Assembly (NCBI RefSeq): GCF_022899935.1
Contig: NZ_JALJCJ010000002.1
Span: forward strand, 496,001-560,000
DNA length: 64,000 nt
Origin: Shinella curvata
Lineage (GTDB): Bacteria; Pseudomonadota; Alphaproteobacteria; Rhizobiales; Rhizobiaceae
Reading direction: 5' to 3'
The notes under the pieces were generated by a model. It saw only the letters and a list, made by a program, of their open reading frames with translations. It did no database searches and had not been told where the DNA came from. The position numbers and the translations under genes were made by a program. This document shows positions 1-64,000 of this stretch, in pieces. Each line of letters opens with the position of its first letter. Positions within the stretch are counted from its first letter, which is position 1.

Positions 1-1089
1 TATGTCTGGTTCGAGGTGCTGCTGATCTCGTCCTTCGGCCTGATCACGCTGGGGTCCGAGCCGCGCCAGATCGACGGCGCGATCAAATATGCCTTCCTCA
101 ACCTCGTCGCGACGACGCTGTTCCTCGTCACGACGGGCTATCTCTACGGTATCTTCGGCACGCTCAACATGGCCGACATCGCGGTGAAGGCGGCAGCGGG
201 CCGCGCCGAACTGCCGCTGATGACGCTGGCCACGCTGTATTTCCTCGCTTTCGGCATGAAGGCGGCGGCCTTTCCGGTGAATTTCTGGCTGCCGGCCTCC
301 TACCACACGCCGCGCGTCGTGGTGTCGGCGCTGTTTGCCGGCCTGCTCACCAAGGTCGGCATCTATGCGCTGCTGCGCACGCTGGTCATGCTGTTTCCCG
401 TCGAGCGGGAGGAACTGAGTTTCCTCATCGCGATTGTCGGTGTCGCCACCATGCTTCTCGGCGCGCTTGGCGCGCTCGGTCAGAGCGATATCCGCCGGCT
501 GCTCGGCTATGTCGTCATTTCCGGTATCGGCGTGATACTGGCGGGCCTGTCGCTGGGCAGTCCCGGCGGCATCGGCGGCGCCATATTTTATGCGCTGCAT
601 TCCATGGTGGTGATGACGGCGCTCTACATGGCAGCGGGACTGGCGGGGCGGCTGGCCGGCTCCTTCGATCTCAACCGGCTGGGCGGGCTCTATAGCCGCT
701 CGGCGCTGTTTTCCGCCCTGTCGCTGGTGCTGTTCTTCGCCGCCTCCGGACTGCCGCCCTTCTCCGGCTTCTGGCCGAAAGTGATGGTGGCGAAGGCGGC
801 GATCGATATCGGTGCCTGGTGGCTGACGGCATCGGTGTTCCTCGCCGGCTTCCTCACCACCATCGCGCTCGGCCGCGTCTTCGCGCTCGCCTATTGGCGC
901 GCGGAGGTGCGGGGGCTACCGGCGCAAAGTATTCCCGCAAGCGCGCTGCTGCCGCTCGCCGGCCTCACGGCGCTGACGGTCGTCTTCGGTCTCTTCCCGG
1001 ATGCGTTGCTGTCGCTGGTCCAGCATGCCGAGCAGAGCCTTGCCAATCCGGACGCCTATATCGGCTCCGTCTTTCCGGGAGGGAAGTGA
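1..1089 (+). CDS. mrpD: Mrp/Pha-type monovalent cation/proton antiporter subunit D (5' partial)
   Basis: The reading frame is open from base 1 (Y-V-W-F-E-V-L-L), so the true start lies upstream of the window; 362 residues are visible. It is a polytopic membrane protein of the NuoL/M/N-like proton-translocating family. The segment FPVNFWLPASYHTPRVVVSA, with Lys and His inside membrane helices, is typical of Mrp subunit D. Subunits E, F and G follow with one-base gaps or overlaps, which makes the assignment firm. In rhizobia the complex exports Na+ or K+ in exchange for protons (pha/mrp) and supports growth at high pH and ionic stress. The GTG at 16 is an internal codon, not the start. Confidence 0.93.
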   Translation, partial: YVWFEVLLISSFGLITLGSEPRQIDGAIKYAFLNLVATTLFLVTTGYLYGIFGTLNMADIAVKAAAGRAELPLMTLATLYFLAFGMKAAAFPVNFWLPASYHTPRVVVSALFAGLLTKVGIYALLRTLVMLFPVEREELSFLIAIVGVATMLLGALGALGQSDIRRLLGYVVISGIGVILAGLSLGSPGGIGGAIFYALHSMVVMTALYMAAGLAGRLAGSFDLNRLGGLYSRSALFSALSLVLFFAASGLPPFSGFWPKVMVAKAAIDIGAWWLTASVFLAGFLTTIALGRVFALAYWRAEVRGLPAQSIPASALLPLAGLTALTVVFGLFPDALLSLVQHAEQSLANPDAYIGSVFPGGK

Positions 1090-1090
1090 C

Positions 1091-1564
1091 ATGCGGCCCG
1101 CCGTCATCATCGCCGTCTTCACGCTGGTCTGGCTTGCGGTTTCCGGCAGTTTCACCATCCCCAATCTCGTGCTCGGCATCGCCGCCGCGGCGCTGTCACT
1201 TCTTCTCGTCCGGGGCCATATCCAGCCGGACGGGCGGCGGTTGCGGCCGTTGAAGGCGCTCTCGCTGCTCGCTCTTTTCCTCAGGGAACTGGCGCTTTCC
1301 GCCTGGAAGGTGGCGGTGCTGGTGGTCCGCCCGAAGATGGACCTGAAACCGGGCATCTTCGCCTTTCCGCTGACCGTCGACCGGGACTTCGAGATCACGC
1401 TGCTCGCCAATCTCATCACGCTGACGCCGGGCACGCTGTCGGTCGATGTCTCCGAGGACCGGAAGACGCTGTATGTGCATGCGCTCGATTGCTCCGACCC
1501 GGCCGGCGCGCGGCGCGATATCGCGAATGGTTTCGAGAAGAAAATCCTGGAGGCCTTCCGCTGA
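1091..1564 (+). CDS. mrpE: Na+/H+ antiporter subunit E
   Basis: A 157-residue membrane protein that starts 1 base after the mrpD stop. The first ~50 residues hold two hydrophobic helices. The second half carries the conserved subunit-E core, where '[18 protein letters not shown]' is diagnostic, followed by a cytoplasmic tail. It is part of the multi-subunit Mrp/Pha complex. The stop codon shares a base with the start of subunit F (TGATG), so translation is coupled. An upstream in-frame ATG at 1001 would overlap mrpD and is rejected. Confidence 0.93.
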
Positions 1565-1926
1565 TGGGCGCTCAAATGATCCTTTCCGTGGCCTGCGGCA
1601 TCGCGCTCCTGCTGATGTGCGCGGCCTTCTTCCTTGCCGCCTGGCGCGTCATCAAGGGGCCGACCCTGCCGGACCGCATCGTCGCGCTCGACACGCTCAC
1701 CGCCATCGCCATCGGCTTCATCGCCGTCATCGCCATCAGGACGGGGTTCAACCTCTATATCGACATCGCCATTGCGCTCGGTCTCGTCGGTTTCCTCGCC
1801 ACCGTCGCTTTCGCGCGGTTCGTGCTGAGCCAGGGCATGCAGCCGGGCGAGGCGGCCGCGCCGGAAGAAACGGCGGCCGATGCCAGGGCACGACGCGGCG
1901 GTGGCCATGCCAGGAGGCTGCGCTGA
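1564..1926 (+). CDS. mrpF: Cation:proton antiporter subunit F
   Basis: A 120-residue protein with three predicted membrane helices and the family motif [15 protein letters not shown] between the first and second helix. Its start overlaps the mrpE stop and its stop overlaps the mrpG start (TGATG at both junctions). The C-terminal ~25 residues after the third helix are polar, rich in Ala, Glu and Arg, and probably cytoplasmic. Subunit F is a small essential part of the Mrp/Pha antiporter. Confidence 0.92.
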
Positions 1927-2282
1927 TGCTGGATCTCGTTCTCGCGCTTGTCGTCGGCGTCATGCTCGTCGCGGGCGGTGTCTTCACCTTTCTCGCCGCG
2001 CTCGGCATTCTGCGCCTGCCGGATGTCTATACGCGCATGCACGCGGCCTCGAAGGCCGGCACGGTCGGCTCGGGTCTCATGCTGCTGGCGGCCGGCATCC
2101 ATTCGCTCGACATCGCGATCTTCACCCGCGCGCTCGCCGGATTCGTCTTCTTCGTACTGACGGCACCGGTTGCCGCGCACCTCGTCGCGAAGGCCGCGCA
2201 TGCGGCCGGCTATCGCCTGTCACGGCTTGCCGTGATGGACGACATGCGCGCGTCCCGCAAGCACGCCGCCAAGAAGCGTTGA
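1926..2282 (+). CDS. mrpG: Monovalent cation/H+ antiporter subunit G
   Basis: A 118-residue protein with three membrane helices. The family signature [20 protein letters not shown] lies between the first and second helix, and the tail is basic (RKHAAKKR). It is the last gene of the antiporter operon. A 420-base gap follows, so transcription of the operon probably ends just after it, although no strong hairpin is visible. Confidence 0.92.
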
Positions 2283-2704
2283 AAAACGGTTGAGATAGCC
2301 CCCCTCAGAATTTATAGTATCCTGCGCTTTCCGGTGGATTTCTTTCCTTGTCGGAAGCTCTCATGTTTCTTTTCCAAAATACTTCTGGACTTTGAAGTTT
2401 GGAATGATATTCCAAAAGAAGTAAAGCATTCGGGTTGATTTAGCTTGATTGCGTGCTTCCTGTTTAAGTTGAGCTGGATGCGCATTCGCGCTCCTTCGGT
2501 ATATGCACCGGATCCGGCTTAACTGGCGCGGTGGCGGCAATGTTCGAAAGTTATATTAACGTAAAATGCCCGTATTTCGGGATGAAGCCTGCCTGAAGAC
2601 ATCGATCTGATGCCAGTTTCCCCGATTCGGTTGCTTTGCTCGGAATTCAGTACCCTGCCGATGGAGAGAGACATCGGCTTTCGTCCATCCGACAGGAGAA
2701 AGAC
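2283..2704. other. Intergenic region upstream of mucR, AT-richer than its surroundings
   Basis: About 420 bases with no supported gene. The first half is noticeably AT-rich and contains a TTTGGAAT/ATTCCAAA palindrome. Genes for MucR/Ros regulators are known to be autorepressed through AT-rich targets, so this is the likely mucR promoter-operator region. No promoter boxes could be assigned with confidence. Confidence 0.5.
2398..2416. promoter_or_regulatory. Candidate operator: inverted repeat TTTGGAAT-N3-ATTCCAAA
   Basis: Perfect 8-base arms separated by 3 bases, with a further TTCCAAAA copy about 30 bases upstream. It lies ~290 bases before the mucR start. MucR/Ros proteins bind AT-rich, loosely conserved sites, so autoregulation is plausible but not demonstrated. 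Confidence 0.3.
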
Positions 2705-3139
2705 ATGACAGAAACCACCCTTGGCACCAGCTCCAACCTGCTGGTGGAGCTGACCGCCGATATCGTCGCCGCCTATGTCGGCAACCATGTCGTTCCGGTC
2801 GCCGAACTGCCGGGTCTCATCGCCGACGTGCATGCCGCCTTGAACAACACGACGCAGCCCTCTGCCGCCGTCGAGGCGCCTGTGGTCGCCGAGAAGCCGA
2901 AGCCACCGGTTCCGGTGAAGAAGTCGGTTCAGAACGACTACATCATCTGCCTTGAGGACGGCCAGAAGTTCAAGTCGCTGAAGCGCCACCTGATGACCCA
3001 CTACGGCATGACGCCGGAGGAGTACCGCGAGAAGTGGGACCTCCCGGCCGATTATCCGATGGTTGCTCCGGCCTATGCCGAAGCGCGCTCACGCCTGGCC
3101 AAGGAAATGGGCCTGGGCCAGCGCCGCAAGGGCAAGTAA
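2705..3139 (+). CDS. mucR: MucR/Ros family transcriptional regulator
   Basis: A 144-residue protein. The C-terminal half holds the prokaryotic zinc-finger-like fold with C82-x2-D85-x9-H95-x3-H99, in which the second Cys of the Ros finger is replaced by Asp as in many rhizobial MucR proteins. It is followed by [18 protein letters not shown], a hallmark of the family. The N-terminal half is the oligomerisation region. MucR acts as an H-NS-like silencer of exopolysaccharide, motility and cell-cycle genes. The ATG at 2705 is preceded by an AGGAG site; the upstream ATG at 2636 lacks one. A strong terminator follows. Confidence 0.93.
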
Positions 3140-3156
3140 GCCCTTCGCATTACAGA

Positions 3157-3198
3157 ACGAAGAAAGGCCGGAGCGTCGCCGCTCCGGCCTTTCTTCGT
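3157..3198 (+). terminator. Intrinsic terminator of mucR
   Basis: A perfect 19-bp inverted repeat with a four-base loop (TCGC) lies 17 bases after the mucR stop. The stem contains AAAGGCCGGAGCG / CGCTCCGGCCTTT, so T-rich bases close the 3' arm. It is the strongest hairpin in the window. Confidence 0.85.
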
Positions 3199-3390
3199 TT
3201 GGGCGTTGCCCGGCACTGCAGTGGGGAAAACCGGGGTGTAGATTTGAATTAAGGAATATAAGCCTATATCGGGGATGTCGATCGCATATTTATGAATAGA
3301 TTCAATGGCTGGTTGCATCGAGCTGCTTCATTCATCCCCGCTCTTGCTCTAGGGTGTATGAATAAATTCCTATCAACGGAGTGGCCAGTC

Positions 3391-3846
3391 ATGCATCAGT
3401 TCATCGTATCCCAGAGGCGGGCGTCCCGAAATTGCCGGTCTGCGGCACCGGAAACCAAAGGTGCGGGGGGCGGGCAGGAGGGCGCTCGGCGTGCGGCGGC
3501 GGATCCTGACGGGCCGACCGTGCCGCCGGGTGTCGCCTGCCGGATCGTGCGCCAGCTCGTGCTGGAGATGACGGCCATGGCAAGCGAGCGGCCGCTGTGG
3601 CGCCGCGACGGCCGGCGCTCCACCTGCCATGTGCGCCAGATCGCCATGTATGTCTGCCATGTCATCCTGCAACTGTCCCTGTCGGATATCGGCGCGGCCT
3701 TCGGGCGTGACCGCACGACGGTCGGCCATGCCTGCAACGTGGTGGAGGACCGGCGCGACGACGCCTCGTTCGATGCCTTCGTCGCGTCGATCGAGCGTGT
3801 CGTGCTCTCGGTCTTCGGTCCCGCAGGGATCGGCAGCCATGGTTGA
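3391..3846 (+). CDS. Orphan DnaA domain IV-like DNA-binding protein
   Basis: A 151-residue protein. Residues ~60-145 resemble the C-terminal DnaA helix-turn-helix domain: CHVRQIAMYVCHVILQLSLS, then DIGAAFGRDRTTVGHA, which matches the DnaA signature around 'GRDHTTVLHA'. The AAA+ domain is absent, so it cannot be an initiator; it may bind DnaA-box-like DNA. The ATG at 3391 is chosen because GGAG lies ~10 bases upstream. The ORF opens at 3292 but without a good RBS. It overlaps the next gene by 8 bases, indicating a two-gene operon. Confidence 0.75.
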   Translation: MHQFIVSQRRASRNCRSAAPETKGAGGGQEGARRAAADPDGPTVPPGVACRIVRQLVLEMTAMASERPLWRRDGRRSTCHVRQIAMYVCHVILQLSLSDIGAAFGRDRTTVGHACNVVEDRRDDASFDAFVASIERVVLSVFGPAGIGSHG

Positions 3847-4636
3847 GGACGCGGACCGCGAACACGCCGCTGCGCTGGCGAGGTTTCTGCGCTTTCTGCT
3901 GGCCGCGGGCGATGTTTCGTTCGACGGGAAGCGGCTTCTGGCCGCGGATGGCCGGACGGAGACGGTTTCCCGCGACATCCTGGCGGATGCCGTGCGCCTC
4001 GGCCTCGTCACCCGCGCCGGAAGCCGGCTGGCGGCCAATCCGGAGGCGCGCGCCCATCTCAGGCGTCGGCTGTGCACGGCTGAAACACCCTTCGCCGCCC
4101 AGCATCGCGATCTGGCGCCGGTGGTGGTGGTGCATGACGGTACCCGGCAGACGGCGATGGCCAATCGGCTGGAATCGCCGCTTGCCGCGCTCGCCCGGCT
4201 GAAGGAGAAGACGGGCGAGGCCTGGCTGCCGGACGGCGCCATCGCCGCGGGTGAGCGCCTGCATGCGGATTTCACGCGCGGCGGCCTGCAGCCTCGGATG
4301 ACCATGTCCTGGGAACCGCGCATCGCGACCCGCCAGAAGGGCGAGGCGGGGGCGGCGCGCGAGTTGACGGACACGGCGCTTGCCGCCCGTGGACGGGTGG
4401 CGAAGGCCATAGAGGCGATCGGGCCGGAACTGTCGGGGGTCGCGCTCGATGTCTGCTGCTTCATGAAGGGGCTGGAGACGGTGGAGCGCGAGCGCCAGTG
4501 GCCCGCCCGTTCGGCAAAGCTCCTGCTGCGCGCCGCCCTCATGGCGCTGGCCCGCCACTATGCACCGCCGGTGCCGCCGTCGCGGCGGATGCATGCCTGG
4601 GGCAGCGAGGGGTTTCGTCCGGATTTGCCGCGATAG
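3839..4636 (+). CDS. DUF6456 domain-containing protein
   Basis: A 265-residue protein of unknown function that overlaps the DnaA-IV-like gene (ATGGTTGA). The C-terminal ~140 residues hold the conserved part: 'LESPLAALARLKEKTGEAWL', 'AGERLHADFTRGGLQPRMTM', and an 'LSGVALDVCCFMKGLETVE' helix. The last of these resembles DNA-binding domains in phage-type regulators and suggests a helix-turn-helix. The coupling to a DnaA-domain-IV protein recurs in rhizobia from memory and points to a shared regulatory role. Function remains unknown. Confidence 0.72.
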   Translation: MVEDADREHAAALARFLRFLLAAGDVSFDGKRLLAADGRTETVSRDILADAVRLGLVTRAGSRLAANPEARAHLRRRLCTAETPFAAQHRDLAPVVVVHDGTRQTAMANRLESPLAALARLKEKTGEAWLPDGAIAAGERLHADFTRGGLQPRMTMSWEPRIATRQKGEAGAARELTDTALAARGRVAKAIEAIGPELSGVALDVCCFMKGLETVERERQWPARSAKLLLRAALMALARHYAPPVPPSRRMHAWGSEGFRPDLPR

Positions 4637-4644
4637 CGGCGGTC

Positions 4645-4684
4645 CCATCGCGAAGGGTCCTTTGACAGGGGACCTTCGCGATGG
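4645..4684 (+). terminator. Hairpin after the DUF6456 gene, probable terminator
   Basis: CCATCGCGAAGGGTCC pairs with GGACCTTCGCGATGG (one bulged base) around a short loop, 9 bases after the stop codon. The following bases are not strongly T-rich, so efficiency is uncertain. Confidence 0.45.
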
Positions 4685-4762
4685 ATCGCGGTCAAAAATG
4701 GACTTTGAAAATGCTGTTGCCGCTGGTTTAGAAAGTGCTTGCGCTTTCTCCCGAAAACGCTG

Positions 4763-4778
4763 TTAACTTCGCGTCAAC
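4763..4778 (+). promoter_or_regulatory. CtrA-like box with one mismatch
   Basis: TTAA-N7-TCAAC, one mismatch from the CtrA consensus TTAA-N7-TTAAC. It is centred ~40 bases upstream of the Cache-sensor start at 4811, a plausible promoter position. Confidence 0.3.
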
Positions 4779-4810
4779 CATCCCGGTTTCTCCAGTATTG
4801 CAGGCTTTTC

Positions 4811-5947
4811 ATGACATTCCGGCGCAGCGCTCCCGTTGCTCTCATCCTGGCTGTCGTCATCGTCGTGGCCGGCGCCGCGCTGGTGACGAGCCGCCTGTTT
4901 TCCGGCATGACCGATGCCGTCGAAAGCGATCAGTTCCAGACCATGCAGGCGATCGTCGAAACGGCGATCCGCGATTCGGAGAACAAGGCTTTGGCGCGCG
5001 CCGAGCTGATCGCCGAACTGCCGACCGTGCGCCGGCTCTTCGCCGCCGGCGACCGGGCAGGACTGAATGCGGAACTTTCCGCCAGTTTCGCCGGCCAGAA
5101 GGCACGGCACGGCGTCGACCAGGCGCAGTTCCACACGGCCGATGCCATCTCGTTCCTGCGCCTGCACGATCCCGACAAATTCGGCGATGACCTGAGCCGC
5201 ACCCGCCCGCTCGTCGTGGCGGCCAACAAGGAGCGGGTGCCGATGAAAGGCGCCGCCGTCGCGCGCAACGGACCAGGCATCTTCGGTGTCTCACCGGTGC
5301 TGGATCCTTCCGGCAAACATATCGGGACGTTCGAATTCGGCATCGACTACGGCAGCGTGCTCGCCAATCTCAAGACCGCCTATGGCCTCGATCTCGCGCT
5401 GTTCATCGACGAGAGCATCCTCAAGGAGTACGGTCAGGGTATCGATCCCGAGCGCATGGGAGAGCAGAACCGCGTCGGCAAGTTCATCCGCATCGAGGCG
5501 ACCAACGCGCAGCTGATGGCGGAACTGGCCGGCCCCGGCGATGTCGCCGTCGTCAACGAGCCGCTGCGCTATGTGCGCGAAGCCCAGGGCCTGGCCCGCG
5601 GCGTGGTGCTCCTGCCGGTGACGAGCGGTTCCGGCACGCCGCTCGGCGTGATCGCCGCCTCCCAAGATTTCAGCGCATCGCGCGCCGCCGTCAGCCGGTT
5701 GCTGATCTGGCAGGGGGTCGTCACCCTCGTTGCCATCGTGCTGCTCGCCGCCTTCATCCTCGTCGTGCTGCGCGGCTTCCTGTTGCGGCCGCTTGCCGTG
5801 CTCGGCGAGCGGTTCGATGCGGTGGGCCATGGTGGGCCATTGGCGCCGATCGAGGGCACGGAAAGCTTCCCGACGGAAATGCAGCCGATGCTCCGGCTCT
5901 ACGAGCGCATCAGACACCGCCGCGCAGAGCCGGAAAAGGCCGCGTGA
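4811..5947 (+). CDS. Membrane-anchored double-Cache-type sensor without an output domain
   Basis: A 378-residue protein. An N-terminal membrane helix is followed by a ~280-residue periplasmic region of Cache type ('FGVSPVLDPSGKHIGTFEFG' is typical of the membrane-proximal subdomain), then a second helix and only ~45 cytoplasmic residues. No kinase, HAMP-MCP or cyclase domain follows, so it must signal through a partner. The next gene, a ligand-gated ion channel, starts 1 base after its stop, which makes the channel the obvious candidate. The ATG at 4811 is preferred over 4739 because it places the helix at the N-terminus. Confidence 0.75.
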   Translation: MTFRRSAPVALILAVVIVVAGAALVTSRLFSGMTDAVESDQFQTMQAIVETAIRDSENKALARAELIAELPTVRRLFAAGDRAGLNAELSASFAGQKARHGVDQAQFHTADAISFLRLHDPDKFGDDLSRTRPLVVAANKERVPMKGAAVARNGPGIFGVSPVLDPSGKHIGTFEFGIDYGSVLANLKTAYGLDLALFIDESILKEYGQGIDPERMGEQNRVGKFIRIEATNAQLMAELAGPGDVAVVNEPLRYVREAQGLARGVVLLPVTSGSGTPLGVIAASQDFSASRAAVSRLLIWQGVVTLVAIVLLAAFILVVLRGFLLRPLAVLGERFDAVGHGGPLAPIEGTESFPTEMQPMLRLYERIRHRRAEPEKAA

Positions 5948-5948
5948 C

Positions 5949-7028
5949 ATGGCTGCTCTCCGTTTCCTGTCCGCCGGCCTTGCGGCGCTGATCGTTCTCC
6001 TCGCCGGCCTGTGCGCTCCGGCTCTTGCCGATTCCAGCCTGCCGCGCGACGAGGGGCTGCCGATCGCCGTGCAGGCGGCGGCGACGGTGTTGTCGATCGA
6101 GAGTTTCGACGAGAATGCGGGGAAATTCCGCGCCACGGTCGATCTGCGCCTGCGCTGGAGCGATTCGCGTCTGGCGAGCGGTGATGGCGACGGCACGCCG
6201 CAGACGCTGCGCAACAGCGCCGCCGAGGCGCGCATGAAGGAAATCTGGGTTGCGCCGGTGCGTATTGCCAACCAGGCAGGCGAGGCCGAACTCTCGGAAT
6301 ACGGCCTGAAGATCTACCCGACCGGCCGGGTGGAGCTGCTGCACCGGGTGACGGCCGATTTCACCGTGAACGTCAATGTCGAGCGCTTCCCGTTCGATCG
6401 CCAGAAACTCGCCATCGAGATAGCAGCCGACGGTTTGACCACTGCGGAAATGATCCTGCGCTTCGACCAGTCGGATATCGATTTCAGCCGTCCCTCCGCC
6501 AATGCGGACCTTGGCGGCTGGACCATCGGCCTCATCGACCTCAAGAGCGCGCCGCAGCCGGGCTGGTACAACGGCACCCATGCGCGCGTCATCGCCGCAC
6601 TGGACATCGAGCGCAAGCTCGGCCTCGTCGTGGCCTCGATCTTCATTCCGCTGCTCGCCTCGCTGCTCATCCCGCAACTGGCGATCTGGCTCAACACCAT
6701 GGAGGATGGCGTTTTCCAGGTGGATACCTATGAGATGGTCAACATCATCATCGGCGGTCTCTTCGCCATCATCGCGCTGAATTTCACGGTCTACAGCAGC
6801 TACACCGTGCTCTCGGTCGGCGACAACACGGTCAACCGGCTGTTTGCGCTGAACTATATCGGGCTTGCCACGGCGCTCTTCGTCAATGTCGTCTTCTCGC
6901 GCTTCAACGTGGTGGCGCGACTGTTCGGCCCCTATGTGCAGGAACAGGCCTATACGGCGATCATGTGGGCGATCCCGACACTGATCTTCGTGCTGGCCGT
7001 GTCGTTCCTGTTCGCCGCCTATGTATAA
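5949..7028 (+). CDS. Prokaryotic pentameric ligand-gated ion channel homologue
   Basis: A 359-residue protein. It has a signal peptide (cleavage near residue 27, PALA-DSS), then a ~200-residue beta-rich extracellular domain carrying FPFDRQ, the Pro-loop motif of pentameric ligand-gated channels (no Cys-loop cysteines). Four membrane segments follow, beginning at 'GLVVASIFIPLLASLLI' and ending at the extreme C-terminus. This matches the GLIC/ELIC superfamily of bacterial nicotinic-receptor relatives. Ligand and ion selectivity cannot be read from the sequence. It is translationally coupled to the Cache protein upstream. Confidence 0.82.
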   Translation: MAALRFLSAGLAALIVLLAGLCAPALADSSLPRDEGLPIAVQAAATVLSIESFDENAGKFRATVDLRLRWSDSRLASGDGDGTPQTLRNSAAEARMKEIWVAPVRIANQAGEAELSEYGLKIYPTGRVELLHRVTADFTVNVNVERFPFDRQKLAIEIAADGLTTAEMILRFDQSDIDFSRPSANADLGGWTIGLIDLKSAPQPGWYNGTHARVIAALDIERKLGLVVASIFIPLLASLLIPQLAIWLNTMEDGVFQVDTYEMVNIIIGGLFAIIALNFTVYSSYTVLSVGDNTVNRLFALNYIGLATALFVNVVFSRFNVVARLFGPYVQEQAYTAIMWAIPTLIFVLAVSFLFAAYV

Positions 7029-7031
7029 GTC

Positions 7032-7451
7032 CTAAGCGGCGACCTTGATCGCCGCTTCCTCGCGGATGCGCTTGATCATCGAGCGCAGGCCGTTGGCGCG
7101 CTGCGAGGAAAGGTGCTCGACGAGGCCGATCGTGTTGAACGTGTCGATGGCGTCGAGTGCGGCGATCTCGGAGGCGCGCTTGCCGGAATAGATGGCAAGC
7201 ACGATGGCGACGAGGCCGCGCACGATATGGGCGTCCGAATCGCCCTCGAAGGTCATGACGGGGTCGGCACCTTCGCCAGTATGGCTGACAAGCCAGACCT
7301 GGCTGGCGCAGCCCTGCACCTTGTTGGCCGCCGTGCGCTTGTCCTCGGCGAGATCGGGCAGCGCCTTGCCGAGTTCGATGACGAAGCGGTAGCGATCCTC
7401 CCATTCTTCCAGGAAGGCGAAGTCGTCGATGATCTCTTGCAGCGTGGCCAT
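7032..7451 (-). CDS. sufE: SufE family cysteine desulfuration protein
   Basis: A 139-residue protein that matches full-length SufE. The sulfur-accepting cysteine is C48 in the motif VQGCASQVWL. SufE takes persulfide sulfur from SufS and passes it to the SufBCD scaffold for Fe-S cluster assembly. It stands apart from any suf operon here and is convergent with the ion-channel gene, with only a 3-base gap. Confidence 0.93.
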   Translation of the reverse strand: MATLQEIIDDFAFLEEWEDRYRFVIELGKALPDLAEDKRTAANKVQGCASQVWLVSHTGEGADPVMTFEGDSDAHIVRGLVAIVLAIYSGKRASEIAALDAIDTFNTIGLVEHLSSQRANGLRSMIKRIREEAAIKVAA

Positions 7452-7598
7452 GGCGGGTCTCTCGAAGTTTGCCCTGATATAGGCGAGGCGCGCACAAAAA
7501 GAAACGCCGCAGGGACTGGGTCCATACGGCGGTTGCAGGGCAACGAGTCAGGCAGGCAGTAAACTTGGCAGGCGGTAAACTTGAAACTTGGATCCGGC

Positions 7599-8027
7599 TC
7601 AGCCCTTGGTATCCGGGCGGCGGGTCGGGATGGCGATGGTGCCGGTGATGACCTCGGCGTCGGCATCGACATGGGCCGCCATCTTCGGCAGCGGCTGGTC
7701 GAGGGCTTCGCCTTCCGCCGGTTCGGCCTTGGCGACGCCGGTGCCGTCCTCGGCAAACTGGGTGTCGAGGAACTTGTAGGCGATGTGCGCGCCTTCCCGT
7801 GCCCGGTGGCCGAGCGCCACGAAGGTTTCCGTCCCCTTCTGGCAGACGTCAGGCTTTTCCAGGCACATGGCCGTTACATAATGAAGCGCTTCGGTGGCGG
7901 CGCTGAACGTATCGCCGAGCTCGACGCTCGGTCCCTTTTCCAGTTTCGCGGACGAGGCCGGATCCAGGAAGGGCAGCAGCACCAGCACAAGTGAGAACCA
8001 GAACGTTCCCTTGATCAGAAACCACAT
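7599..8027 (-). CDS. DUF5330 domain-containing protein
   Basis: A 142-residue protein with an N-terminal hydrophobic segment (WFLIKGTFWFSLVLVLLPFL) that acts as a signal or anchor. A short conserved domain with two cysteines (AMCLEKPDVC) follows, then a low-complexity Pro/Ala/Glu tail. The family is common in rhizobia and its function is unknown. It is divergent from divJ. Confidence 0.75.
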   Translation of the reverse strand: MWFLIKGTFWFSLVLVLLPFLDPASSAKLEKGPSVELGDTFSAATEALHYVTAMCLEKPDVCQKGTETFVALGHRAREGAHIAYKFLDTQFAEDGTGVAKAEPAEGEALDQPLPKMAAHVDADAEVITGTIAIPTRRPDTKG

Positions 8028-8501
8028 CGCTTGCCATCCTCATTATACGCCTTGGCTCTTGGTGGCCTTCGGCTTGATTGGTCCTTGGCGAACCGTTGAT
8101 GCGAGAATAGGGGCCGGAAGGAAATTCCCCTTTGCAGGAATCAGTCAGGTTTTGCCCAGTTTTGATTAAAATTCGAACGATCGGCAGCTTTACCGGCATT
8201 TGAGGCAGATTTTAGCGATTGCCGTTAAGGATGAAGGCGGCCCCTTGCGGCCTGAGGCGCCGGAATGCCGGGAGCCCGCTTTCGACCACCTTGCCCCAGA
8301 AGTTAATATGAACAGAAAAATGCCGCAAAATGAGGCGCTTACGCCCCGTTAACCACGCCGGACGAATGGCCGTTGGATTGCCCCGAAATGGGACTTTTGG
8401 GGCTTTTTGCCCCCCTTTCCGACCCACCCCGTTTATCCTTTCCTAAGTCGCCGGTGCGATTTTGGGCTCACAGAAAAGAACATGAACGACAGGGTTTTGC
8501 G
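8028..8501. other. Divergent intergenic region between the DUF5330 gene and divJ
   Basis: About 470 bases. It contains a GANTC site (CcrM methylation, ~8138) and several TTAA half-sites, including TTAC-N6-TTAAC near 8348, which has one base too few for a CtrA box. A 10-codon ORF (8482-8514, M-N-D-R-V-L-R-C-A-N) overlaps the proposed divJ start. The ORF containing divJ is open from 8373, so the left edge of the gene is uncertain. Confidence 0.45.
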
Positions 8502-10058
8502 TTGCGCCAATTGACCATCATCGCTGACAGAATGGCGGCCCGCCTGGGCGCCGTTGCTGGCGTTGCTGGCGTGGGCGCCGATGCGCGCCCGTCGGCTTCC
8601 CTTCGCGCGACGACGCTTGCGCTGCTGGCGGCCGTTCCCGGCCTGCCGCTTGCCCTTTCCACCGTCATGCCCGCTTCCGCCGCGCTGCCGGCCGGCATCG
8701 CGCTTGCCGGTGCCGGTGCGTTGCTGGCCGCCGCCGCATCCTCCGTGCGCGAGCCGAAGCCCCTTCCTTCGAGAAGCTTCGCGGAAGAACTGGCCGCCGC
8801 GGCACCGCCCGCGACCTCTCCTTACGATCTGTTCGCCGGCCTCGTGACGCTGCACGATGCGCGCGGTCTCGTCACCGCCGTGCACGGCCGCGACCGCGCC
8901 GACATGCTCGCCTGGATGCGCGACCCGCTGGGCCGCGGTTATCTCGACCAGATCCATGTCTCCGATCGCATCGGCTTCCTTGCCGCGATCGACCGCCTGC
9001 GCCAGGGCGGCGCGCGTGAGACCGTCGATATCCGCATCGACCGGCCGCGCATCGAGGCGAATGCCGAGCAGTTCATGCATATGCGCGTGGAAATGACGGC
9101 GATGACCGCGCAGGACGGCTCGCTCGTTGCCGTCGTTGCCCAGTCGCGCGATATTTCCGAAGAGGCGCTGCTGCGCAGCGAGACGGCCCGCAAGGCCGCC
9201 GAAGCCGAATCGGCCAATGACGCCAAGACGCGTTTCCTGGCCGCCGTGAGCCACGAGCTGCGCACGCCGCTCAATGCCATCCTCGGCTTTTCCGACATTC
9301 TCACCGGCGAATATTTCGGCAAACTGGAGAACGACCGCCAGCGTGAATATGTGGCGCTGATCCACCAGTCGGGCTCGCATCTCCTGTCGGTGGTCAACAC
9401 CATGCTCGACGTTTCCAAGATCGAGGCGGGCCGCTACGAGCTTCTGACCGAACCCTTCGCGGTGGCCGACAGCGTGCGCACCTGCGAGCAGATGCTCGGT
9501 CTCCAGGCGCGTGAGAAGGGCATCAAGCTGACCAGCCGCGTGCCGCGCGCCATCGGCGAGGTGGTGGCCGACCAGCGGGCGATCCAGCAGATTCTCATCA
9601 ATCTCGTGGGCAATGCCATCAAGTTCACCGATCGCGGTGGCATCGTCACCATGGATGCGGCGCGCGAGGGGCGTGACCTGCTCTTGACCGTCAGCGATAC
9701 CGGCATCGGCATTCCCGCTGACAAGCTGGCGCTGATCGGCCAGCCCTTCATGCAGGTGCAGAACGAATATACCCGCAAATATGAAGGCACCGGCCTTGGC
9801 CTGTCGCTGGTCAAGGGTCTCGTGGCGTTGCATGGCGGCGCGTTCGTGATCCAGAGCAAGCCGGGCGAGGGCACCGTCATCACCATCCGCGTTCCCGCCG
9901 ATGGCGCAGGCATCGCACACGAAAACGACTTGCATGCCGCCGGCGCATCCACCGTCGATTTCCCGCCGCGCCTTGCGATGGACATGGAGACCGTTTACCA
10001 GCCGTCAGGCGATGGCAAGGACAGGACCGATGAACGCGCACGTCAGAAAACAGCCTGA
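8502..10058 (+). CDS. divJ: DivJ-type cell-cycle sensor histidine kinase
   Basis: About 518 residues. Two adjacent membrane helices near the N-terminus precede a PAS-like domain (~residues 95-220). A HisKA H-box follows (AAVSHELRTPLNAILGFSDI), then HATPase motifs: NLVGNAIKFTDRGG (N box), DTGIGIP (G1) and GTGLGLSLV (G2). The H-box is of the DivJ/PleC class. From memory, Sinorhizobium and Agrobacterium carry divJ close to mucR and the pha operon, as here. DivJ phosphorylates DivK and controls the CtrA pathway. The start is uncertain: TTG at 8502 has AGGG 7 bases upstream; 8373 and ATG 8532 are alternatives. Confidence 0.8.
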   Translation: MRQLTIIADRMAARLGAVAGVAGVGADARPSASLRATTLALLAAVPGLPLALSTVMPASAALPAGIALAGAGALLAAAASSVREPKPLPSRSFAEELAAAAPPATSPYDLFAGLVTLHDARGLVTAVHGRDRADMLAWMRDPLGRGYLDQIHVSDRIGFLAAIDRLRQGGARETVDIRIDRPRIEANAEQFMHMRVEMTAMTAQDGSLVAVVAQSRDISEEALLRSETARKAAEAESANDAKTRFLAAVSHELRTPLNAILGFSDILTGEYFGKLENDRQREYVALIHQSGSHLLSVVNTMLDVSKIEAGRYELLTEPFAVADSVRTCEQMLGLQAREKGIKLTSRVPRAIGEVVADQRAIQQILINLVGNAIKFTDRGGIVTMDAAREGRDLLLTVSDTGIGIPADKLALIGQPFMQVQNEYTRKYEGTGLGLSLVKGLVALHGGAFVIQSKPGEGTVITIRVPADGAGIAHENDLHAAGASTVDFPPRLAMDMETVYQPSGDGKDRTDERARQKTA

Positions 10059-10761
10059 GCGGCGGCCGCAGGGCCAGGCCCGCAAGGGCCGTTCCGGTGC
10101 GCGCGCCGCCGCCCCGCCGCCGCGCCGGCCGAATATCGTCATTACCGGGCTGGTCGCGCTCGGCGGGCTTGCCGCGCGCAATCCCACCCTGATCGGCGGC
10201 ACCTGCGCCTTCGTCGTCGTCTTCTCTTTCGTTGCGGCCAATGCGCTGTGGTATCAGCCGGGCGGTCATCCGTCGCCTTTCCTGAAGACCCGCTCGGCCG
10301 ACAATTCCCTTGGTTTCACCGCCACCCGGCCCGAACCGCACGACGTGACGACCTTCGTCATCGAGCGACAGGAAGAGGGCGAGGAACTGCCTGAAATCAC
10401 CGGCGTCACGCCGGGCGAGCGTCCGTTCGACGAGGTGGCGACGGTCATTGAGCAGAAGCCGGTCACGACGGCAAAGCCTGCCGCCGAGGAGGAGGCCGAT
10501 CCGGTCGCCGCCGCGATCATGCAGGCCGAAGCCGATCCGGCGGTCACGTCGGCCGTTGCAAGGCCGGTGCAGAGCGAGATGGTGATGAAGATCCAGAAGG
10601 GGCTGAGCAACATCGCCTACACGGACATTGCCGTCGATGGCCTGATCGGCGAGAAGACGCGCGTGGCGATCCGCCATTTCGAAAAGCACTATCGCCTGCC
10701 GGTAACGGGCGAACCCAACGAGCAGGTTCTCGCCAAGCTCAAGGATATCGGCGCGCTCTAG
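10030..10761 (+). CDS. Membrane-anchored peptidoglycan-binding-domain protein
   Basis: A 243-residue protein that overlaps the end of divJ by 29 bases. It has a basic, Pro/Ala-rich cytoplasmic N-terminus and one membrane helix (TLIGGTCAFVVVFSFVAANA). A long acidic linker leads to a PG_binding_1-like domain at the C-terminus ('VDGLIGEKTRVAIRHFEKHY'). It probably tethers the inner membrane to the cell wall. Co-translation with divJ suggests a link to polarity or division. Confidence 0.8.
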   Translation: MNAHVRKQPERRPQGQARKGRSGARAAAPPPRRPNIVITGLVALGGLAARNPTLIGGTCAFVVVFSFVAANALWYQPGGHPSPFLKTRSADNSLGFTATRPEPHDVTTFVIERQEEGEELPEITGVTPGERPFDEVATVIEQKPVTTAKPAAEEEADPVAAAIMQAEADPAVTSAVARPVQSEMVMKIQKGLSNIAYTDIAVDGLIGEKTRVAIRHFEKHYRLPVTGEPNEQVLAKLKDIGAL

Positions 10762-10938
10762 GGGGCTCCGCATCATCCGACGCCGAAGCGTGCGTGCTTC
10801 GGCTGGAAAGGCTCCAGGAACGTGCTGGTACTACGACGAAGGTCGTAGGCGAAACGCAAGGTCTGGCTGCCTCCCCTAAGGGAAGCCTTAACCATATGGG
10901 CCGGATGATCTTCCGATGACCGGGAGGAACGCCGAGCC

Positions 10939-12390
10939 ATGCCCCATGCTGCCTTGCGCGAGACGTCGCATATCCAGGAAGAGCCGATACCTGACCTTGC
11001 AGACGATGTCGCGGCCCTGCGCCGGGTCGTCGGTTCGCTTGCCGCCGAGGCGTCCGACCTCGGCCTGCATCTGGTCGATATTGCCGGGTCCATTCAGGAC
11101 ACCGCAGCGCAATCGCGCGAGCATGCGACGCTCTTCACCCGACTGACCCAATCGGCGACCGCGATCGCCGGCGCCAATGGCGACATTGCCCGCGCGCTCG
11201 GCGAGACCGACACGCTGGCGGCGAGTGCGCGCGCGATGTTGGGCGAACAGGCGGTGCAGCTCGACGGCTCGATTGCCGCCATCGATCATATGGTGACGGC
11301 CTCCAACGAGATCGGCACGGAAATCGCCGCCTTTTCCGGTGCGCTCGCCGATGTCGGGCGGCTCGCCGATGGTATCGGCACCATCGCGCGGCAGACGAAC
11401 CTGCTGGCACTGAATGCCGCCATCGAGGCGGCGCGGGCGGGTGAAGCCGGCAAGGGCTTTGCCGTCGTGGCGGCGGAGGTGCGGGCGCTGTCGCTGGAAA
11501 CCTCCAACACCACGGCCTCCATCCAGAAGACGCTGCAGGCGCTCCGCACTCGCATCGAGCGGCTGGAAACGGCGGGCGAGGGCGCGCGCGTTTCGGCCGA
11601 GGGCGTGAAGGCGACCGCATCGGCCGTGCAGGGATCGTTTGCCGGTGTGGAGGAGGTCATGTCGAAGATCCTCGACAGCGCCTCTTCGCTCGCGGCGACG
11701 ACAGGGGCGGTGGACAAGGAATGCAGCGAATTCGCGCATTCGATCGGTGCGGCCTCGGCGGAGGTCATCCGTTCCAACGACGTGCTTCAGAAGGCATCGG
11801 CCAAGGTCGGCGAGGTGGTGACGATTTCCGAACGTATCATCCAGGCCACCGCGAGCGCCGGGATCGAGACACCCGACAGTCCCTATATCCGCCGCGTGCA
11901 GAGCCTCGCGGATGCGGTGTCCGCGCGCTTTTCGGCAGCGGTGAGGAGCGGCGAGATCGGCATGGAGGCGCTGTTCGACCGGCAGTACCGGCCGATTCCC
12001 GGCTCGGATCCCGTGCAGATGGCGACACGCTTTACCGACTTCACCGACCGGGTTCTGCCCGATATCCAGGAGCCGGCGGTGGCGGGCGACAGCCGCATCG
12101 CCTTCTGTGCGGCCATCGACGAGAATGGTTATCTGCCGACGCACAACAGGAAATTCTCCGAGCCGCAACGGCCCGGCGATCCCGCCTGGAACACCGCGAA
12201 CTGCCGCAACCGGCGCATCTTCAACGACCGTGTTGGCCTTGCCGCGGGGCGCAACACCGATCCCTTCCTGCTTCAGACCTACCGGCGCGACATGGGCGGT
12301 GGACAGTTCGTGCTGATGAAGGACATTTCCGCGCCCATCACCGTCAACGGTCGTCATTGGGGCGGGCTCAGACTGGCGATCCGGGTCTAG
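10939..12390 (+). CDS. Soluble methyl-accepting chemotaxis protein
   Basis: A 483-residue protein with no membrane helix, so a cytoplasmic chemoreceptor. The MCP coiled coil occupies residues ~20-310 and contains the hairpin tip [20 protein letters not shown], which binds CheA/CheW. The C-terminal ~170 residues form a separate domain beginning '[16 protein letters not shown]' and containing '[13 protein letters not shown]', found in other alphaproteobacterial receptors. The sensor therefore follows the signalling module, the reverse of classical MCPs. No CheR-docking pentapeptide ends the protein. GGAGG lies 11 bases before the ATG. Confidence 0.85.
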
Positions 12391-12399
12391 AGTTTGGCG

Positions 12400-12424
12400 G
12401 GGAAAAGTGGAACCCGGTTTTCCC
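12400..12424. repeat. Short palindromic intergenic element
   Basis: GGGAAAA and TTTTCCC flank an 11-base loop (GTGGAACCCGG) just after the chemoreceptor stop. The sequence resembles a frequently repeated rhizobial intergenic motif, known to me from memory. It may serve as a terminator. Confidence 0.4.
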
Positions 12425-12555
12425 GAAAAGACAAAGGAAAACAAAAGAAACGAGAGACTGCCTGGTTCAGGATGAACCTGACAGACGCTCGTATCCGTCC
12501 CGCATGCCCAAAGCTCGCGATTGCCCTGTGCGCTTGCGCCGTGTAGGACGCCGCC

Positions 12556-12930
12556 ATGCGCCTTCGTACCGATATCTTCGTCTCCGCCTTGATGCGCCGC
12601 GTTTTTTCGCGCGGCGATTTCGCGGCCGTCGAGACGAAGGGGGCGGAGGAGGCCGGCGCGGTTTTCGTGCGCCAGGTCTTTCGCGACGGTGCGGAAAGCC
12701 TGTATGCGCCGGCGCCGCAGGCATTTTTCGACGAAGGCGAGAGCAACAGGGCGCGGCTGTTCGAAACGCGGCTCGAACGCGTCGACGCGACAGCGGTGGC
12801 CGAGGCGATCGCGCGGGAGCGGCGGTTCGACGGCGATCTCTGGGTCGTGTCGATCGAGGCGGACGATCTTGGCGATCTCATGGACGTCGCCGGTGCGCAA
12901 CCCGCTGACGACGGGTTCTTTCGCCGTTAA
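12556..12930 (+). CDS. DUF1491 family protein
   Basis: A 124-residue soluble protein with the family pattern: LRTDIFVSALMRRVF at the start, then 'GAEEAGAVFVRQVF', 'ESLYAPAPQ' and 'FDGDLWVVSIE'. It is common in Alphaproteobacteria with unknown function. No operon partner is apparent; a separate RTX gene follows after 100 bases. Confidence 0.8.
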   Translation: MRLRTDIFVSALMRRVFSRGDFAAVETKGAEEAGAVFVRQVFRDGAESLYAPAPQAFFDEGESNRARLFETRLERVDATAVAEAIARERRFDGDLWVVSIEADDLGDLMDVAGAQPADDGFFRR

Positions 12931-13029
12931 CCCTCGCGGAAAGCTTTTGCGGCGCGGCCGCAATTGAAACGGATTCTTTGCCGACAAGGCGCTAGGACGT
13001 AGTCACGTCAATGATGGACGCCCGATAGA

Positions 13030-14682
13030 ATGACCAAATACCAGATAACGGTCGACATGACGTCGACGCTCATTGCCCGCCAGGCCAATAGCCAGTGGAT
13101 CCTCGATCCCGGCGTCAGGATCACCACCAAGGGAACGGCCGTGGATGCGGGCGGCGCCTATACCGGCCGCTCGCTCTCCTTCGACGGGCGTGTGACCTCG
13201 ACGGCCGGCAACGGCGTGGTCTTCGGCGATGCAGCGATCGCGGCCAAGCCGGGTTATGTCACGGTCAAGGCCGATGGCGTCGTTTCCGCGAAGCTGATCG
13301 GGCTGACGGCGTCGGGAACCGGGCTCGTCCTCAACATCCAGGGCACCCTTTCGGGCGGCACTGCGGCCGGCATCTTTGCCGGCGACAGCCTCAACTTCAC
13401 CAATACGGGCTCGACGCTCTCCAGCGCCGGCCGCGGCATCAGGGCGACGGGCGACGACGCGCTCGTCACCAACCACGGCCTGATCAGGAGCGGCGGCGAC
13501 ACCGTCGCGGTCTCCGGCGTCGCGGCGATCATCACCAACTACGGCATGATCAAATCCACCGCGGACGACGGCATCCGCAGCGCCGGCAGCAAGGCGACCG
13601 TCACCAACAGCGGCACGGTCGACAGCAGACTGGACGCGATTGTCGTGACGGGCAAGGGCGCCATCGTCACCAACAACGGCAAGGTGCTTTCCCGCGGCGA
13701 CGAAGGCCTTGTCGTGACGGGCGCAAATGCGGTGATTTCCAACAACGGCTCGATCAAGGCCGCGCAGGACGCGGTGCGGCTCGATGGCGGTTCGGTCAAT
13801 TTCGCCAATCACAAGACGCTGGTCTCCACGTCCGGCCAGGGCATCGATGTCGGCGGCGCGAAGGCGGAGATCACCAACAACGGCGTGATCAAGGGTGCGG
13901 CCGGCATTCTCATCGATGGTGCCTTTGCGACGCTGACAAACAACAAGACGGTGACGGCGACGGACGGCATCGCGGTTACGCTGCTCGGTGGCGGCAAGAA
14001 CATCTTTTCCAACAACGGCACGATCACCGCCGCAGGCACCGCCCTGAGGGGCGGCAACGGTATCGAGATCGTCACCAACAACGGCACGATCGACGGCAAG
14101 GTCGTTCTGGGCGCCGGCAACGACAGTTTTGACACGCGCGGCGGCAAGGTCCTCGGTACGGTGGCCGGCGGCAAGGGCAACGACACCTATCTCGTCGCCG
14201 ATGCATCGCTGAAGCTCATAGAGAAGGCGGGCGAGGGCACCGATACGGTGCAGTCCTCCGTGCGCTACACGCTCGGCGCCAATATCGAGAAGCTGGTGCT
14301 GCTCGGCACGGCGGGCATCAGCGGTACGGGCAACGGCCTCGCCAATGTGCTGATCGGCAACAGCGGCGGCAACACGCTGTCAGGTCTCGGCGGCGACGAC
14401 ATCCTCGACGGGCGGGCCGGCAACGATACGCTGAAAGGCGGTGCCGGGGCCGATGTCTTCATCTTCTCCAAGGGATCGGGCAAGGACACGGTGACGGATT
14501 TCACGCCGGGGACCGACCGCGTCGATCTTTCCGATCTGCCCGCCATCACCAGCTTTGCCGACCTCGTGAAGAACCATGCAGCGGAGAGCGGCGGCGACGT
14601 GCTGATCCGCGCGGGCAGCGACGTGCTGACGCTCAAGCATGTCGATCTCTCGGATCTGTCAAAGGGCGATTTCCTTTTCTGA
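13030..14682 (+). CDS. RTX calcium-binding protein with a beta-helix-like N-terminal region
   Basis: A 550-residue protein. The first ~350 residues are degenerate ~20-residue repeats built around 'ITNNG/VTNNG', as in beta-helical adhesins. Residues ~380-480 hold one copy of the module that is tandemly repeated in the RTX protein at 18385, including nonapeptides GGDDILDGR, AGNDTLKGG and AGADVFIFS. The C-terminus ends LSKGDFLF, a typical type I secretion signal. There is no N-terminal signal peptide. It is probably exported by an unlinked type I secretion system and folds with calcium outside the cell. Confidence 0.85.
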   Translation: MTKYQITVDMTSTLIARQANSQWILDPGVRITTKGTAVDAGGAYTGRSLSFDGRVTSTAGNGVVFGDAAIAAKPGYVTVKADGVVSAKLIGLTASGTGLVLNIQGTLSGGTAAGIFAGDSLNFTNTGSTLSSAGRGIRATGDDALVTNHGLIRSGGDTVAVSGVAAIITNYGMIKSTADDGIRSAGSKATVTNSGTVDSRLDAIVVTGKGAIVTNNGKVLSRGDEGLVVTGANAVISNNGSIKAAQDAVRLDGGSVNFANHKTLVSTSGQGIDVGGAKAEITNNGVIKGAAGILIDGAFATLTNNKTVTATDGIAVTLLGGGKNIFSNNGTITAAGTALRGGNGIEIVTNNGTIDGKVVLGAGNDSFDTRGGKVLGTVAGGKGNDTYLVADASLKLIEKAGEGTDTVQSSVRYTLGANIEKLVLLGTAGISGTGNGLANVLIGNSGGNTLSGLGGDDILDGRAGNDTLKGGAGADVFIFSKGSGKDTVTDFTPGTDRVDLSDLPAITSFADLVKNHAAESGGDVLIRAGSDVLTLKHVDLSDLSKGDFLF

Positions 14683-14686
14683 CGGC

Positions 14687-14704
14687 CTGTTCCGGGGGGA
14701 ACAG
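14687..14704 (+). terminator. Hairpin after the first RTX gene
   Basis: CTGTTCC-GGGG-GGAACAG, 4 bases past the stop codon. There is no T-tract, so this is only a possible terminator. Confidence 0.3.
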
Positions 14705-14772
14705 CGGCGAAGGCGGCAGCGTGGGAAAAGGGAGGCACAGGCAACGACCTGTGAAGCCCTGGAGAAACGCCC

Positions 14773-14904
14773 ATGTTTATCGTGCTGCCCGCCCTTGCAC
14801 TGCTGATTTCGGGAATGTTCGTCGTGACCATGCTGGCCGCGCTCTCCGCCGAGCGCACCGAAGGCACGGCAGTTCGCCTGCCGCCCAGGCGTCCGGTGTT
14901 CTGA
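14773..14904 (+). CDS. Small single-span membrane protein (43 residues)
   Basis: The ATG has a GGAG site 8 bases upstream. The translation starts MFIVLPALALLISGMFVVTM, one clear membrane helix, and ends with a basic tail RLPPRRPVF. A hydrophobic segment followed directly by charged residues and a good RBS argues for a real gene. It has no recognisable family. It lies between the RTX gene and the convergent DUF2336 gene. Confidence 0.5.
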   Translation: MFIVLPALALLISGMFVVTMLAALSAERTEGTAVRLPPRRPVF

Positions 14905-14957
14905 AAACCGTTTCCGAAATCAATCGGCGCCGCGTTGCGGAGCCTTGAGAAAGCCGA

Positions 14958-15935
14958 TCAGCCGGCGGCGCGGTGCTGCCTGTCCCCGGAGGACCTGTCG
15001 TGATGATCCTGCCCGTCCGCATCCGTGCTTTGACTGTTGGCCGCCTTCGGCAAGCCATCGCCATTCGTATAGCTGTCCGCCCGCTGCCAACTTTCGACCC
15101 GGAGGGTCGCTTCGGCCGGATCTAGCGATGCGATGAGCGTTTCGGCGCCCCCTTCGGCCAGGTGCGGGTAGATTTTCCGCAGCACGAACAGGCTGTCTTG
15201 CGCCGGCATGGCGAGCGCCACAAGCGTTTCGGCGAGCTGCCGGCCGGAGACATCGAGAAGGATACGTTCCGACAGCCATTGGCTGGAGGCGAGCGCGTCG
15301 GCGAGCGTGACGGCGATCATGCCGATCTCGCCGGCGCGCGCAAAACGCACGAACAGCGCCTGGTGGGTCTCCGTTGCGGGCTCGAGCCGCACAGGCACTT
15401 CGGCGGCGGGTGTCGCGGCACGCACGAGGGCGCGCAGTTCCGCGCGGATATCCTCTTCCCGTTCCAGGCGTGCGGCTTCCGCAAGTGCGGTCGCGCGGTC
15501 TTCGCCCGTGCGGCGGCTCGCATGGTCCTGGTGGCTGCCGACGAGCGCCTCGATGACGGCGGGCGAGAGATCGTCCCGCCTGCCGATGGCGCGAGCCTGC
15601 TCCGGGCCGGTCGTGCGCAGGATGCGCATCAGCACGACGTCGGGGATCGCCCGCGAACCCATGAGGAAGATGGCGGCGATGCCGATCGGCTGGCGAGCAA
15701 TGAAGAGCGCGGTTTCATCGGGAATCTGCGGGCAGCGCGAGAGCGCGGCGACGGCCTGGCGGCGGGCCTCCTCGGTGGAGGCGCCGTAGAGCGGCTCGAA
15801 GAGTTCGCCGAACTGGCGCAGATCCGACCGGGAGGGAAAGCGCAGGCTCTCGAAGCTCGACACCGTGGCCATCAAGACGATGTCCTTCGGCCGCCCTGCC
15901 TGCGGTCTCTCCAGTTCGCGAAACCTGTCCGCCAC
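14958..15935 (-). CDS. DUF2336 domain-containing protein
   Basis: A 325-residue alpha-helical, soluble protein resembling HEAT-like repeats ('EEARRQAVAALSRCPQIP', 'IPDVVLMRILRTTGPEQARA'). DUF2336 proteins are widespread in Alphaproteobacteria and uncharacterised. The N-terminus MADRFRELERPQAGRPKDIV looks native, so the longest start is kept; an alternative is the Met at residue 22. The last ~30 residues are polar and disordered. Confidence 0.75.
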   Translation of the reverse strand: MADRFRELERPQAGRPKDIVLMATVSSFESLRFPSRSDLRQFGELFEPLYGASTEEARRQAVAALSRCPQIPDETALFIARQPIGIAAIFLMGSRAIPDVVLMRILRTTGPEQARAIGRRDDLSPAVIEALVGSHQDHASRRTGEDRATALAEAARLEREEDIRAELRALVRAATPAAEVPVRLEPATETHQALFVRFARAGEIGMIAVTLADALASSQWLSERILLDVSGRQLAETLVALAMPAQDSLFVLRKIYPHLAEGGAETLIASLDPAEATLRVESWQRADSYTNGDGLPKAANSQSTDADGQDHHDRSSGDRQHRAAG

Positions 15936-16149
15936 GAAACACCCTATCCCCGAAGCGACAGCCCCCTGCCGCTTCCATCTGTTCTCGGCGAAACCGAGAG
16001 AACCGGAAGCGGATCGACGCCTGTTCGCTATCGTTCCGGGATCAAACGGTTTTCTGGTTTTAACGCCCGTCGCGCGGAGGCGACCGTAAACACAATCCTA
16101 ACGGCGGTATGATTAACAGCCGGTAAAGCCGTGGGGCGCTTCTGTGTCA

Positions 16150-16986
16150 TTAGAAGATGAAATGATCGGCGGTGAGATCGATCTTGCCTGAAAGGCGGAT
16201 CATCATGTCGACCTTCCCGTCGCCATTCATGTCGCCGGTGATATGGGTCTCGGAGCCGACTTTGGCGTAGCGCAGTTCACCGATGGTCTTGGAGAATTTG
16301 TCCGTTCCGATGAACTTGAAATCCTGTATGCCGACCTTCGTGGAATTGCCGTCGTAGCGGCTGATGTCGATGACGTCGAATTCGGCGGGCTTGAAGTCCT
16401 TGATGAGGTCGGCGGTGGCTTTCGTCTTGCCGGTATCGCCGGTCGAAAAGATGAAGTGGTCGGCGCCCTTGCCGCCGGTCAATATGTCCGCCCCCTTCTT
16501 GCCGTACAGGATGTCGTCGTATTTCGTTCCCTTGCGGATATCGTTGCCGTTCGTCCCCGTGATCTCCTCATATTTGAATTTCACGGAGATGAGGACATAG
16601 GTGGAGGACGCGAAGGAAGTGCCACGCCAGTCGATCCGCAGCTCGTTATCCCAGACGGTGATGTCACTCTTCGTCAGCCCGTGCATGTTGGTCTTCAGGG
16701 TGAAGCCGATCATGGGGTTCAAGACGTCGTAGAAATCCTTGATGACGGGGCCGTTGCGCGAATAGTTCGAGAAGACGCCGACATTGTTGATGTCGCCATT
16801 GGCGAACCTGATGGAAATCTCCTTGCCGGCGAAGTCGATGGAATAGATGTTGTTGGTGTCAGCGTAGCCGATCTCCGCGCCGGCGCCGGCGCCGACGGTG
16901 ACGTCGCCCCAATTCCAGTTCTTCCAGGGGCCCGAGGTGCCGCGGAAGAAATAGCCTGTTTCGATGGTCTTGCCCGAGAAGCTCAC
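16150..16986 (-). CDS. Short RTX-type calcium-binding protein with a serralysin-like C-terminal domain
   Basis: A 278-residue protein. Residues 1-140 form an unidentified beta-rich domain. A single RTX block follows ('GTNGNDIRKGTKYDDILYG', 'GADILTGGKGADHFIFS'). The C-terminal ~90 residues resemble the M10/serralysin tail: 'ADLIKDFKPAEFDVIDIS', 'ETHITGDMNGDGKVDM', ending LTADHFIF. The same domain closes the 18385 protein. No protease motif (HExxH) is present. A perfect CtrA box lies 116 bases upstream of its start. Confidence 0.8.
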   Translation of the reverse strand: MSFSGKTIETGYFFRGTSGPWKNWNWGDVTVGAGAGAEIGYADTNNIYSIDFAGKEISIRFANGDINNVGVFSNYSRNGPVIKDFYDVLNPMIGFTLKTNMHGLTKSDITVWDNELRIDWRGTSFASSTYVLISVKFKYEEITGTNGNDIRKGTKYDDILYGKKGADILTGGKGADHFIFSTGDTGKTKATADLIKDFKPAEFDVIDISRYDGNSTKVGIQDFKFIGTDKFSKTIGELRYAKVGSETHITGDMNGDGKVDMMIRLSGKIDLTADHFIF

Positions 16987-17441
16987 GATCTCACCCCTGA
17001 ATGAACGTCGGCCAACCTTATGCCGCGCGGGCTTGTCTTGAGGTTAACGCCGCCATGCCTGTGCCGCGGGGAACAGCGCAGACCGATCCATCACGCTAGG
17101 ATTAACAACATGTTAACCCATTGCTCGTTAGTTTTAGGGGTATGGATCGGCTCGTCTATTGAGTGAGACGTGTTATGATTCGAACTTGGGAACGGTGGTC
17201 GCTGGCGCGTCTGCCGATCCGAATGGGAAAGGTGCGATGTTCCGGATACCGGGCGGTCGCCAGACACATTCCCGTGAATGGGAAACTTCTGGACCCGTTT
17301 CGCCGTTTTCCACCCGTATGCGACTGGGATGACAATGCGTGTCGCTACCGGGTGACGGAACCGGATGCACCGGCCCGTGATGGGCAGGGTGAGATTTGTA
17401 GGAGTGCTTCATCCGTCTCGATTCTTCTTTTGGAGGCGAGA
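16987..17441. other. Divergent intergenic region containing a CtrA box
   Basis: About 455 bases between the minus-strand RTX gene and a small plus-strand gene. The left part holds the CtrA box at 17102-17117. The right part (17160-17430) is an open frame without supported coding content; its in-frame ATGs lack ribosome binding sites. Confidence 0.5.
17102..17117. promoter_or_regulatory. CtrA binding site, perfect consensus
   Basis: TTAA-CAACATG-TTAAC matches the CtrA box TTAA-N7-TTAAC exactly. It sits 116 bases upstream of the minus-strand RTX gene start and ~325 bases before the plus-strand small gene. Confidence 0.65.
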
Positions 17442-17630
17442 ATGGCAGACGTTGTAAGATTGAAGGAATGGCTGGCGCGAACCCCGAGACGTGCTTCCCT
17501 TCCACATGCGGCTCCGGCCCAGGTTCTTCTCTTTACGGGTGTGCGCTACGAGCGCCTGACCCCCGCCATGCTCGCATCGCGCGGCAAGGCGGCGAAAGCG
17601 AGCGCCCAGGAACCGGCCCGTCGGCCCTGA
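17442..17630 (+). CDS. Small hypothetical protein (62 residues)
   Basis: The ATG at 17442 has GGAGG 5 bases upstream. The protein begins MADVVRLKEWLARTPRRA and includes 'AQVLLFTGVRYERL'; it is basic and probably cytoplasmic. I recall similar short rhizobial proteins but no assigned function. The frame stays open upstream to 17163, but that part has no good start site. Confidence 0.6.
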   Translation: MADVVRLKEWLARTPRRASLPHAAPAQVLLFTGVRYERLTPAMLASRGKAAKASAQEPARRP

Positions 17631-18384
17631 GCCGCGCCGGAGCAAACCGGCATTGCAGTCGCGCAGCTTGCGCGGTTGTTGTTGCGCTGTGAAACCAGAT
17701 TGCTGCCCAGCGGCCTTGACCGCCACGACTATGCGCTGACCCGCCTTTGAGCGATGGTTCTGCAAGTGGCAATATCGCTATATTCCCGCACTTGTAGGCC
17801 GCCATGACGCTTTATAGAGCCGGGCCGTTCGTTGGCGGCGGTGATTTCGACATCGTGCCGGATGGAACGATCGACGTCTCCGTCGACGATTCCCCTCCAT
17901 ACCTTCCCTGAAAAATCAAACGCCCTTCGTGCCGCCGAATCTTTTTTCGTTTTGAAATGCGGTTCGGCAGGGCCCGTTTGTTTCTGCAATACGGCAATTT
18001 CGGCCTCTGCGGCACCTATGAGACGTGGTTTCGGCGAATTGTTTCTCGCATGTTTCAATGGTGTTTCAAGTATATTTCATTATTTCTTCGATGTATTTTC
18101 GTTTAAAATAAAAAATTTGCGATTGCTTTCTAATTGCGCGAATAAATCTTCAAGTATTTTCGTATTGACGGCAATCAATACCGGACATTTTGCGGAGAGG
18201 CATCGTCGGAACAGCAGGAGTTGAAGCGGAAGCCGCCAAGCGGAGGCTTCCGGCGTGATCACTCGTGCCCGATTTCGGCGCCCCGGGGCAGGGGCGAACC
18301 TGCGATGCCGCAGACCCGGCATGATTTTTCCCGAACGCAGGCGGTGGTCGCCGGCGCGGGGTTCAAAGATGAGAGGGAATGACA
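17631..18384. other. Long leader region upstream of the large RTX gene, with an AT-rich block
   Basis: About 750 bases with no supported gene. From ~17900 to 18200 the sequence is strikingly AT-rich for this genome (runs such as TTTAAAATAAAAAATTT near 18105). The two ORFs here (17832-18224 plus, 17729-18058 minus) have no recognisable protein features and no good ribosome site. The block is a candidate target for a silencer such as MucR. Confidence 0.5.
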
Positions 18385-20892
18385 ATGGTGCTCAAGATTT
18401 TCACGGCGGACTCGATCGGCACGGGCGTACGGGCAGAACTGGGATATGGCGATATCCTGTATGTCGGTGAAGATGCAACGGTGGCACGTACGGACGCGAC
18501 AGTTGCCGATGCTGCTGTCATCCGCGCTCTGGCGGGTAACAATACGCTGGATATCCGCGGTACGATTATTGGCAGCGAGGCTGGTATTCTTCTGGGCGAC
18601 AACGCGAGCACGGACAGTGATTTCACGGTCAAGCTCTCCTCCACTGCTTTTGTGAAGAGCTTCAGCAACGCTGCCATCCGAGTAAATGCCTTTACGACCG
18701 ACATTACAAATGATGGACGGATCGAAGGTATGATCGGCATCGAGTTTAACGGCGCTGCCATTACAAACAGTTACATCACCAATAACGGCACAATTGCCGG
18801 AGACAATTACGGCGTCGTGCGCGGATCGGCTGCGACAGAAACGATGATATTCACCAACAATGGTTCGGTTAGCGCAAAGTATGGTTCCTATTATTCGTCG
18901 GACAGCTTGAACGCCATGGATGTCGTCGTCAACAACGGGAAGATGTCCGGCGATGTCGATCTCGGCGGCGGCACGGACCGGTATGAAGGCGCGTCGGGAG
19001 AAATGGTGGACGGCTATGTCAATGGCGGTTCCGGCAACGACACGATTTATGGCGGCAAGGGCAATGAGGACCTCTACGGTGGCCAGGGCGCTGATTATCT
19101 CGATGGTGGTGCGGGCGGCGACTACATTAACGGCGGCAGCGAAGGCGACATCGTGTTTGGCGGCGCGGGCGACGACAGGATAGACGGTGGCGGAGACGCC
19201 GATGAACTGCACGGCGGCATGGGCAACGACATCTACCTGGTGAACCAGAGCGACGATGTGATCATCGAGATCAAGAGCGAAGGGATCGATACGGTGGAGA
19301 CCTCCGCCAACTACACGCTTTCGGCCAATGTCGAGAACTTCGCGGCAACCGGCTCGCTCGGCATCACGGGTATCGGAAACGAATTAGCCAACACGCTGGC
19401 CGGCAATGGCGGGCAGAACGCGCTGTTCGGCATGGCGGGTAACGACACGCTCGATGGCGGTCAGGGAGCGGACTATCTCGAAGGTGGAGAAGGTAACGAC
19501 ATCTATATTGATGAGGCCTTTGAAGACACGATCGTCGAAAAAGCGGGCGAAGGCATCGACACCGTCAAGGCCTCCACAAGTTATATGCTGTCGGACAATA
19601 TCGAAACGCTGATCCTGATGGGAACTGGCGATATTGCCGGCAGAGGCAATACGGGCGCCAATACGCTGATCGGCAATAGCGGGGTGAACAAGCTGATCGG
19701 CTTGGATGGTGACGACATCCTGGACGGCAAGGCCGGGATCGACACGTTGGAGGGCGGCAAGGGGAACGATATCTATATCGTCGATAACAGTGCCGACATT
19801 GTCACGGAGCTTCCCGGCGAAGGCACGGACACTGTCAAGGCCTCCAAGACCTACACGCTGTCGGCCAATATGGAGAAGCTGATCCTGACGGGCACGGCCA
19901 ACATCAACGGCACCGGCAGCGCCGATGCCAACACGCTGACGGGCAATTCGGCCAAGAACACGCTGAAGGGCATGGGCGGCAACGACCTGCTGGATGGCGG
20001 CGCGGGTGTGGACCGGCTGGAAGGCGGGCTCGGCAACGATACCTATGTTGTCGACAATGCCGGCGACGTCGTGGTCGAGGTCTCGGGCGCGGGCAGCGGC
20101 ACGGATACCGTCAAGGCTTCGGTGAGCCATACGCTTTCCGGCAATGTCGAAAACCTGATTTTGACCGGTACAGGCGCACTGGCCGCGACGGGCAACGGTG
20201 CCGCCAATGTCCTGACGGGCAATACGGCCAAGAACACGCTGATCGGGCTTGCCGGCAACGACACGCTGGATGGCGGCGCGGGTGCGGACCGGCTGGAAGG
20301 CGGCCTCGGCAACGACACCTACAAGGTCGACAGCAGCGGCGACGTGGTCGTGGAGCTTGTCGATGCCGGCACGGATACGGTCATGGCGTCGGTCAACCAC
20401 ACGCTTTCGGCCAATGTCGAGAAGCTGGCCCTGATCGGCAGCGCAAATCTCAACGGCACGGGCAATGCGCTCGCCAACACGCTGACGGGCAATGCCGGCA
20501 ACAACATCCTCAAGGGCATGGCCGGCAATGACGTCGTCAACGGCGGCGGCGGGATCGACCAGCTGTTCGGCGGCGCGGGCAAGGACATGTTTGTTTTTTC
20601 CTCCGCGGCGGATTCGAAGGCCGCCGCGCAGGACAAGATCTTCGATTTTTCGCAGGCCGAGGGCGATCGCATCGATCTGAAGGGCGTGGACGCCAACGCG
20701 CTTCTGGCCGGCGACCAGGCGTTCAGCTTCATCGTCGGTAGCGCCTTCCACAAGACGGCGGGCGAACTGCGCTTCGAGGTGAAATCCGGCGACACGATCG
20801 TTCAGGGTGACACCGATGGCAACGGCGTGGCGGATTTCAGCTTCGTGCTCGATACGGCCGTGACCCTGAAGGCGGGCGACTTCCTGCTTTGA
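18385..20892 (+). CDS. Large RTX calcium-binding protein with five tandem 90-residue modules
   Basis: An 835-residue protein. Residues ~1-195 are beta-helix-like ('ITNDGRIEG', 'ITNNGTIAG'), and ~205-280 are classical RTX nonapeptides. Five consecutive modules of 90, 90, 90, 92 and 90 residues follow. Each starts G-N/K-D and carries 'GTDTVKAS..YTLSANVE' plus 'ANTLTGN' and a nonapeptide pair. The C-terminal ~85 residues are serralysin-like and end LKAGDFLL. It lacks a signal peptide, so type I secretion is expected. The ATG at 18385 fits the AGAGGG site 7 bases upstream better than 18379. Confidence 0.88.
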   Translation: MVLKIFTADSIGTGVRAELGYGDILYVGEDATVARTDATVADAAVIRALAGNNTLDIRGTIIGSEAGILLGDNASTDSDFTVKLSSTAFVKSFSNAAIRVNAFTTDITNDGRIEGMIGIEFNGAAITNSYITNNGTIAGDNYGVVRGSAATETMIFTNNGSVSAKYGSYYSSDSLNAMDVVVNNGKMSGDVDLGGGTDRYEGASGEMVDGYVNGGSGNDTIYGGKGNEDLYGGQGADYLDGGAGGDYINGGSEGDIVFGGAGDDRIDGGGDADELHGGMGNDIYLVNQSDDVIIEIKSEGIDTVETSANYTLSANVENFAATGSLGITGIGNELANTLAGNGGQNALFGMAGNDTLDGGQGADYLEGGEGNDIYIDEAFEDTIVEKAGEGIDTVKASTSYMLSDNIETLILMGTGDIAGRGNTGANTLIGNSGVNKLIGLDGDDILDGKAGIDTLEGGKGNDIYIVDNSADIVTELPGEGTDTVKASKTYTLSANMEKLILTGTANINGTGSADANTLTGNSAKNTLKGMGGNDLLDGGAGVDRLEGGLGNDTYVVDNAGDVVVEVSGAGSGTDTVKASVSHTLSGNVENLILTGTGALAATGNGAANVLTGNTAKNTLIGLAGNDTLDGGAGADRLEGGLGNDTYKVDSSGDVVVELVDAGTDTVMASVNHTLSANVEKLALIGSANLNGTGNALANTLTGNAGNNILKGMAGNDVVNGGGGIDQLFGGAGKDMFVFSSAADSKAAAQDKIFDFSQAEGDRIDLKGVDANALLAGDQAFSFIVGSAFHKTAGELRFEVKSGDTIVQGDTDGNGVADFSFVLDTAVTLKAGDFLL
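19222..20577 (+). repeat. Five tandem in-frame repeats of 270/270/270/276/270 bp
   Basis: Boundaries fall at 19222, 19492, 19762, 20032, 20308 and 20578, each at a G-N/K-D codon triplet. Copy 4 has six extra bases. Copies 3 and 4 are nearly identical over their last ~60 bases, which suggests recent duplication or gene conversion. Confidence 0.85.
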
Positions 20893-20906
20893 TCAAAGGC
20901 GACTGG

Positions 20907-20927
20907 AGGGGCGCAAACGCCCCTTTT
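20907..20927 (+). terminator. Intrinsic terminator of the large RTX gene
   Basis: AGGGGCG-CAAA-CGCCCCT followed by TTT, 15 bases after the stop codon and just ahead of the convergent DUF1254 gene. Confidence 0.8.
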
Positions 20928-20936
20928 CGCGTGCGA

Positions 20937-21485
20937 TCAGTTCGGGGTGAACGTCTCGCAGCTGGCATCCGCGAGGAAGCCGACGGCGGCCTGCTGGCGG
21001 CTTTGCGTGGGCACGAAGGTGCGCAGCACCGCATAGCCTTCCTCGCCGCGCATTTCGACAAGGATCGATTGTTCCAGGTCGGCCGGCAGGGCCTTGCGGA
21101 TGCCGATGAGCTGGATGGGGGTGGCGACCAGCGTGTCGAGGGCGCCGGACACGGAGGTGCGGTCGTTCATGCTGAAGACCTCGTTGGAGGCTTCGTCATA
21201 GACGGCCAGCGACCAGAAGGGCACATCGCCATCCGCAAACAGCCGGATCGGGCCGTTTTCGACGGAAAAGGTGCAGACCGCGGTCTTCATCGCCGGGTCG
21301 TCGTTGAGCGGCGCGAGCGTGTCGCCGACGGCGGCGAGCGGGAAGAAGCGGTTGTTTTCTCCGAACGTCTGGACGCGTGTATAGGCGTCGCGTCCGGTGA
21401 AGCTCGGCAGCGAGAGGATGATGACGATATGCAGCAGGGCCGCGCCCACCAGGCCGATGGCGATGGCATAGAGGAAGCTACGCAT
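20937..21485 (-). CDS. DUF1254 domain-containing membrane protein
   Basis: A 182-residue protein. An N-terminal helix (FLYAIAIGLVGAALLHIVII) is followed by a DUF1254-like periplasmic domain ('RDAYTRVQTFGENNRFFPL'). It pairs with the DUF1214 gene upstream, which it overlaps by 8 bases. DUF1254 and DUF1214 often form two halves of one protein elsewhere. The ATG at 21485 is chosen over 21521 because it places the helix at the N-terminus and gives the overlap expected of an operon. Confidence 0.78.
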   Translation of the reverse strand: MRSFLYAIAIGLVGAALLHIVIILSLPSFTGRDAYTRVQTFGENNRFFPLAAVGDTLAPLNDDPAMKTAVCTFSVENGPIRLFADGDVPFWSLAVYDEASNEVFSMNDRTSVSGALDTLVATPIQLIGIRKALPADLEQSILVEMRGEEGYAVLRTFVPTQSRQQAAVGFLADASCETFTPN

Positions 21486-22071
21486 CGGCGCAGTCCAGCC
21501 TTGATATGCCGGGCATGGCAAGGTCGATGACGCCGGAACTGCCGGCGGTCGGCGTGTCGAGAAGCGTCATGACGAGCAGGAAAGGCGCCTTGCCTTCCGG
21601 CACGGCGAGCCAGTTGCCCGACGTCGCGGTGGAAGCGATGCGGATGGAAAAATGGCTGTCGGCGCTGCGCAGCACGGACCAGGCGTTGAGGCCGTCGGGC
21701 AGGCCGGGACGCACGCCTTGCAGCGGATTGCCGTTGCGGTCGGCCGCATGCAGCGTCCACAGGCGCGCCGGCGGCGCGATGCCGGTGATCTCGTAGCGGC
21801 AGTTTTCCGAAAGCGTGCGGTTGTCGCTGTCGGTGGCGGCGGTGAAGGTGAGGCCCTCGGCGCCACCGAGCAACAGCTTGCCGTCGCGGGCGCGGTGCGC
21901 CTTGGCATAGGGGTCGGCATCGATCGTCTGGGCGGCCGGGAAGGCCGTCCACGGGCCGAGCGCGATGGCGCCGAAGCCGACGGTTGCCCTGAGCGCATAG
22001 ATCGAACTCAGAATGCCGAGGCCGAAGGCGAGGGCGAGCGCGGTGGCGATGACGAGGGGAGTTCGGAACAA
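21478..22071 (-). CDS. DUF1214 domain-containing membrane protein
   Basis: A 197-residue protein with an N-terminal membrane helix (PLVIATALALAFGLGILSSI). The DUF1214 pattern follows: 'DNRTLSENCRYEITGIAPPA' (residues ~85-105) and 'WSVLRSADSHFSIRIAS' near residue 140. It is the first gene of a two-gene unit with the DUF1254 gene and lies 29 bases downstream of the penicillin-binding protein gene on the same strand, so the three may be co-transcribed. Its role is unknown, probably periplasmic. Confidence 0.8.
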   Translation of the reverse strand: MFRTPLVIATALALAFGLGILSSIYALRATVGFGAIALGPWTAFPAAQTIDADPYAKAHRARDGKLLLGGAEGLTFTAATDSDNRTLSENCRYEITGIAPPARLWTLHAADRNGNPLQGVRPGLPDGLNAWSVLRSADSHFSIRIASTATSGNWLAVPEGKAPFLLVMTLLDTPTAGSSGVIDLAMPGISRLDCADA

Positions 22072-22100
22072 GGCGATCGACCGTTGGAATCAGCGTTTCG

Positions 22101-24287
22101 TTACTCTGTCCGCTTCGCCGCAGCAACGTCAAGCTTGGCATCCAGCGCGGCAACCCGGCCATCGGCCTTGAGCGGCGTGGCTTCGTTCAGCTGGCGGGCG
22201 ACATCCTTCAGCAGCTTCGTGACATCGGTGGAGAGCGAGCGCGGACGCACCAGCGCGGGCAGTGGATTGTTCTCGTCCGTCGTCGCCGCCGCGACCTCCG
22301 CCGCCTTGGTGCCGTCGGGCAGCGGGTTTTCGATGCCGGGGATGGGACGCAGCTCGATGCCCTGATGAGCGTAGTCCATCAGGCGCTTGAAGGTCATGGC
22401 GGGCAGCGAGCCGCCGGTCATGTTGTTCGTCGAGGTGTAGTCGTCGTTGCCGAACCAGACGGCCGTCGTGTAGTTGCCGGTGAAGCCGACATACCAGGCG
22501 TCGCGATAGGCCTGGGTGGTGCCCGTCTTGCCGCCGGAGACGATGCCGCGATCGAGCGCGCCGCGCCGTGCGGTGCCGCTGACGGGAATGGTGACGAAGA
22601 TGCGGTTCATCGACGAATCCGCCTGTTCGGACAGGACGCGCCTGGCCGGCGGTTCGTCGCGGCCGAAATCGTAGAGAATATCGCCGTCGTAGTTCAGGAT
22701 CTGGCTGACGCCATGGCGGCGCGCCTGCACGCCGCCGGCCGGGAAGACGGCATAGGCGGTCGCCTGGTCGAGCACGGTCACCTCCGACGTGCCGAGCGGC
22801 ATGGTCTTGTCGGTGCGGATCGGCGTCTCGACGCCCATGTCCTTGGCCATTTCGGCGATGCGCTTGGTGCCGAGCTTTTCCTTTGCAAGCCGCACCGGCA
22901 CGGAGTTGATCGACTTCGCCATCGCCGTCATCAGCGTCATGCGGCCGGCGAAGCTGCGGCCGTAGTTCTGCGGCGACCAGCCGCCCCAGCTGATCGGGGC
23001 GTCGACGATGGTCGTCTCGGGCGTCATGCCGGATTCCATCGCCGCGGCATAGGTATAGGCCTTGAAAGACGAGCCCGGCTGGCGCAGCGCCCGCGTGGCG
23101 CGGTTGAACTGGCTCTCGCCGTAGTCGCGCCCGCCCACCATGGCGCGCACGGCACCGCCGTTCTCGACCATCACGAGGGCGCCCTGCTTGACGCGGTAGC
23201 TCTCGCCATACTGGCGAAGGCCGCTTTCCACCGATTCCTCGGCGGCGGCCTGCAGGCCCATGTCGATGGTGGTGCGCACGACGAGCGAGTGCTGGGCAAA
23301 GGGTTTTGCGATGCGCTGCACCTCGTCGAAGGCCCAGTCGAGGAAGAAATCGGGCGCGGTCTTCTCGTTGCGGTCGATGACGCTGGCGGGATTGCGCCTT
23401 GCGGCGATCACCTGGCCCTCGGTCATCAGCCCACCCTGCACGAGATTGGTCAGCACCTCGTTGGCGCGGGCGCGGGCGGCGGGCAGGTTGACGTGCGGCG
23501 CGTAGCGGGCGGGGGCCTTGAACAGGCCGGCGAGCATGGCGGATTCGGCCAGATTCACATCGGTGACGTTCTTGCCGAAATAGAACTGGGCCGCAGCGGC
23601 CGCGCCAAAGGTGCCGCCGCCCATATAGGCGCGGTCGAGATAAAGGCGCAGGATCTCCTTCTTGGAGAGGTTCGCCTCGAGCCAGAGCGCGAGGAAGGCT
23701 TCCTTGACCTTGCGCTCCAGCGTGCGTTCGTTGGAGAGGAAGAGGTTTTTCGCCAGCTGCTGGGTGAGCGTGGAGCCGCCCTGCACGACGCCGCCGGCAC
23801 GGGCGTTTTCGTTCATGGCGCGGGCAAGGCCCAGGAAATCGATGCCGAAATGGCTGAAGAAGCGGCGGTCCTCCGTGGCCAGCACGGCCTTGATCAGGTG
23901 ATCGGGCAGCTCGTCGATGGGGGCGGAGTCCTCGTGGATGATGCCGCGGTGGCCGATCTCGTTGCCGTAGCGGTCGAGGAACGTGACGGCGAAGTCGCTC
24001 TGCGCGCGCCAGTCGCCCTTGGTTTCCTCGAAGGCGGGCAGCGCCAGGGCGAGCAGCAGCACGAAGCCGGCAGTGCCGAGGTTCATGCCTTCGCCGGCGA
24101 CCTCGAACACGGCCCTCTTCCAGCCCTTCACCTGGAAGCGGCGGAAGAAGATGGTGATCTCCTCCCAGATTTCGGCTGCGCGGAAACCGGCGTTCCAGAC
24201 CGTGGAATCGATCCAGGAATCGAGACGCAGGAAGATGTGCCGCTTGCGGCGGCGCGGTTTTTGAGGCTTCTGGCTTTCGTCTTCCAT
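22101..24287 (-). CDS. Bifunctional class A penicillin-binding protein (PBP1A family)
   Basis: A 728-residue protein. A basic cytoplasmic N-terminus (RRRKRH) leads to a membrane helix at ~75-90. The glycosyltransferase domain carries 'ATEDRRFFSHFGID' and 'GGSTLTQQLAKN'. The transpeptidase domain carries SSFK (active serine, in RQPGSSFKAYT), SIN and KTGTT. It polymerises lipid II and crosslinks peptidoglycan. Starts at 24287 (ATG) or 24293 (GTG) are possible; ATG has the better GAGGT spacing. It is divergent from ycgN. Confidence 0.93.
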   Translation of the reverse strand: MEDESQKPQKPRRRKRHIFLRLDSWIDSTVWNAGFRAAEIWEEITIFFRRFQVKGWKRAVFEVAGEGMNLGTAGFVLLLALALPAFEETKGDWRAQSDFAVTFLDRYGNEIGHRGIIHEDSAPIDELPDHLIKAVLATEDRRFFSHFGIDFLGLARAMNENARAGGVVQGGSTLTQQLAKNLFLSNERTLERKVKEAFLALWLEANLSKKEILRLYLDRAYMGGGTFGAAAAAQFYFGKNVTDVNLAESAMLAGLFKAPARYAPHVNLPAARARANEVLTNLVQGGLMTEGQVIAARRNPASVIDRNEKTAPDFFLDWAFDEVQRIAKPFAQHSLVVRTTIDMGLQAAAEESVESGLRQYGESYRVKQGALVMVENGGAVRAMVGGRDYGESQFNRATRALRQPGSSFKAYTYAAAMESGMTPETTIVDAPISWGGWSPQNYGRSFAGRMTLMTAMAKSINSVPVRLAKEKLGTKRIAEMAKDMGVETPIRTDKTMPLGTSEVTVLDQATAYAVFPAGGVQARRHGVSQILNYDGDILYDFGRDEPPARRVLSEQADSSMNRIFVTIPVSGTARRGALDRGIVSGGKTGTTQAYRDAWYVGFTGNYTTAVWFGNDDYTSTNNMTGGSLPAMTFKRLMDYAHQGIELRPIPGIENPLPDGTKAAEVAAATTDENNPLPALVRPRSLSTDVTKLLKDVARQLNEATPLKADGRVAALDAKLDVAAAKRTE

Positions 24288-24488
24288 GTTCACCGACCTC
24301 GTCCCGGAACGGGCGTCGCCTTTTTCTCGGGACCGGCCGCAGCCTGCCCGCGTCCGGTTAACGTCTTCTGACCATTTCCTATTCGGAGACGATATCAGCC
24401 TTTTGAAGGCAGCAGAACGGAATTTGCGGGGAAGGGTTACCGGCCGGCCGGACTTGACCTTTGGACCCGAGAGGTTCAGGGGTCAGGC

Positions 24489-24974
24489 ATGACGACAGAC
24501 GATATGCAGGAGCCGGGCGCGCTTCCCTTCTGGAAGACGAAGACGCTCGCCGAGATGACGGACGGAGAATGGGAAAGCCTGTGCGACGGCTGCGGGCTCT
24601 GTTGTCTCAACAAGCTGGAGGATTGGGACACGGGTGAGATCGTCTGGACGTCGATCCGCTGTGTGCTGCTCGATGGCGAGAGCTGTCGCTGCAAGGACTA
24701 TGAAAACCGGCAGGCCACCGTGCCCGACTGCATCCGGCTGACGGTCGAGAGCGTGGAGAAGATCAGCTGGTTGCCGCCCACCTGCGGCTACCGCCTCATC
24801 CGTGACGGGCATGACCTCTACTGGTGGCACCCGCTGGTTTCCGGCGATCCCGATACCGTGCATCAGGCCGGCATTTCGGCGCGCGGGCGCACGATCAGCG
24901 AGGAGGGCATCGATGTCGAGGATTACGAGGACTATCTCGTGACGTGGCCCCTGGAAGTGGGCGCGGAAAAATAG
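24489..24974 (+). CDS. YcgN family cysteine cluster protein (UPF0260)
   Basis: A 161-residue protein with the cluster C32-x2-C35-x2-C38-C39 (CDGCGLCC) and further cysteines in '[17 protein letters not shown]'. This is the pattern of the zinc/iron-chelating CxxCxxCC domain. Its length matches the family. Function is unproven. It is alone on this strand between the divergent PBP gene and the convergent YjbR-type gene. Confidence 0.88.
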
Positions 24975-24987
24975 GCCTTCGCTGCGA

Positions 24988-25320
24988 TCAGTTCAGGGTC
25001 GCGGCAACCAGTGCTTTCGGCGCGACGTTGCGCCAGGCGGTGCCGATGAGATCGCGCACCCGCTCGTCATCGGCGCTGTCGAAGTAGAGCGATGTCCAGC
25101 CCTTGGCGCCCCAACCGCCCGGCACCGGCGCGCACAGCCCCGGATCGGTCTCCACCACCATCGCCTGCTGGCCGGGCGTCAGCTTCAGCACCGCACGACC
25201 GGCCTGCGGCAGGGACATGAAAATCTTCTCGCCCACCCGGAAGTCGCGCTTCCCGAAATGGGCACTTTCCCGCGCCTCCGGCAGGCCGAGCGCGATGGCG
25301 ATGAGATCGTCCGAGGTCAT
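24988..25320 (-). CDS. MmcQ/YjbR family DNA-binding protein
   Basis: A 110-residue protein. It opens MTSDDLIAIALGLPEARESA and contains 'HFGKRDFRVGEKIFMSL' and 'GWGAKGWTSLYFDSADDERV', all typical of the YjbR/MmcQ (CyaY-like fold) family. The frame continues open far upstream, but only this part is conserved, so the ATG at 25320 is chosen. It is convergent with ycgN (13-base gap). Confidence 0.85.
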   Translation of the reverse strand: MTSDDLIAIALGLPEARESAHFGKRDFRVGEKIFMSLPQAGRAVLKLTPGQQAMVVETDPGLCAPVPGGWGAKGWTSLYFDSADDERVRDLIGTAWRNVAPKALVAATLN

Positions 25321-25380
25321 GCCGGAGAGTAGCACTCTTCGGTGTTTCGCAAAAGATTTCGCTAAATAGGAAAATAGTCC

Positions 25381-25409
25381 TTGACGGCGTGACGGTCGTT
25401 TGATAGGGT
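25381..25409 (+). promoter_or_regulatory. Candidate housekeeping promoter of the GTA cluster
   Basis: TTGACG (25381-25386), a 17-base spacer and TAGGGT (25404-25409) resemble the alphaproteobacterial sigma-70 consensus. It would give a leader of roughly 140 bases before the first GTA gene. Confidence 0.45.
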
Positions 25410-25430
25410 TATGGCATAGTCGGAAAGGTG

Positions 25431-25484
25431 CGGGCGGAGATCGCCGGTTTACCTGAGGCTCGAAGGGGCGGAGGTCTCCGCCCG
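25431..25484 (+). other. Leader stem-loop upstream of the GTA cluster
   Basis: CGGGCGGAGA (25431-25440) pairs perfectly with TCTCCGCCCG (25475-25484). It lies between the candidate promoter and the terminator-like hairpin, so the leader may be structured. Confidence 0.4.
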
Positions 25485-25511
25485 TGGTCGGCTCGACAGG
25501 AATATTTTGAC

Positions 25512-25544
25512 AGGCGCTCGGTTCCATCGATCCGGGCGCCTTTT
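25512..25544 (+). terminator. Terminator-like hairpin in the GTA leader (possible attenuator)
   Basis: AGGCGCTCGG pairs with CCGGGCGCCT (one T-G pair) around a 10-base loop and ends in TTTT. It lies 16 bases before the first GTA gene and has no gene to terminate upstream on this strand. Confidence 0.6.
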
Positions 25545-25559
25545 CATTTGGGGGATGCG

Positions 25560-26105
25560 ATGGACGCGGCGATCGATCTCGAGCTGTTCGGCGTTTCGCC
25601 GCGGCCGGCGGTTTATGACGGGCTTGGCGGATGGCGGGCGGATTTCGCGGGAGCCGCGGCGCCGATGCTGGACACCAAGGCGGAGGGACCAATCGATCCC
25701 TTCCTCGATATGCAGGCCATGCTGCTGGAGATGACGAAGGAGCTGCGCGAGCGGTTCCAGCGGTTTCAAAGCCAGAAGGCTTCGGCCGAGCGCGATGCCG
25801 ACATCGCCGAAGACGAGGCCGTGCGGAAACTGGCGCAGAGCGATGCCAAGGCGGCCATCGAGGCGGTGTCGCTGATCGTGCGCACGCTGGAGAAGATCGA
25901 CAGCCTGCAGCGCACGCTGATCGGCGAGCGGGCCGAGGCGGAGGCGGCACGCGGCGAGCCGGAGGACGAGGCGGCCCTGGCGGCCGAATTCGACCAGCTG
26001 GTCGAGAAACGCGTGATGGAGCGATTGAATGCGGCGAGGGAAGACTGGCGGCGAGAAGCCGGGATTGGCGGCGATGCTGCCGCGCGCGCGGAAAACGGAC
26101 CGTAA
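25560..26105 (+). CDS. Putative GTA small terminase (g1 position)
   Basis: A 181-residue protein, highly charged and helical in its second half ('EMTKELRERFQRFQSQKASA', 'LIVRTLEKIDSLQRTLIGER'), with predicted coiled coil. The N-terminal ~50 residues are unlike any family I know. Its position directly before the large terminase matches RcGTA g1, characterised as a TerS homologue, so this is a positional assignment. GGGGG precedes the ATG at 25560. The ORF is open from 25428, but that part crosses the leader hairpins. Confidence 0.6.
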   Translation: MDAAIDLELFGVSPRPAVYDGLGGWRADFAGAAAPMLDTKAEGPIDPFLDMQAMLLEMTKELRERFQRFQSQKASAERDADIAEDEAVRKLAQSDAKAAIEAVSLIVRTLEKIDSLQRTLIGERAEAEAARGEPEDEAALAAEFDQLVEKRVMERLNAAREDWRREAGIGGDAAARAENGP

Positions 26106-26160
26106 GGCGCGGCGAGCCTGCGCGGCAGTCGGCAGGACATTCGGCAAGCAGGTGCATCGG

Positions 26161-27609
26161 ATGGCCGCAGGGTTCAGGACGATCAAGACGAATGCGGCGG
26201 CGGAAAAGCTGCTCGAGGAGATGGACGCGCTGGAGGCCGGACTAGGCGGCGGGAATGGTCGACCCCTTGCAAAACCGGGGGCGTCGCTGAACGATGCTCC
26301 GATCTCTCCCTCCGAGGGAGGGGTCGGCAAGGGGCGCGAGTGTTCCGATTTCGAGCCTCCGGATGCGCCGTCTTCCAGGGATGGGCGGCTTCATAGCCGC
26401 CGGCAACTGAACCGCTGGCACTTCACGGGCCGGCTCGCGCAGATGCCCCCGCCGGGCGACTGGCGGGTGTGGCTGCTAATGGGGGGGCGCGGCTCGGGCA
26501 AGACGCGGGCGGGGGCGGAGTGGGTGCATGCTCTGGCGCTATCCGCACCGGACCTGCGCATCGCGCTTGTGGCGGAAACGCTCGGCGATGCGCGTGAAGT
26601 GATGATCGACGGCGTCTCGGGGATTTGCCGGATTGCCGGGCGGGCGAGGCCCGATTTCGAGGCGTCGCGCCGGCGGCTGGTCTGGCCGAACGGTTCGATT
26701 GCGCAGATCTTTTCGTCGGAGGATCCGGAGAGCTTGCGCGGGCCACAGTTCCATCTGGCCTGGTGCGACGAGGTGGGGAAGTGGAAACATGCGCAGGAGA
26801 CCTGGGACATGTTGCAATTCGGCCTGCGACTCGGCGCCGACCCTCGCATGCTGGTAACGACGACGCCACGGCCGCTGCCGCTGCTGCGGGCGCTGGCGGC
26901 CGATTCGAAGACGGCGGTGCGGCGCATCCGCACGCAGGACAATGCGGAAAATCTCTCGCCCGGCTTCATCGCCGCCATGGCCGACCGCTACGGCGGCACG
27001 CGGCTGGGACGTCAGGAGCTGGACGGCGAGCTGATCGCCGACCGCGAGGATGCGCTGTGGAGCCGGGCGCGGCTGGAGTCGATACGGCTGCGCAACGCCG
27101 GCCCGCTGTCGCGCATCGTCGTGGCGGTCGATCCGCCGGCGACGGCGTCTGCCGCGTCCGTCTGCGGCATCGTGGTGGCGGGGCTGGATGGCACGGGTCG
27201 CGCGGTGGTACTGGCGGACTGTTCGGTGACGGGAGCGAGCCCGGCGGGCTGGGCGGGGGCTGTCGTGCGGGCCTTCAAGCGGTTCGATGCGGACCGGGTG
27301 GTGGCGGAAATCAACCAGGGCGGCGACATGGTGACGGCCATGCTGAAGAGCGTGGAGGCGGACCTGCCGGTCACCACGGTACGGGCGACACGCGGCAAGT
27401 TTCTGCGCGCGGAGCCGGTGGCGGCGCTCTACGAGCAGGGGCGCGTGGCCCATGCCGGCGCCTTTGCCGAGCTGGAAGACCAGATGTGCGATTTCGGCCC
27501 GGACGGGCTTTCCGCCGGGCGCTCGCCGGACCGGCTCGATGCGCTGGTCTGGGCGCTGACGGCGCTGGTGCTCGACCGGCAGAGCGAGCCGCGGGTGCGA
27601 GGGGTTTGA
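26161..27609 (+). CDS. GTA large terminase (TerL)
   Basis: About 482 residues. The ATPase Walker A is GGRGSGKTRAGAEW (~residue 108), Walker B is WCDE (in FHLAWCDEVGKWK), and the nuclease part opens with VVAVDPPATA. It packages host DNA into GTA heads. Start is uncertain: ATG 26074 overlaps g1, while ATG 26161 gives the N-terminus 'AAEKLLEEMDALEAGL'. Residues ~28-80 form a Gly/Pro/Ser-rich insert encoded by a palindromic stretch (26256-26345), unusual for this family. Confidence 0.9.
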   Translation: MAAGFRTIKTNAAAEKLLEEMDALEAGLGGGNGRPLAKPGASLNDAPISPSEGGVGKGRECSDFEPPDAPSSRDGRLHSRRQLNRWHFTGRLAQMPPPGDWRVWLLMGGRGSGKTRAGAEWVHALALSAPDLRIALVAETLGDAREVMIDGVSGICRIAGRARPDFEASRRRLVWPNGSIAQIFSSEDPESLRGPQFHLAWCDEVGKWKHAQETWDMLQFGLRLGADPRMLVTTTPRPLPLLRALAADSKTAVRRIRTQDNAENLSPGFIAAMADRYGGTRLGRQELDGELIADREDALWSRARLESIRLRNAGPLSRIVVAVDPPATASAASVCGIVVAGLDGTGRAVVLADCSVTGASPAGWAGAVVRAFKRFDADRVVAEINQGGDMVTAMLKSVEADLPVTTVRATRGKFLRAEPVAALYEQGRVAHAGAFAELEDQMCDFGPDGLSAGRSPDRLDALVWALTALVLDRQSEPRVRGV

Positions 27610-27611
27610 CG

Positions 27612-28223
27612 ATGGCAATCGATCGCAAGGTTTTTTTCGACGGCGTGCGCGGCGCGCTTTATGACGGGCGGTTGGCGGGAACGCAGGTCGCCGGGCTGAC
27701 GGCCTTGCTCGACCGCTTCGAGGCGGGCGGCGAGACAAGGGACCGGCGCTTCCTCGCCTATATGCTGGCGACGGCGCACCACGAAACCGGCGGGCGTCTG
27801 CAGCCGGTGCGCGAGACTTTCGCCGAGACGGATGAGGCGGCGATCGACAGGCTCGACCGGGCTTTTGCCGCCGGAAAACTGCCGCAGGTTTCCGAGCCCT
27901 ATTGGCGGCGCGATGCGGCGGGGCACAGCTGGCTCGGGCGGGGGCTGGTGCAGATCACGCATCGGCGCAACTACGAGCGGCTTTCGGTGCTGACGGGCAT
28001 TGACCTCGTTTCCCGGCCGGAGCGGGCGATGGAGATGGCGGTTTCCGTGGACATCCTCTTCGTCGGCATGCTGCGCGGGGCCTTCACGGGGCGGCGGCTG
28101 GCGGGCCACTTTTCGGCGGGCCGGGCGGATTGGGTGGGTGCGCGACGCATCATCAACGGGCTGGACAGGGCCGAGCGCGTGGCGGGGTACGGGCAGGCGT
28201 TTTTCGCGGCGCTGGGCGGATAG
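27612..28223 (+). CDS. Putative lysozyme/GH19-like muramidase inside the GTA cluster
   Basis: A 203-residue protein that begins 2 bases after the terL stop. It contains 'MLATAHHETGGRLQPVRETF' with a likely catalytic Glu, 'GRGLVQITHRRNYERLS' and 'ERAMEMAVSVDILFVGM', the pattern of GH19/lysozyme-like enzymes of rhizobial phages. There is no signal peptide, so export would need a holin; a holin-like gene closes the cluster at 41010. RcGTA has no such gene at this position. A cell-wall-degrading role in release is inferred. Confidence 0.72.
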   Translation: MAIDRKVFFDGVRGALYDGRLAGTQVAGLTALLDRFEAGGETRDRRFLAYMLATAHHETGGRLQPVRETFAETDEAAIDRLDRAFAAGKLPQVSEPYWRRDAAGHSWLGRGLVQITHRRNYERLSVLTGIDLVSRPERAMEMAVSVDILFVGMLRGAFTGRRLAGHFSAGRADWVGARRIINGLDRAERVAGYGQAFFAALGG

Positions 28224-28236
28224 CTGTGGCCGTGGC

Positions 28237-28266
28237 GTGGATCCTCGGCTCAAGGCCGAGGATGAC
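28237..28266 (+). repeat. Rhizobial palindromic repeat, copy 1
   Basis: GTGGATCCTCGGCTCAAGG continuing to GCCGAGGATGAC. Its core is itself a hairpin (CCTCGGC...GCCGAGG). It is the reverse complement of copy 2, apart from 2 differences, and identical to the copy at 55379. Confidence 0.85.
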
Positions 28267-28346
28267 GGTGGGGAGGCTTGGCCTTTCCGCTCTTGAACAG
28301 CTCGGCACAGGAGACGCCACGATGATGCGCGTACATCCCTTCTTTG

Positions 28347-28376
28347 GTCATTCTCGGCCTTGAGCCGAGGATCCAT
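28347..28376 (-). repeat. Rhizobial palindromic repeat, copy 2 (inverted)
   Basis: GTCATTCTCGGCCTTGAGCC continuing to GAGGATCCAT. It differs by one base from the copy at 55321 and lies 80 bases from copy 1 in inverted orientation. Confidence 0.85.
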
Positions 28377-28429
28377 GCCACGGGTGCTGCGCCACCGATG
28401 TTTTTCACATTCGACAAACCGAGGACATC

Positions 28430-29584
28430 ATGAAACTCCCTTCTTTCCTCTCCCGGCGGCGTCCGGTGCCGGCGGAAACCAAGGCTTCAGGCTTTTTCGC
28501 GCTGACGGCCGAGGGCCGGGCGCATTGGTCGAGCCGATCCTATGCCTCGCTGTCACGCGAGGGGTTCATGAAGAACCCGGTGGCGCACCGGGCGGTGCGC
28601 ATGATCGCAGAGGCGGCAGCGTCCGTGCCCTGGCTGGCCTATGACGGCGAGACGGAGCGGCCGGAGGCGCTGGCGCTCGCGCTGCTGCGGCGGCCGAACG
28701 GACGCATGGCGGGCACGGATTTCTTCGAGATGCTCTATGGGCATCTGCTGCTTTCCGGCAACGCCTTCGTCGAGGGCGTGCGGGTGGGCGAGGGGTTGCG
28801 GGAACTGCATCTCCTGAGGCCCGATCGGGTGCGCATCATCGAGGGTCGGGATGGCTGGCCGGAGGCCTATGAGTATCGCGCCGGCAATCATGTGCGCCGT
28901 CATCCGGTCAAGGATGGGGCTGCGGGCGAGGGACAGGCAATCCTGCATCTGAGGCTGTTTCATCCGCTCGACGACCAGCTGGGGTTCGCGCCGCTCGAGG
29001 CGGCCTTGATGGCACTCGATCTGTCCAATGCAGCGGCGATCTGGAACAAGGCGCTGCTCGACAATTCGGCGCGTCCCTCCGGCGCGCTCGTCTATCAGCC
29101 GAAGGAGGGCGGCAACCTGACGCCCGACCAGTACGACCGGCTGAAAAGCGAATTGGAGGAGGGGTATTCCGGCCCGGCGCGGGCCGGCCGGCCGATGCTG
29201 CTGGAAGGCGGGCTCGACTGGAAGGCGATGGGGCTATCGCCCCGCGAGATGGATTTCGTCGAGGCGAAGAACGGCGCGGCGCGCGACATCGCGCTCGCCT
29301 TCGGCGTACCGCCCATGCTGATCGGCATTCCCGGCGACGCCACCTATGCCAACTACCAGGAGGCCAATCGCGCCTTCTGGCGACTGACCGTGCTGCCGCT
29401 GGTGAGCCGCACGGCAGCGGCCTTTGCAGGATGGCTTGATGAGGACGGCGACGGTGCGCTGCGGCTGGTGCCGGACCTCGATCAGGTGAGCGGGCTGGCA
29501 GCGGAGCGCTCCGAACTCTGGGCGCGGGTGGGGGCGGCAACCTTCCTCAGCGACGAGGAAAAACGCCGGGCGGTCGGATACTGA
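28430..29584 (+). CDS. GTA phage portal protein (g3)
   Basis: A 384-residue protein of the HK97-type portal family. Evidence: 'FMKNPVAHRAVRMIAEAAAS' near residue 45, 'LLRRPNGRMAGTDFFEMLYG', and 'FGVPPMLIGIPGDATYANYQ' near residue 290, a strongly conserved portal motif. The dodecameric portal forms the DNA entry vertex of the head. A GAGGA site precedes the ATG. It is flanked on both sides by unusually long gaps for a GTA. Confidence 0.93.
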   Translation: MKLPSFLSRRRPVPAETKASGFFALTAEGRAHWSSRSYASLSREGFMKNPVAHRAVRMIAEAAASVPWLAYDGETERPEALALALLRRPNGRMAGTDFFEMLYGHLLLSGNAFVEGVRVGEGLRELHLLRPDRVRIIEGRDGWPEAYEYRAGNHVRRHPVKDGAAGEGQAILHLRLFHPLDDQLGFAPLEAALMALDLSNAAAIWNKALLDNSARPSGALVYQPKEGGNLTPDQYDRLKSELEEGYSGPARAGRPMLLEGGLDWKAMGLSPREMDFVEAKNGAARDIALAFGVPPMLIGIPGDATYANYQEANRAFWRLTVLPLVSRTAAAFAGWLDEDGDGALRLVPDLDQVSGLAAERSELWARVGAATFLSDEEKRRAVGY

Positions 29585-29979
29585 CAGGGGCCGGGCGCGG
29601 ATCGGGCGCAGTCCGAGCCAAGACGACAACGGACTGCTGGCCGTCATCATGACGGTTGCGGAAACTATTTTTGCTACCGGCGCTGCGTCAACTGCAAGTT
29701 TTAAGGGTGCGTGCGTGCAGTGCGCCTGGATACAGGTTTCTGCACAGTCTTTCTGCCGAAAGAACAAGAAAAAACAAACGTTTGGCTGCGTGACTTGAAT
29801 CGTCTCCGCGCCGAGCGGAATCTTTGTATGAAGCCGTTGAATCGGGTTTCGAACAGATCGCCCCAACCGACTCAAAAGACTCAGGGATTGGTTTTGCCCA
29901 ACCTCGCGTGAGGCGGGGCATCTGTGGCCGCCTATGGCTGATCGACCTTGATTTTCACAATAAACTGAAAGGCTTAACA
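29585..29979. other. 395-base non-coding gap in the GTA cluster
   Basis: No supported ORF. There is a small perfect hairpin CCGTCA-TCA-TGACGG at 29641-29655. The middle portion (29740-29900) is AT-richer than the flanking GTA genes, with AAGAAAAAACAAACG. It could hold a terminator for the first block and a promoter for the second, or be inserted DNA. Confidence 0.45.
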
Positions 29980-30288
29980 ATGGCTGACTTCGGAAACGAT
30001 GGCGGGCTTTGGACGGCCCGTTTGGTCGGCGCGTCGGCGGGGGCTGCCGTCTCGCTCATCTATCTCCTGCCGAAAAGCCGCCGCGAGGCGGGGTGCCGGT
30101 TCTTCACCGGGCTTGCCTGCGGCCTCGTCTTCGGTGGGCCGGCGGGGCTGTGGATCGCGGTCCGGCTCGGGATCGCGGGTTATCTCGGGCCGGCGGAAGT
30201 GCTGCTGACGGGCTCGGCGGCGGCGAGCCTTTCGGCCTGGTGGGGGCTCGGCGTGCTGGCGCGTATGGCGGAGCGGATGCGGCGATAG
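29980..30288 (+). CDS. DUF6107 family membrane protein (GTA g3.5 position)
   Basis: A 102-residue protein with three hydrophobic stretches ('VGASAGAAVSLIYLL', 'FFTGLACGLVFGGPAGLWIA', 'AEVLLTGSAAASLSAWWGLG'), so a small inner-membrane protein. It lies between portal and protease, where RcGTA has the uncharacterised g3.5. DUF6107 is my recollection for the rhizobial version. Its role in particle production is unknown. Confidence 0.65.
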   Translation: MADFGNDGGLWTARLVGASAGAAVSLIYLLPKSRREAGCRFFTGLACGLVFGGPAGLWIAVRLGIAGYLGPAEVLLTGSAAASLSAWWGLGVLARMAERMRR

Positions 30289-30357
30289 CCAACAGGCAGC
30301 CGGATCGCAGGGCGGCCGGCCTATGGGCCAATTCCTCATTTCACATCGGAGAGACCA

Positions 30358-30918
30358 ATGACAACCACCGACCTGCCGGTCTGGCGGACGAAGAAATATG
30401 CCGATCTGACACTTGCGGGCGTCTCCGGCGACGGGGTGTTTTCCGGCTATGCCAGCCTCTTCGGCGAGGTGGATCTCGGCAAGGACGCGATTGCGCCGGG
30501 CGCCTTCGGGCGCTCGCTGGAGAAACGCGGACCCGCGGGTGTGCGCATGCTCTTCCAGCACGACCCGGCCGAACCCATCGGGCGCTGGCGCACCATCCGC
30601 GAAGATGCGCGGGGACTCTATGTCGAGGGTGTGCTCTCGCCTGGCGTGGCGCGGGCCCGCGAGGTGCTGAACCTCATGAAATCGGGCGCCCTCGACGGTC
30701 TTTCCATCGGTTTCCAGACGGTCCGTTCGAGGACCGATCGGGGCAGCGGTGTGCGCCGGATCCTCGAAGCCGACCTCTGGGAAATCTCGATCGTCACCTT
30801 CCCCATGCTGCCCTCGGCGCGGGTGTCGAACGTGAAGAATGCGCGGTGGTTCCGCGACAAGGAAACGGAGCTCGTGCGCACCATGCGCCGGGCAGCCCGG
30901 ATGATGATGAAACGCTAA
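30358..30918 (+). CDS. GTA HK97 family prohead protease (g4)
   Basis: A 186-residue protein. The family signature begins 'GYASLFGEVDLGKDAIAPGA'. The catalytic His is in 'MLFQHDPAEPIGRW' and the catalytic Ser in 'LDGLSIGFQTV'. It removes the N-terminal scaffold-like delta domain from the capsid protein encoded next. A GGAGA site precedes the ATG. The capsid gene follows after 14 bases. Confidence 0.92.
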   Translation: MTTTDLPVWRTKKYADLTLAGVSGDGVFSGYASLFGEVDLGKDAIAPGAFGRSLEKRGPAGVRMLFQHDPAEPIGRWRTIREDARGLYVEGVLSPGVARAREVLNLMKSGALDGLSIGFQTVRSRTDRGSGVRRILEADLWEISIVTFPMLPSARVSNVKNARWFRDKETELVRTMRRAARMMMKR

Positions 30919-30932
30919 CGGAGACCAGAAGC

Positions 30933-32183
30933 ATGACGGATACCAGGACAACCGCGCCGGAGATCAAGGCCGTGCCGGAAACGATGACCGCCGCCTTCGA
31001 CGACTTCATGCAGGCCTTCGAGGCCTTCAAGGAGACCAACGACATCAGGCTCGGTGAGATCGAGCAGAAGCTGACCTCCGACGTGGTGACGCGTGAAAAG
31101 GTCGACCGCATCAACCGCGCCATGGACGAGCACAAGCGCGTCATCGACCAGCTGGCACTGAAGAAGGCGCGCCCGGCGCTCGGCGGCGGCGGGGCGGCGA
31201 GCCTGGAACTGGCCGAACACAAGGCGGCCTTCTCGGCCTATATGCGTCGCGGCGACGAAGGTGCGTTGCGCGCGCTGGAGGAGAAGGCGATGTCGGTCGG
31301 CTCGGCCTCGGACGGGGGCTATCTCGTACCGCCGGAGGCGGATACGGATATCGGCCGCCGGCTTTCCGCCGCCTCGCCGATCCGGGCGCTGGCGACGGTG
31401 CGGCAGGTCTCCGGCTCCGTGCTGAAGAAGCCGTTCGCGACCGCGGGCATGGCCGCCGGCTGGGTGGCGGAAACTGCATCGCGTCCACAGACCGGCAATG
31501 CGCAGCTTGCCGAGCTCTCCTTCCCGACGATGGAACTCTACGCCATGCCGGCGGCAACCGCCGCGCTGCTCGACGACGCGGCTGTCGATGTCGAAAGCTG
31601 GATCGCCTCGGAAATCGGCATCGTCTTCGCCGAACAGGAAGGCACGGCCTTCGTTTCGGGCGACGGCACGAACAAGCCGAAGGGGTTCCTCAGCTATACC
31701 AATGTCGCCGATGCCGGCTGGAGCTGGGGCAATATCGGCTACATCGCCACGGGTGCGGCGGGCGCCTTCAAGGCCAGCGGGCCGTCCGACGCTCTCATCG
31801 ACGCGATCTATGCACTGAAGGCCGGCCACCGGCAGAACGCCAACTTCGTCATGAACCGCAAGACGCAAGGCGCGATCCGCAAGTTCAAGGATGCCGACGG
31901 CAACTATCTCTGGCGTCCGCCGGCCACGCCCGGCCAGGCCGCCTCGCTGATGGGCTTTGCCATCACCGAGGCCGAGGACATGCCCGACATCGCCGCCGAC
32001 AGCTTTTCCGTCGCCTTCGGCGACTTCCGCGCCGGCTACCTCGTCGTCGACCGCACGGGCGTGCGCGTGCTGCGCGATCCCTATTCCGCCAAGCCCTATG
32101 TGCTGTTCTACACGACCAAGCGCGTCGGCGGCGGCGTGCAGAATTTCGAGGCGATCAAGCTGCTCAAGTTCGCAGTGAGCTGA
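30933..32183 (+). CDS. GTA HK97 family major capsid protein (g5)
   Basis: A 416-residue protein. The first ~100 residues are helical and charged (delta domain removed by g4: 'AFEAFKETNDIRLGEIEQKL'). The mature HK97-fold part begins near 'AMSVGSASDGGYLVPPEA'; 'NFVMNRKTQGAIRKFKDADG' and 'VAFGDFRAGYLVVDRTGVRV' are typical. The frame extends upstream to 30009 without a start because of GC-rich codon bias; the ATG at 30933 matches the family N-terminus. A terminator-like structure follows the gene. Confidence 0.94.
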   Translation: MTDTRTTAPEIKAVPETMTAAFDDFMQAFEAFKETNDIRLGEIEQKLTSDVVTREKVDRINRAMDEHKRVIDQLALKKARPALGGGGAASLELAEHKAAFSAYMRRGDEGALRALEEKAMSVGSASDGGYLVPPEADTDIGRRLSAASPIRALATVRQVSGSVLKKPFATAGMAAGWVAETASRPQTGNAQLAELSFPTMELYAMPAATAALLDDAAVDVESWIASEIGIVFAEQEGTAFVSGDGTNKPKGFLSYTNVADAGWSWGNIGYIATGAAGAFKASGPSDALIDAIYALKAGHRQNANFVMNRKTQGAIRKFKDADGNYLWRPPATPGQAASLMGFAITEAEDMPDIAADSFSVAFGDFRAGYLVVDRTGVRVLRDPYSAKPYVLFYTTKRVGGGVQNFEAIKLLKFAVS

Positions 32184-32218
32184 CGGTTTCGGGCAATTTT
32201 CTTCTCACGCTTTCCCTC

Positions 32219-32248
32219 GCACCGGCGGCTGTTTCCTGACGCCGGTGC
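32219..32248 (+). other. First hairpin downstream of the capsid gene
   Basis: GCACCGGCG pairs with CGCCGGTGC (9 bp) around a 12-base loop, 35 bases after the capsid stop. Confidence 0.5.
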
Positions 32249-32251
32249 CGC

Positions 32252-32290
32252 GGGCGCGGTTTTCCTCCCGGCCGCGCCCGCACCCTTTTT
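32252..32290 (+). terminator. Terminator-like hairpin between capsid and g6
   Basis: GGGCGCGG pairs with CCGCGCCC (8 bp), followed by GCACCC and TTTTT. Together with the preceding hairpin it could attenuate read-through so that capsid is made in excess over the connector and tail proteins. Confidence 0.55.
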
Positions 32291-32310
32291 CCTTATCCGA
32301 CAGGATCGCC

Positions 32311-32880
32311 ATGACCATCGCCGAACTTTTGCCGCCGGCCGCCGAGCCGATCACGCTTGCGGAGGTGAAGGCGCATCTGCGCCTGGAGACGACCGACGAG
32401 GACCTGCTGCTGTCGGGACTGATCCGCGCGGCGCGCCTCCATCTCGAGAACCAGACGGGGCTCTGCCTGATTTCGCGACTGCTGCGCCTCTATCTCGACG
32501 ACTGGCCGGACACCCATGTGATTCAGATTGCCAGAGGGCCGGTGCAAACCATTGAGATCGTGACGCTTTACGACGCGGTTGGTGCCCCGGTCGAAATCGA
32601 CACGTCCGGCTATGTGCTGGACGGCGTGGCGCGGCCGGCGCGGCTGGTGCTGCCCGGGCGGCGCGCGACCGAGCGGGCGCTGAACGGCATCGAGATCGAT
32701 TTCATCGCCGGTTTCGGCGAGAGCGGCGCGGATGTGCCCGATACGCTCAAGCGGGCGCTGCTTTTGCACGTCGCCGCCATGTTCGAGCTGCGCGGCGTGC
32801 TTGCGCTCGACGAGCAGCCGGGGGCGATGCCGCAGGGATACGAGCGTCTGATCGCCCCCCATTGCCAGCGGAGGCTCTGA
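32311..32880 (+). CDS. GTA head-tail connector protein (g6)
   Basis: A 189-residue protein of the gp6/HK97 adaptor type: 'EPITLAEVKAHLRLETTDED' at the N-terminus and 'GLIRAARLHLENQTGLCLIS' next are diagnostic, as is 'PDTLKRALLLHVAAMFELRG' in the C-terminal half. It forms the ring beneath the portal. AGGA lies just before the ATG. The stop overlaps the g7 start (TGATG). Confidence 0.9.
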   Translation: MTIAELLPPAAEPITLAEVKAHLRLETTDEDLLLSGLIRAARLHLENQTGLCLISRLLRLYLDDWPDTHVIQIARGPVQTIEIVTLYDAVGAPVEIDTSGYVLDGVARPARLVLPGRRATERALNGIEIDFIAGFGESGADVPDTLKRALLLHVAAMFELRGVLALDEQPGAMPQGYERLIAPHCQRRL

Positions 32881-33218
32881 TGGCGCGCGACAGGATCATC
32901 GATCCCGGTGCGCTCTCGGCGCGGCTCGTGCTGGAGCAGCCGGCCGAGACACCGGACGGGCAGGGCGGCGTAACGCAGGGCTTTTCGGCATTGGCGACGC
33001 TCTGGGCGCGCATCGAGCCGGTCTCTGCACGTGCGGAGGAAACGGCGGGCGCGCTGCCGGTGACGGTGACGCATCGCATATGGCTGCGACGCCGAAGCGA
33101 CCTTGCGGGTGGCATGCGGTTGCGCAAGGGCGGGCGGCTCTTTGCGCTGCATGGTTTCCGCGACCCCGACGAGACCGGGCGCTACACGCTGTGCGACTGC
33201 GAGGAGATCAAGCCATGA
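32880..33218 (+). CDS. GTA head-tail adaptor / head closure protein (g7)
   Basis: A 112-residue protein of the SPP1 gp16-like family: 'RLVLEQPAETPDGQGG', 'TLWARIEPVSARAEE' and 'THRIWLRRRSDLAGGMRL' are the conserved landmarks. It closes the head after packaging. It overlaps g6 by 1 base and g8 by 4 bases. Confidence 0.9.
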   Translation: MARDRIIDPGALSARLVLEQPAETPDGQGGVTQGFSALATLWARIEPVSARAEETAGALPVTVTHRIWLRRRSDLAGGMRLRKGGRLFALHGFRDPDETGRYTLCDCEEIKP

Positions 33219-33622
33219 GCGCAGCAGGGGCCTTGCAGAAGGCGATCTACGAGAGGCTGTCGGGCGATACGGCCCTGACGGCGCTGCTCGGCGGCAATGC
33301 CGTGACAGACCGGCGCCTCGACGCACCGGTCGCGCCCCTGGTGGTGGTCGCCGGTATTGTCAGTTCCGATCATTCGACGGCGACGGAACCGGGCGAAGAG
33401 CACATGGTCACGCTGGATATCTGGTCCGATGCGGCCGGGCACCGGCAGGCGCAGGCTATCGCTGCCGCCGTGCGCTCGCTGTTGCATGATGCGGCGCTCG
33501 TGCTTGCCGGCTATCGCCTGGTGTTGCTCTTCCATCGCGAGACACGGCTCTCGCGCGACGGCAAAACCCGCTTCCACCACGCCGAAATGCAGTTTCGGGC
33601 TGTGACGGAACCGGCAACCTGA
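33215..33622 (+). CDS. GTA tail terminator-like protein, DUF3168 family (g8)
   Basis: A 135-residue protein. 'LQKAIYERLSGDTALTALLG' opens it, followed by 'VTLDIWSDAAGHRQAQAIAA', both typical of DUF3168, which includes tail completion/terminator proteins. It overlaps g7 by ATGA. In RcGTA the equivalent protein caps the tail at the head junction. Confidence 0.88.
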   Translation: MSAAGALQKAIYERLSGDTALTALLGGNAVTDRRLDAPVAPLVVVAGIVSSDHSTATEPGEEHMVTLDIWSDAAGHRQAQAIAAAVRSLLHDAALVLAGYRLVLLFHRETRLSRDGKTRFHHAEMQFRAVTEPAT

Positions 33623-33647
33623 ACAACCTCAAGGAAAGGACCTGACC

Positions 33648-34055
33648 ATGGTGGCACAGAAGGGGCGGGATCTGCTGCTCAAGATCGAGAACGGGGCCGG
33701 TTTTGCGACCGTTGCGGGGCTGCGGTCGAAGCGGCTGTCGTTCAACGCGCAGCTCGTCGACGTGACGGATGCGGATTCGGCGGGGCGCTGGCGCGAACTT
33801 TTGGGCGGCGCGGGCGTGCAGCGCGCGGCCGTGAGCGGCAGCGGCATTTTCAAGGACCAGGCATCCGACGCGCTGGTGCGCACGGTGTTCTTTGCCGGAA
33901 CGATTGCCGAATGGCAGATCGCCATTCCTGAATTCGGCATCATTTCCGGCCCGTTCCAGGTGGCGGCGCTCGAATATTCCGGCGCGCATGACGGCGAGAT
34001 CCTGTTCGAGATCGCGCTGGAATCGGCGGGTTCCTTGACCTTCGAGGCGCCCTGA
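33648..34055 (+). CDS. GTA major tail tube protein, TP901-1 family (g9)
   Basis: A 135-residue protein. 'VAQKGRDLLLKIENGAGFAT', 'RSKRLSFNAQLVDVTDADSA' and 'FEIALESAGSLTFEAP' match the TP901-1 type tail tube family. AAGGA precedes the ATG. The stop shares a base with the g10 start (TGATG), which couples tube and chaperone synthesis. Confidence 0.92.
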   Translation: MVAQKGRDLLLKIENGAGFATVAGLRSKRLSFNAQLVDVTDADSAGRWRELLGGAGVQRAAVSGSGIFKDQASDALVRTVFFAGTIAEWQIAIPEFGIISGPFQVAALEYSGAHDGEILFEIALESAGSLTFEAP

Positions 34056-34411
34056 TGGGCGCGCGGGCGAACCGGCGGCGCGGCGAGATCGAAGCCTTCC
34101 TCGACGGCGAGCGGCGGGTGCTCTGCCTGACGCTCGGCGCGCTCGCCGAACTGGAGACGGCTTTTGCCGTCGACAGCATGGCGGGGCTGGCCGAGCGCTT
34201 CTCTTCCGGCCGGCTGAAGGCGGATGACCTCATCCGCATCATCGGTGCGGGACTGCGCGGCGCCGGCAACCTTTTCAGCGACGAGGACGTGGCGGGCATG
34301 GCAGTGGCCGATGGGCTTGCGGGCTTTGCGCGCATCACGGCCGAGTTGCTGCAGGCGACATTCGAGGCGGAGGGCGAGGCGTCAAACCCTCCGGTGCCGC
34401 ATTCGGCCTGA
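34055..34411 (+). CDS. GTA g10 family tail assembly chaperone
   Basis: A 118-residue protein. 'RRRGEIEAFLDGERRVLCLT', 'LGALAELETAFAVDSMAGLA' and 'ADDLIRIIGAGLRGAG' are the GTA-gp10 pattern, a family classed with phage tail assembly chaperones. Near its 3' end the message carries A AAC CCT (34384-34390). A -1 slip there would replace the last 7 residues by the 74 residues of the next frame. This mirrors lambda gpG and gpGT. The zero-frame product is the entry given here. Confidence 0.88.
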   Translation: MGARANRRRGEIEAFLDGERRVLCLTLGALAELETAFAVDSMAGLAERFSSGRLKADDLIRIIGAGLRGAGNLFSDEDVAGMAVADGLAGFARITAELLQATFEAEGEASNPPVPHSA

Positions 34412-34423
34412 GCGCGGAGGCCG
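34369..34423 (+). promoter_or_regulatory. Candidate programmed -1 ribosomal frameshift signal
   Basis: Three elements are in order: an SD-like GGAGGG (34369-34374), the slippery heptamer A AAC CCT in the g10 frame (34384-34390), and a 6-bp hairpin CGGCCT/AGGCCG (34404-34423). The -1 frame entered is exactly that of the second tail assembly chaperone. Confidence 0.6.
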
Positions 34424-34611
34424 CTGCCTTCCCCTGGGAGGCGGTGCTTCATGCCGGGCTCTGCCGGATGCGGCTTCCCGCGACGGCCTTCTGGGCCATG
34501 ACGCCACGCGAACTGGCCTATGTGCTCGGCCTGCTGCGGCCCCTGCCGATCGCGACGCGGCGTGAAGAGCTGATGGCCTTGATGCAGGCCTTTCCCGACG
34601 AAAAGGAGTGA
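34384..34611 (+). CDS. Second tail assembly chaperone domain (rcc01693-like), likely made by -1 frameshift from g10
   Basis: The -1 frame encodes FPWEAVLHAGLCRMRLPATA followed by FWAMTPRELAYVLGLL, the pattern of the rcc01693 tail assembly chaperone family (RcGTA g10.1). No ATG, GTG or TTG occurs in this frame between the upstream stop (~34225) and the conserved FPWE. The first candidates are GTG 34444 and ATG 34468, both inside the conserved domain. The start coordinate given is the slippery site. A truncated protein from 34444 or 34468 is the alternative. Confidence 0.65.
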   Translation, partial: KPSGAAFGLSAEAAAFPWEAVLHAGLCRMRLPATAFWAMTPRELAYVLGLLRPLPIATRREELMALMQAFPDEKE

Positions 34612-34614
34612 ACC

Positions 34615-35166
34615 ATGGCGCAAGCCGACGACCGGTCGCTGGATGGCACCAAGCAGACCGCCGAGCAGCTTTCGACAATTTTCGACGACCTGGAGGCACG
34701 TTCCCGCTCTTTCGGTTCGGCGCTGACGGGTGCGCTGAGAGGCGCCGTCATCGACGGCAAGGGGTTGGAAGGCGTGCTCACCGGGCTTGCCCGGCGGATG
34801 AGCGATATCGCGCTTTCGGCCGGGTTGAAGCCGCTGGAGGGGGTATTCTCCTCCGGCATTTCCACGCTGCTAGGCGGCGTGACACCCTTCGCCAAGGGCG
34901 GCGTTGTTGCCTCTCCGACCTATTTCAGCAGCAGCGGCAGCGGCGGCGGGCTTGGCCTGATGGGCGAAGCCGGGGCGGAGGCGATCCTGCCGCTGAAGCG
35001 CGGGCCGGACGGCGCGCTTGGCGTGGCGACCGAGGGCAGCGGCAATGCCGGCGCGCGCATCGTTTTCAACGTGACGGCGCAGGATGCGGCGAGCTTCCGG
35101 AAATCCGAAGGGCAGATCGCGGCCATGCTGACGCGCGCCGTCGGGCGCGGGCAGCGCAGTTTGTGA
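34615..35166 (+). CDS. GTA tail tape measure protein, short (g11)
   Basis: A 183-residue protein. 'LTGALRGAVIDGKGLEGVLT' and 'MSDIALSAGLKPLEGVFSSG' are the conserved GTA tape-measure helices; the C-terminal 'LMGEAGAEAILPLKRGPDGA' is a widespread tape-measure signature. It is short, consistent with the short GTA tail. AAGGAG precedes the ATG. It directly follows the two tail assembly chaperones, as in tailed phages. Confidence 0.9.
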   Translation: MAQADDRSLDGTKQTAEQLSTIFDDLEARSRSFGSALTGALRGAVIDGKGLEGVLTGLARRMSDIALSAGLKPLEGVFSSGISTLLGGVTPFAKGGVVASPTYFSSSGSGGGLGLMGEAGAEAILPLKRGPDGALGVATEGSGNAGARIVFNVTAQDAASFRKSEGQIAAMLTRAVGRGQRSL

Positions 35167-35193
35167 GGCTGGGCCTCGAAACCGGAGACAGAC

Positions 35194-35829
35194 ATGGCAG
35201 GATTTCACGAGGTGCGGTTTCCGCTGCGTGTCGCGCTCGGCACGAGCGGCGGGCCGGTCCGGCGCACGGACATCGTCAGCCTTTCCAACGGGCGCGAAAA
35301 CCGCAACCGACGCTGGCAGGATGCGCGGCGGCGCTACGATGCGGGATCGGGTGTGCGCTCGATCGACGATCTCTATGCCGTGCTCGCCTTCTTCGAGGCG
35401 CGGGCGGGGCAATTTTACGGGTTCCGGTTTCACGATCCCGTCGACCACAGGTCCGGCGCGCCGGCGGCATCGCCCGCGGCGGGAGACCAGGAGATCGGTA
35501 CGGGCGACGGCACGACGGCGGCCTTCCAACTGGTCAAGCGCTATGCCGATGCCGGAGGCGGAACGATGCGCATCATCGAAAAGCCGGTGGCGGGCACGGT
35601 GATCGTCTCGGTGGCGGGCAGTATTGTGCCGGTGGACGACTATACGGCGAATGCCGCGACGGGCATCGTGACCTTCAAGCCGGGCAAGGTTCCGGTTTCG
35701 GGCGTCATCCGCGCGGGGTTCGAATTCGACGTGCCGGTGCGTTTCGATACCGATCGTCTCGACATCGATCTCGCGCAGTTCAATGCCGGGCGCATTCCCT
35801 CCATTCCGCTCGTGGAGATCAAGCCATGA
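35194..35829 (+). CDS. GTA distal tail protein, DUF2460 family (g12)
   Basis: A 211-residue protein. 'GFHEVRFPLRVALGTSGGPV', 'SLSNGRENRNRRWQDARRRY' and 'FFEARAGQFYGFRFHDPVDH' are hallmarks of the DUF2460 family. In RcGTA this is the distal tail ring. It overlaps g13 by ATGA. Confidence 0.93.
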   Translation: MAGFHEVRFPLRVALGTSGGPVRRTDIVSLSNGRENRNRRWQDARRRYDAGSGVRSIDDLYAVLAFFEARAGQFYGFRFHDPVDHRSGAPAASPAAGDQEIGTGDGTTAAFQLVKRYADAGGGTMRIIEKPVAGTVIVSVAGSIVPVDDYTANAATGIVTFKPGKVPVSGVIRAGFEFDVPVRFDTDRLDIDLAQFNAGRIPSIPLVEIKP

Positions 35830-36716
35830 GGACGATACCGGCGGGGCTTCAGGCCCATCTCGACGGTGGCGTGACGACGCTCTGCCATGCCTGGCGCGTG
35901 ACGCGGCGCGACGGTGTGGTGCTGGGTTTTACCGATCATGACCGCGATCTGGCCTTCGACGGCACGGATTATGTGGCGGCAAGCGGGTTCGAGGCGAGCG
36001 AGGCGGAGGACAGCAACGGGCTTGCCGCCGAAAGCGGCGAGGTTTCGGGTGGCTTTTCCGCCGAGGCGATCCGGGCGGAGGATCTTTCGGCCGGGCGATA
36101 CGACCGGGCCAAGGTCGAGGTTTTCACGGTCAATTGGGAGGATCCATCCGAACGGCTGCTGCTGCGCACGGCGGAACTGGGCGAGGTGCGCCGCGAAGGC
36201 GGGCTTTTTCGCGCGGAATTGAGGCGGCTGACACACGGGCTCGACCAGGTGCGCGGGCGCATCTACGGGCATCGCTGCGATGCCGTTCTCGGTGACGGGC
36301 GCTGCGGGGTGAATGCCACGGCCCCCGCCTACCGGGCGGTGGCGACGGTACTGGCGGTGCCGGATGAAATGCGGCTGCGGGTGGCCGGGCTTTCGGGATT
36401 TGCCGAGCGGTTCTTTCGCTACGGCATGCTGACGGTGACCGACGGCGCGGCAGCGGGGCTTGCGGCCGATATCGAGGATCATCGCAAGGCAGAGGGCGCG
36501 GACGAACTGGTGCTTTGGCTGCCGGGGCCTTCGGGCCTCGCCGTCGGCGATACACTCGAAGTGACGGCGGGCTGCGACAAACGCTTTTCCACCTGCAAGG
36601 CGAAGTTCGCCAACCAGCTGAATTTCCGTGGATTTCCGCATATGCCGGGCAGCGATTTCACCTACGGCTACGCGGATGGCGACACCGTGCATGACGGGAG
36701 GCCGCTTTATGAGTGA
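35826..36716 (+). CDS. GTA hub protein, DUF2163 family (g13)
   Basis: A 296-residue protein. 'LCHAWRVTRRDGVVLGFTDH' opens the DUF2163 domain, and the C-terminal part has 'GCDKRFSTCKAKFANQLNFR' and 'GFPHMPGSD', an Fe-S- or metal-type Cys pattern seen in RcGTA g13. The start ATG overlaps the g12 stop. The frame is open upstream to 34608 without being coding. Confidence 0.93.
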   Translation: MRTIPAGLQAHLDGGVTTLCHAWRVTRRDGVVLGFTDHDRDLAFDGTDYVAASGFEASEAEDSNGLAAESGEVSGGFSAEAIRAEDLSAGRYDRAKVEVFTVNWEDPSERLLLRTAELGEVRREGGLFRAELRRLTHGLDQVRGRIYGHRCDAVLGDGRCGVNATAPAYRAVATVLAVPDEMRLRVAGLSGFAERFFRYGMLTVTDGAAAGLAADIEDHRKAEGADELVLWLPGPSGLAVGDTLEVTAGCDKRFSTCKAKFANQLNFRGFPHMPGSDFTYGYADGDTVHDGRPLYE

Positions 36717-37152
36717 CGAGGTGACCGGCGAGCGGGTCGTCACCGTGGCGCGCGGCTTCATCGGCACGCCCTATCGGCATCAGGGCGCGCTGAAGGGCGT
36801 CGGCTGCGACTGTCTGGGGTTGATCCGCGGCGTTTGGCGCGAGCTTTACGGGGCCGAACCGGAAGTGCCGGCGCCCTACGCTCCCGACTGGGCGGAGCGG
36901 GCGGGCGAGGAGCGGCTGCTTGCGGCCGCCGCGCGACATTGCGGGGCGCCATTGCCCGTTTCGACGCTGCGTCCGGGCGATCTTCTCATCTTCCGCTGGC
37001 GAACCGGGGTGGCGGCCAAACATGCCGGCATCGCGGCGCCCGGCGGCCGGTTCATTCACGCTTACGAGCAGGCGGCGGTGATCGAATCGCCGCTCGTGCC
37101 CTGCTGGCGTCGGCGCATTGCCGGCGTCTTCCGTTTTCCGGAGATTTTCTGA
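36709..37152 (+). CDS. GTA NlpC/P60 family peptidoglycan peptidase (g14)
   Basis: A 147-residue protein. The catalytic Cys is in 'GVGCDCLGLIRGVWRELYG' and the His in 'AAKHAGIAAPGGRFIHAYE', the NlpC/P60 dyad. It overlaps g13 by 8 bases. Located at the baseplate, it is thought to cleave the peptide part of peptidoglycan so the tail can reach the recipient membrane. Confidence 0.93.
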   Translation: MSDEVTGERVVTVARGFIGTPYRHQGALKGVGCDCLGLIRGVWRELYGAEPEVPAPYAPDWAERAGEERLLAAAARHCGAPLPVSTLRPGDLLIFRWRTGVAAKHAGIAAPGGRFIHAYEQAAVIESPLVPCWRRRIAGVFRFPEIF

Positions 37153-37155
37153 TCC

Positions 37156-40100
37156 ATGGCAACGCTTCTCTTCCAGGCGGCCGGTGCGGCACTCGGCAGC
37201 GTGTTCGGGCCGTTCGGCGCCATTCTCGGCCGGGCGGCGGGTGCGCTCGCGGGTTCGGTGGTGGACCGCTCGCTCATCAACGGCATGACCAAGATTTCCG
37301 GCGCGCGGCTCGGCGATGCGCGCATTCCCGGCGCAGACGAGGGCGCGGCGATCAGCCGTGTCTACGGCACCGCGCGCATCGGCGGCACGCTGATCTGGGC
37401 GACGCGCTTCGAGGAGGAGGCATCCGTCGAGCGCACTGGCGGCAAGGCGAGCGGACCGCGCGTCGAGACGTTCCGCTATTTCGCGAATTGCGCGGTAGGC
37501 ATCTGCGAGGGACCGATCGCCGGCATCCGGCGCGTTTGGGCGGATGGGCGCGAGCTCGATCTGACCGGGGTTGCGATACGGCTCTACCGGGGCACGGCGG
37601 ACCAGGCGCCCGATCCGCTGATCGAGGCGAAACAGGGCACCGGCAACACGCCGGCCTATCGCGGGCTTGCCTATGTCGTCTTCGAGCACCTGCCGCTCGA
37701 CACCTTCGGCAACCGCATTCCCGTGCTGCAGTTCGAAGTCCTGAAGCCGGTCGGCTCGCTGGAGGAGAAGATTCGCGCCGTCACGATCATTCCGGGCTCC
37801 AGCGAACACGGCTACGACCCGCGACTGGTGACGGAAAAACTGGAAGCGGGAAAGGGGCGCAACATCAACCGCAACACGCTTGTCGCAGCGACGGACTGGG
37901 AGGCCTCGATCGATGAGCTTCTGACGCTTTGCCCGAATCTCGAACGCGTCGGGCTGGTCGTTGCCTGGTTCGGGACGGACTTGCGGGCGGGGCATTGCCG
38001 CATCGTGCCGGGCGTGGAGGTTTCCACCCGAACGGATGAAAGTCGGCCATGGCGCGTCTGCGGCATCGGGCGGGCGGCGGCGCATGTGGTCAGCGAGAGC
38101 GGCGGCGGACCAGCCTATGGCGGCACTCCGTCCGACGCCAGCGTGGTGGCGGCCATCAAGGACCTGAGTGCGCGGGGGATCGAGGTCTACCTCTATCCCT
38201 TCGTGTTGATGGATGTGCCCGCAGACAACGGTTTGCCCGATCCCTATGGCGGCCTGGCGCAGGCGCCCTATCCCTGGCGCGGGCGTATCACCTGTCATCC
38301 GCAATCGGCTGGCGGCACGGCGGCGGCAGGCAGTCAGGTCGCGGCCTTTGTGGGGAGCGCGCAAGCGGGGGATTTTTCGGTTTCGGGCGAGGCGGTTTCG
38401 GGGCCGGCTGGCGACGAGGGATTTCGGCGGCTGATCCTGCACTATGCGCTTCTGGCGGAAGCGGCGGGCGGGGTTGACGGGTTCCTGATCGGCTCGGAAA
38501 TGCGCGGTTTAACGTGGCTTCGCGACGGGGCGGGCGAATTTCCCTTCGTATCGGCGCTCTGCGACCTCGCCGCCGACGTGCGGGCGGTGCTGCGGCCGGC
38601 GACGAAGATCACCTATGCCGCCGACTGGAGCGAATATTTCGGCTTTCTGCCGGCCGATGGCAGTGGGGAGGTGCGCTATCACCTCGATCCGCTCTGGGCG
38701 TCCACGGCCATCGATGCCGTCGGCATCGACAACTACATGCCGCTCGCCGACTGGCGGGACGGCGACATCCTGACCGGCAATCCGGACGGATTTCGCCATG
38801 GCGACGACCTGGATGCGATGCAGGGCCTGATCGCAGCGGGCGAGGGTTTCGACTGGTATTATGCCAGCGACAGTTTTCGCGCGGGGCGCGTGCGCTCGCC
38901 GATCACCGACGGGGTGGCGGGCAAGCCCTGGGTGTTTCGCTACAAGGACATCGAGAGCTGGTGGACGAATTTTCATCACGAACGCGGCCCCGGCGGAGCG
39001 GAGCTTGCCGGGCACACGGCCTGGGTGCCGCGATCGAAACCGGTCTGGTTCACCGAACTGGGCTGTCCGGCGATCGACAAGGGCCCGAACCAGCCGAATG
39101 TCTTCGTCGATCCGAAAAGTGCGGAAAACGCCTTGCCGTATTTTTCGGGCGGTGCGCGCAGCGATTCCGTCCAGCGGCGGTTTCTCGATGCGCATCATGG
39201 CTGGTGGCAGGGGAGCGGACCGGAGGCGGGCATGGTCGATCCCGGCCATGTCTTTGTCTGGACCTGGGACGCCCGGCCCTATCCGGCTTTTCCGGAGACC
39301 ACGGCGCTGTGGTCGGACGGCGGTAACTGGCAGCGCGGGCACTGGCTGAATGGCCGGTTGGGCGCCGGGACGCTGGCGGATGTCATTGCGGCGATCCTGT
39401 CCGATCACGGGTTTTCCGCCTTCGACGTTTCGGGTGTTGCCGGCGACCTGCCAGGCTTCGTGCAGGCGGAGCAGTCCTCCGCGCGTGCTTTGCTCGAGCC
39501 GCTGATGGAGGCTTTCCAGATCGATGCGCTGGAAGCGGACGGCAAACTGGTCTTCCGGTCACGGCAAAAATCGGCGCTGCCGCCGCTGCAGATCGATATT
39601 CTGGCCGAACGGCCCGACGAAGCGGCTTTCGAGGAAAGCCGCGGTCATGCCGGCGATTTCTCCGGCGAGGCGATCCTCGATCATTTCGATGCTGCCGCGG
39701 CCTATGGGCGCGTGACCGCGCGTTCCCGCCGCATGGCCGGCGGCAGCGACCGCGTCCTTCGGCTGGCACTGCCGGCGGTGCTGCATGACGGCGCGGCGGC
39801 ATCCGCTGTCGAGGCGGTCCTGCGCGACCAGCGGGCTGCGCAACGCCGCGTCACGTTCCGCCTGCCGCCGACGATGCTCGATTTGACGCCCGGCGATGTC
39901 ATCCGGTTTGCGGACGGGCCGGAGGGGCGTTTTCTTATCACCGGCCTGACCGACGGGCTGGTGCGGGAGGCGGAGGCGCGCGCCATTGCCGCCGGTGACA
40001 GCCCGGCATCCGCACCGGCGGAGGGCGGCCGCTCTCCCACTGGCGGGGCAGGACCGGCAGATGCTTTTGCGCCCGAGGTCGTCTTTCTCGACCTGCCGGT

Positions 40101-40995
40101 CTGCGGGGGCGGCGCGGTCGAGGATTTCGCTCGGGTCGCGGCCTATGCGAAGCCGTGGCGGGCGATGGTCGTGTCGAGTTCCGACGGGAGTGAGGGGTTT
40201 CGCGCCCGCGCGCGGCTGGAGCGGCCGGCGCGGATCGGCTGGCTTTCGGCGCCGCTTGTTCCCGGCGTGCTCGGGCGGTTCGATCCTGAACGGGAAATCG
40301 TGCTCGATCTGGCGTCCGGCGGGCTTTCCTCGGTCGATGTGGTGACGATGCTGAACGGTGCGAACCGGCTGGCGGTGCGTTCCGAAAACGGCGGCTGGGA
40401 GATCATCGGCTTTGCCGGAGCAAGCGAGACCGCGCCGGGGCGCTGGCGATTGACCACGCTGTTGCGCGGCCTGCACGGAACCGAGGATGCAATGGCGGCA
40501 GGGCATCCTTCGGGAGCGATGGCGGTCGTGCTGGACGAGGCCGTGCGGCCCGTCGGACTTGAAATCGAGGAGGCGGGGCGGCTTTCCAACTGGCTTATCG
40601 AGGCGACGGGGGCGACCGAGGGACGGGCAGGCCCCTTCGCTTTCGCCGGCGGCGAGCGGGCGCTGACGCCGCTCGCACCAGGGCATCTGCGCGGACGGCG
40701 CGGTGCGGACGGCGCCGCGAAGTTTTCCTGGATACGGCGCGGTCGTATCGATTCGGATACCTGGCTTGCCGCCGACATTCCGCTCGACGAGCCGATGGAA
40801 GCCTATCGCCTCGACATTCTCTCCGGCAGCACGGTGGTGCGGCGCGTCGAAACCGGCAGCCCCGCCTTTACCTATCCGGCTGCTTTGGAAATTTCCGACT
40901 TCGGCATGGCGCAGGCGTCGATCCGCATTCGCGTGCGCCAGATGGGCCGGGCGGTGCCGCTGGGCGTGGCGGCGGAAGCCGATCTTACTCTCTAA
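37156..40995 (+). CDS. GTA megatron / tail fibre-like protein with TIM-barrel domain (g15)
   Basis: A 1279-residue protein, the largest in the window. The N-terminus 'FGPFGAILGRAAGALAGSVV' is the conserved hydrophobic start. Residues ~430-750 form the TIM-barrel-like glycosyl-hydrolase domain ('GSEMRGLTWLRD', 'VWFTELGCPAIDKGPNQPN'). A phage-tail-3 type region follows, then a C-terminal Ig-like part. In RcGTA this 'megatron' forms the penetration tip and recognises the recipient. A ~20-residue Ala/Gly/Pro-rich insert near residue 955 looks like a linker. Confidence 0.93.
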   Translation: MATLLFQAAGAALGSVFGPFGAILGRAAGALAGSVVDRSLINGMTKISGARLGDARIPGADEGAAISRVYGTARIGGTLIWATRFEEEASVERTGGKASGPRVETFRYFANCAVGICEGPIAGIRRVWADGRELDLTGVAIRLYRGTADQAPDPLIEAKQGTGNTPAYRGLAYVVFEHLPLDTFGNRIPVLQFEVLKPVGSLEEKIRAVTIIPGSSEHGYDPRLVTEKLEAGKGRNINRNTLVAATDWEASIDELLTLCPNLERVGLVVAWFGTDLRAGHCRIVPGVEVSTRTDESRPWRVCGIGRAAAHVVSESGGGPAYGGTPSDASVVAAIKDLSARGIEVYLYPFVLMDVPADNGLPDPYGGLAQAPYPWRGRITCHPQSAGGTAAAGSQVAAFVGSAQAGDFSVSGEAVSGPAGDEGFRRLILHYALLAEAAGGVDGFLIGSEMRGLTWLRDGAGEFPFVSALCDLAADVRAVLRPATKITYAADWSEYFGFLPADGSGEVRYHLDPLWASTAIDAVGIDNYMPLADWRDGDILTGNPDGFRHGDDLDAMQGLIAAGEGFDWYYASDSFRAGRVRSPITDGVAGKPWVFRYKDIESWWTNFHHERGPGGAELAGHTAWVPRSKPVWFTELGCPAIDKGPNQPNVFVDPKSAENALPYFSGGARSDSVQRRFLDAHHGWWQGSGPEAGMVDPGHVFVWTWDARPYPAFPETTALWSDGGNWQRGHWLNGRLGAGTLADVIAAILSDHGFSAFDVSGVAGDLPGFVQAEQSSARALLEPLMEAFQIDALEADGKLVFRSRQKSALPPLQIDILAERPDEAAFEESRGHAGDFSGEAILDHFDAAAAYGRVTARSRRMAGGSDRVLRLALPAVLHDGAAASAVEAVLRDQRAAQRRVTFRLPPTMLDLTPGDVIRFADGPEGRFLITGLTDGLVREAEARAIAAGDSPASAPAEGGRSPTGGAGPADAFAPEVVFLDLPVCGGGAVEDFARVAAYAKPWRAMVVSSSDGSEGFRARARLERPARIGWLSAPLVPGVLGRFDPEREIVLDLASGGLSSVDVVTMLNGANRLAVRSENGGWEIIGFAGASETAPGRWRLTTLLRGLHGTEDAMAAGHPSGAMAVVLDEAVRPVGLEIEEAGRLSNWLIEATGATEGRAGPFAFAGGERALTPLAPGHLRGRRGADGAAKFSWIRRGRIDSDTWLAADIPLDEPMEAYRLDILSGSTVVRRVETGSPAFTYPAALEISDFGMAQASIRIRVRQMGRAVPLGVAAEADLTL

Positions 40996-41009
40996 CGAAA
41001 GGATGACCG

Positions 41010-41219
41010 ATGAACGACGAGATGAAACCCTGGTACAAATCGCGCACCGTCTGGGGCGCCCTGATCGCCATCGCCGCCTCGCTTGCCAATGCCGCGGGTG
41101 TCGAGGTGACGGCCGGAGACGAAGGGGAATTGGCCGATCTCCTGGTCGCCGCGGCAGGCACGATCGGCGGCCTCATTGCCGTTTACGGACGGATTTCGGC
41201 TCGCCATCCGGTGCGCTGA
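41010..41219 (+). CDS. Holin-like small membrane protein
   Basis: A 69-residue protein with two hydrophobic helices ('VWGALIAIAASLANAAGV' and 'LADLLVAAAGTIGGLIAVYG'), a polar N-terminus (MKPWYKSRT) and a basic end. The arrangement is typical of holins annotated in rhizobial prophages. GAAAGGA precedes the ATG. It closes the GTA cluster and would complement the lysozyme at 27612. Confidence 0.7.
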   Translation: MNDEMKPWYKSRTVWGALIAIAASLANAAGVEVTAGDEGELADLLVAAAGTIGGLIAVYGRISARHPVR

Positions 41220-41313
41220 AATCCGCCATAAAGTTCCGTCCCCCATTCATTTGCCATTCAGCGAGGATCGTTTATTGCTTGCATCATAGTGATCCGCACC
41301 TGAAAGTATGTTC

Positions 41314-41565
41314 ATGGCCTCGCCACTTCTCATCACCGCCCTTGCGGCCAGCCTGACCCTGCCGGGTCCCGTCCCGACGGGATCCGGGAGCGAGGTCGTG
41401 CAGGTTGCGGGCGACTGCAGCGCCGCCGCGGAGCAGGTGGTGTCCGAGACGGGTGGCGAGCTTCTCTCGGCGCAGCCGAAGGGCGATACCTGCGTGGTGA
41501 CCGTGCTGGTGCCCGGCAAGGGCAATGCCCGGCCGCGCAAGGTGACGGTGCGCGTACCGATGTAA
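41314..41565 (+). CDS. feuN: FeuN-like small periplasmic protein
   Basis: An 83-residue protein with a hydrophobic signal-like N-terminus (SPLLITALAASLTLPG), a Cys pair (GDCSAAAE, GDTCVVTVL) that may form a disulfide, and a basic C-terminus. Its position directly upstream of a FeuP/FeuQ pair matches S. meliloti feuN, whose product restrains the FeuQ kinase and is essential there (from memory). The assignment is by position and size. ATG 41314 fits the GAAAG site better than 41308. Confidence 0.7.
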   Translation: MASPLLITALAASLTLPGPVPTGSGSEVVQVAGDCSAAAEQVVSETGGELLSAQPKGDTCVVTVLVPGKGNARPRKVTVRVPM

Positions 41566-41569
41566 AGCC

Positions 41570-41588
41570 GCCGGGCATTCGGCCCGGC
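41570..41588 (+). other. Hairpin between feuN and feuP
   Basis: GCCGGGC pairs with GCCCGGC around ATTCG, 5 bases after the feuN stop. It may let feuN be expressed above feuPQ. Confidence 0.35.
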
Positions 41589-41618
41589 GATGGAAAGCAG
41601 AACGTAGAAAGAGGCCGA

Positions 41619-42290
41619 ATGCGCATCCTGGTGGTGGAGGACGACGTCAACCTGAGCCGGCAGCTCAGCGAAGCCCTGAAGGACGCCGGCTATGTGGTGG
41701 ACCAGGCCTTCGATGGCGAGGAGGGACACTATCTCGGCGATACCGAGCCCTATGACGCCATCATTCTCGATATCGGCCTGCCGGAGATGGATGGTATCAC
41801 CGTTCTGGAAAAATGGCGTGCCGACGGCAAAGGCATGCCCGTTCTCCTGCTGACCGCCCGCGACCGCTGGAGCGACAAGGTGGCCGGCATCGACGCGGGT
41901 GCCGACGACTACGTCGCCAAGCCATTCCATGTCGAGGAAGTGCTGGCCCGTATCCGCGCGCTCATCCGCCGCGCGGCGGGCCATGCGAGCGCCGACATCA
42001 TCTGCGGTCCCGTGCGTCTCGACACCAAGGGCTCCAAGGCCTCCGTCAATGGCGAGGCGCTGAAGCTGACGTCGCACGAATACCGCCTTCTCTCCTATCT
42101 CATGCATCATATGGGCGAGGTGGTTTCGCGCACGGAGCTGGTCGAGCATATGTACGATCAGGATTTCGACCGCGATTCCAACACGATCGAGGTTTTCGTG
42201 GGGCGTCTGCGCAAGAAGATCGGCGTCGACATGATCGAGACCGTGCGCGGCCTCGGCTACCGGATGCAAGCGCCGGCCAATGGCAAATAA
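41619..42290 (+). CDS. feuP: FeuP-type OmpR-family response regulator
   Basis: A 223-residue protein. The receiver domain has D9-D10 (VVEDDVNL), the phospho-acceptor Asp in 'AIILDIGLPEMDG' and Lys in 'DDYVAKPFHVEE'. The winged-helix domain carries 'LTSHEYRLLSYLMHHMGEVV' and 'ETVRGLGYRM'. In S. meliloti FeuP controls ndvA and cyclic glucan export, needed for symbiosis and hypo-osmotic adaptation. It overlaps feuQ by 11 bases. Confidence 0.85.
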   Translation: MRILVVEDDVNLSRQLSEALKDAGYVVDQAFDGEEGHYLGDTEPYDAIILDIGLPEMDGITVLEKWRADGKGMPVLLLTARDRWSDKVAGIDAGADDYVAKPFHVEEVLARIRALIRRAAGHASADIICGPVRLDTKGSKASVNGEALKLTSHEYRLLSYLMHHMGEVVSRTELVEHMYDQDFDRDSNTIEVFVGRLRKKIGVDMIETVRGLGYRMQAPANGK

Positions 42291-43698
42291 CGCCAGGCGC
42301 TCCCGCTCGCTTACCTTCCGCGTTCTGTTCCTCGCCTCGCTGTGGGCGGCACTGGCCCTCATAGCCATCGCCGTCGTCATCTCGACGCTCTATCGCCAGA
42401 GCGCGGAAAGGAGTTTTCGCGATCTTCTGCGCGCGCAACTCTACAACGTGATCAATTCCGTCTCGACGGACGAGCAGACACGGCTGTCGGGCACGCCGCA
42501 GCTCGGCGACCTGCGTTTCTTCCAGCCGCAATCGGGCTGGTACTGGATCGTCGAGCCGATCGGCGGGGCGCTGGCAAGCGAGACTCTGACCTCTGCATCC
42601 CTCGGCACGGGCAGCATTCCGATCCCCGATACGGACAGCATTCCCTTCGATACGCGTTACGAGCGTTTCTATACGACCATCGATTCCTTCGGCAACGATG
42701 TGGAAGTGGGCGAGACGGAAGTGGTGCTGGATGACGAAGGGCGCACGGCGCGCTTTCGTGTGGTCGGGAACCGTGATGTGCTGGAGAAGGATATCGACGA
42801 TTTTTCCGGCAGTCTCTACCTCGCGCTCGCCGGCTTTGGCGTCGGGAGCCTGATGCTCAACGCGGCCGCGATCCTCATCGGTCTGCGTCCGCTCGACCGG
42901 GCGCGCAAGGCGCTGGAAAAAATCCGGGCGGGCGAGAGCGAGCAGCTCGATGGCGATTTTCCCAGAGAGATCCTGCCTTTGGCGAGCGAGGTGAATGCGC
43001 TGATCGACAGCAACCGGCGCATTGTCGAGCGGGCGCGCATGCAGGTGGGCAATCTCGCACATTCGCTAAAGACGCCCATCGCCGTGCTGCTCAACGAATC
43101 GCGCCTGATCGCTGCCCCGCAGGGCGAACTTGTGAAGACGCAGGCCGAGGCGATGCAGAGCCAGGTGCAATCCTATCTCAACCGAGCCCGCATTGCCGCC
43201 CAGCGCGAATCCGTGCTGGCGCGCACCGAGGCGCAGCCGGTGCTGGAGCGGCTGGTGCGGGTGATGCGGCGGCTCAATGCCGACAAGCTGTTTCCGCTGA
43301 CGGTGGATCCTCCGGGCCTCGTGCTCGCGATGGAACAGCAGGACGTGGAGGAGACTGTCGGCAATCTCTTGGAAAATGCGGCGCGCTACGCCCGCACGGT
43401 GGTCGATTTGCGCGTTTCCATGGCGCCGGCAGATGTGCGTGGCAATGACGACGGTCGCAAGAGCTGGATCGTTATCGAAGTGGAAGATGACGGGCCGGGG
43501 CTCGAACCGGACGAGATCCGCGAAGCGATGAAGCGCGGCAAGCGGCTCGACGAGAGCAAGCCGGGTACCGGGCTCGGCCTTTCCATCGTCAGCGAGATCG
43601 CGTCGGAATACCAGGGCACCTTCGGGCTCTCGCGCGGCGCGGGCGGCGGACTGCTGGCGCGGCTCGTGCTGCCAGCCGTCACAAAGGATGTTGCCTGA
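42280..43698 (+). CDS. feuQ: FeuQ-type sensor histidine kinase
   Basis: A 472-residue protein with two membrane helices (~15-38 and ~182-205) around a ~140-residue periplasmic sensor. HAMP is followed by the H-box 'QVGNLAHSLKTPIAVLLNES', then NLLENAARYARTV (N box), DDGPGLE (G1) and GTGLGLSIVSE (G2). The PhoQ-like H-box and the overlap with feuP fit FeuQ. The periplasmic domain would be the point of contact with FeuN. Confidence 0.85.
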   Translation: MANNARRSRSLTFRVLFLASLWAALALIAIAVVISTLYRQSAERSFRDLLRAQLYNVINSVSTDEQTRLSGTPQLGDLRFFQPQSGWYWIVEPIGGALASETLTSASLGTGSIPIPDTDSIPFDTRYERFYTTIDSFGNDVEVGETEVVLDDEGRTARFRVVGNRDVLEKDIDDFSGSLYLALAGFGVGSLMLNAAAILIGLRPLDRARKALEKIRAGESEQLDGDFPREILPLASEVNALIDSNRRIVERARMQVGNLAHSLKTPIAVLLNESRLIAAPQGELVKTQAEAMQSQVQSYLNRARIAAQRESVLARTEAQPVLERLVRVMRRLNADKLFPLTVDPPGLVLAMEQQDVEETVGNLLENAARYARTVVDLRVSMAPADVRGNDDGRKSWIVIEVEDDGPGLEPDEIREAMKRGKRLDESKPGTGLGLSIVSEIASEYQGTFGLSRGAGGGLLARLVLPAVTKDVA

Positions 43699-43804
43699 GG
43701 CGGCGGACAATGCAACAAGAGACGTATTCGCGACAATGAGGATCGCGGGACGGACGAATTGCCGGTCTTTTGCCGGCCTTGCAGGAAGAGAGACGGTCGA
43801 GCGG

Positions 43805-44230
43805 ATGAAGACGGGTTTGCGCGGCGCCTTTTTCCCCCTCCTTCTGGCAGTCGTGACGGCCTCGGGGTGCACGACCACATCGGGCGGCAAGGCTTCCAGC
43901 GGTGGTGCGACCGCGGCGGGTCCTGGTGTCTACATCACCGCGCTCCAGGGCGGGCTCGTCAGCCGCAACACGGCAACGCAGCTTTCCAAGGCCGACATGC
44001 AACGGGCGCTCGAAGCCGAATATCGTGCGCTGGAAGCCGCGCCGGGCGGCCAGCCGGTCGTGTGGCAGGGGTCTGGCGTTGCGGGATCGGTCGTGGCGGC
44101 CGCGCCGTTCCAGGTCGGTTCGCAGAACTGCCGGCAATACAGCCACACACTGACTGTCGACGGTCGCGACACCGCGACGCGCGGCGCGGCCTGCCGCAAT
44201 GCGGATGGGGCCTGGACGCCGCTTTCGTGA
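43805..44230 (+). CDS. Lipoprotein with RT0821/Lpp0805-type (17 kDa antigen-like) surface domain
   Basis: A 141-residue protein. The signal peptide ends in a lipobox (TASGC, Cys at ~20). A short Gly/Ser/Thr linker leads to the C-terminal domain with 'QNCRQYSHTLTVDGRDTATR' and 'GAACRNADGAW', the pattern of the 17-kDa surface antigen family. It is probably an outer-membrane lipoprotein. The ATG at 43805 is chosen because it starts the signal peptide; the frame is open from 43688. It lies between feuQ and the ccm operon. Confidence 0.75.
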   Translation: MKTGLRGAFFPLLLAVVTASGCTTTSGGKASSGGATAAGPGVYITALQGGLVSRNTATQLSKADMQRALEAEYRALEAAPGGQPVVWQGSGVAGSVVAAAPFQVGSQNCRQYSHTLTVDGRDTATRGAACRNADGAWTPLS

Positions 44231-44344
44231 CAAAACCGGCATTTTCCGGCCGGCCGTTTGACCCTTGCGGCGAAACGCCTCAATTTTGCGTCATTGTTCC
44301 CAGGGGAATTGGAAACGCCGCCGCGTTCCAGTAATTGAACGGTC

Positions 44345-45478
44345 ATGCTTTTCTGGATTCTCGTCGCCATCCTGACGGCTGCCGTGGCTGCCGTCCTCCT
44401 CCTGCCCCTGTTGCGGCGCCCGCCGGCGTCCGTTGAAGGGGCCGGCCATGACGTCGAGGTCTATCGCGACCAACTCGAAGAATTGAAGCGTGACGAGGCG
44501 ACGGGTCTTATCGGTGCCGGCGAGGCCGAGCTTGCCCGCGCGGAAGTCGCGCGCCGGCTGATCGCCGCCAGCAAGGCCGAAGCCAGGGAGAAGGCACGCA
44601 CGAGCGGGCGCAACCGTCTGGCGCAGGCCTTCGTCATCGTGGTGTTGCCCGCCATCGGGCTCTGTCTTTATTTGGCGAGCGGCCGGCCGGAGCTTCCGGC
44701 CCAGCCGCTCGCAGAGCGCCTTGCCAACCCCGGCAACGATATCAGCATCCTGATCGCCCGGGCGGAAAGCCACCTCGCGCGCAATCCGGACGACGGGGCT
44801 GGCTGGGATCTGCTGGCGCCGATCTATTATCGCAGCAGCCGGATGGAGGATTCCGCGAATGCCTATTCGCAGGCGATCCGCCTGCTTGGCGCGAGCCCGG
44901 AACGGCTGGATGGCCATGCGGAGGCGCTGATCGCGCTTGCCGACGGCGTGATTACGGCCGACGCACGCCGTCAGCTTGAGGAATCACTGAAGCTCAAGCC
45001 GGACAATCCGCGCGCGTACTACTATCTTGCGCTGGCGCTGGAGCAGGAAGGCAAGAAGCCGGAAGCACGCGCCGCCTTCGAGGCGCTGGCCAGGGAGACA
45101 CCGGCCGATGCGCCCTGGCTTCCGCTCGTCAACAGGCACATCGCCGCGCTGGGCGATGGCGATGGCGGTGCGGCAGGGCAACTCGGCAACCCGACGGCGG
45201 ACGATGTCGCAGCGGCCGAGGACATGTCGACGGGTGATCGGCAGCAGATGATTGCCGGCATGGTGGAAAACCTTGCGGCGAAGCTCCAGGAAGATCCCAC
45301 CAATTTCGAAGGATGGATGCGCATCATCCGTTCCTATGTTGTGCTGGATCAAAGGCCGAAGGCCGAGGCTGCGTTACAGACGGCGCTGAAAACCTTTCCG
45401 GCGGACAGCGAGAACGGCAAACAGCTTCTGGCGCTTGCACGGGACCTATCGATCTCGGTTGAGGGCATCAAACAATGA
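44345..45478 (+). CDS. ccmI: c-type cytochrome biogenesis protein CcmI
   Basis: A 377-residue protein with two N-terminal membrane helices. Between them lies the conserved cytoplasmic loop '[20 protein letters not shown]'. A periplasmic TPR region follows ('[20 protein letters not shown]', '[20 protein letters not shown]', '[16 protein letters not shown]'). CcmI binds apocytochrome c and hands it to the CcmFH lyase. It is the first gene of ccmI-E-F-H (cycHJKL); it overlaps ccmE by 4 bases. Confidence 0.93.
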
Positions 45479-45924
45479 CGCGCAAACAGAAACGTCTGGC
45501 AGTCATCGGCGGCGGTGTCGCCTTCCTCGTGGCGGCGGTGCTGCTCGTCATGTTCGCCTTCAGCCAATCCATCGCCTATTTCTATGTGCCGGGCGATCTC
45601 GCCAAGGCCAATCTCGAGCCGGGCACGCGCATCCGTCTCGGCGGTCTGGTCGAGGCCGGCACGGTCAAGCGGGACGAGGGCTCGACGGTAACCTTCACGG
45701 TCACGGATACGCTGGCGACGGTGCCGGTGACCTATACGGGCATCCTGCCGGATCTTTTCCGCGAAGGGCAGGGCGTGGTCGCCGAAGGTGCGTTCGGCAT
45801 GGACGGTCTGTTCGTCGCCGATACCGTGCTTGCCAAGCATGACGAGACCTATATGCCGAAGGACGTGGCGGACCGTCTAAAGGCGCAGGGCGTGGAACTC
45901 TCCGGCAAGGAAACGATCAAATGA
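45475..45924 (+). CDS. ccmE: Cytochrome c maturation haem chaperone CcmE
   Basis: A 149-residue protein. The N-terminus [14 protein letters not shown] precedes one membrane anchor. The haem-binding His and Tyr are in '[16 protein letters not shown]' (HxxxY). It carries haem covalently in the periplasm to CcmF. Length and motifs match the family exactly. It overlaps both neighbours by 4 bases. Confidence 0.96.
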
Positions 45925-47906
45925 TCATCGAGCTTGGACACTATGCCCTGGTTCTGGCGCTGGCGACGGTCATCGTCCAATCGGTGCTGCCGCTGATCGG
46001 CACGATCCGGAACGACCGTTCGCTGATGGCCGTGGCGCCCGCCGCCGCCCTTGCCGGTTTCCTGCTGGTGCTGTTCTCTTTCTCGGTGCTGACCTTCGCC
46101 TACGTCGTCTCGGATTTTTCGGTCGCAAATGTCTGGGAAAATTCGCATTCGCTGAAGCCGATGATTTACAAGATCTCGGGCGTGTGGGGCAACCATGAGG
46201 GCTCGATGCTGCTCTGGCTCCTCATCCTCGTATTCTTCAGCGCGCTCGTCTCGACATTCGGTTCGAACCTGCCGGAGCGGCTGCGCGCCAATGTCCTGGC
46301 CGTCCAGGGAATGATCTCGGCGGCTTTCGCGCTGTTCATCCTTTTGACGTCCAACCCGTTCATCCGCCTTTCGCCGGCGCCGGCCGAGGGGCAGGACCTC
46401 AATCCGGTACTGCAGGACATCGGCCTCGCGATCCATCCGCCGTTGCTCTATCTCGGCTATGTCGGCTTCTCCATCTGTTTTTCCTTCGCCATCGCCGCGC
46501 TGATCGAGGGACGGATCGATGCGGCCTGGGCACGCTGGGTGCGGCCGTGGACGCTTGCTGCCTGGAGCTTTCTGACCGCCGGCATCGCCATGGGCTCCTA
46601 TTGGGCCTACTATGAGCTCGGCTGGGGGGGCTGGTGGTTCTGGGACCCGGTGGAAAACGCATCGTTCATCCCCTGGCTTGCCGGCACGGCGCTCTTGCAT
46701 TCCGCGCTCGTCATGGAAAAACGCGAGGCGCTGAAGATCTGGACCGTTCTTCTGGCGATCCTCACCTTCTCCATGTCGCTGCTCGGCACCTTCCTCGTGC
46801 GCTCGGGCGTCCTGACCTCGGTCCACGCTTTCGCGACCGACCCGACGCGCGGCGTCTTCATCCTCGCCATCCTCGTCTTCTTCATCGGCGGTGCGCTTTC
46901 ACTTTTCGCCTTCCGGGCCGCGACGCTGAAGGCCGGCGGGCTTTTTGCGCCGATCTCGCGGGAGGGCGCGCTCGTCCTCAACAACCTGATCCTGACGACG
47001 GCGGCTGCCACGGTGCTGACCGGCACGCTCTATCCGCTCGTGCTGGAAGCGCTGACGGGTGAGAAGATCTCCGTCGGTCCGCCCTTCTTCAACCTCACCT
47101 TCGGTCTGCTGATGCTGCCGCTGCTGCTGGCCGTGCCGTTCGGGCCGCTGCTCGCCTGGAAGCGCGGTGACATCTTTGCGGCCGGGCAGCGGCTCTTTGC
47201 GGCCGTCGCGGTCGGTCTGGTCGTTGCGGCCGGCGTCGTCTACGCACATGGCGGCGGGCCGGTTCTCGCCTATTTCGGCATCGCTATCGGCTTCTACATG
47301 ATTGCCGGTTCGCTGACAGATCTCTGGATGCGCGCTGGTGTCGGCAAGGTGAAGCCCAACGTCGCCTTCCGCCGTCTGGTCGGCCTGCCGGGCTCGGCCT
47401 TCGGCACGGCGCTCGCCCATATCGGTGTGGGCGTGACGGTCATCGGCGTCATCGCGGTGACGGCGTTCGAGACGGAACATGTCGTGGAAATGAAGCCGGG
47501 CATGCAGGTGGAGGCCGGCGGCTACACGCTAACCTTCGACGGCATGCGTCGCGGGCAGGGGCCGAACTATTCGGAAGAATCCGGTCACTTCACCGTGGCA
47601 CGGGGTGGCGTGACGGTCACGGATATCTGGTCTTCCAAGCGCCTCTACACGGCACGCCGCATGCCGACGACGGAAGCGGGCATTCGCACCTTCGGCCTGA
47701 GCCAGCTCTATGTGTCACTCGGCGATGCCATGGCCGACGGCGGCATCGTCGTGCGCGTCTGGTGGAAGCCGATGATCCTCTGCATCTGGATCGGTGCGCT
47801 GATCATGATGGCGGGTGGTGTCGTTTCGCTCTGCGACCGGCGCCTGCGCGTCGGCGCGCCGCAGAAGGCACGCAAGATGAAACCAGCGCTGGAGGCGGCC
47901 GAATGA
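45921..47906 (+). CDS. ccmF: Haem lyase CcmF/NrfE family subunit
   Basis: A 661-residue polytopic membrane protein. The WWD haem-handling motif is '[20 protein letters not shown]'; '[16 protein letters not shown]' contains another conserved His. About 15 helices are expected. CcmF accepts haem from CcmE and, with CcmH and CcmI, attaches it to apocytochrome c. It overlaps ccmH by 4 bases. Confidence 0.96.
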
Positions 47907-48361
47907 TGCGCCGCCTGCTGCTCACTCTCGCTTTCCTGCTGACTGCGGCGCCGGCCTTCGCCGTCAATCCCGACGAGGTACTGGCTGATCCGGCTCTCGA
48001 AGCGCGCGCGCGGGCGTTGTCGGCGCAACTGCGCTGCATGGTCTGTCAGAACCAGTCGATCGACGATTCCAACGCGGAGCTTGCCCGGGATTTGCGCCTT
48101 CTTGTGCGCGAGCGGCTGAAAAATGGCGATAGTGATAAAGCGGTGATCGACTATGTCGTTTCGCGTTATGGCGAATTCGTGTTGCTGAACCCGCGCTTGC
48201 GTGGCGAAACCCTGCTGCTCTGGGGGGCGCCGATCGTGCTCTTTCTTGCCGGCGCGACGGCCATGGTCCTCTTCGTACGCCGACGCGGCGGAAAGACGAC
48301 GGGAACCCCGCTTTCCGATGTCGAAAAGGCCGAACTGGAGCGTGCGCTCAAGCGCGAATAG
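47903..48361 (+). CDS. ccmH: Cytochrome c-type biogenesis protein CcmH
   Basis: A 152-residue protein. It has a signal peptide ending TAAPAFA, then the redox motif '[20 protein letters not shown]' (CxxC), a '[10 protein letters not shown]' segment and a C-terminal membrane anchor. It reduces the apocytochrome c haem-binding cysteines. It is the last gene of the ccm operon. Confidence 0.95.
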
Positions 48362-48483
48362 CGGATTTTTTCAACATTACCAAAATTTCATGCCGCGGAT
48401 AGTGCGCTGTAATGTGCGTCGGCCTATCTCTTCCTTCATCAGCCGCCGAACGCGGCCACGAAAGCAGAGAAAAGGTGCAAAGA

Positions 48484-50052
48484 ATGTCCAAGATTTCCGC
48501 ATTCCGTCCAGGCCTCAAGACCGTTCTGAAAACGACCACCGTCGCCGGGATTGCGGCCGTTATGCTTGCAACCGGCATTCCCGCCACCGTGACGCAGAGC
48601 TTTGCGGAAGCCGTTTCCGTTCAGGGCCCGCAGGTCGCGAGCTTCGCAGACGTCGTCTCGGCCGTCTCGCCCGCCGTCGTTTCCGTTCGCGTCCAGTCCG
48701 ATATCAAGCCGGCCAATGACGAGAGCAATTTCTCGTTCAATTTCGGTGGCCGCGGCTTTGACGAGCTCCCCGATGACCATCCGCTGAAGCGCTTCTTCCG
48801 TGATTTCGGCGGTCAGGACGAACTTCGCGGCGATCGCGGCCCGGGCCGCCAGTTCGGTGATCGCGGCGACCGTCGCGACCGCAAGCCGCATCTGCGCCCG
48901 ACCTCGCAGGGCTCCGGCTTCTTCATCTCGGAAGACGGCTACATCGTCACCAACAACCACGTCGTCAGCGACGGCTCGGCCTTCACGGTCGTCATGAACG
49001 ACGGCACGGAACTCGATGCCAAGCTCGTCGGCAAGGACAGCCGCACGGACCTCGCCGTCCTCAAGGTCGAGGAAAAGGACAAGCGCAAGTTCACCTATGT
49101 GGACTTCGCCGATGACAGCCAGATCCGCGTCGGCGACTGGGTCGTGGCCGTCGGCAACCCGTTCGGCCTCGGTGGCACCGTGACGGCCGGCATCATCTCG
49201 GCCCGCGGCCGCGATATCGGTTCCGGCCCGTATGACGACTACCTTCAGGTGGATGCTGCCGTGAACCGCGGCAATTCGGGCGGCCCGACCTTCAATCTCT
49301 CCGGCCAGGTCGTCGGCATCAACACCGCGATCTTCTCGCCATCCGGCGGTAATGTCGGCATCGCCTTCGCGATCCCCGCTTCCGTGGCCAAGGGCGTCGT
49401 CGCCGACCTGATGAAGGACGGCAAGGTCGATCGCGGCTGGCTGGGCGTGCAGATCCAGCCGGTAAACCGTGACATCGCCGACTCGCTTGGCCTGGCCGAT
49501 GCCGCCGGTGCCCTCGTCGTCGAACCGCAGGCCGACTCGCCCGGTGCCAAGGCCGGCATCAAGAAGGGTGACGTGATCACCGCACTCGATGGCGAACCGA
49601 TCAAGGACCCGCGTGACCTTGCCCGTCGTGTCGCACAGATCGCGCCCGGCAAGAAGGTCGACCTTTCGGTCTGGCGTGACGGCAAGTCGCAGACCATCCC
49701 GGTCGAGATCGGCACGCTTGCCGGCGAGCAGATCCAGGCTGCGACCGGCACCGACGAAGCCGAGCCGGAAGCCCCGGCCAGCGAGCAGGCGCTCGCCGAT
49801 CTCGGCATCACGGTCACCCCCGGCGATGACGGCCTGACGGTTTCCGCCGTCGATCCGGACTCCGACGCCGGCGATCGTGGTCTCAAGGAAGGCGACCGCA
49901 TCACCTCGGTAAACAACCAGACGGTCAAGTCTGCCGACGATGTCGTGAAGGTCCTCAACGGTGCCCGCAAGGACGGCCGCTCCAAGGCGCTGTTCCAGAT
50001 CGAGACCAAGGACGGCAGCCGCTTCCTGGCGCTGCCGATCGACCAGGGCTGA
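48484..50052 (+). CDS. degP: DegP/HtrA family periplasmic serine endoprotease
   Basis: A 522-residue protein. The signal peptide (~residues 1-40) is followed by the trypsin-like domain with the triad His in 'VTNNHVV', Asp in 'SRTDLAVLKV' and Ser in 'NRGNSGGPTFNLSG'. Two PDZ domains follow ('GWLGVQIQPV', 'GLKEGDRITSVNNQTVKSAD'). It degrades or refolds misfolded periplasmic proteins. A charged Arg/Asp/Gly loop (~residues 105-140) is the LA-type loop. The ATG at 48484 starts the signal peptide; 48412 is too long. Confidence 0.94.
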   Translation: MSKISAFRPGLKTVLKTTTVAGIAAVMLATGIPATVTQSFAEAVSVQGPQVASFADVVSAVSPAVVSVRVQSDIKPANDESNFSFNFGGRGFDELPDDHPLKRFFRDFGGQDELRGDRGPGRQFGDRGDRRDRKPHLRPTSQGSGFFISEDGYIVTNNHVVSDGSAFTVVMNDGTELDAKLVGKDSRTDLAVLKVEEKDKRKFTYVDFADDSQIRVGDWVVAVGNPFGLGGTVTAGIISARGRDIGSGPYDDYLQVDAAVNRGNSGGPTFNLSGQVVGINTAIFSPSGGNVGIAFAIPASVAKGVVADLMKDGKVDRGWLGVQIQPVNRDIADSLGLADAAGALVVEPQADSPGAKAGIKKGDVITALDGEPIKDPRDLARRVAQIAPGKKVDLSVWRDGKSQTIPVEIGTLAGEQIQAATGTDEAEPEAPASEQALADLGITVTPGDDGLTVSAVDPDSDAGDRGLKEGDRITSVNNQTVKSADDVVKVLNGARKDGRSKALFQIETKDGSRFLALPIDQG

Positions 50053-50166
50053 TCGGCTCCACAGCCTTCTCGAATGGCGCCGCGAGATCGCAAGGTTTCG
50101 CGGCGTTGCCATATCCGAGCCTGGCTTCTAGCCAAGGTCCGCCGAACATGCTGTAAGGTCCGTACG

Positions 50167-50850
50167 ATGAAGATATTGATTGTGGAAGACGATCTGGAGG
50201 CGGCCGCCTATCTCTCGAAGGCCTTTCGCGAGGCGGGCATCGTGCTCGACCATGCAAGCGATGGAGAGAGCGGCCTCTTCCTCGCGACCGAAAATAGCTA
50301 TGACGTTCTGGTCATCGACCGCATGTTGCCGCGCCGGGATGGCTTGTCGCTGATATCCGAGCTGCGGCAGCGCAACATCCATACGCCCGTCCTGATCCTT
50401 TCCGCGCTCGGCCAGGTCGATGACCGAGTGACGGGTCTCCGTGCCGGCGGCGACGACTACCTGCCGAAACCCTATGCCTTCAGCGAGTTGCTCGCTCGCG
50501 TGGAGGTGCTCGGCCGTCGCAAGGGCACGCCGGAGCAGGACATGGTCTACCGCGTCGGCGATCTCGAACTCGACCGGCTCTCCCACACCGTGAAGCGCGC
50601 CGGCAGGGAAATCCTGCTCCAGCCGCGCGAATTCCGCCTGCTCGAATATCTGATGAAGAATGCCGGCCAGGTGGTGACGCGCACCATGCTTCTCGAAAAC
50701 GTCTGGGACTATCATTTCGACCCGCAGACCAATGTGATCGACGTGCATGTCTCGCGGCTGCGCTCGAAGATCGAGAAGGATTTCGACCAGCCGCTGTTGC
50801 GCACCGTTCGCGGCGCCGGATACATGATGAAGGACGAGGCGGCGGGCTGA
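50167..50850 (+). CDS. OmpR-family response regulator
   Basis: A 227-residue protein. The receiver domain has acidic residues in IVEDDLEA, the phospho-acceptor Asp in 'VLVIDRMLPRRDGLSLI' and 'GGDDYLPKPYAFSELLARVE'. The winged helix carries 'LLQPREFRLLEYLMKNAGQV' and 'VHVSRLRSKIEKDF'. A matching sensor kinase follows after 5 bases. The pair follows degP, which suggests an envelope-stress or metal-stress role, but the ligand is unknown. Confidence 0.93.
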   Translation: MKILIVEDDLEAAAYLSKAFREAGIVLDHASDGESGLFLATENSYDVLVIDRMLPRRDGLSLISELRQRNIHTPVLILSALGQVDDRVTGLRAGGDDYLPKPYAFSELLARVEVLGRRKGTPEQDMVYRVGDLELDRLSHTVKRAGREILLQPREFRLLEYLMKNAGQVVTRTMLLENVWDYHFDPQTNVIDVHVSRLRSKIEKDFDQPLLRTVRGAGYMMKDEAAG

Positions 50851-50855
50851 CCTCC

Positions 50856-52289
50856 ATGAATGGACTGCATGGACTGCTCGGCCGCCTGACCGTTCTCTAC
50901 CGCACCACGGCGGTTCGCCTTTCCGCGGTCTATCTCCTGCTTTTCGCTACGTGCGCGGCGTTCCTCGTCTTCTACGTCTCCACCATGTCGGAGGGGCTGC
51001 TGCGGCAGCAGATGCGCGACGCTGTGGCGCAGGAAACGGAACAGATCGAAAGCATCTTCAACAAAAGCGGCATGAACGGCCTTCTGCGCACGCTGGAACG
51101 CCGCGCGCGCCAGCCGGGCGCCAATCTCTACATCATCGCGAGCCCGACGGGCGAGGTGCTGGCCGGCAATGTCGCGTCGCTGCAGCCGGGCGTGCTGGAC
51201 ACCGAGGGCTGGACCGAAACGCCGTTCCGCTATCAGCGGTATCAGGAGGAGGCGCGCGGCGGCAATCGTCCGATGGCCTATGCGCAGGTCATCGTGCTGT
51301 CCAATGGGTTGCGTGTGCTCGTCGGCCGCGATCTCGGCGAGCCGGAGAACTTCCGGAAGCTGGTACGCCAGGCGCTGATGGTGGCGCTCGGCGTGATGGG
51401 CATCGGCGCGCTCGCCATCTGGTATCTCATCGGCCGCAATGCGCTGAAGCGGATGGACCGCATGTCCGGGGCGAGCCAGCGCATCATGGCCGGTGATCTC
51501 TCCCAGCGCCTGCCGACGAGCGGCTCCGGCGACGAGTTCGATCGTCTCTCCGAATCGCTTAACACGATGCTCGGCCGCATCGAAAAGCTCGATGAAGGCC
51601 TGAAACAGGTCTCCGACAACATCGCCCACGATCTCAAGACGCCGTTGACCCGTCTGCGCAACAAGGCGGAAGCCGCCCTTGCGGGCGATGAAAAGGCCGA
51701 GTACCGCATCGCGCTAGAGGAAATGATCGGCGAGTCCGATCAGCTTATTCGCACCTTCAACGCGCTCCTGATGATTTCCCGCGTGGAGGCGGGGCAGGCG
51801 CCGGCGGAAATGAGCATGATCGATATCAGCGGGATCGCTCGCGACGGCGCGGAACTCTATGAGCCCGTCGCGGAAGACAGCGGGCTGCGCCTCGTCACCG
51901 AGATTGCCGAGACCATCGAGATCAAGGGCAATCGCGAGCTTGTGGGGCAGGCGCTCGGCAACCTCATCGACAACGCGATCAAATATGCGGAAGGCGGCGA
52001 AGGCGAGCCGGAGATCCGCGTTGCGCTGGCCCGTCGCGAGGGTGACGTCGTGCTGTCGGTCGCCGACAACGGCCCCGGCGTGCCCGATGACAAGCGTGAT
52101 GATGTGGTGAAGCGCTTTGTGCGCCTCGATGCCAGCCGCTCCAAGCCTGGCACCGGCCTCGGCCTCTCGCTGGTCGGTGCCGTTATGGAAATGCACCAGG
52201 GCCGGCTGGAGCTCGCTGCGACCCATCCCGAGCGGGAAAACAATCGGGGGCTGACCGTGAGAATGGTTTTCCCCGTCCGTTCAGACTGA
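50856..52289 (+). CDS. Sensor histidine kinase (HAMP, EnvZ/CusS-like)
   Basis: A 477-residue protein with two membrane helices (~25-48 and ~170-195) and a ~120-residue periplasmic domain. HAMP includes 'RIMAGDLSQRLPTSGSGDEF', followed by the H-box 'QVSDNIAHDLKTPLTRLRNK', NLIDNAIKYAEGGE (N box), DNGPGVP (G1) and GTGLGLSLVG (G2). It forms a two-gene unit with the response regulator upstream. Confidence 0.93.
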   Translation: MNGLHGLLGRLTVLYRTTAVRLSAVYLLLFATCAAFLVFYVSTMSEGLLRQQMRDAVAQETEQIESIFNKSGMNGLLRTLERRARQPGANLYIIASPTGEVLAGNVASLQPGVLDTEGWTETPFRYQRYQEEARGGNRPMAYAQVIVLSNGLRVLVGRDLGEPENFRKLVRQALMVALGVMGIGALAIWYLIGRNALKRMDRMSGASQRIMAGDLSQRLPTSGSGDEFDRLSESLNTMLGRIEKLDEGLKQVSDNIAHDLKTPLTRLRNKAEAALAGDEKAEYRIALEEMIGESDQLIRTFNALLMISRVEAGQAPAEMSMIDISGIARDGAELYEPVAEDSGLRLVTEIAETIEIKGNRELVGQALGNLIDNAIKYAEGGEGEPEIRVALARREGDVVLSVADNGPGVPDDKRDDVVKRFVRLDASRSKPGTGLGLSLVGAVMEMHQGRLELAATHPERENNRGLTVRMVFPVRSD

Positions 52290-52322
52290 TACACCTCGTC
52301 TGAAAAAGGGCGAGGAAATATC

Positions 52323-55274
52323 ATGAGCGTAACGGAGACGACGCGGTTTTCCGATCTTTTGGTCTCTCCGATCCGGCCGCTGAGCCAGACGGAAGTCAAA
52401 TCCGTGCTGTCCGATCTCAAGGATTGGGCGACGGACCACGCCGCGATTGCCAGATTGCTAGGCGAGGAAGGCCCGCTGAAGGACTTCATCGTCGCGGCCT
52501 TCACGCTCTCGCCCTATCTGCGCGATACGGCCCGCATCGATCCCCGTCTCCTGGCGCGCGCGCTCGATGAGCCGATCCTTCCAGCCATCCATGATACCAT
52601 CGCCCGCACCCGCAAAGCATGGGAGCCGGCGGACGGCGAGGTGACGGAAGCCGTGCTGATGACACGGCTGCGCGTCGCCAAACGCGAGGTCGCCTTTCTC
52701 ACGGCGCTTGCCGATCTCGCCCGGATTTTCGACGCGCGCCGCACCACCGCACTTCTCACCGAGCTTGCAGGCGCGGCCACATCTGCCGCCATCGACCATC
52801 TCCTTCTCGCGGCCCATCAGAGCGGCAAGCTGGTACTGCCCGACCCCGCGCATCCGAGCGAAAAGTCCGGCCTGATCGTGCTCGGCATGGGCAAGCTCGG
52901 TGCCGCCGAACTCAATTATTCCTCCGATATCGACCTCGTCGTCTTCTACGATCCGATGGCCGAAGTCGCCGTCGATGCGAGCGAGGCGGTGGAGACTTTC
53001 TCCCGCCTCGTGCGCCGCCTCATCCGCATCATGCAGGAGCGCACGGCGGACGGCTATGTCTTCCGCACGGACCTGCGCCTCAGGCCCGATCCCGGTGCTA
53101 CGCCGCTCGCCATCTCCTTCGATTCCGCCATGCTCTATTATGAAAGCCGCGGGCAGAACTGGGAGCGCGCGGCCTTCATCAAGGCCAGGCCCGTTGCCGG
53201 TGACGTCAAAGCCGGCGAAACCTTCCTGAAGGGCCTGACACCCTTCGTTTTCCGCAAATATCTCGACTATGCGGCGATCGCCGACATTCACTCCATCAAG
53301 CGGCAGATCCATGTGCACAAGGGCCATGGCGAGATCGCGGTGAAGGGGCACAACGTCAAGCTCGGCCGCGGCGGCATTCGGGAGATCGAGTTCTTCGTGC
53401 AAACCCAGCAGCTGATCGCCGGAGGCCGCGTGCCGGCGCTGCGGCTGCGCGCCACGGAGCCGATGCTCGGGGAACTTGCCAAAGCGAACTGGATCGACAC
53501 GGCGACGGCGGAAGAATTGACGGAGGCCTACTGGTTCCTGCGCGATGTCGAGCACCGCATCCAGATGGTCCGCGACGAGCAGACCCATCTGCTGCCAGAT
53601 ACCGAAGCCGAGTTGAAGCGCATCGCGTTCATGCTGGGCTTTGGCGATACAGCGAGCTTTTCCGCGAAACTCGTCGAGGTGTTGAAAACGGTCGAGCGGC
53701 GCTATGCCGCGCTGTTCGAGCAAGAGGCAAAACTCTCCTCGGAGACCGGCAATCTCGTCTTCACTGGCCAGAAGGACGACCCGGATACGCTGGAGACGTT
53801 GAAGCGTCTCGGCTTCGAGCGGCCCGCCGACATTTCGCGCACCATCCGCACCTGGCATTACGGCCGCTACCGGGCGACGCAATCGGTCGAAGCGCGCGAG
53901 CGGCTGACGGAGCTGACGCCGCAATTGCTGCGTGTTTTCGGCGAGAGCAAGCGGGCGGATGAGGCGTTGTTGCGCTTCGACAATTTCATCTCCGGCCTGC
54001 CGGCAGGGATCCAGCTCTTCTCGTTGCTTGGCAACAATCCCGCGCTGCTGTCCCTCATCGTCAATATCATGTCCTCGGCGCCACGCCTTGCGGAGGTGAT
54101 CGCTGCGAAGCCCCATGTCTTCGACGGCATGCTGGATCCAGGTCTTCTCGCAGAGCTTCCGACACGCGCCTATCTCGCGGAGCGGATAGAGGGCTTCGTC
54201 TCCGGCGCGCGGCACTATGAGGAAATCCTCGACCGTCTTCGCATCATCGCCGCCGAGCAACGCTTCCTGATCGGCATCCGCTTGCTGACCGGCGCGATCA
54301 CCGGAAAACAGGCCGGACGCGCCTTCACCCATGTCGCCGACCTCATCGTGGCTGCCGCTCTCAAGGCGGTGCTGGACGAGGTGGAGGCGGCACACGGCAA
54401 ATTCCCGGGCGGGCGCGTGGCGCTGGTGGGCATGGGCAAGCTCGGGAGCTTCGAGCTGACGGCAGGCTCCGACATCGACCTGATCCTGCTCTATGATCAC
54501 GACAGCGATGCCTTCGAGTCGGATGGTGCCAAGCCGCTCGACAACATGAAATATTTCACCCGCATCACTCAGCGGCTGATCGCAGCACTGTCCGCTCCGA
54601 CGGCTGAGGGCGTGCTCTACGAGGTGGACATGCGGCTTCGCCCGTCCGGCAACAAGGGACCGGTCGCGACCCGCATCACCTCCTTCGCCAAGTATCAGGC
54701 CGAGGAGGCCTGGACGTGGGAGCACATGGCGCTGACCCGCGCCCGTGTGCTCTGCGGCGACGGAAGCCTCGTGAAGGAAGCGGAGGACATTTTCCACACC
54801 ATACTCTCGCGCAAGCGAGAGGCCGCCAAGGTCGCCAAGGACGTTGCCGAGATGCGCGACCTCATCGACCAGGAAAAGCCGCCGAAGGACATCTGGGACC
54901 TGAAGCTTATCGCGGGCGGACTGATCGATATCGAGTTCATCGCTCAGTTCCTCGCGCTGGTGGCGCCGACGCGCGGCGTGCCGCAGCCGGACAAGGTTTT
55001 GCCCACGGGCGAAGCGCTAGCCATGCTCGGCGGGACGATGATGGATCCCAACGATCTCGACACGGTGGAAAAGGCGCTGTCGCTCTATACGGAGATTTCA
55101 CAGATCGTGCGCCTGTGCGTCGACGGCGGTTTCGATCCGAAGGAGGCACCGGCCGGGCTTGTCGATCTCGTATGTCGGGCAGGCGATTGCCCCGACCTGC
55201 GCACGCTGGAGGCGGAAATCCGTCGGATATCGAAGGTGGTGCGCAAGATCTTGCAGGTGACGGTTAGGGGCTAG
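52323..55274 (+). CDS. glnE: Bifunctional glutamine synthetase adenylyltransferase/deadenylyltransferase
   Basis: A 983-residue protein of the usual GlnE length. It has two nucleotidyltransferase domains, marked by 'GMGKLGAAELNYSSDIDLVV' (~residue 190, deadenylylating half) and 'GMGKLGSFELTAGSDIDLIL' (~residue 704, adenylylating half). 'GRGGIREIEFFVQTQQLI' joins them. It adjusts glutamine synthetase activity to nitrogen status under PII control. A GAGG-type site precedes the ATG. Confidence 0.97.
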   Translation: MSVTETTRFSDLLVSPIRPLSQTEVKSVLSDLKDWATDHAAIARLLGEEGPLKDFIVAAFTLSPYLRDTARIDPRLLARALDEPILPAIHDTIARTRKAWEPADGEVTEAVLMTRLRVAKREVAFLTALADLARIFDARRTTALLTELAGAATSAAIDHLLLAAHQSGKLVLPDPAHPSEKSGLIVLGMGKLGAAELNYSSDIDLVVFYDPMAEVAVDASEAVETFSRLVRRLIRIMQERTADGYVFRTDLRLRPDPGATPLAISFDSAMLYYESRGQNWERAAFIKARPVAGDVKAGETFLKGLTPFVFRKYLDYAAIADIHSIKRQIHVHKGHGEIAVKGHNVKLGRGGIREIEFFVQTQQLIAGGRVPALRLRATEPMLGELAKANWIDTATAEELTEAYWFLRDVEHRIQMVRDEQTHLLPDTEAELKRIAFMLGFGDTASFSAKLVEVLKTVERRYAALFEQEAKLSSETGNLVFTGQKDDPDTLETLKRLGFERPADISRTIRTWHYGRYRATQSVEARERLTELTPQLLRVFGESKRADEALLRFDNFISGLPAGIQLFSLLGNNPALLSLIVNIMSSAPRLAEVIAAKPHVFDGMLDPGLLAELPTRAYLAERIEGFVSGARHYEEILDRLRIIAAEQRFLIGIRLLTGAITGKQAGRAFTHVADLIVAAALKAVLDEVEAAHGKFPGGRVALVGMGKLGSFELTAGSDIDLILLYDHDSDAFESDGAKPLDNMKYFTRITQRLIAALSAPTAEGVLYEVDMRLRPSGNKGPVATRITSFAKYQAEEAWTWEHMALTRARVLCGDGSLVKEAEDIFHTILSRKREAAKVAKDVAEMRDLIDQEKPPKDIWDLKLIAGGLIDIEFIAQFLALVAPTRGVPQPDKVLPTGEALAMLGGTMMDPNDLDTVEKALSLYTEISQIVRLCVDGGFDPKEAPAGLVDLVCRAGDCPDLRTLEAEIRRISKVVRKILQVTVRG

Positions 55275-55320
55275 TCCCAACTTCTGGGCGGCTGTTTCCA
55301 ACCTCTCTAACCTCTCCTTC

Positions 55321-55350
55321 GTCATCCTCGGCCTTGAGCCGAGGATCCAT
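55321..55350 (-). repeat. Rhizobial palindromic repeat, copy 3
   Basis: GTCATCCTCGGCCTTGAGCC continuing to GAGGATCCAT. It has one mismatch to copy 2 at 28347 and lies 47 bases after the glnE stop. It faces copy 4. Confidence 0.85.
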
Positions 55351-55378
55351 GCCACAAACTCTAGTCTTGCCGCGGGGT

Positions 55379-55408
55379 GTGGATCCTCGGCTCAAGGCCG
55401 AGGATGAC
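55379..55408 (+). repeat. Rhizobial palindromic repeat, copy 4
   Basis: Identical over 30 bases to copy 1 at 28237. Copies 3 and 4 can form a long hairpin between the convergent glnE and pleC genes and may act as a bidirectional terminator. Confidence 0.85.
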
Positions 55409-55444
55409 GTTGGTGGGTGGGGTAGGCGTGGTCTTCCCGCTCCT

Positions 55445-57790
<2,346 letters not shown>

Positions 57791-57942
57791 AGTCTTCAAA
57801 CCTTGTAACCCTCTCGTGATTCGGCGCGCCGCTCGCCCGAATCTGCCCTAATGAATCAATTGTGATTCGGCTTGTCCAGAGCAAAAGGTAAAACTTTATT
57901 AACCATATTTCGCTGGTGGAAACTTGTATGCGTAAACGAAAA

Positions 57943-57960
57943 CGGGCGCCGAAGCGCCCG
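57943..57960 (-). terminator. Intrinsic terminator of pepN
   Basis: On the minus strand, CGGGCGC-TTCG-GCGCCCG is followed by TTTTCGTTT, 22 bases past the pepN stop. Confidence 0.75.
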
Positions 57961-57982
57961 AAATCGTTCAGTTTTCAGCGTT

Positions 57983-60631
57983 TCAGCCCTTGAGCATACG
58001 CTCGACGATGTCGGAAACATCGGAAGAGAGTTTTTCGCCGGCGGCAATCGCGCGCAGCGCGTTGCGCGCGTGATCCGAGCGGCTTTCCTCCAGCGCACGC
58101 CAGGAGCGCATGGAGGTGAGGATGCGGGCGGCGAGCTGCGGGTTCTTCGGATCGATCTCGAGGATCTGATCGGCCAGGAACCGATAGCCCGCGCCGTCCG
58201 CCCGGTTGAAGCCGGTCGGGTTGGAGAAGGCAAAGGTGCCGACAAGCGCGCGCACGCGGTTGGGGTTCGCCTTGTTGAAATGCGGGCTCGACATCAACGC
58301 TTTGACGCGTTCCAGTGCGCCATCGCCCGGAATGGTCGACTGGATGGAGAACCACTTGTCGATGACCAGAGCGTTGTCGGCAAAGCGGGCGCGGAAGGCT
58401 TCCAGGGCTTCGGCCGTTTCCGCTGCATCAGGGAAACGGTGCGCGAGCACGGTCAGGGCGGCGCTCAGATCCGTCATATTGTCCGCAGCCTTGAAGGCTG
58501 CCGCTGCACGGGTAGGCGCGCCGTCGGAAACGGCGAGATAGGCAAGGGCCGCATTGCGCAGTGCGCGCTTTCCGGCGCTGGCAGCGTCCGGCGTGAAGGC
58601 GCCCTTGGTGCCATGGCTTTCGAACAGCGCGGAGAAGACGGCGGGGTTGCGGTTGGCGATGAAGGCCAGCACGGCTTCACGGCCGGCGCGGATGGCGTCC
58701 GGATCGTTGTTGCTGCCGAGCTCGCGGGCGATGTCGGATTCGGAGGGCAGGGCCAGTGCCTGCGCGCGGAATGCCGGTTCCAGTGTCTCGTCGCCGGCAA
58801 TAGCGATCAGCGTGTCTGCCAGCACCGGATTGGTCTCGACCGGTTCGCCGGCGCGCGCCTTGCGGGCGGCGTCCACGAGGTTCGGTAGCGCGAGATCGTT
58901 CAGCGCCTGCCAGCGGGAGAACAGATCGCTGTCGTTGCCGGCGATCTGGGCGAGATCATCGGGAGCCTGCTCGAAATACAGGTTGATCGGCGCCGAGAAG
59001 CTGCGGTTCAGCGACACGACCGGGCGCGAAGAGATGCCGGAGAAGCTCACCGTCTGGCGGCGCTCCTTCAGGTGCAGCACGTCGCCGGTGATGTCAGCGC
59101 CGCTGACTGAAGAGGGCACTGCTTCCGAGCCATCGGCGAGGATCAGGCCGAAGCGCAGCGGAATATGCATCGGCTCCTTGGTGCCCTGGCCGGGTGTCGG
59201 CGGGATCATCTGTTCCAGCGACAGCGTGAATTCGCCCTTCGCCTGATCATAGCTGGAGGAAACGCTGACGAGTGGCGTGCCGGCCTGATGATACCAAAGC
59301 GAGAACTGGCCAAGGTCGACGCCATTCGCCTCCTCGAAGCACTTCACGAAATCCTCGATCGTCGCGGCATCGCCGTCGTGACGCTCGAAATAGAGGTCCA
59401 TGCCCTTCTTGAAACCATCGGGGCCGACGATGGTCGCGATCATGCGCGTCACCTCGGAGCCCTTCTCGTAGACGGTCGTCGTGTAGAAGTTGTTGATTTC
59501 GCGGTATTTCGTCGGGCGTACCGGATGGGAGAGCGGGCCGGCATCTTCCGGGAATTGTTCCGATTTCAGGTGACGCACTTCGGCAATGCGCTTGACTGAG
59601 CGCGAGCGCTGATCGGCCGAGAACTCGTGGTCGCGATAGACCGTCAGGCCTTCCTTCAGGCACAGCTGGAACCAGTCGCGGCAGGTGACGCGGTTGCCGG
59701 TCCAGTTGTGAAAATATTCGTGGGCGATGATCGCCTCGATATTGGCATAGTCCTGGTCCGTCGCGGTTTCCGGATCGGCCAGCACATATTTGTCGTTGAA
59801 GACGTTGAGCCCCTTGTTCTCCATGGCGCCCATGTTGAAATCGGAGACCGCGACGATCATGAAGATGTCGAGGTCGTATTCACGGCCGAACACCTCTTCG
59901 TCCCACTTCATCGAGCGCTTCAGTGCATCCATCGCGTAAGCCGCACGTGCTTCCTTGCCGTGCTCGACATAGATCTTCAGCGTGACCTCGCGCTCCGACA
60001 GGGTCGTGAACGTGTCTTCCACGACGCCGAGATCGCCCGCGACCAGTGCGAAGAGATAGGACGGCTTCGGGTGCGGATCGAACCAAGCGGCGAAATGTTT
60101 TCCCTCGCCGTAACCGGCGCCGCCGAGGAAATTGCCGTTGGAGAGGAGGAGAGGGCAGCTCGCCTTGTCGGCGATGATGTTGACCGTGTAGACGGCCAAA
60201 ACGTCCGGCCGGTCGGGGAAGTAGGTGATGCGGCGGAAGCCTTCGGCCTCGCACTGCGTGCAGTAGATGCCGTTCGAACGATAGAGGCCCATCAACTGGG
60301 TGTTGGCCTCGGGATTGATCATCGTGGTGATCGTGATCTCGAAAGGTTCTGTCGCCGGCAGGTCTCGGATCGTCAGGCTGTCGGGCGTTGCGTCGTAGCG
60401 CGCCGCGTCCATTTCAATCTGGTCGAAAAGCAGGCCGGTCATGACGAGTTCGTCGCCGTCGAGCACCAGCGGCGCATTCGCATCGACGCCTTCGCGGCGA
60501 TGGAAGATCAGACGGGCCTCGACCTTGGTTTCCGTGGGATCCAGTTCGAAGGTCAGATCGACGCGCTCGAGAACGAAGTCAGTCTGGCGATAGTCCGCCA
60601 GGTGGATGATCTGGCCGTTCTCTGTCCGCAT
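57983..60631 (-). CDS. pepN: Aminopeptidase N (M1 family)
   Basis: An 882-residue protein of PepN length. The exopeptidase motif GAMEN is in 'FNMGAMENKGLNVFNDKYVL' and the zinc site HEYFHNWTGNRVTCRDWFQL carries HExxH-x18-E. It removes N-terminal residues from peptides in the cytoplasm. ATG 60631 has AGGA 9 bases upstream and is preferred over 60679. A clear terminator follows. Confidence 0.96.
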   Translation of the reverse strand: MRTENGQIIHLADYRQTDFVLERVDLTFELDPTETKVEARLIFHRREGVDANAPLVLDGDELVMTGLLFDQIEMDAARYDATPDSLTIRDLPATEPFEITITTMINPEANTQLMGLYRSNGIYCTQCEAEGFRRITYFPDRPDVLAVYTVNIIADKASCPLLLSNGNFLGGAGYGEGKHFAAWFDPHPKPSYLFALVAGDLGVVEDTFTTLSEREVTLKIYVEHGKEARAAYAMDALKRSMKWDEEVFGREYDLDIFMIVAVSDFNMGAMENKGLNVFNDKYVLADPETATDQDYANIEAIIAHEYFHNWTGNRVTCRDWFQLCLKEGLTVYRDHEFSADQRSRSVKRIAEVRHLKSEQFPEDAGPLSHPVRPTKYREINNFYTTTVYEKGSEVTRMIATIVGPDGFKKGMDLYFERHDGDAATIEDFVKCFEEANGVDLGQFSLWYHQAGTPLVSVSSSYDQAKGEFTLSLEQMIPPTPGQGTKEPMHIPLRFGLILADGSEAVPSSVSGADITGDVLHLKERRQTVSFSGISSRPVVSLNRSFSAPINLYFEQAPDDLAQIAGNDSDLFSRWQALNDLALPNLVDAARKARAGEPVETNPVLADTLIAIAGDETLEPAFRAQALALPSESDIARELGSNNDPDAIRAGREAVLAFIANRNPAVFSALFESHGTKGAFTPDAASAGKRALRNAALAYLAVSDGAPTRAAAAFKAADNMTDLSAALTVLAHRFPDAAETAEALEAFRARFADNALVIDKWFSIQSTIPGDGALERVKALMSSPHFNKANPNRVRALVGTFAFSNPTGFNRADGAGYRFLADQILEIDPKNPQLAARILTSMRSWRALEESRSDHARNALRAIAAGEKLSSDVSDIVERMLKG

Positions 60632-60941
60632 GGATATGTCCTGCTCTATGCCGCCGCTGGCTGTCCCGTTTCCGTACAACGAGATACCTGTAAAAGACGG
60701 TCTGCCCCCGAATTCCGCGAAAAGATATGCTTATTCGCTTAACATCTCATTTCCATGGAACCCCCATTCACAATTTTGTGCTGCACCGAACGGATCGTTC
60801 TCCGATCAAAAGAATGTTTGAAGCATCACGAGAATTCATCCCATCCGGCGGACAATCCCGTTAGAATTGCGGTCTCCGAACCGGTTTCCCGGCCTTGTTC
60901 AACGCCCGATGCCGCGGCCCGCCGGCCGTGACGAGTTCCCC
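60632..60941. other. Divergent promoter region between pepN and a DMT transporter gene
   Basis: About 310 bases. The central part (60720-60840) is AT-richer and should contain both promoters. One TTAAC half-site lies at ~60738, but no full regulator box was found. Confidence 0.4.
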
Positions 60942-61880
60942 ATGGATACGCAGTCTCCCGATCCCATGAAGGGGATTTTCCTCAAGGTCGCCTCGGTGGT
61001 GGTCTTCCTGTGCATGTCGGCGCTCATCAAGGCGGCGGGCAAGGATCTGCCGGCAGGACAGATCACCTTCCTGCGGTCCGCCTTCGCCATGGTGCCGATC
61101 CTCGTTTTTCTCGCAGCGCATGGTCAGCTGCGCGACGCCTTTCGGACGGAGGATATTTTCGGCCACTTCAAGCGCGGTTTCGTCGGCATTCTGTCCATGG
61201 GCTTCGGCTTCTACGGCCTTATCCATCTGCCGTTGCCGGAATCGATCGCGCTCGGCTATGCCCTGCCTCTTGTCACGGTCGTCATCGCCGCCGTCTTTCT
61301 CAAGGAACAGGTCGGCATCTATCGCTGGACTGCGGTTCTTGTGGGCCTCACGGGCGTCGCGATCATCAGCTGGCCGCGCTTGACGCTGTTTCGTGACGGC
61401 GGTTTCGGCTCTTCGGAGGCGATGGGTGCGCTTGCCATGATGGCGTTCGCGGTGCTCGGTTCCTGCGCCATGGTGCTGGTGCGCAAGCTGGTGCAGACGG
61501 AGCGCACGCCGACCATCGTGCTCTACTTCTCGCTCTTTGCCTCGCTCTTTTCGCTCGCGACCTTGCCTTTTGGCTGGGCGGAACTCAGCTGGCCGGCGCT
61601 GGGCCTGATGGCGCTCGCGGGCTTCTGCGGCGGCATTGCCCAGCTGTTGCTGACCTCGAGTTACCGCTATGCGGACGTTTCAACCATCGCGCCGTTCGAA
61701 TATACCTCGATCGTGCTCGGCCTCATCGTCGGTTATTTCCTCTTCGGCGACGTGCCGACGGGCACGATGCTCCTCGGCACTGCTATCGTCGTCACCGCCG
61801 GCATCTTCGTCATCTTCCGCGAGCATCGCCTGGATTTGAAGCGGCGCGCCGAGTTGCGGCACAAGTTGCCTCAGGGCTGA
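60942..61880 (+). CDS. DMT family (EamA) transporter
   Basis: A 312-residue protein with ten membrane helices in two EamA repeats: 'FLRSAFAMVPILVFLAAHGQ' and 'LPLVTVVIAAVFLKEQVGIY' in the first, 'YADVSTIAPFEYTSIVLGLI' and 'GYFLFGDVPTGTMLLGTAIV' in the second. The substrate is unknown, most likely a small metabolite exporter. Of three possible ATGs (60909, 60942, 60966), 60942 is the best compromise. It overlaps the convergent MFS gene by 10 bases. Confidence 0.9.
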   Translation: MDTQSPDPMKGIFLKVASVVVFLCMSALIKAAGKDLPAGQITFLRSAFAMVPILVFLAAHGQLRDAFRTEDIFGHFKRGFVGILSMGFGFYGLIHLPLPESIALGYALPLVTVVIAAVFLKEQVGIYRWTAVLVGLTGVAIISWPRLTLFRDGGFGSSEAMGALAMMAFAVLGSCAMVLVRKLVQTERTPTIVLYFSLFASLFSLATLPFGWAELSWPALGLMALAGFCGGIAQLLLTSSYRYADVSTIAPFEYTSIVLGLIVGYFLFGDVPTGTMLLGTAIVVTAGIFVIFREHRLDLKRRAELRHKLPQG

Positions 61881-63157
61881 CGCCATTCCGGTGTCGTGGT
61901 GTCCTCGACGCGCTCTTCCGTCACCGCATCGGGTTGCAGCGCGGCGGCAGCAGCGTCCGCGCCGAGCGGCTGCGCGGCCATGGCCTGAAAATCGGTCTTG
62001 CTGACCAGGCCGTCACTGGCTTCGCGCCGGCTGATGCGCCAGGCAGCATAGGCGCCATAGAGGGCGAAATAGACGGCGAGCACGACAAACAGCGCGCCGG
62101 GCCCGAAGCGGTCCATGATCGGCCCGACCACGATCGGTCCGGAAATGGTGCCGACGCCATAGACGATCATCATGCCGGAGGACACCTCGACATATTCGTC
62201 GGGCTGCGCCCGGTCGTTGGCATGCGCCACGTTCAGCGCATAGATCGGGAAGATCACCGAGCCGACGAAGGCTGCGACGACATACAGGAGAACCGGCGGC
62301 CCGCCGGCGACGACGGCCATGGCGATACAGGAGATCGTGCCGACGATGCCGCAGACGACCATGACGAGGCGGCGATCCATGCGGTCGGAGGCGCGGCCGA
62401 TCGGGATCTGCGCGATGGCGCTGCCGATCAGCACGGAGGCAAGCAACGTTGCGCCCTCGGCGGTCGAGAGGCCGGTGCGCTGCGTGAAAACACCGCCGAG
62501 ATTGAGCCATGCGCCGGAAAGCGCGCCCGCGAGGAAGGCACCGACCACGGCCACGGGCGAGCGTCGGTAGAGCGCCGGAACGTTGAAGCGCGCCTGCGTC
62601 GGCGGCGCCGGCAGCGGTGATGAGGTGAGGGCGGTCGGCATCAGTGCGATCGAGAAGATGATGCCGCAGACGATGAAGAGCGAGGTGTTGGAGGGGTCTC
62701 CCAGCGGTACGAGATATTGTCCGCCGATCGTGCCCACCATGGTCGTGATGAGGTAAATGGAGAAGACCGAGCCGCGGTTCTCGTTGGTCACGCGCTCGTT
62801 CAGCCAGCTTTCGATGATGAGATAGCTGCCGGAAATGGCAAAGCCGGAGATTGCGCGGAACAGCATCCAGGCGCGCCAGTCGACGACGAGCGCGCAGAGC
62901 AGGATGCCGATGGAAAGCAGCGTGATCAGCGCCACGAAGACACGCACGTGGCCCACCAGCAGCACGAATTTCGGTGTCACGATGCAGGAGAGCGTAAAAC
63001 CGATCGTGTAGCCGGTGGCGATCATCGAGATCGTCTGCGTCGACCAGCCCTCGGCCACGGCGCGCACCGGCACGACGTAACTCTGCAGCCCGAAGGCCAC
63101 CATCATCAGCAGCGTGGACAGCATGAGGCTGAAAATGGAGACGAGGGTCGCCAGCAT
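61871..63157 (-). CDS. MFS transporter
   Basis: A 428-residue protein with twelve predicted helices. 'GVFTQRTGLSTAEGATLL' and 'AQIPIGRASDRMDRRLVMVV' (the G-x-x-x-D-R-x-x-R-R loop of the MFS motif) in the second half support the family, as does 'GFAISGSYLIIESWLNERVT' in the first. It resembles YcaD-like transporters, whose substrate is unknown. The ~50-residue C-terminal tail is cytoplasmic and Ala-rich. Confidence 0.9.
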   Translation of the reverse strand: MLATLVSIFSLMLSTLLMMVAFGLQSYVVPVRAVAEGWSTQTISMIATGYTIGFTLSCIVTPKFVLLVGHVRVFVALITLLSIGILLCALVVDWRAWMLFRAISGFAISGSYLIIESWLNERVTNENRGSVFSIYLITTMVGTIGGQYLVPLGDPSNTSLFIVCGIIFSIALMPTALTSSPLPAPPTQARFNVPALYRRSPVAVVGAFLAGALSGAWLNLGGVFTQRTGLSTAEGATLLASVLIGSAIAQIPIGRASDRMDRRLVMVVCGIVGTISCIAMAVVAGGPPVLLYVVAAFVGSVIFPIYALNVAHANDRAQPDEYVEVSSGMMIVYGVGTISGPIVVGPIMDRFGPGALFVVLAVYFALYGAYAAWRISRREASDGLVSKTDFQAMAAQPLGADAAAAALQPDAVTEERVEDTTTPEWRQP

Positions 63158-63329
63158 GGGGGCTCCGGGAAGAGGGGCATTCGTTTATCGAATGTCGCTC
63201 TATTGCGGGAACCGCGCGCTGTCCACAGCGACAGCGGCTGGCGTAATCCAAAAGAATTTTGGAGGGTCCGGGAATTCCCGGAAGGGTTGTGTTATGAAGG
63301 CACGTCGGGTGTAAATCCGACATAACGAA

Positions 63330-63466
63330 AGGAGGTGAGACGTTTGAGAGTCCGGCTTACGCTGACGATCAGGTTCAGAGGTTGGCGCTTCACCCTGACG
63401 ATCAGCTAAGAAACGGAGATCGGGCTTTGGCCCGGTCTCCACCGGAGAAAAGGCGTCTCACCTCCT
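63330..63466 (+). other. Structured element: ribosome binding site buried in a long stem around a tiny ORF
   Basis: AGGAGGTGAGACG (63330-63342) pairs with CGTCTCACCTCCT (63454-63466), 13 bp, extended inward by T-G and T-A pairs. Inside lie a 21-codon ORF and a perfect 11-bp hairpin (63415-63440, one T-G pair). This looks like a regulatory RNA or a self-occluding leader. Confidence 0.5.
63344..63409 (+). CDS. Possible leader peptide or micro-protein (21 residues)
   Basis: A TTG start with GGAGG 8 bases upstream. The peptide is MRVRLTLTIRFRGWRFTLTI plus Ser. It is strongly basic with an internal pseudo-repeat (LTLTI...FTLTI) encoded by two CTGACGATCAG copies 33 bases apart. The strong ribosome site supports translation; the tiny size and the surrounding RNA structure make it uncertain. 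Confidence 0.35.
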   Translation: MRVRLTLTIRFRGWRFTLTIS

Positions 63467-63481
63467 CACGAGGAAGATCAT

Positions 63482-63501
63482 ACCACGGCACGCACCGTGG
63501 T
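63482..63501. terminator. Short hairpin, possible bidirectional terminator
   Basis: ACCACGG-CACGCA-CCGTGGT lies between the structured element and the convergent small gene. No clear T-tract is present on either side. Confidence 0.3.
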
Positions 63502-63525
63502 CAAAGCCCGGTCGGTTGGGCCTGC

Positions 63526-63669
63526 TCAGTTGGGCAGGAATGCCTTGAGCGGGTCGCGGCGCTGGGCGGCATCGCGCGGCAGCGAGGCCAGCACGGAATA
63601 TTCCCGGGCGGCGTTCACGGCGGCGCGGATGTCGGCAATGTCTGAGATCAGCTTGCGAAAGGCGGCCAT
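63526..63669 (-). CDS. Small hypothetical protein (47 residues)
   Basis: The translation begins MAAFRKLISDIADIRAAVNA and ends DPLKAFLPN. It is an amphipathic helical protein without a membrane segment. AGGAG lies 8 bases upstream of the ATG, and codon use is like that of the neighbours. It resembles the small DUF1127-type world of rhizobial micro-proteins, but I cannot assign it to a family. Confidence 0.6.
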   Translation of the reverse strand: MAAFRKLISDIADIRAAVNAAREYSVLASLPRDAAQRRDPLKAFLPN

Positions 63670-63722
63670 GGTCTGCTCCTGATGGTGTCTATACACACGG
63701 GCATGTGTGCCCGTTGCGTGGC

Positions 63723-63896
63723 TCAGCGCTGGATGAAGTCGGCGTAGAGCTGGACGGGACGGATGATGCGGGCGAAGCCGGTGGCCGTGAGCTGCTCATT
63801 GGCCGGAGCGGCGATGCCGAAGCCGTGGCCGGCGCGCCGGCCGGTGTGGCGGAGCGTCTCGAAGCTCGAATGAATGGGCCGAAAGCGGGCGGTCAT
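63723..63896 (-). CDS. Small hypothetical protein (57 residues)
   Basis: Starts MTARFRPIHSSFETLRHTGR and ends VQLYADFIQR; basic and probably soluble. An AAGGA site lies 9 bases before the ATG at 63896. It is followed 54 bases later by the 47-residue gene on the same strand, so the two may share a transcript. The frame is open to 63995, but no better start is seen there. No family is recognised. Confidence 0.55.
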   Translation of the reverse strand: MTARFRPIHSSFETLRHTGRRAGHGFGIAAPANEQLTATGFARIIRPVQLYADFIQR

Positions 63897-64000
63897 AGGT
63901 CGTTTCCTTAAATCCTGTCCTCCCGTGTCGATATATTGCGCCGCAGCATGGATTTTGCAATGCGACATTCCGCCCGGCAGATATGTGCAATTCACATGGC
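63897..64000. other. Probable promoter region at the window edge
   Basis: About 100 bases, AT-richer, with TGCAATGCG and TGCAATTCACA near-repeats at 63956 and 63985. It should drive the small minus-strand genes and possibly a gene beyond the window. Confidence 0.3.

Follow-up and report, generated by a model that had tools for sequence, protein, structure and literature searches.

The window, a 64,000-nucleotide stretch of a Shinella curvata contig (NZ_JALJCJ010000002.1, positions 496,001 to 560,000), carries the head-tail gene set of a predicted RcGTA-type gene transfer agent. The cluster encodes the large terminase, portal, protease, capsid, connector, head completion, tail completion and tail tube proteins together with g10, g10.1, a short tape measure protein, a DUF2460 protein, the hub, an NlpC/P60 protein and GTA_TIM (1.8e-129). 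A GH19/chitinase-like protein (PF00182, 6.1e-6) is encoded at 27612-28220 (+) between the large terminase and portal genes and is possibly a lysis enzyme. The features around g10 and g10.1, in window coordinates, are the following.

33648..34055, + strand: g9, tail tube protein (PF06199 Phage_tail_2, 2.3e-42), adjoining g10 on its 5' side.
34055..34411, + strand: g10, tail assembly chaperone 1 (PF11836 Phage_TAC_11, 4.6e-28), 118 residues in the zero frame, stop TGA at 34409-34411.
34369..34374, + strand: SD-like GGAGGG, a putative 5' stimulator 9 nt 5' of the heptamer, read from the sequence and matched by a pairing peak at the same spacing in relatives.
34384..34390, + strand: candidate slip site A AAC CCT (AAC 34385-34387, CCT 34388-34390), in the g10 register.
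34391..34393, + strand: CCG (Pro), the next zero-frame codon after the slip site, read from the sequence.
34396..34402, + strand: 3' element GCCGCAT (GCCGCA 5 nt past the slip codon), conserved in relatives.
34404..34423, + strand: 6-bp stem, CGGCCT 34404-34409 with AGGCCG 34418-34423, 13 nt past the heptamer; not conserved.
34390..34611, + strand: predicted -1 frame part, g10.1, tail assembly chaperone 2 (PF09550 Phage_TAC_6, 5.4e-13; TIGR02216 'rcc01693 family', 1.1e-15), reading SGAAFGLSAEAAAFPWEAV...FPDEKE, stop at 34609-34611.
34408..34410, + strand: CTG overlapping the g10 stop (CTGA), a near-cognate rival start, read from the sequence.
34615..35166, + strand: g11, short tape measure protein (NCBIfam RcGTA_tape, 1e-40, 139.8 bits, under the curated cut-off of 220).

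The profile matches run in the order tail tube (PF06199), PF11836, PF09550 and RcGTA_tape (the last below its curated cut-off), in agreement with the first-pass annotation, which had placed the chaperone pair between the tail tube and tape measure genes. The tape measure protein (34615-35166) has only 183 residues and covers positions 37-218 of the 220 in RcGTA_tape. The AF2 model of g10 (pLDDT 90.7) produced weak Foldseek matches to viral tail assembly chaperones, the best one so named having an E of 7.1e-3, and one viral match under E 0.001, which is without a name; the g10.1 model has a pLDDT of 82.6. Comparison of the g10 model with the PDB gave no match at E <= 0.001, and a search of the PDB with the g10 sequence of the window gave none. 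The weak profile matches in the PDB, with E no better than 0.006 and 0.0013, involve TALE repeats and a designed protein and were disregarded. An Rfam scan of 33600-35200 returned no match.

A sequence scan agrees with the earlier placement of A AAC CCT at 34384-34390 in the register of the 118-residue g10 frame (34055-34411). Only two X XXY YYZ sites occur in the approximately 600 nt from 34055, at 34384 and 34591, and the second lies past the g10 stop. From 34228 onwards the -1 frame meets no stop before 34609-34611, and its first ATG, GTG or TTG is GTG 34444, already inside the domain. The claims that this frame runs to 34611 with no such codon before the domain, and that GGAGGG (34369-34374) precedes the heptamer by 9 nt, are correct, with the addition of CTG 34408, which had been overlooked. 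Slippage at the heptamer would yield a g10-g10.1 fusion of 112 + 73 = 185 residues, where approximately 186 had been proposed, and the predicted GluC peptide across the fusion junction is ASNPSGAAFGLSAE. The description of the heptamer as 'textbook' was overstated, as Y is C here and falls outside the classical consensus, in which Y is A or U according to the PRFect paper (PMC10885494). AAACCCT is not among the heptamers described as highly shift-prone in those parts of the literature that were examined.

Relatives were searched for in 21 genomes of the genus, 199 of the family, 385 of the class and 40 and 80 of two further families, and g10 and g10.1 were located with profiles built for this analysis. 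A record of Shinella sp. PSBB067 contains g10 at 85.6% identity. The family search gave a match in 148 of the 199 genomes, two of them Shinella; one locus was taken from each of 130 others, picked by score, with weaker copies outside the sample. These 130 loci, from the family group of the window, are referred to as Rhizobiaceae and are separate from the 18 Shinella loci. Loci left out were L014 (the same locus as L001), L020 (no pair), L021-L023 (prophage copies) and L068, L070, L072 and L080, in which no chaperone pair was found. The class sample comprises 29 loci taken from 52 matching genomes, 25 of them with the chaperone pair. A record-titled set consists of the best 80 of 561 relatives, R. 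capsulatus not being among them, and contains by NCBI group 38 Roseobacteraceae, 34 Paracoccaceae, 5 other Rhodobacterales, 2 Alphaproteobacteria and 1 unplaced record. Raw locus counts in these samples are inflated because related sequences are not independent.

A slip motif is present in all 18 paired Shinella loci (17 AAACCCT and one CGCCCT-TGA) and in 100 of the 130 Rhizobiaceae loci, one of which (L143) is a wrong call with a -1 stop in its linker; together they make up the 118 slip loci considered below. This recurrence supports the reading of a programmed -1 frameshift put forward in the first-pass annotation, and alignment across Rhizobiaceae, the check that it had proposed, finds the heptamer, the SD-like element and the lack of a start codon all recurring. 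The 100 family slip loci divide into 69 with AAACCC(T/C), 27 with other triplets before CC(T/C)-stop and 4 with other heptamers followed by a stop. Relative to g10, g10.1 lies in the -1 frame in 18/18 Shinella loci and in 121 of the 130 Rhizobiaceae loci, the others being +1 (8) or 0 (1). The end of g10 is C-CC(T/C)-stop in 80/130 Rhizobiaceae loci, and g10.1 is in the -1 frame in 80/80 of these across 12 linker lengths of 20 to 80 nt and all three stop codons.

The motif is also confined in position and in codon choice. In the 130 Rhizobiaceae loci, in-register AAACCC(T/C) occurs at 0/11,700 g10 body codons versus 67/3,025 tail codons, once per locus in 67 loci, and in the 80 record-titled loci at 0/1,250 tail codons and 3 in 7,200 body codons. 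The Pro codon of 90 Pro-stop g10 ends is CCT in 68, CCC in 13, CCG in 8 and CCA in 1; in neighbouring coding sequence CCT accounts for 67/840 Pro codons. The codon after the slip is a stop in 81 of the 100 other family loci, and in Shinella it is Pro in 12/18, a stop in 4, Arg in 1 and Leu in 1. Excess variation at third positions is slight in the linkers of Shinella, in contrast to those of the other family loci.

A 40-nt sequence model of the cassette, built from 59 sequences, picks out the g10/g10.1 junction as its top match in each of the 18 Shinella genomes that have the pair, 14 of which did not enter the model, with modest per-genome E values of 1.3e-5 to 0.023. On 61 family genomes, the 23 best matches lie at g10 by coordinates, many of them members of the model. 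The two matches ranked next, L345 and L346, lack significant similarity to g10 or g10.1 and were regarded as chance. The AAACCCTTGA cassette is also carried by two contigs deposited as 'Bacteriophage sp.', L183 (MW462191.1) at 3390 and L184 (MW091529.1) at 3399. In both of these phage-collection records the annotated second gene begins 18 nt inside the domain, so that the FPW end is lost, and a frameshift may explain the short g10.1 annotation in the group.

Start codons tend to take the place of the slip motif. The stretch that begins 60 nt before the slip and ends at the domain lacks ATG, GTG and TTG in 11/18 Shinella and 31/100 family slip loci. Neither a canonical nor a near-cognate start lies between heptamer and domain in 19/100 family slip loci but in only 2/18 Shinella slip loci, so that the case in Shinella rests on the conserved heptamer and its flanks. 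ATG or GTG is found within 60 nt upstream of the domain in 23/100 slip versus 23/30 no-slip loci (Fisher p 1.6e-7, ignoring relatedness). On the tree the slip trait changes 19 times; 9 independent contrasts are supported, and on average the start changes against the slip trait in 5.0 of them and along with it in 0.1, with a median p of 0.06. In all 80 record-titled loci, nearly all of them Rhodobacterales, a start codon lies shortly before the domain (ATG/GTG in 77, TTG in 3), and neither C-CCY-stop nor AAACCC was found in any of the 80. In the family of a query whose g10 segment is identical to that of two Ruegeria records, ATG or GTG is present in 31/32 further loci. Since 23/30 no-slip Rhizobiaceae loci and 80/80 record-titled loci have a start codon, the putative slip device is lineage-specific and not a property of all GTAs. 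A normal start for the second frame without a slippery site, which the earlier annotation had set against its own reading, is thus found in other lineages, but all 18 Shinella loci keep the slip motif.

Anti-SD pairing in the slip loci peaks at 7-mers starting 17-14 nt before the heptamer and exceeds that of synonymous resampling (z -5.3 in the family and -3.1 in Shinella). An SD match of at least 4 nt lies within 26 nt of the heptamer in 74/100 family and 12/18 Shinella loci, compared with 32% and 46% of control windows; no 4-nt match lies in this range in 26/100 and 6/18. Matches to the SD string at a spacing of 9-14 nt, the range given for -1 shifts in parts of a review (PMC5009743), occur in 10/18 Shinella and 40/100 family loci. 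On the 3' side, GCCGCA is present in 18/18 Shinella and 66/100 Rhizobiaceae loci, and GCCGC stands 5 nt past the slip codon in 82/100 family and 18/18 Shinella loci. Read in the -1 frame, the codons of this element are GCC in 93/100 and GCA in 69/100 family loci; among 2,602 nearby Ala codons, GCC is used 950 times and GCA 243 times. The element GCCGCA(G/T), 5-11 nt past the slip in Rhizobiaceae, is kept at synonymous sites, and no pairing partner for it that is general to the Rhizobiaceae loci was found.

Folding of 45-nt windows in the 118 slip loci gives z values near 0 at 0 to +10 nt after the slip, and the lowest mean scanned, -0.44 at +15, is close to values elsewhere (e.g. -0.37). Downstream structure was therefore rejected as a general stimulator on the basis of this weak average fold signal and retained only for loci with long stems. 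Stems of at least 9 Watson-Crick pairs (9-13 bp) start 3-6 nt past the slip in 15/118 slip loci, and 14 of these 15 end at most 4 nt from the start of the domain, with pair changes on both sides. Stems of at least 10 pairs (start 3-12) number 13, whereas shuffled sequences give 0.4 and nine other offsets give 0 to 2. The 6-bp hairpin noted earlier at 13 nt past the heptamer is present in the window but is not conserved in Shinella: pairing is full in the window alone among the 18 loci, 5/6 pairs form in two others, and the Shinella alignment shows almost no covariation. Of the parts of a dnaX-type signal, the SD-like element at 9-14 nt is present, whereas a stable conserved downstream hairpin is not found.

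The preferred reading, to which a probability of roughly 0.88 is assigned, is that g10 and g10.1 are a phage-type G/GT tail-chaperone pair and that a fraction of ribosomes slip -1 at A AAC CCT to produce the 185-residue fusion; programmed -1 frameshifting at g10/g10.1 is, on these comparisons, very likely. The register, the frame, the conservation of the elements, the frequent lack of starts and the alternation with start codons can be read directly from the sequences. Most ribosomes would finish g10 (118 residues), and a fraction would slip -1 at A AAC CCT, the Pro-tRNA presumably moving from CCU to CCC. The slipped ribosomes would make the 185-residue fusion with the second chaperone domain, a product that may act as a chaperone. 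Slippage is probably made more frequent by the SD-like element approximately 9-10 nt upstream and by GCCGCA 5 nt downstream. The ribosome would probably pause, in most of the family, at the stop codon right after the Pro codon (Pro-stop) and, in Shinella, mostly at a second Pro codon. Strict tandem slippage cannot be general because the first triplet is non-homopolymeric (GGA, CCG and others) in 27/130 Rhizobiaceae loci, and for the same reason single P-site slippage appears the more favourable mechanism. A more specific proposal is offered tentatively and with considerable doubt. The Rhizobiaceae cassette might be a distinct kind of -1 signal, in which a single Pro-tRNA slips from CCU or CCC to CCC while the A site is stalled by a stop or a second Pro codon, aided by the SD-like element and by an unpaired GCCGCAG acting on the ribosome directly and not by folding; GTA lineages would then have alternated repeatedly between such a signal and a conventional start codon.

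The second domain could instead be reached by translational coupling, with g10.1 starting independently at a non-standard codon that overlaps the g10 stop (CTG 34408 in the window, the TTG of TTGA in many relatives) and no fusion being made. TTG does overlap the stop in 56/80 Pro-stop loci, for which reason initiation could contribute in those species, but the overlap codon is TTA, CTA or CTG in 24/80. Likewise, CTGA is present in the window and a canonical start occupies the CTG position in 3/18 Shinella loci (ATG in L012, GTG in L013 and L019), all with the heptamer retained; the codon at this position nevertheless varies across Shinella (CTG, ATG, GTG, CCG, GCG and ACG) while AAACCCT is kept in 17/18. 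The start codons just upstream of the domain in the record-titled loci also favour coupling, against which stand the 19 family slip loci lacking any canonical or near-cognate start between heptamer and domain. The SD-like pairing is tied to the heptamer, approximately 10 nt 5' of it, and by the standard of ordinary initiation stands a long way from the overlap codon. A start codon would have no need of AAACCC. Coupling is thus judged unlikely as the explanation of the locus.

Still less probable is that the block is conserved for another reason, such as a DNA- or RNA-binding site or the C-terminal peptide of g10, and that the -1 frame is incidental. The conservation of GCCGCA at synonymous sites speaks for this reading, but the -1 frame in 80/80 Pro-stop loci, the mutual avoidance of slip motif and starts, and the other alphaproteobacterial loci in which a -1 overlap goes with other heptamers and the domain has no preceding start all argue against it, and a conserved peptide does not explain the use of CCT over the commoner CCG and CCC. 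Slippage of the polymerase and not of the ribosome would likewise connect the two frames, through a transcript of altered length. The site, however, has no run longer than AAA and the CCC that follows it, and bacterial transcriptional slippage is described, in the review cited above, on runs of 9 A or T (PMC5009743), so that this origin of the second frame is highly improbable.

Different sites occur in other lineages, where alphaproteobacterial loci with other heptamers have a -1 overlap and no start before the domain. In another family, C CCT TTC and T TTC CCT overlap exactly at the FPW codons in 8/9 loci examined, and the ninth (L210) has C CCT TTC alone; the same overlapping pair is found at the FPW codons of L056 and L060, elsewhere. 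Three of these loci have a -1 frame that becomes open no more than 9-12 nt upstream, and most of the remaining loci of that family have ATG or GTG starts. A second chaperone pair, probably of prophage origin, is present in three Shinella genomes (L021, L022 and L023), with G GGA AAC and no start before the domain; L022 (G000:C11:14894-15010) is the prophage-like pair in the genome of the window itself.

No description of a frameshift in the tail chaperone genes of a GTA was found in the literature searched, mostly papers available without subscription. In one GTA paper g10 is called tail chaperone 1 and the gene after it, g10.5, tail chaperone 2, and the word 'frameshift' does not occur in its main text (PMC11409702); the main text of an RcGTA structure paper is likewise free of frameshift terms (PMC7296036). 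The nearest cases in this literature are a +1 shift proposed for a Wolbachia GTA-like hydrolase (PMC10299305) and unrelated phage cases. Should R. capsulatus follow the Rhodobacterales pattern, that would account for the shift not having come to light in studies of that model. The comparison indicates that phage-style recoding can be retained by domesticated GTAs as a means of setting how much of a tail chaperone is made. The loci also offer naturally occurring variants of the slip site, with AAA, GGA, CCG or another triplet before CCY and a stop or Pro after it, from which the requirements of -1 slippage on a Pro codon could be learned.

The arrangement resembles the G/GT genes of lambda and other tailed phages in that the pair adjoins the tail tube and tape measure genes, the -1 shift would occur near the end of the first gene and the second domain has no start. 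The lambda G/GT slip site is G GGA AAG, whereas here it is (A AA)C CCY, mostly with a stop directly after it and with SD-like and GCCGCA flanks, and the element is a GTA. Shifts of -1 in tail chaperone genes are established in phages, lambda included, according to the review (PMC5009743); most of the R. capsulatus phages studied are said, in another paper, to have such a signal (PMC8601537); and the tail-chaperone shift of phage Adele was argued by the same kind of comparison (PMC12846349). The GTAs of the Rhodobacterales, the relatives of RcGTA, share both protein families in the same order, but differ in having an own start for the second gene in 80/80 record-titled loci (the best 80 of 561) and neither C-CCY-stop nor AAACCC.

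Among bacterial genes, the -1 shift of E. coli dnaX shares the SD-like stimulator at 9-14 nt, and its 3' hairpin has a counterpart in a minority of the loci here (PMC5009743 for dnaX); its heptamer is different, and Shinella has a 3' sequence element in place of a conserved hairpin. In a few bacteria, by the same account, a zero-frame stop directly follows the dnaX shift site (PMC5009743). The tsh genes of Listeria phages PSA, A118 and A500 likewise have a Pro codon right before the stop of a tail gene (PMC5009743), but shift +1 at (AAA) CCC_UGA, in a phase other than that of the -1 shift proposed here at C CCU UGA. The prfB gene (release factor 2), with CUU UGA, similarly combines a stop in the A site with an upstream SD-like element (PMC5009743), and differs in that its shift is +1 and not -1, its SD lies at 3 nt and the shift is autoregulatory.
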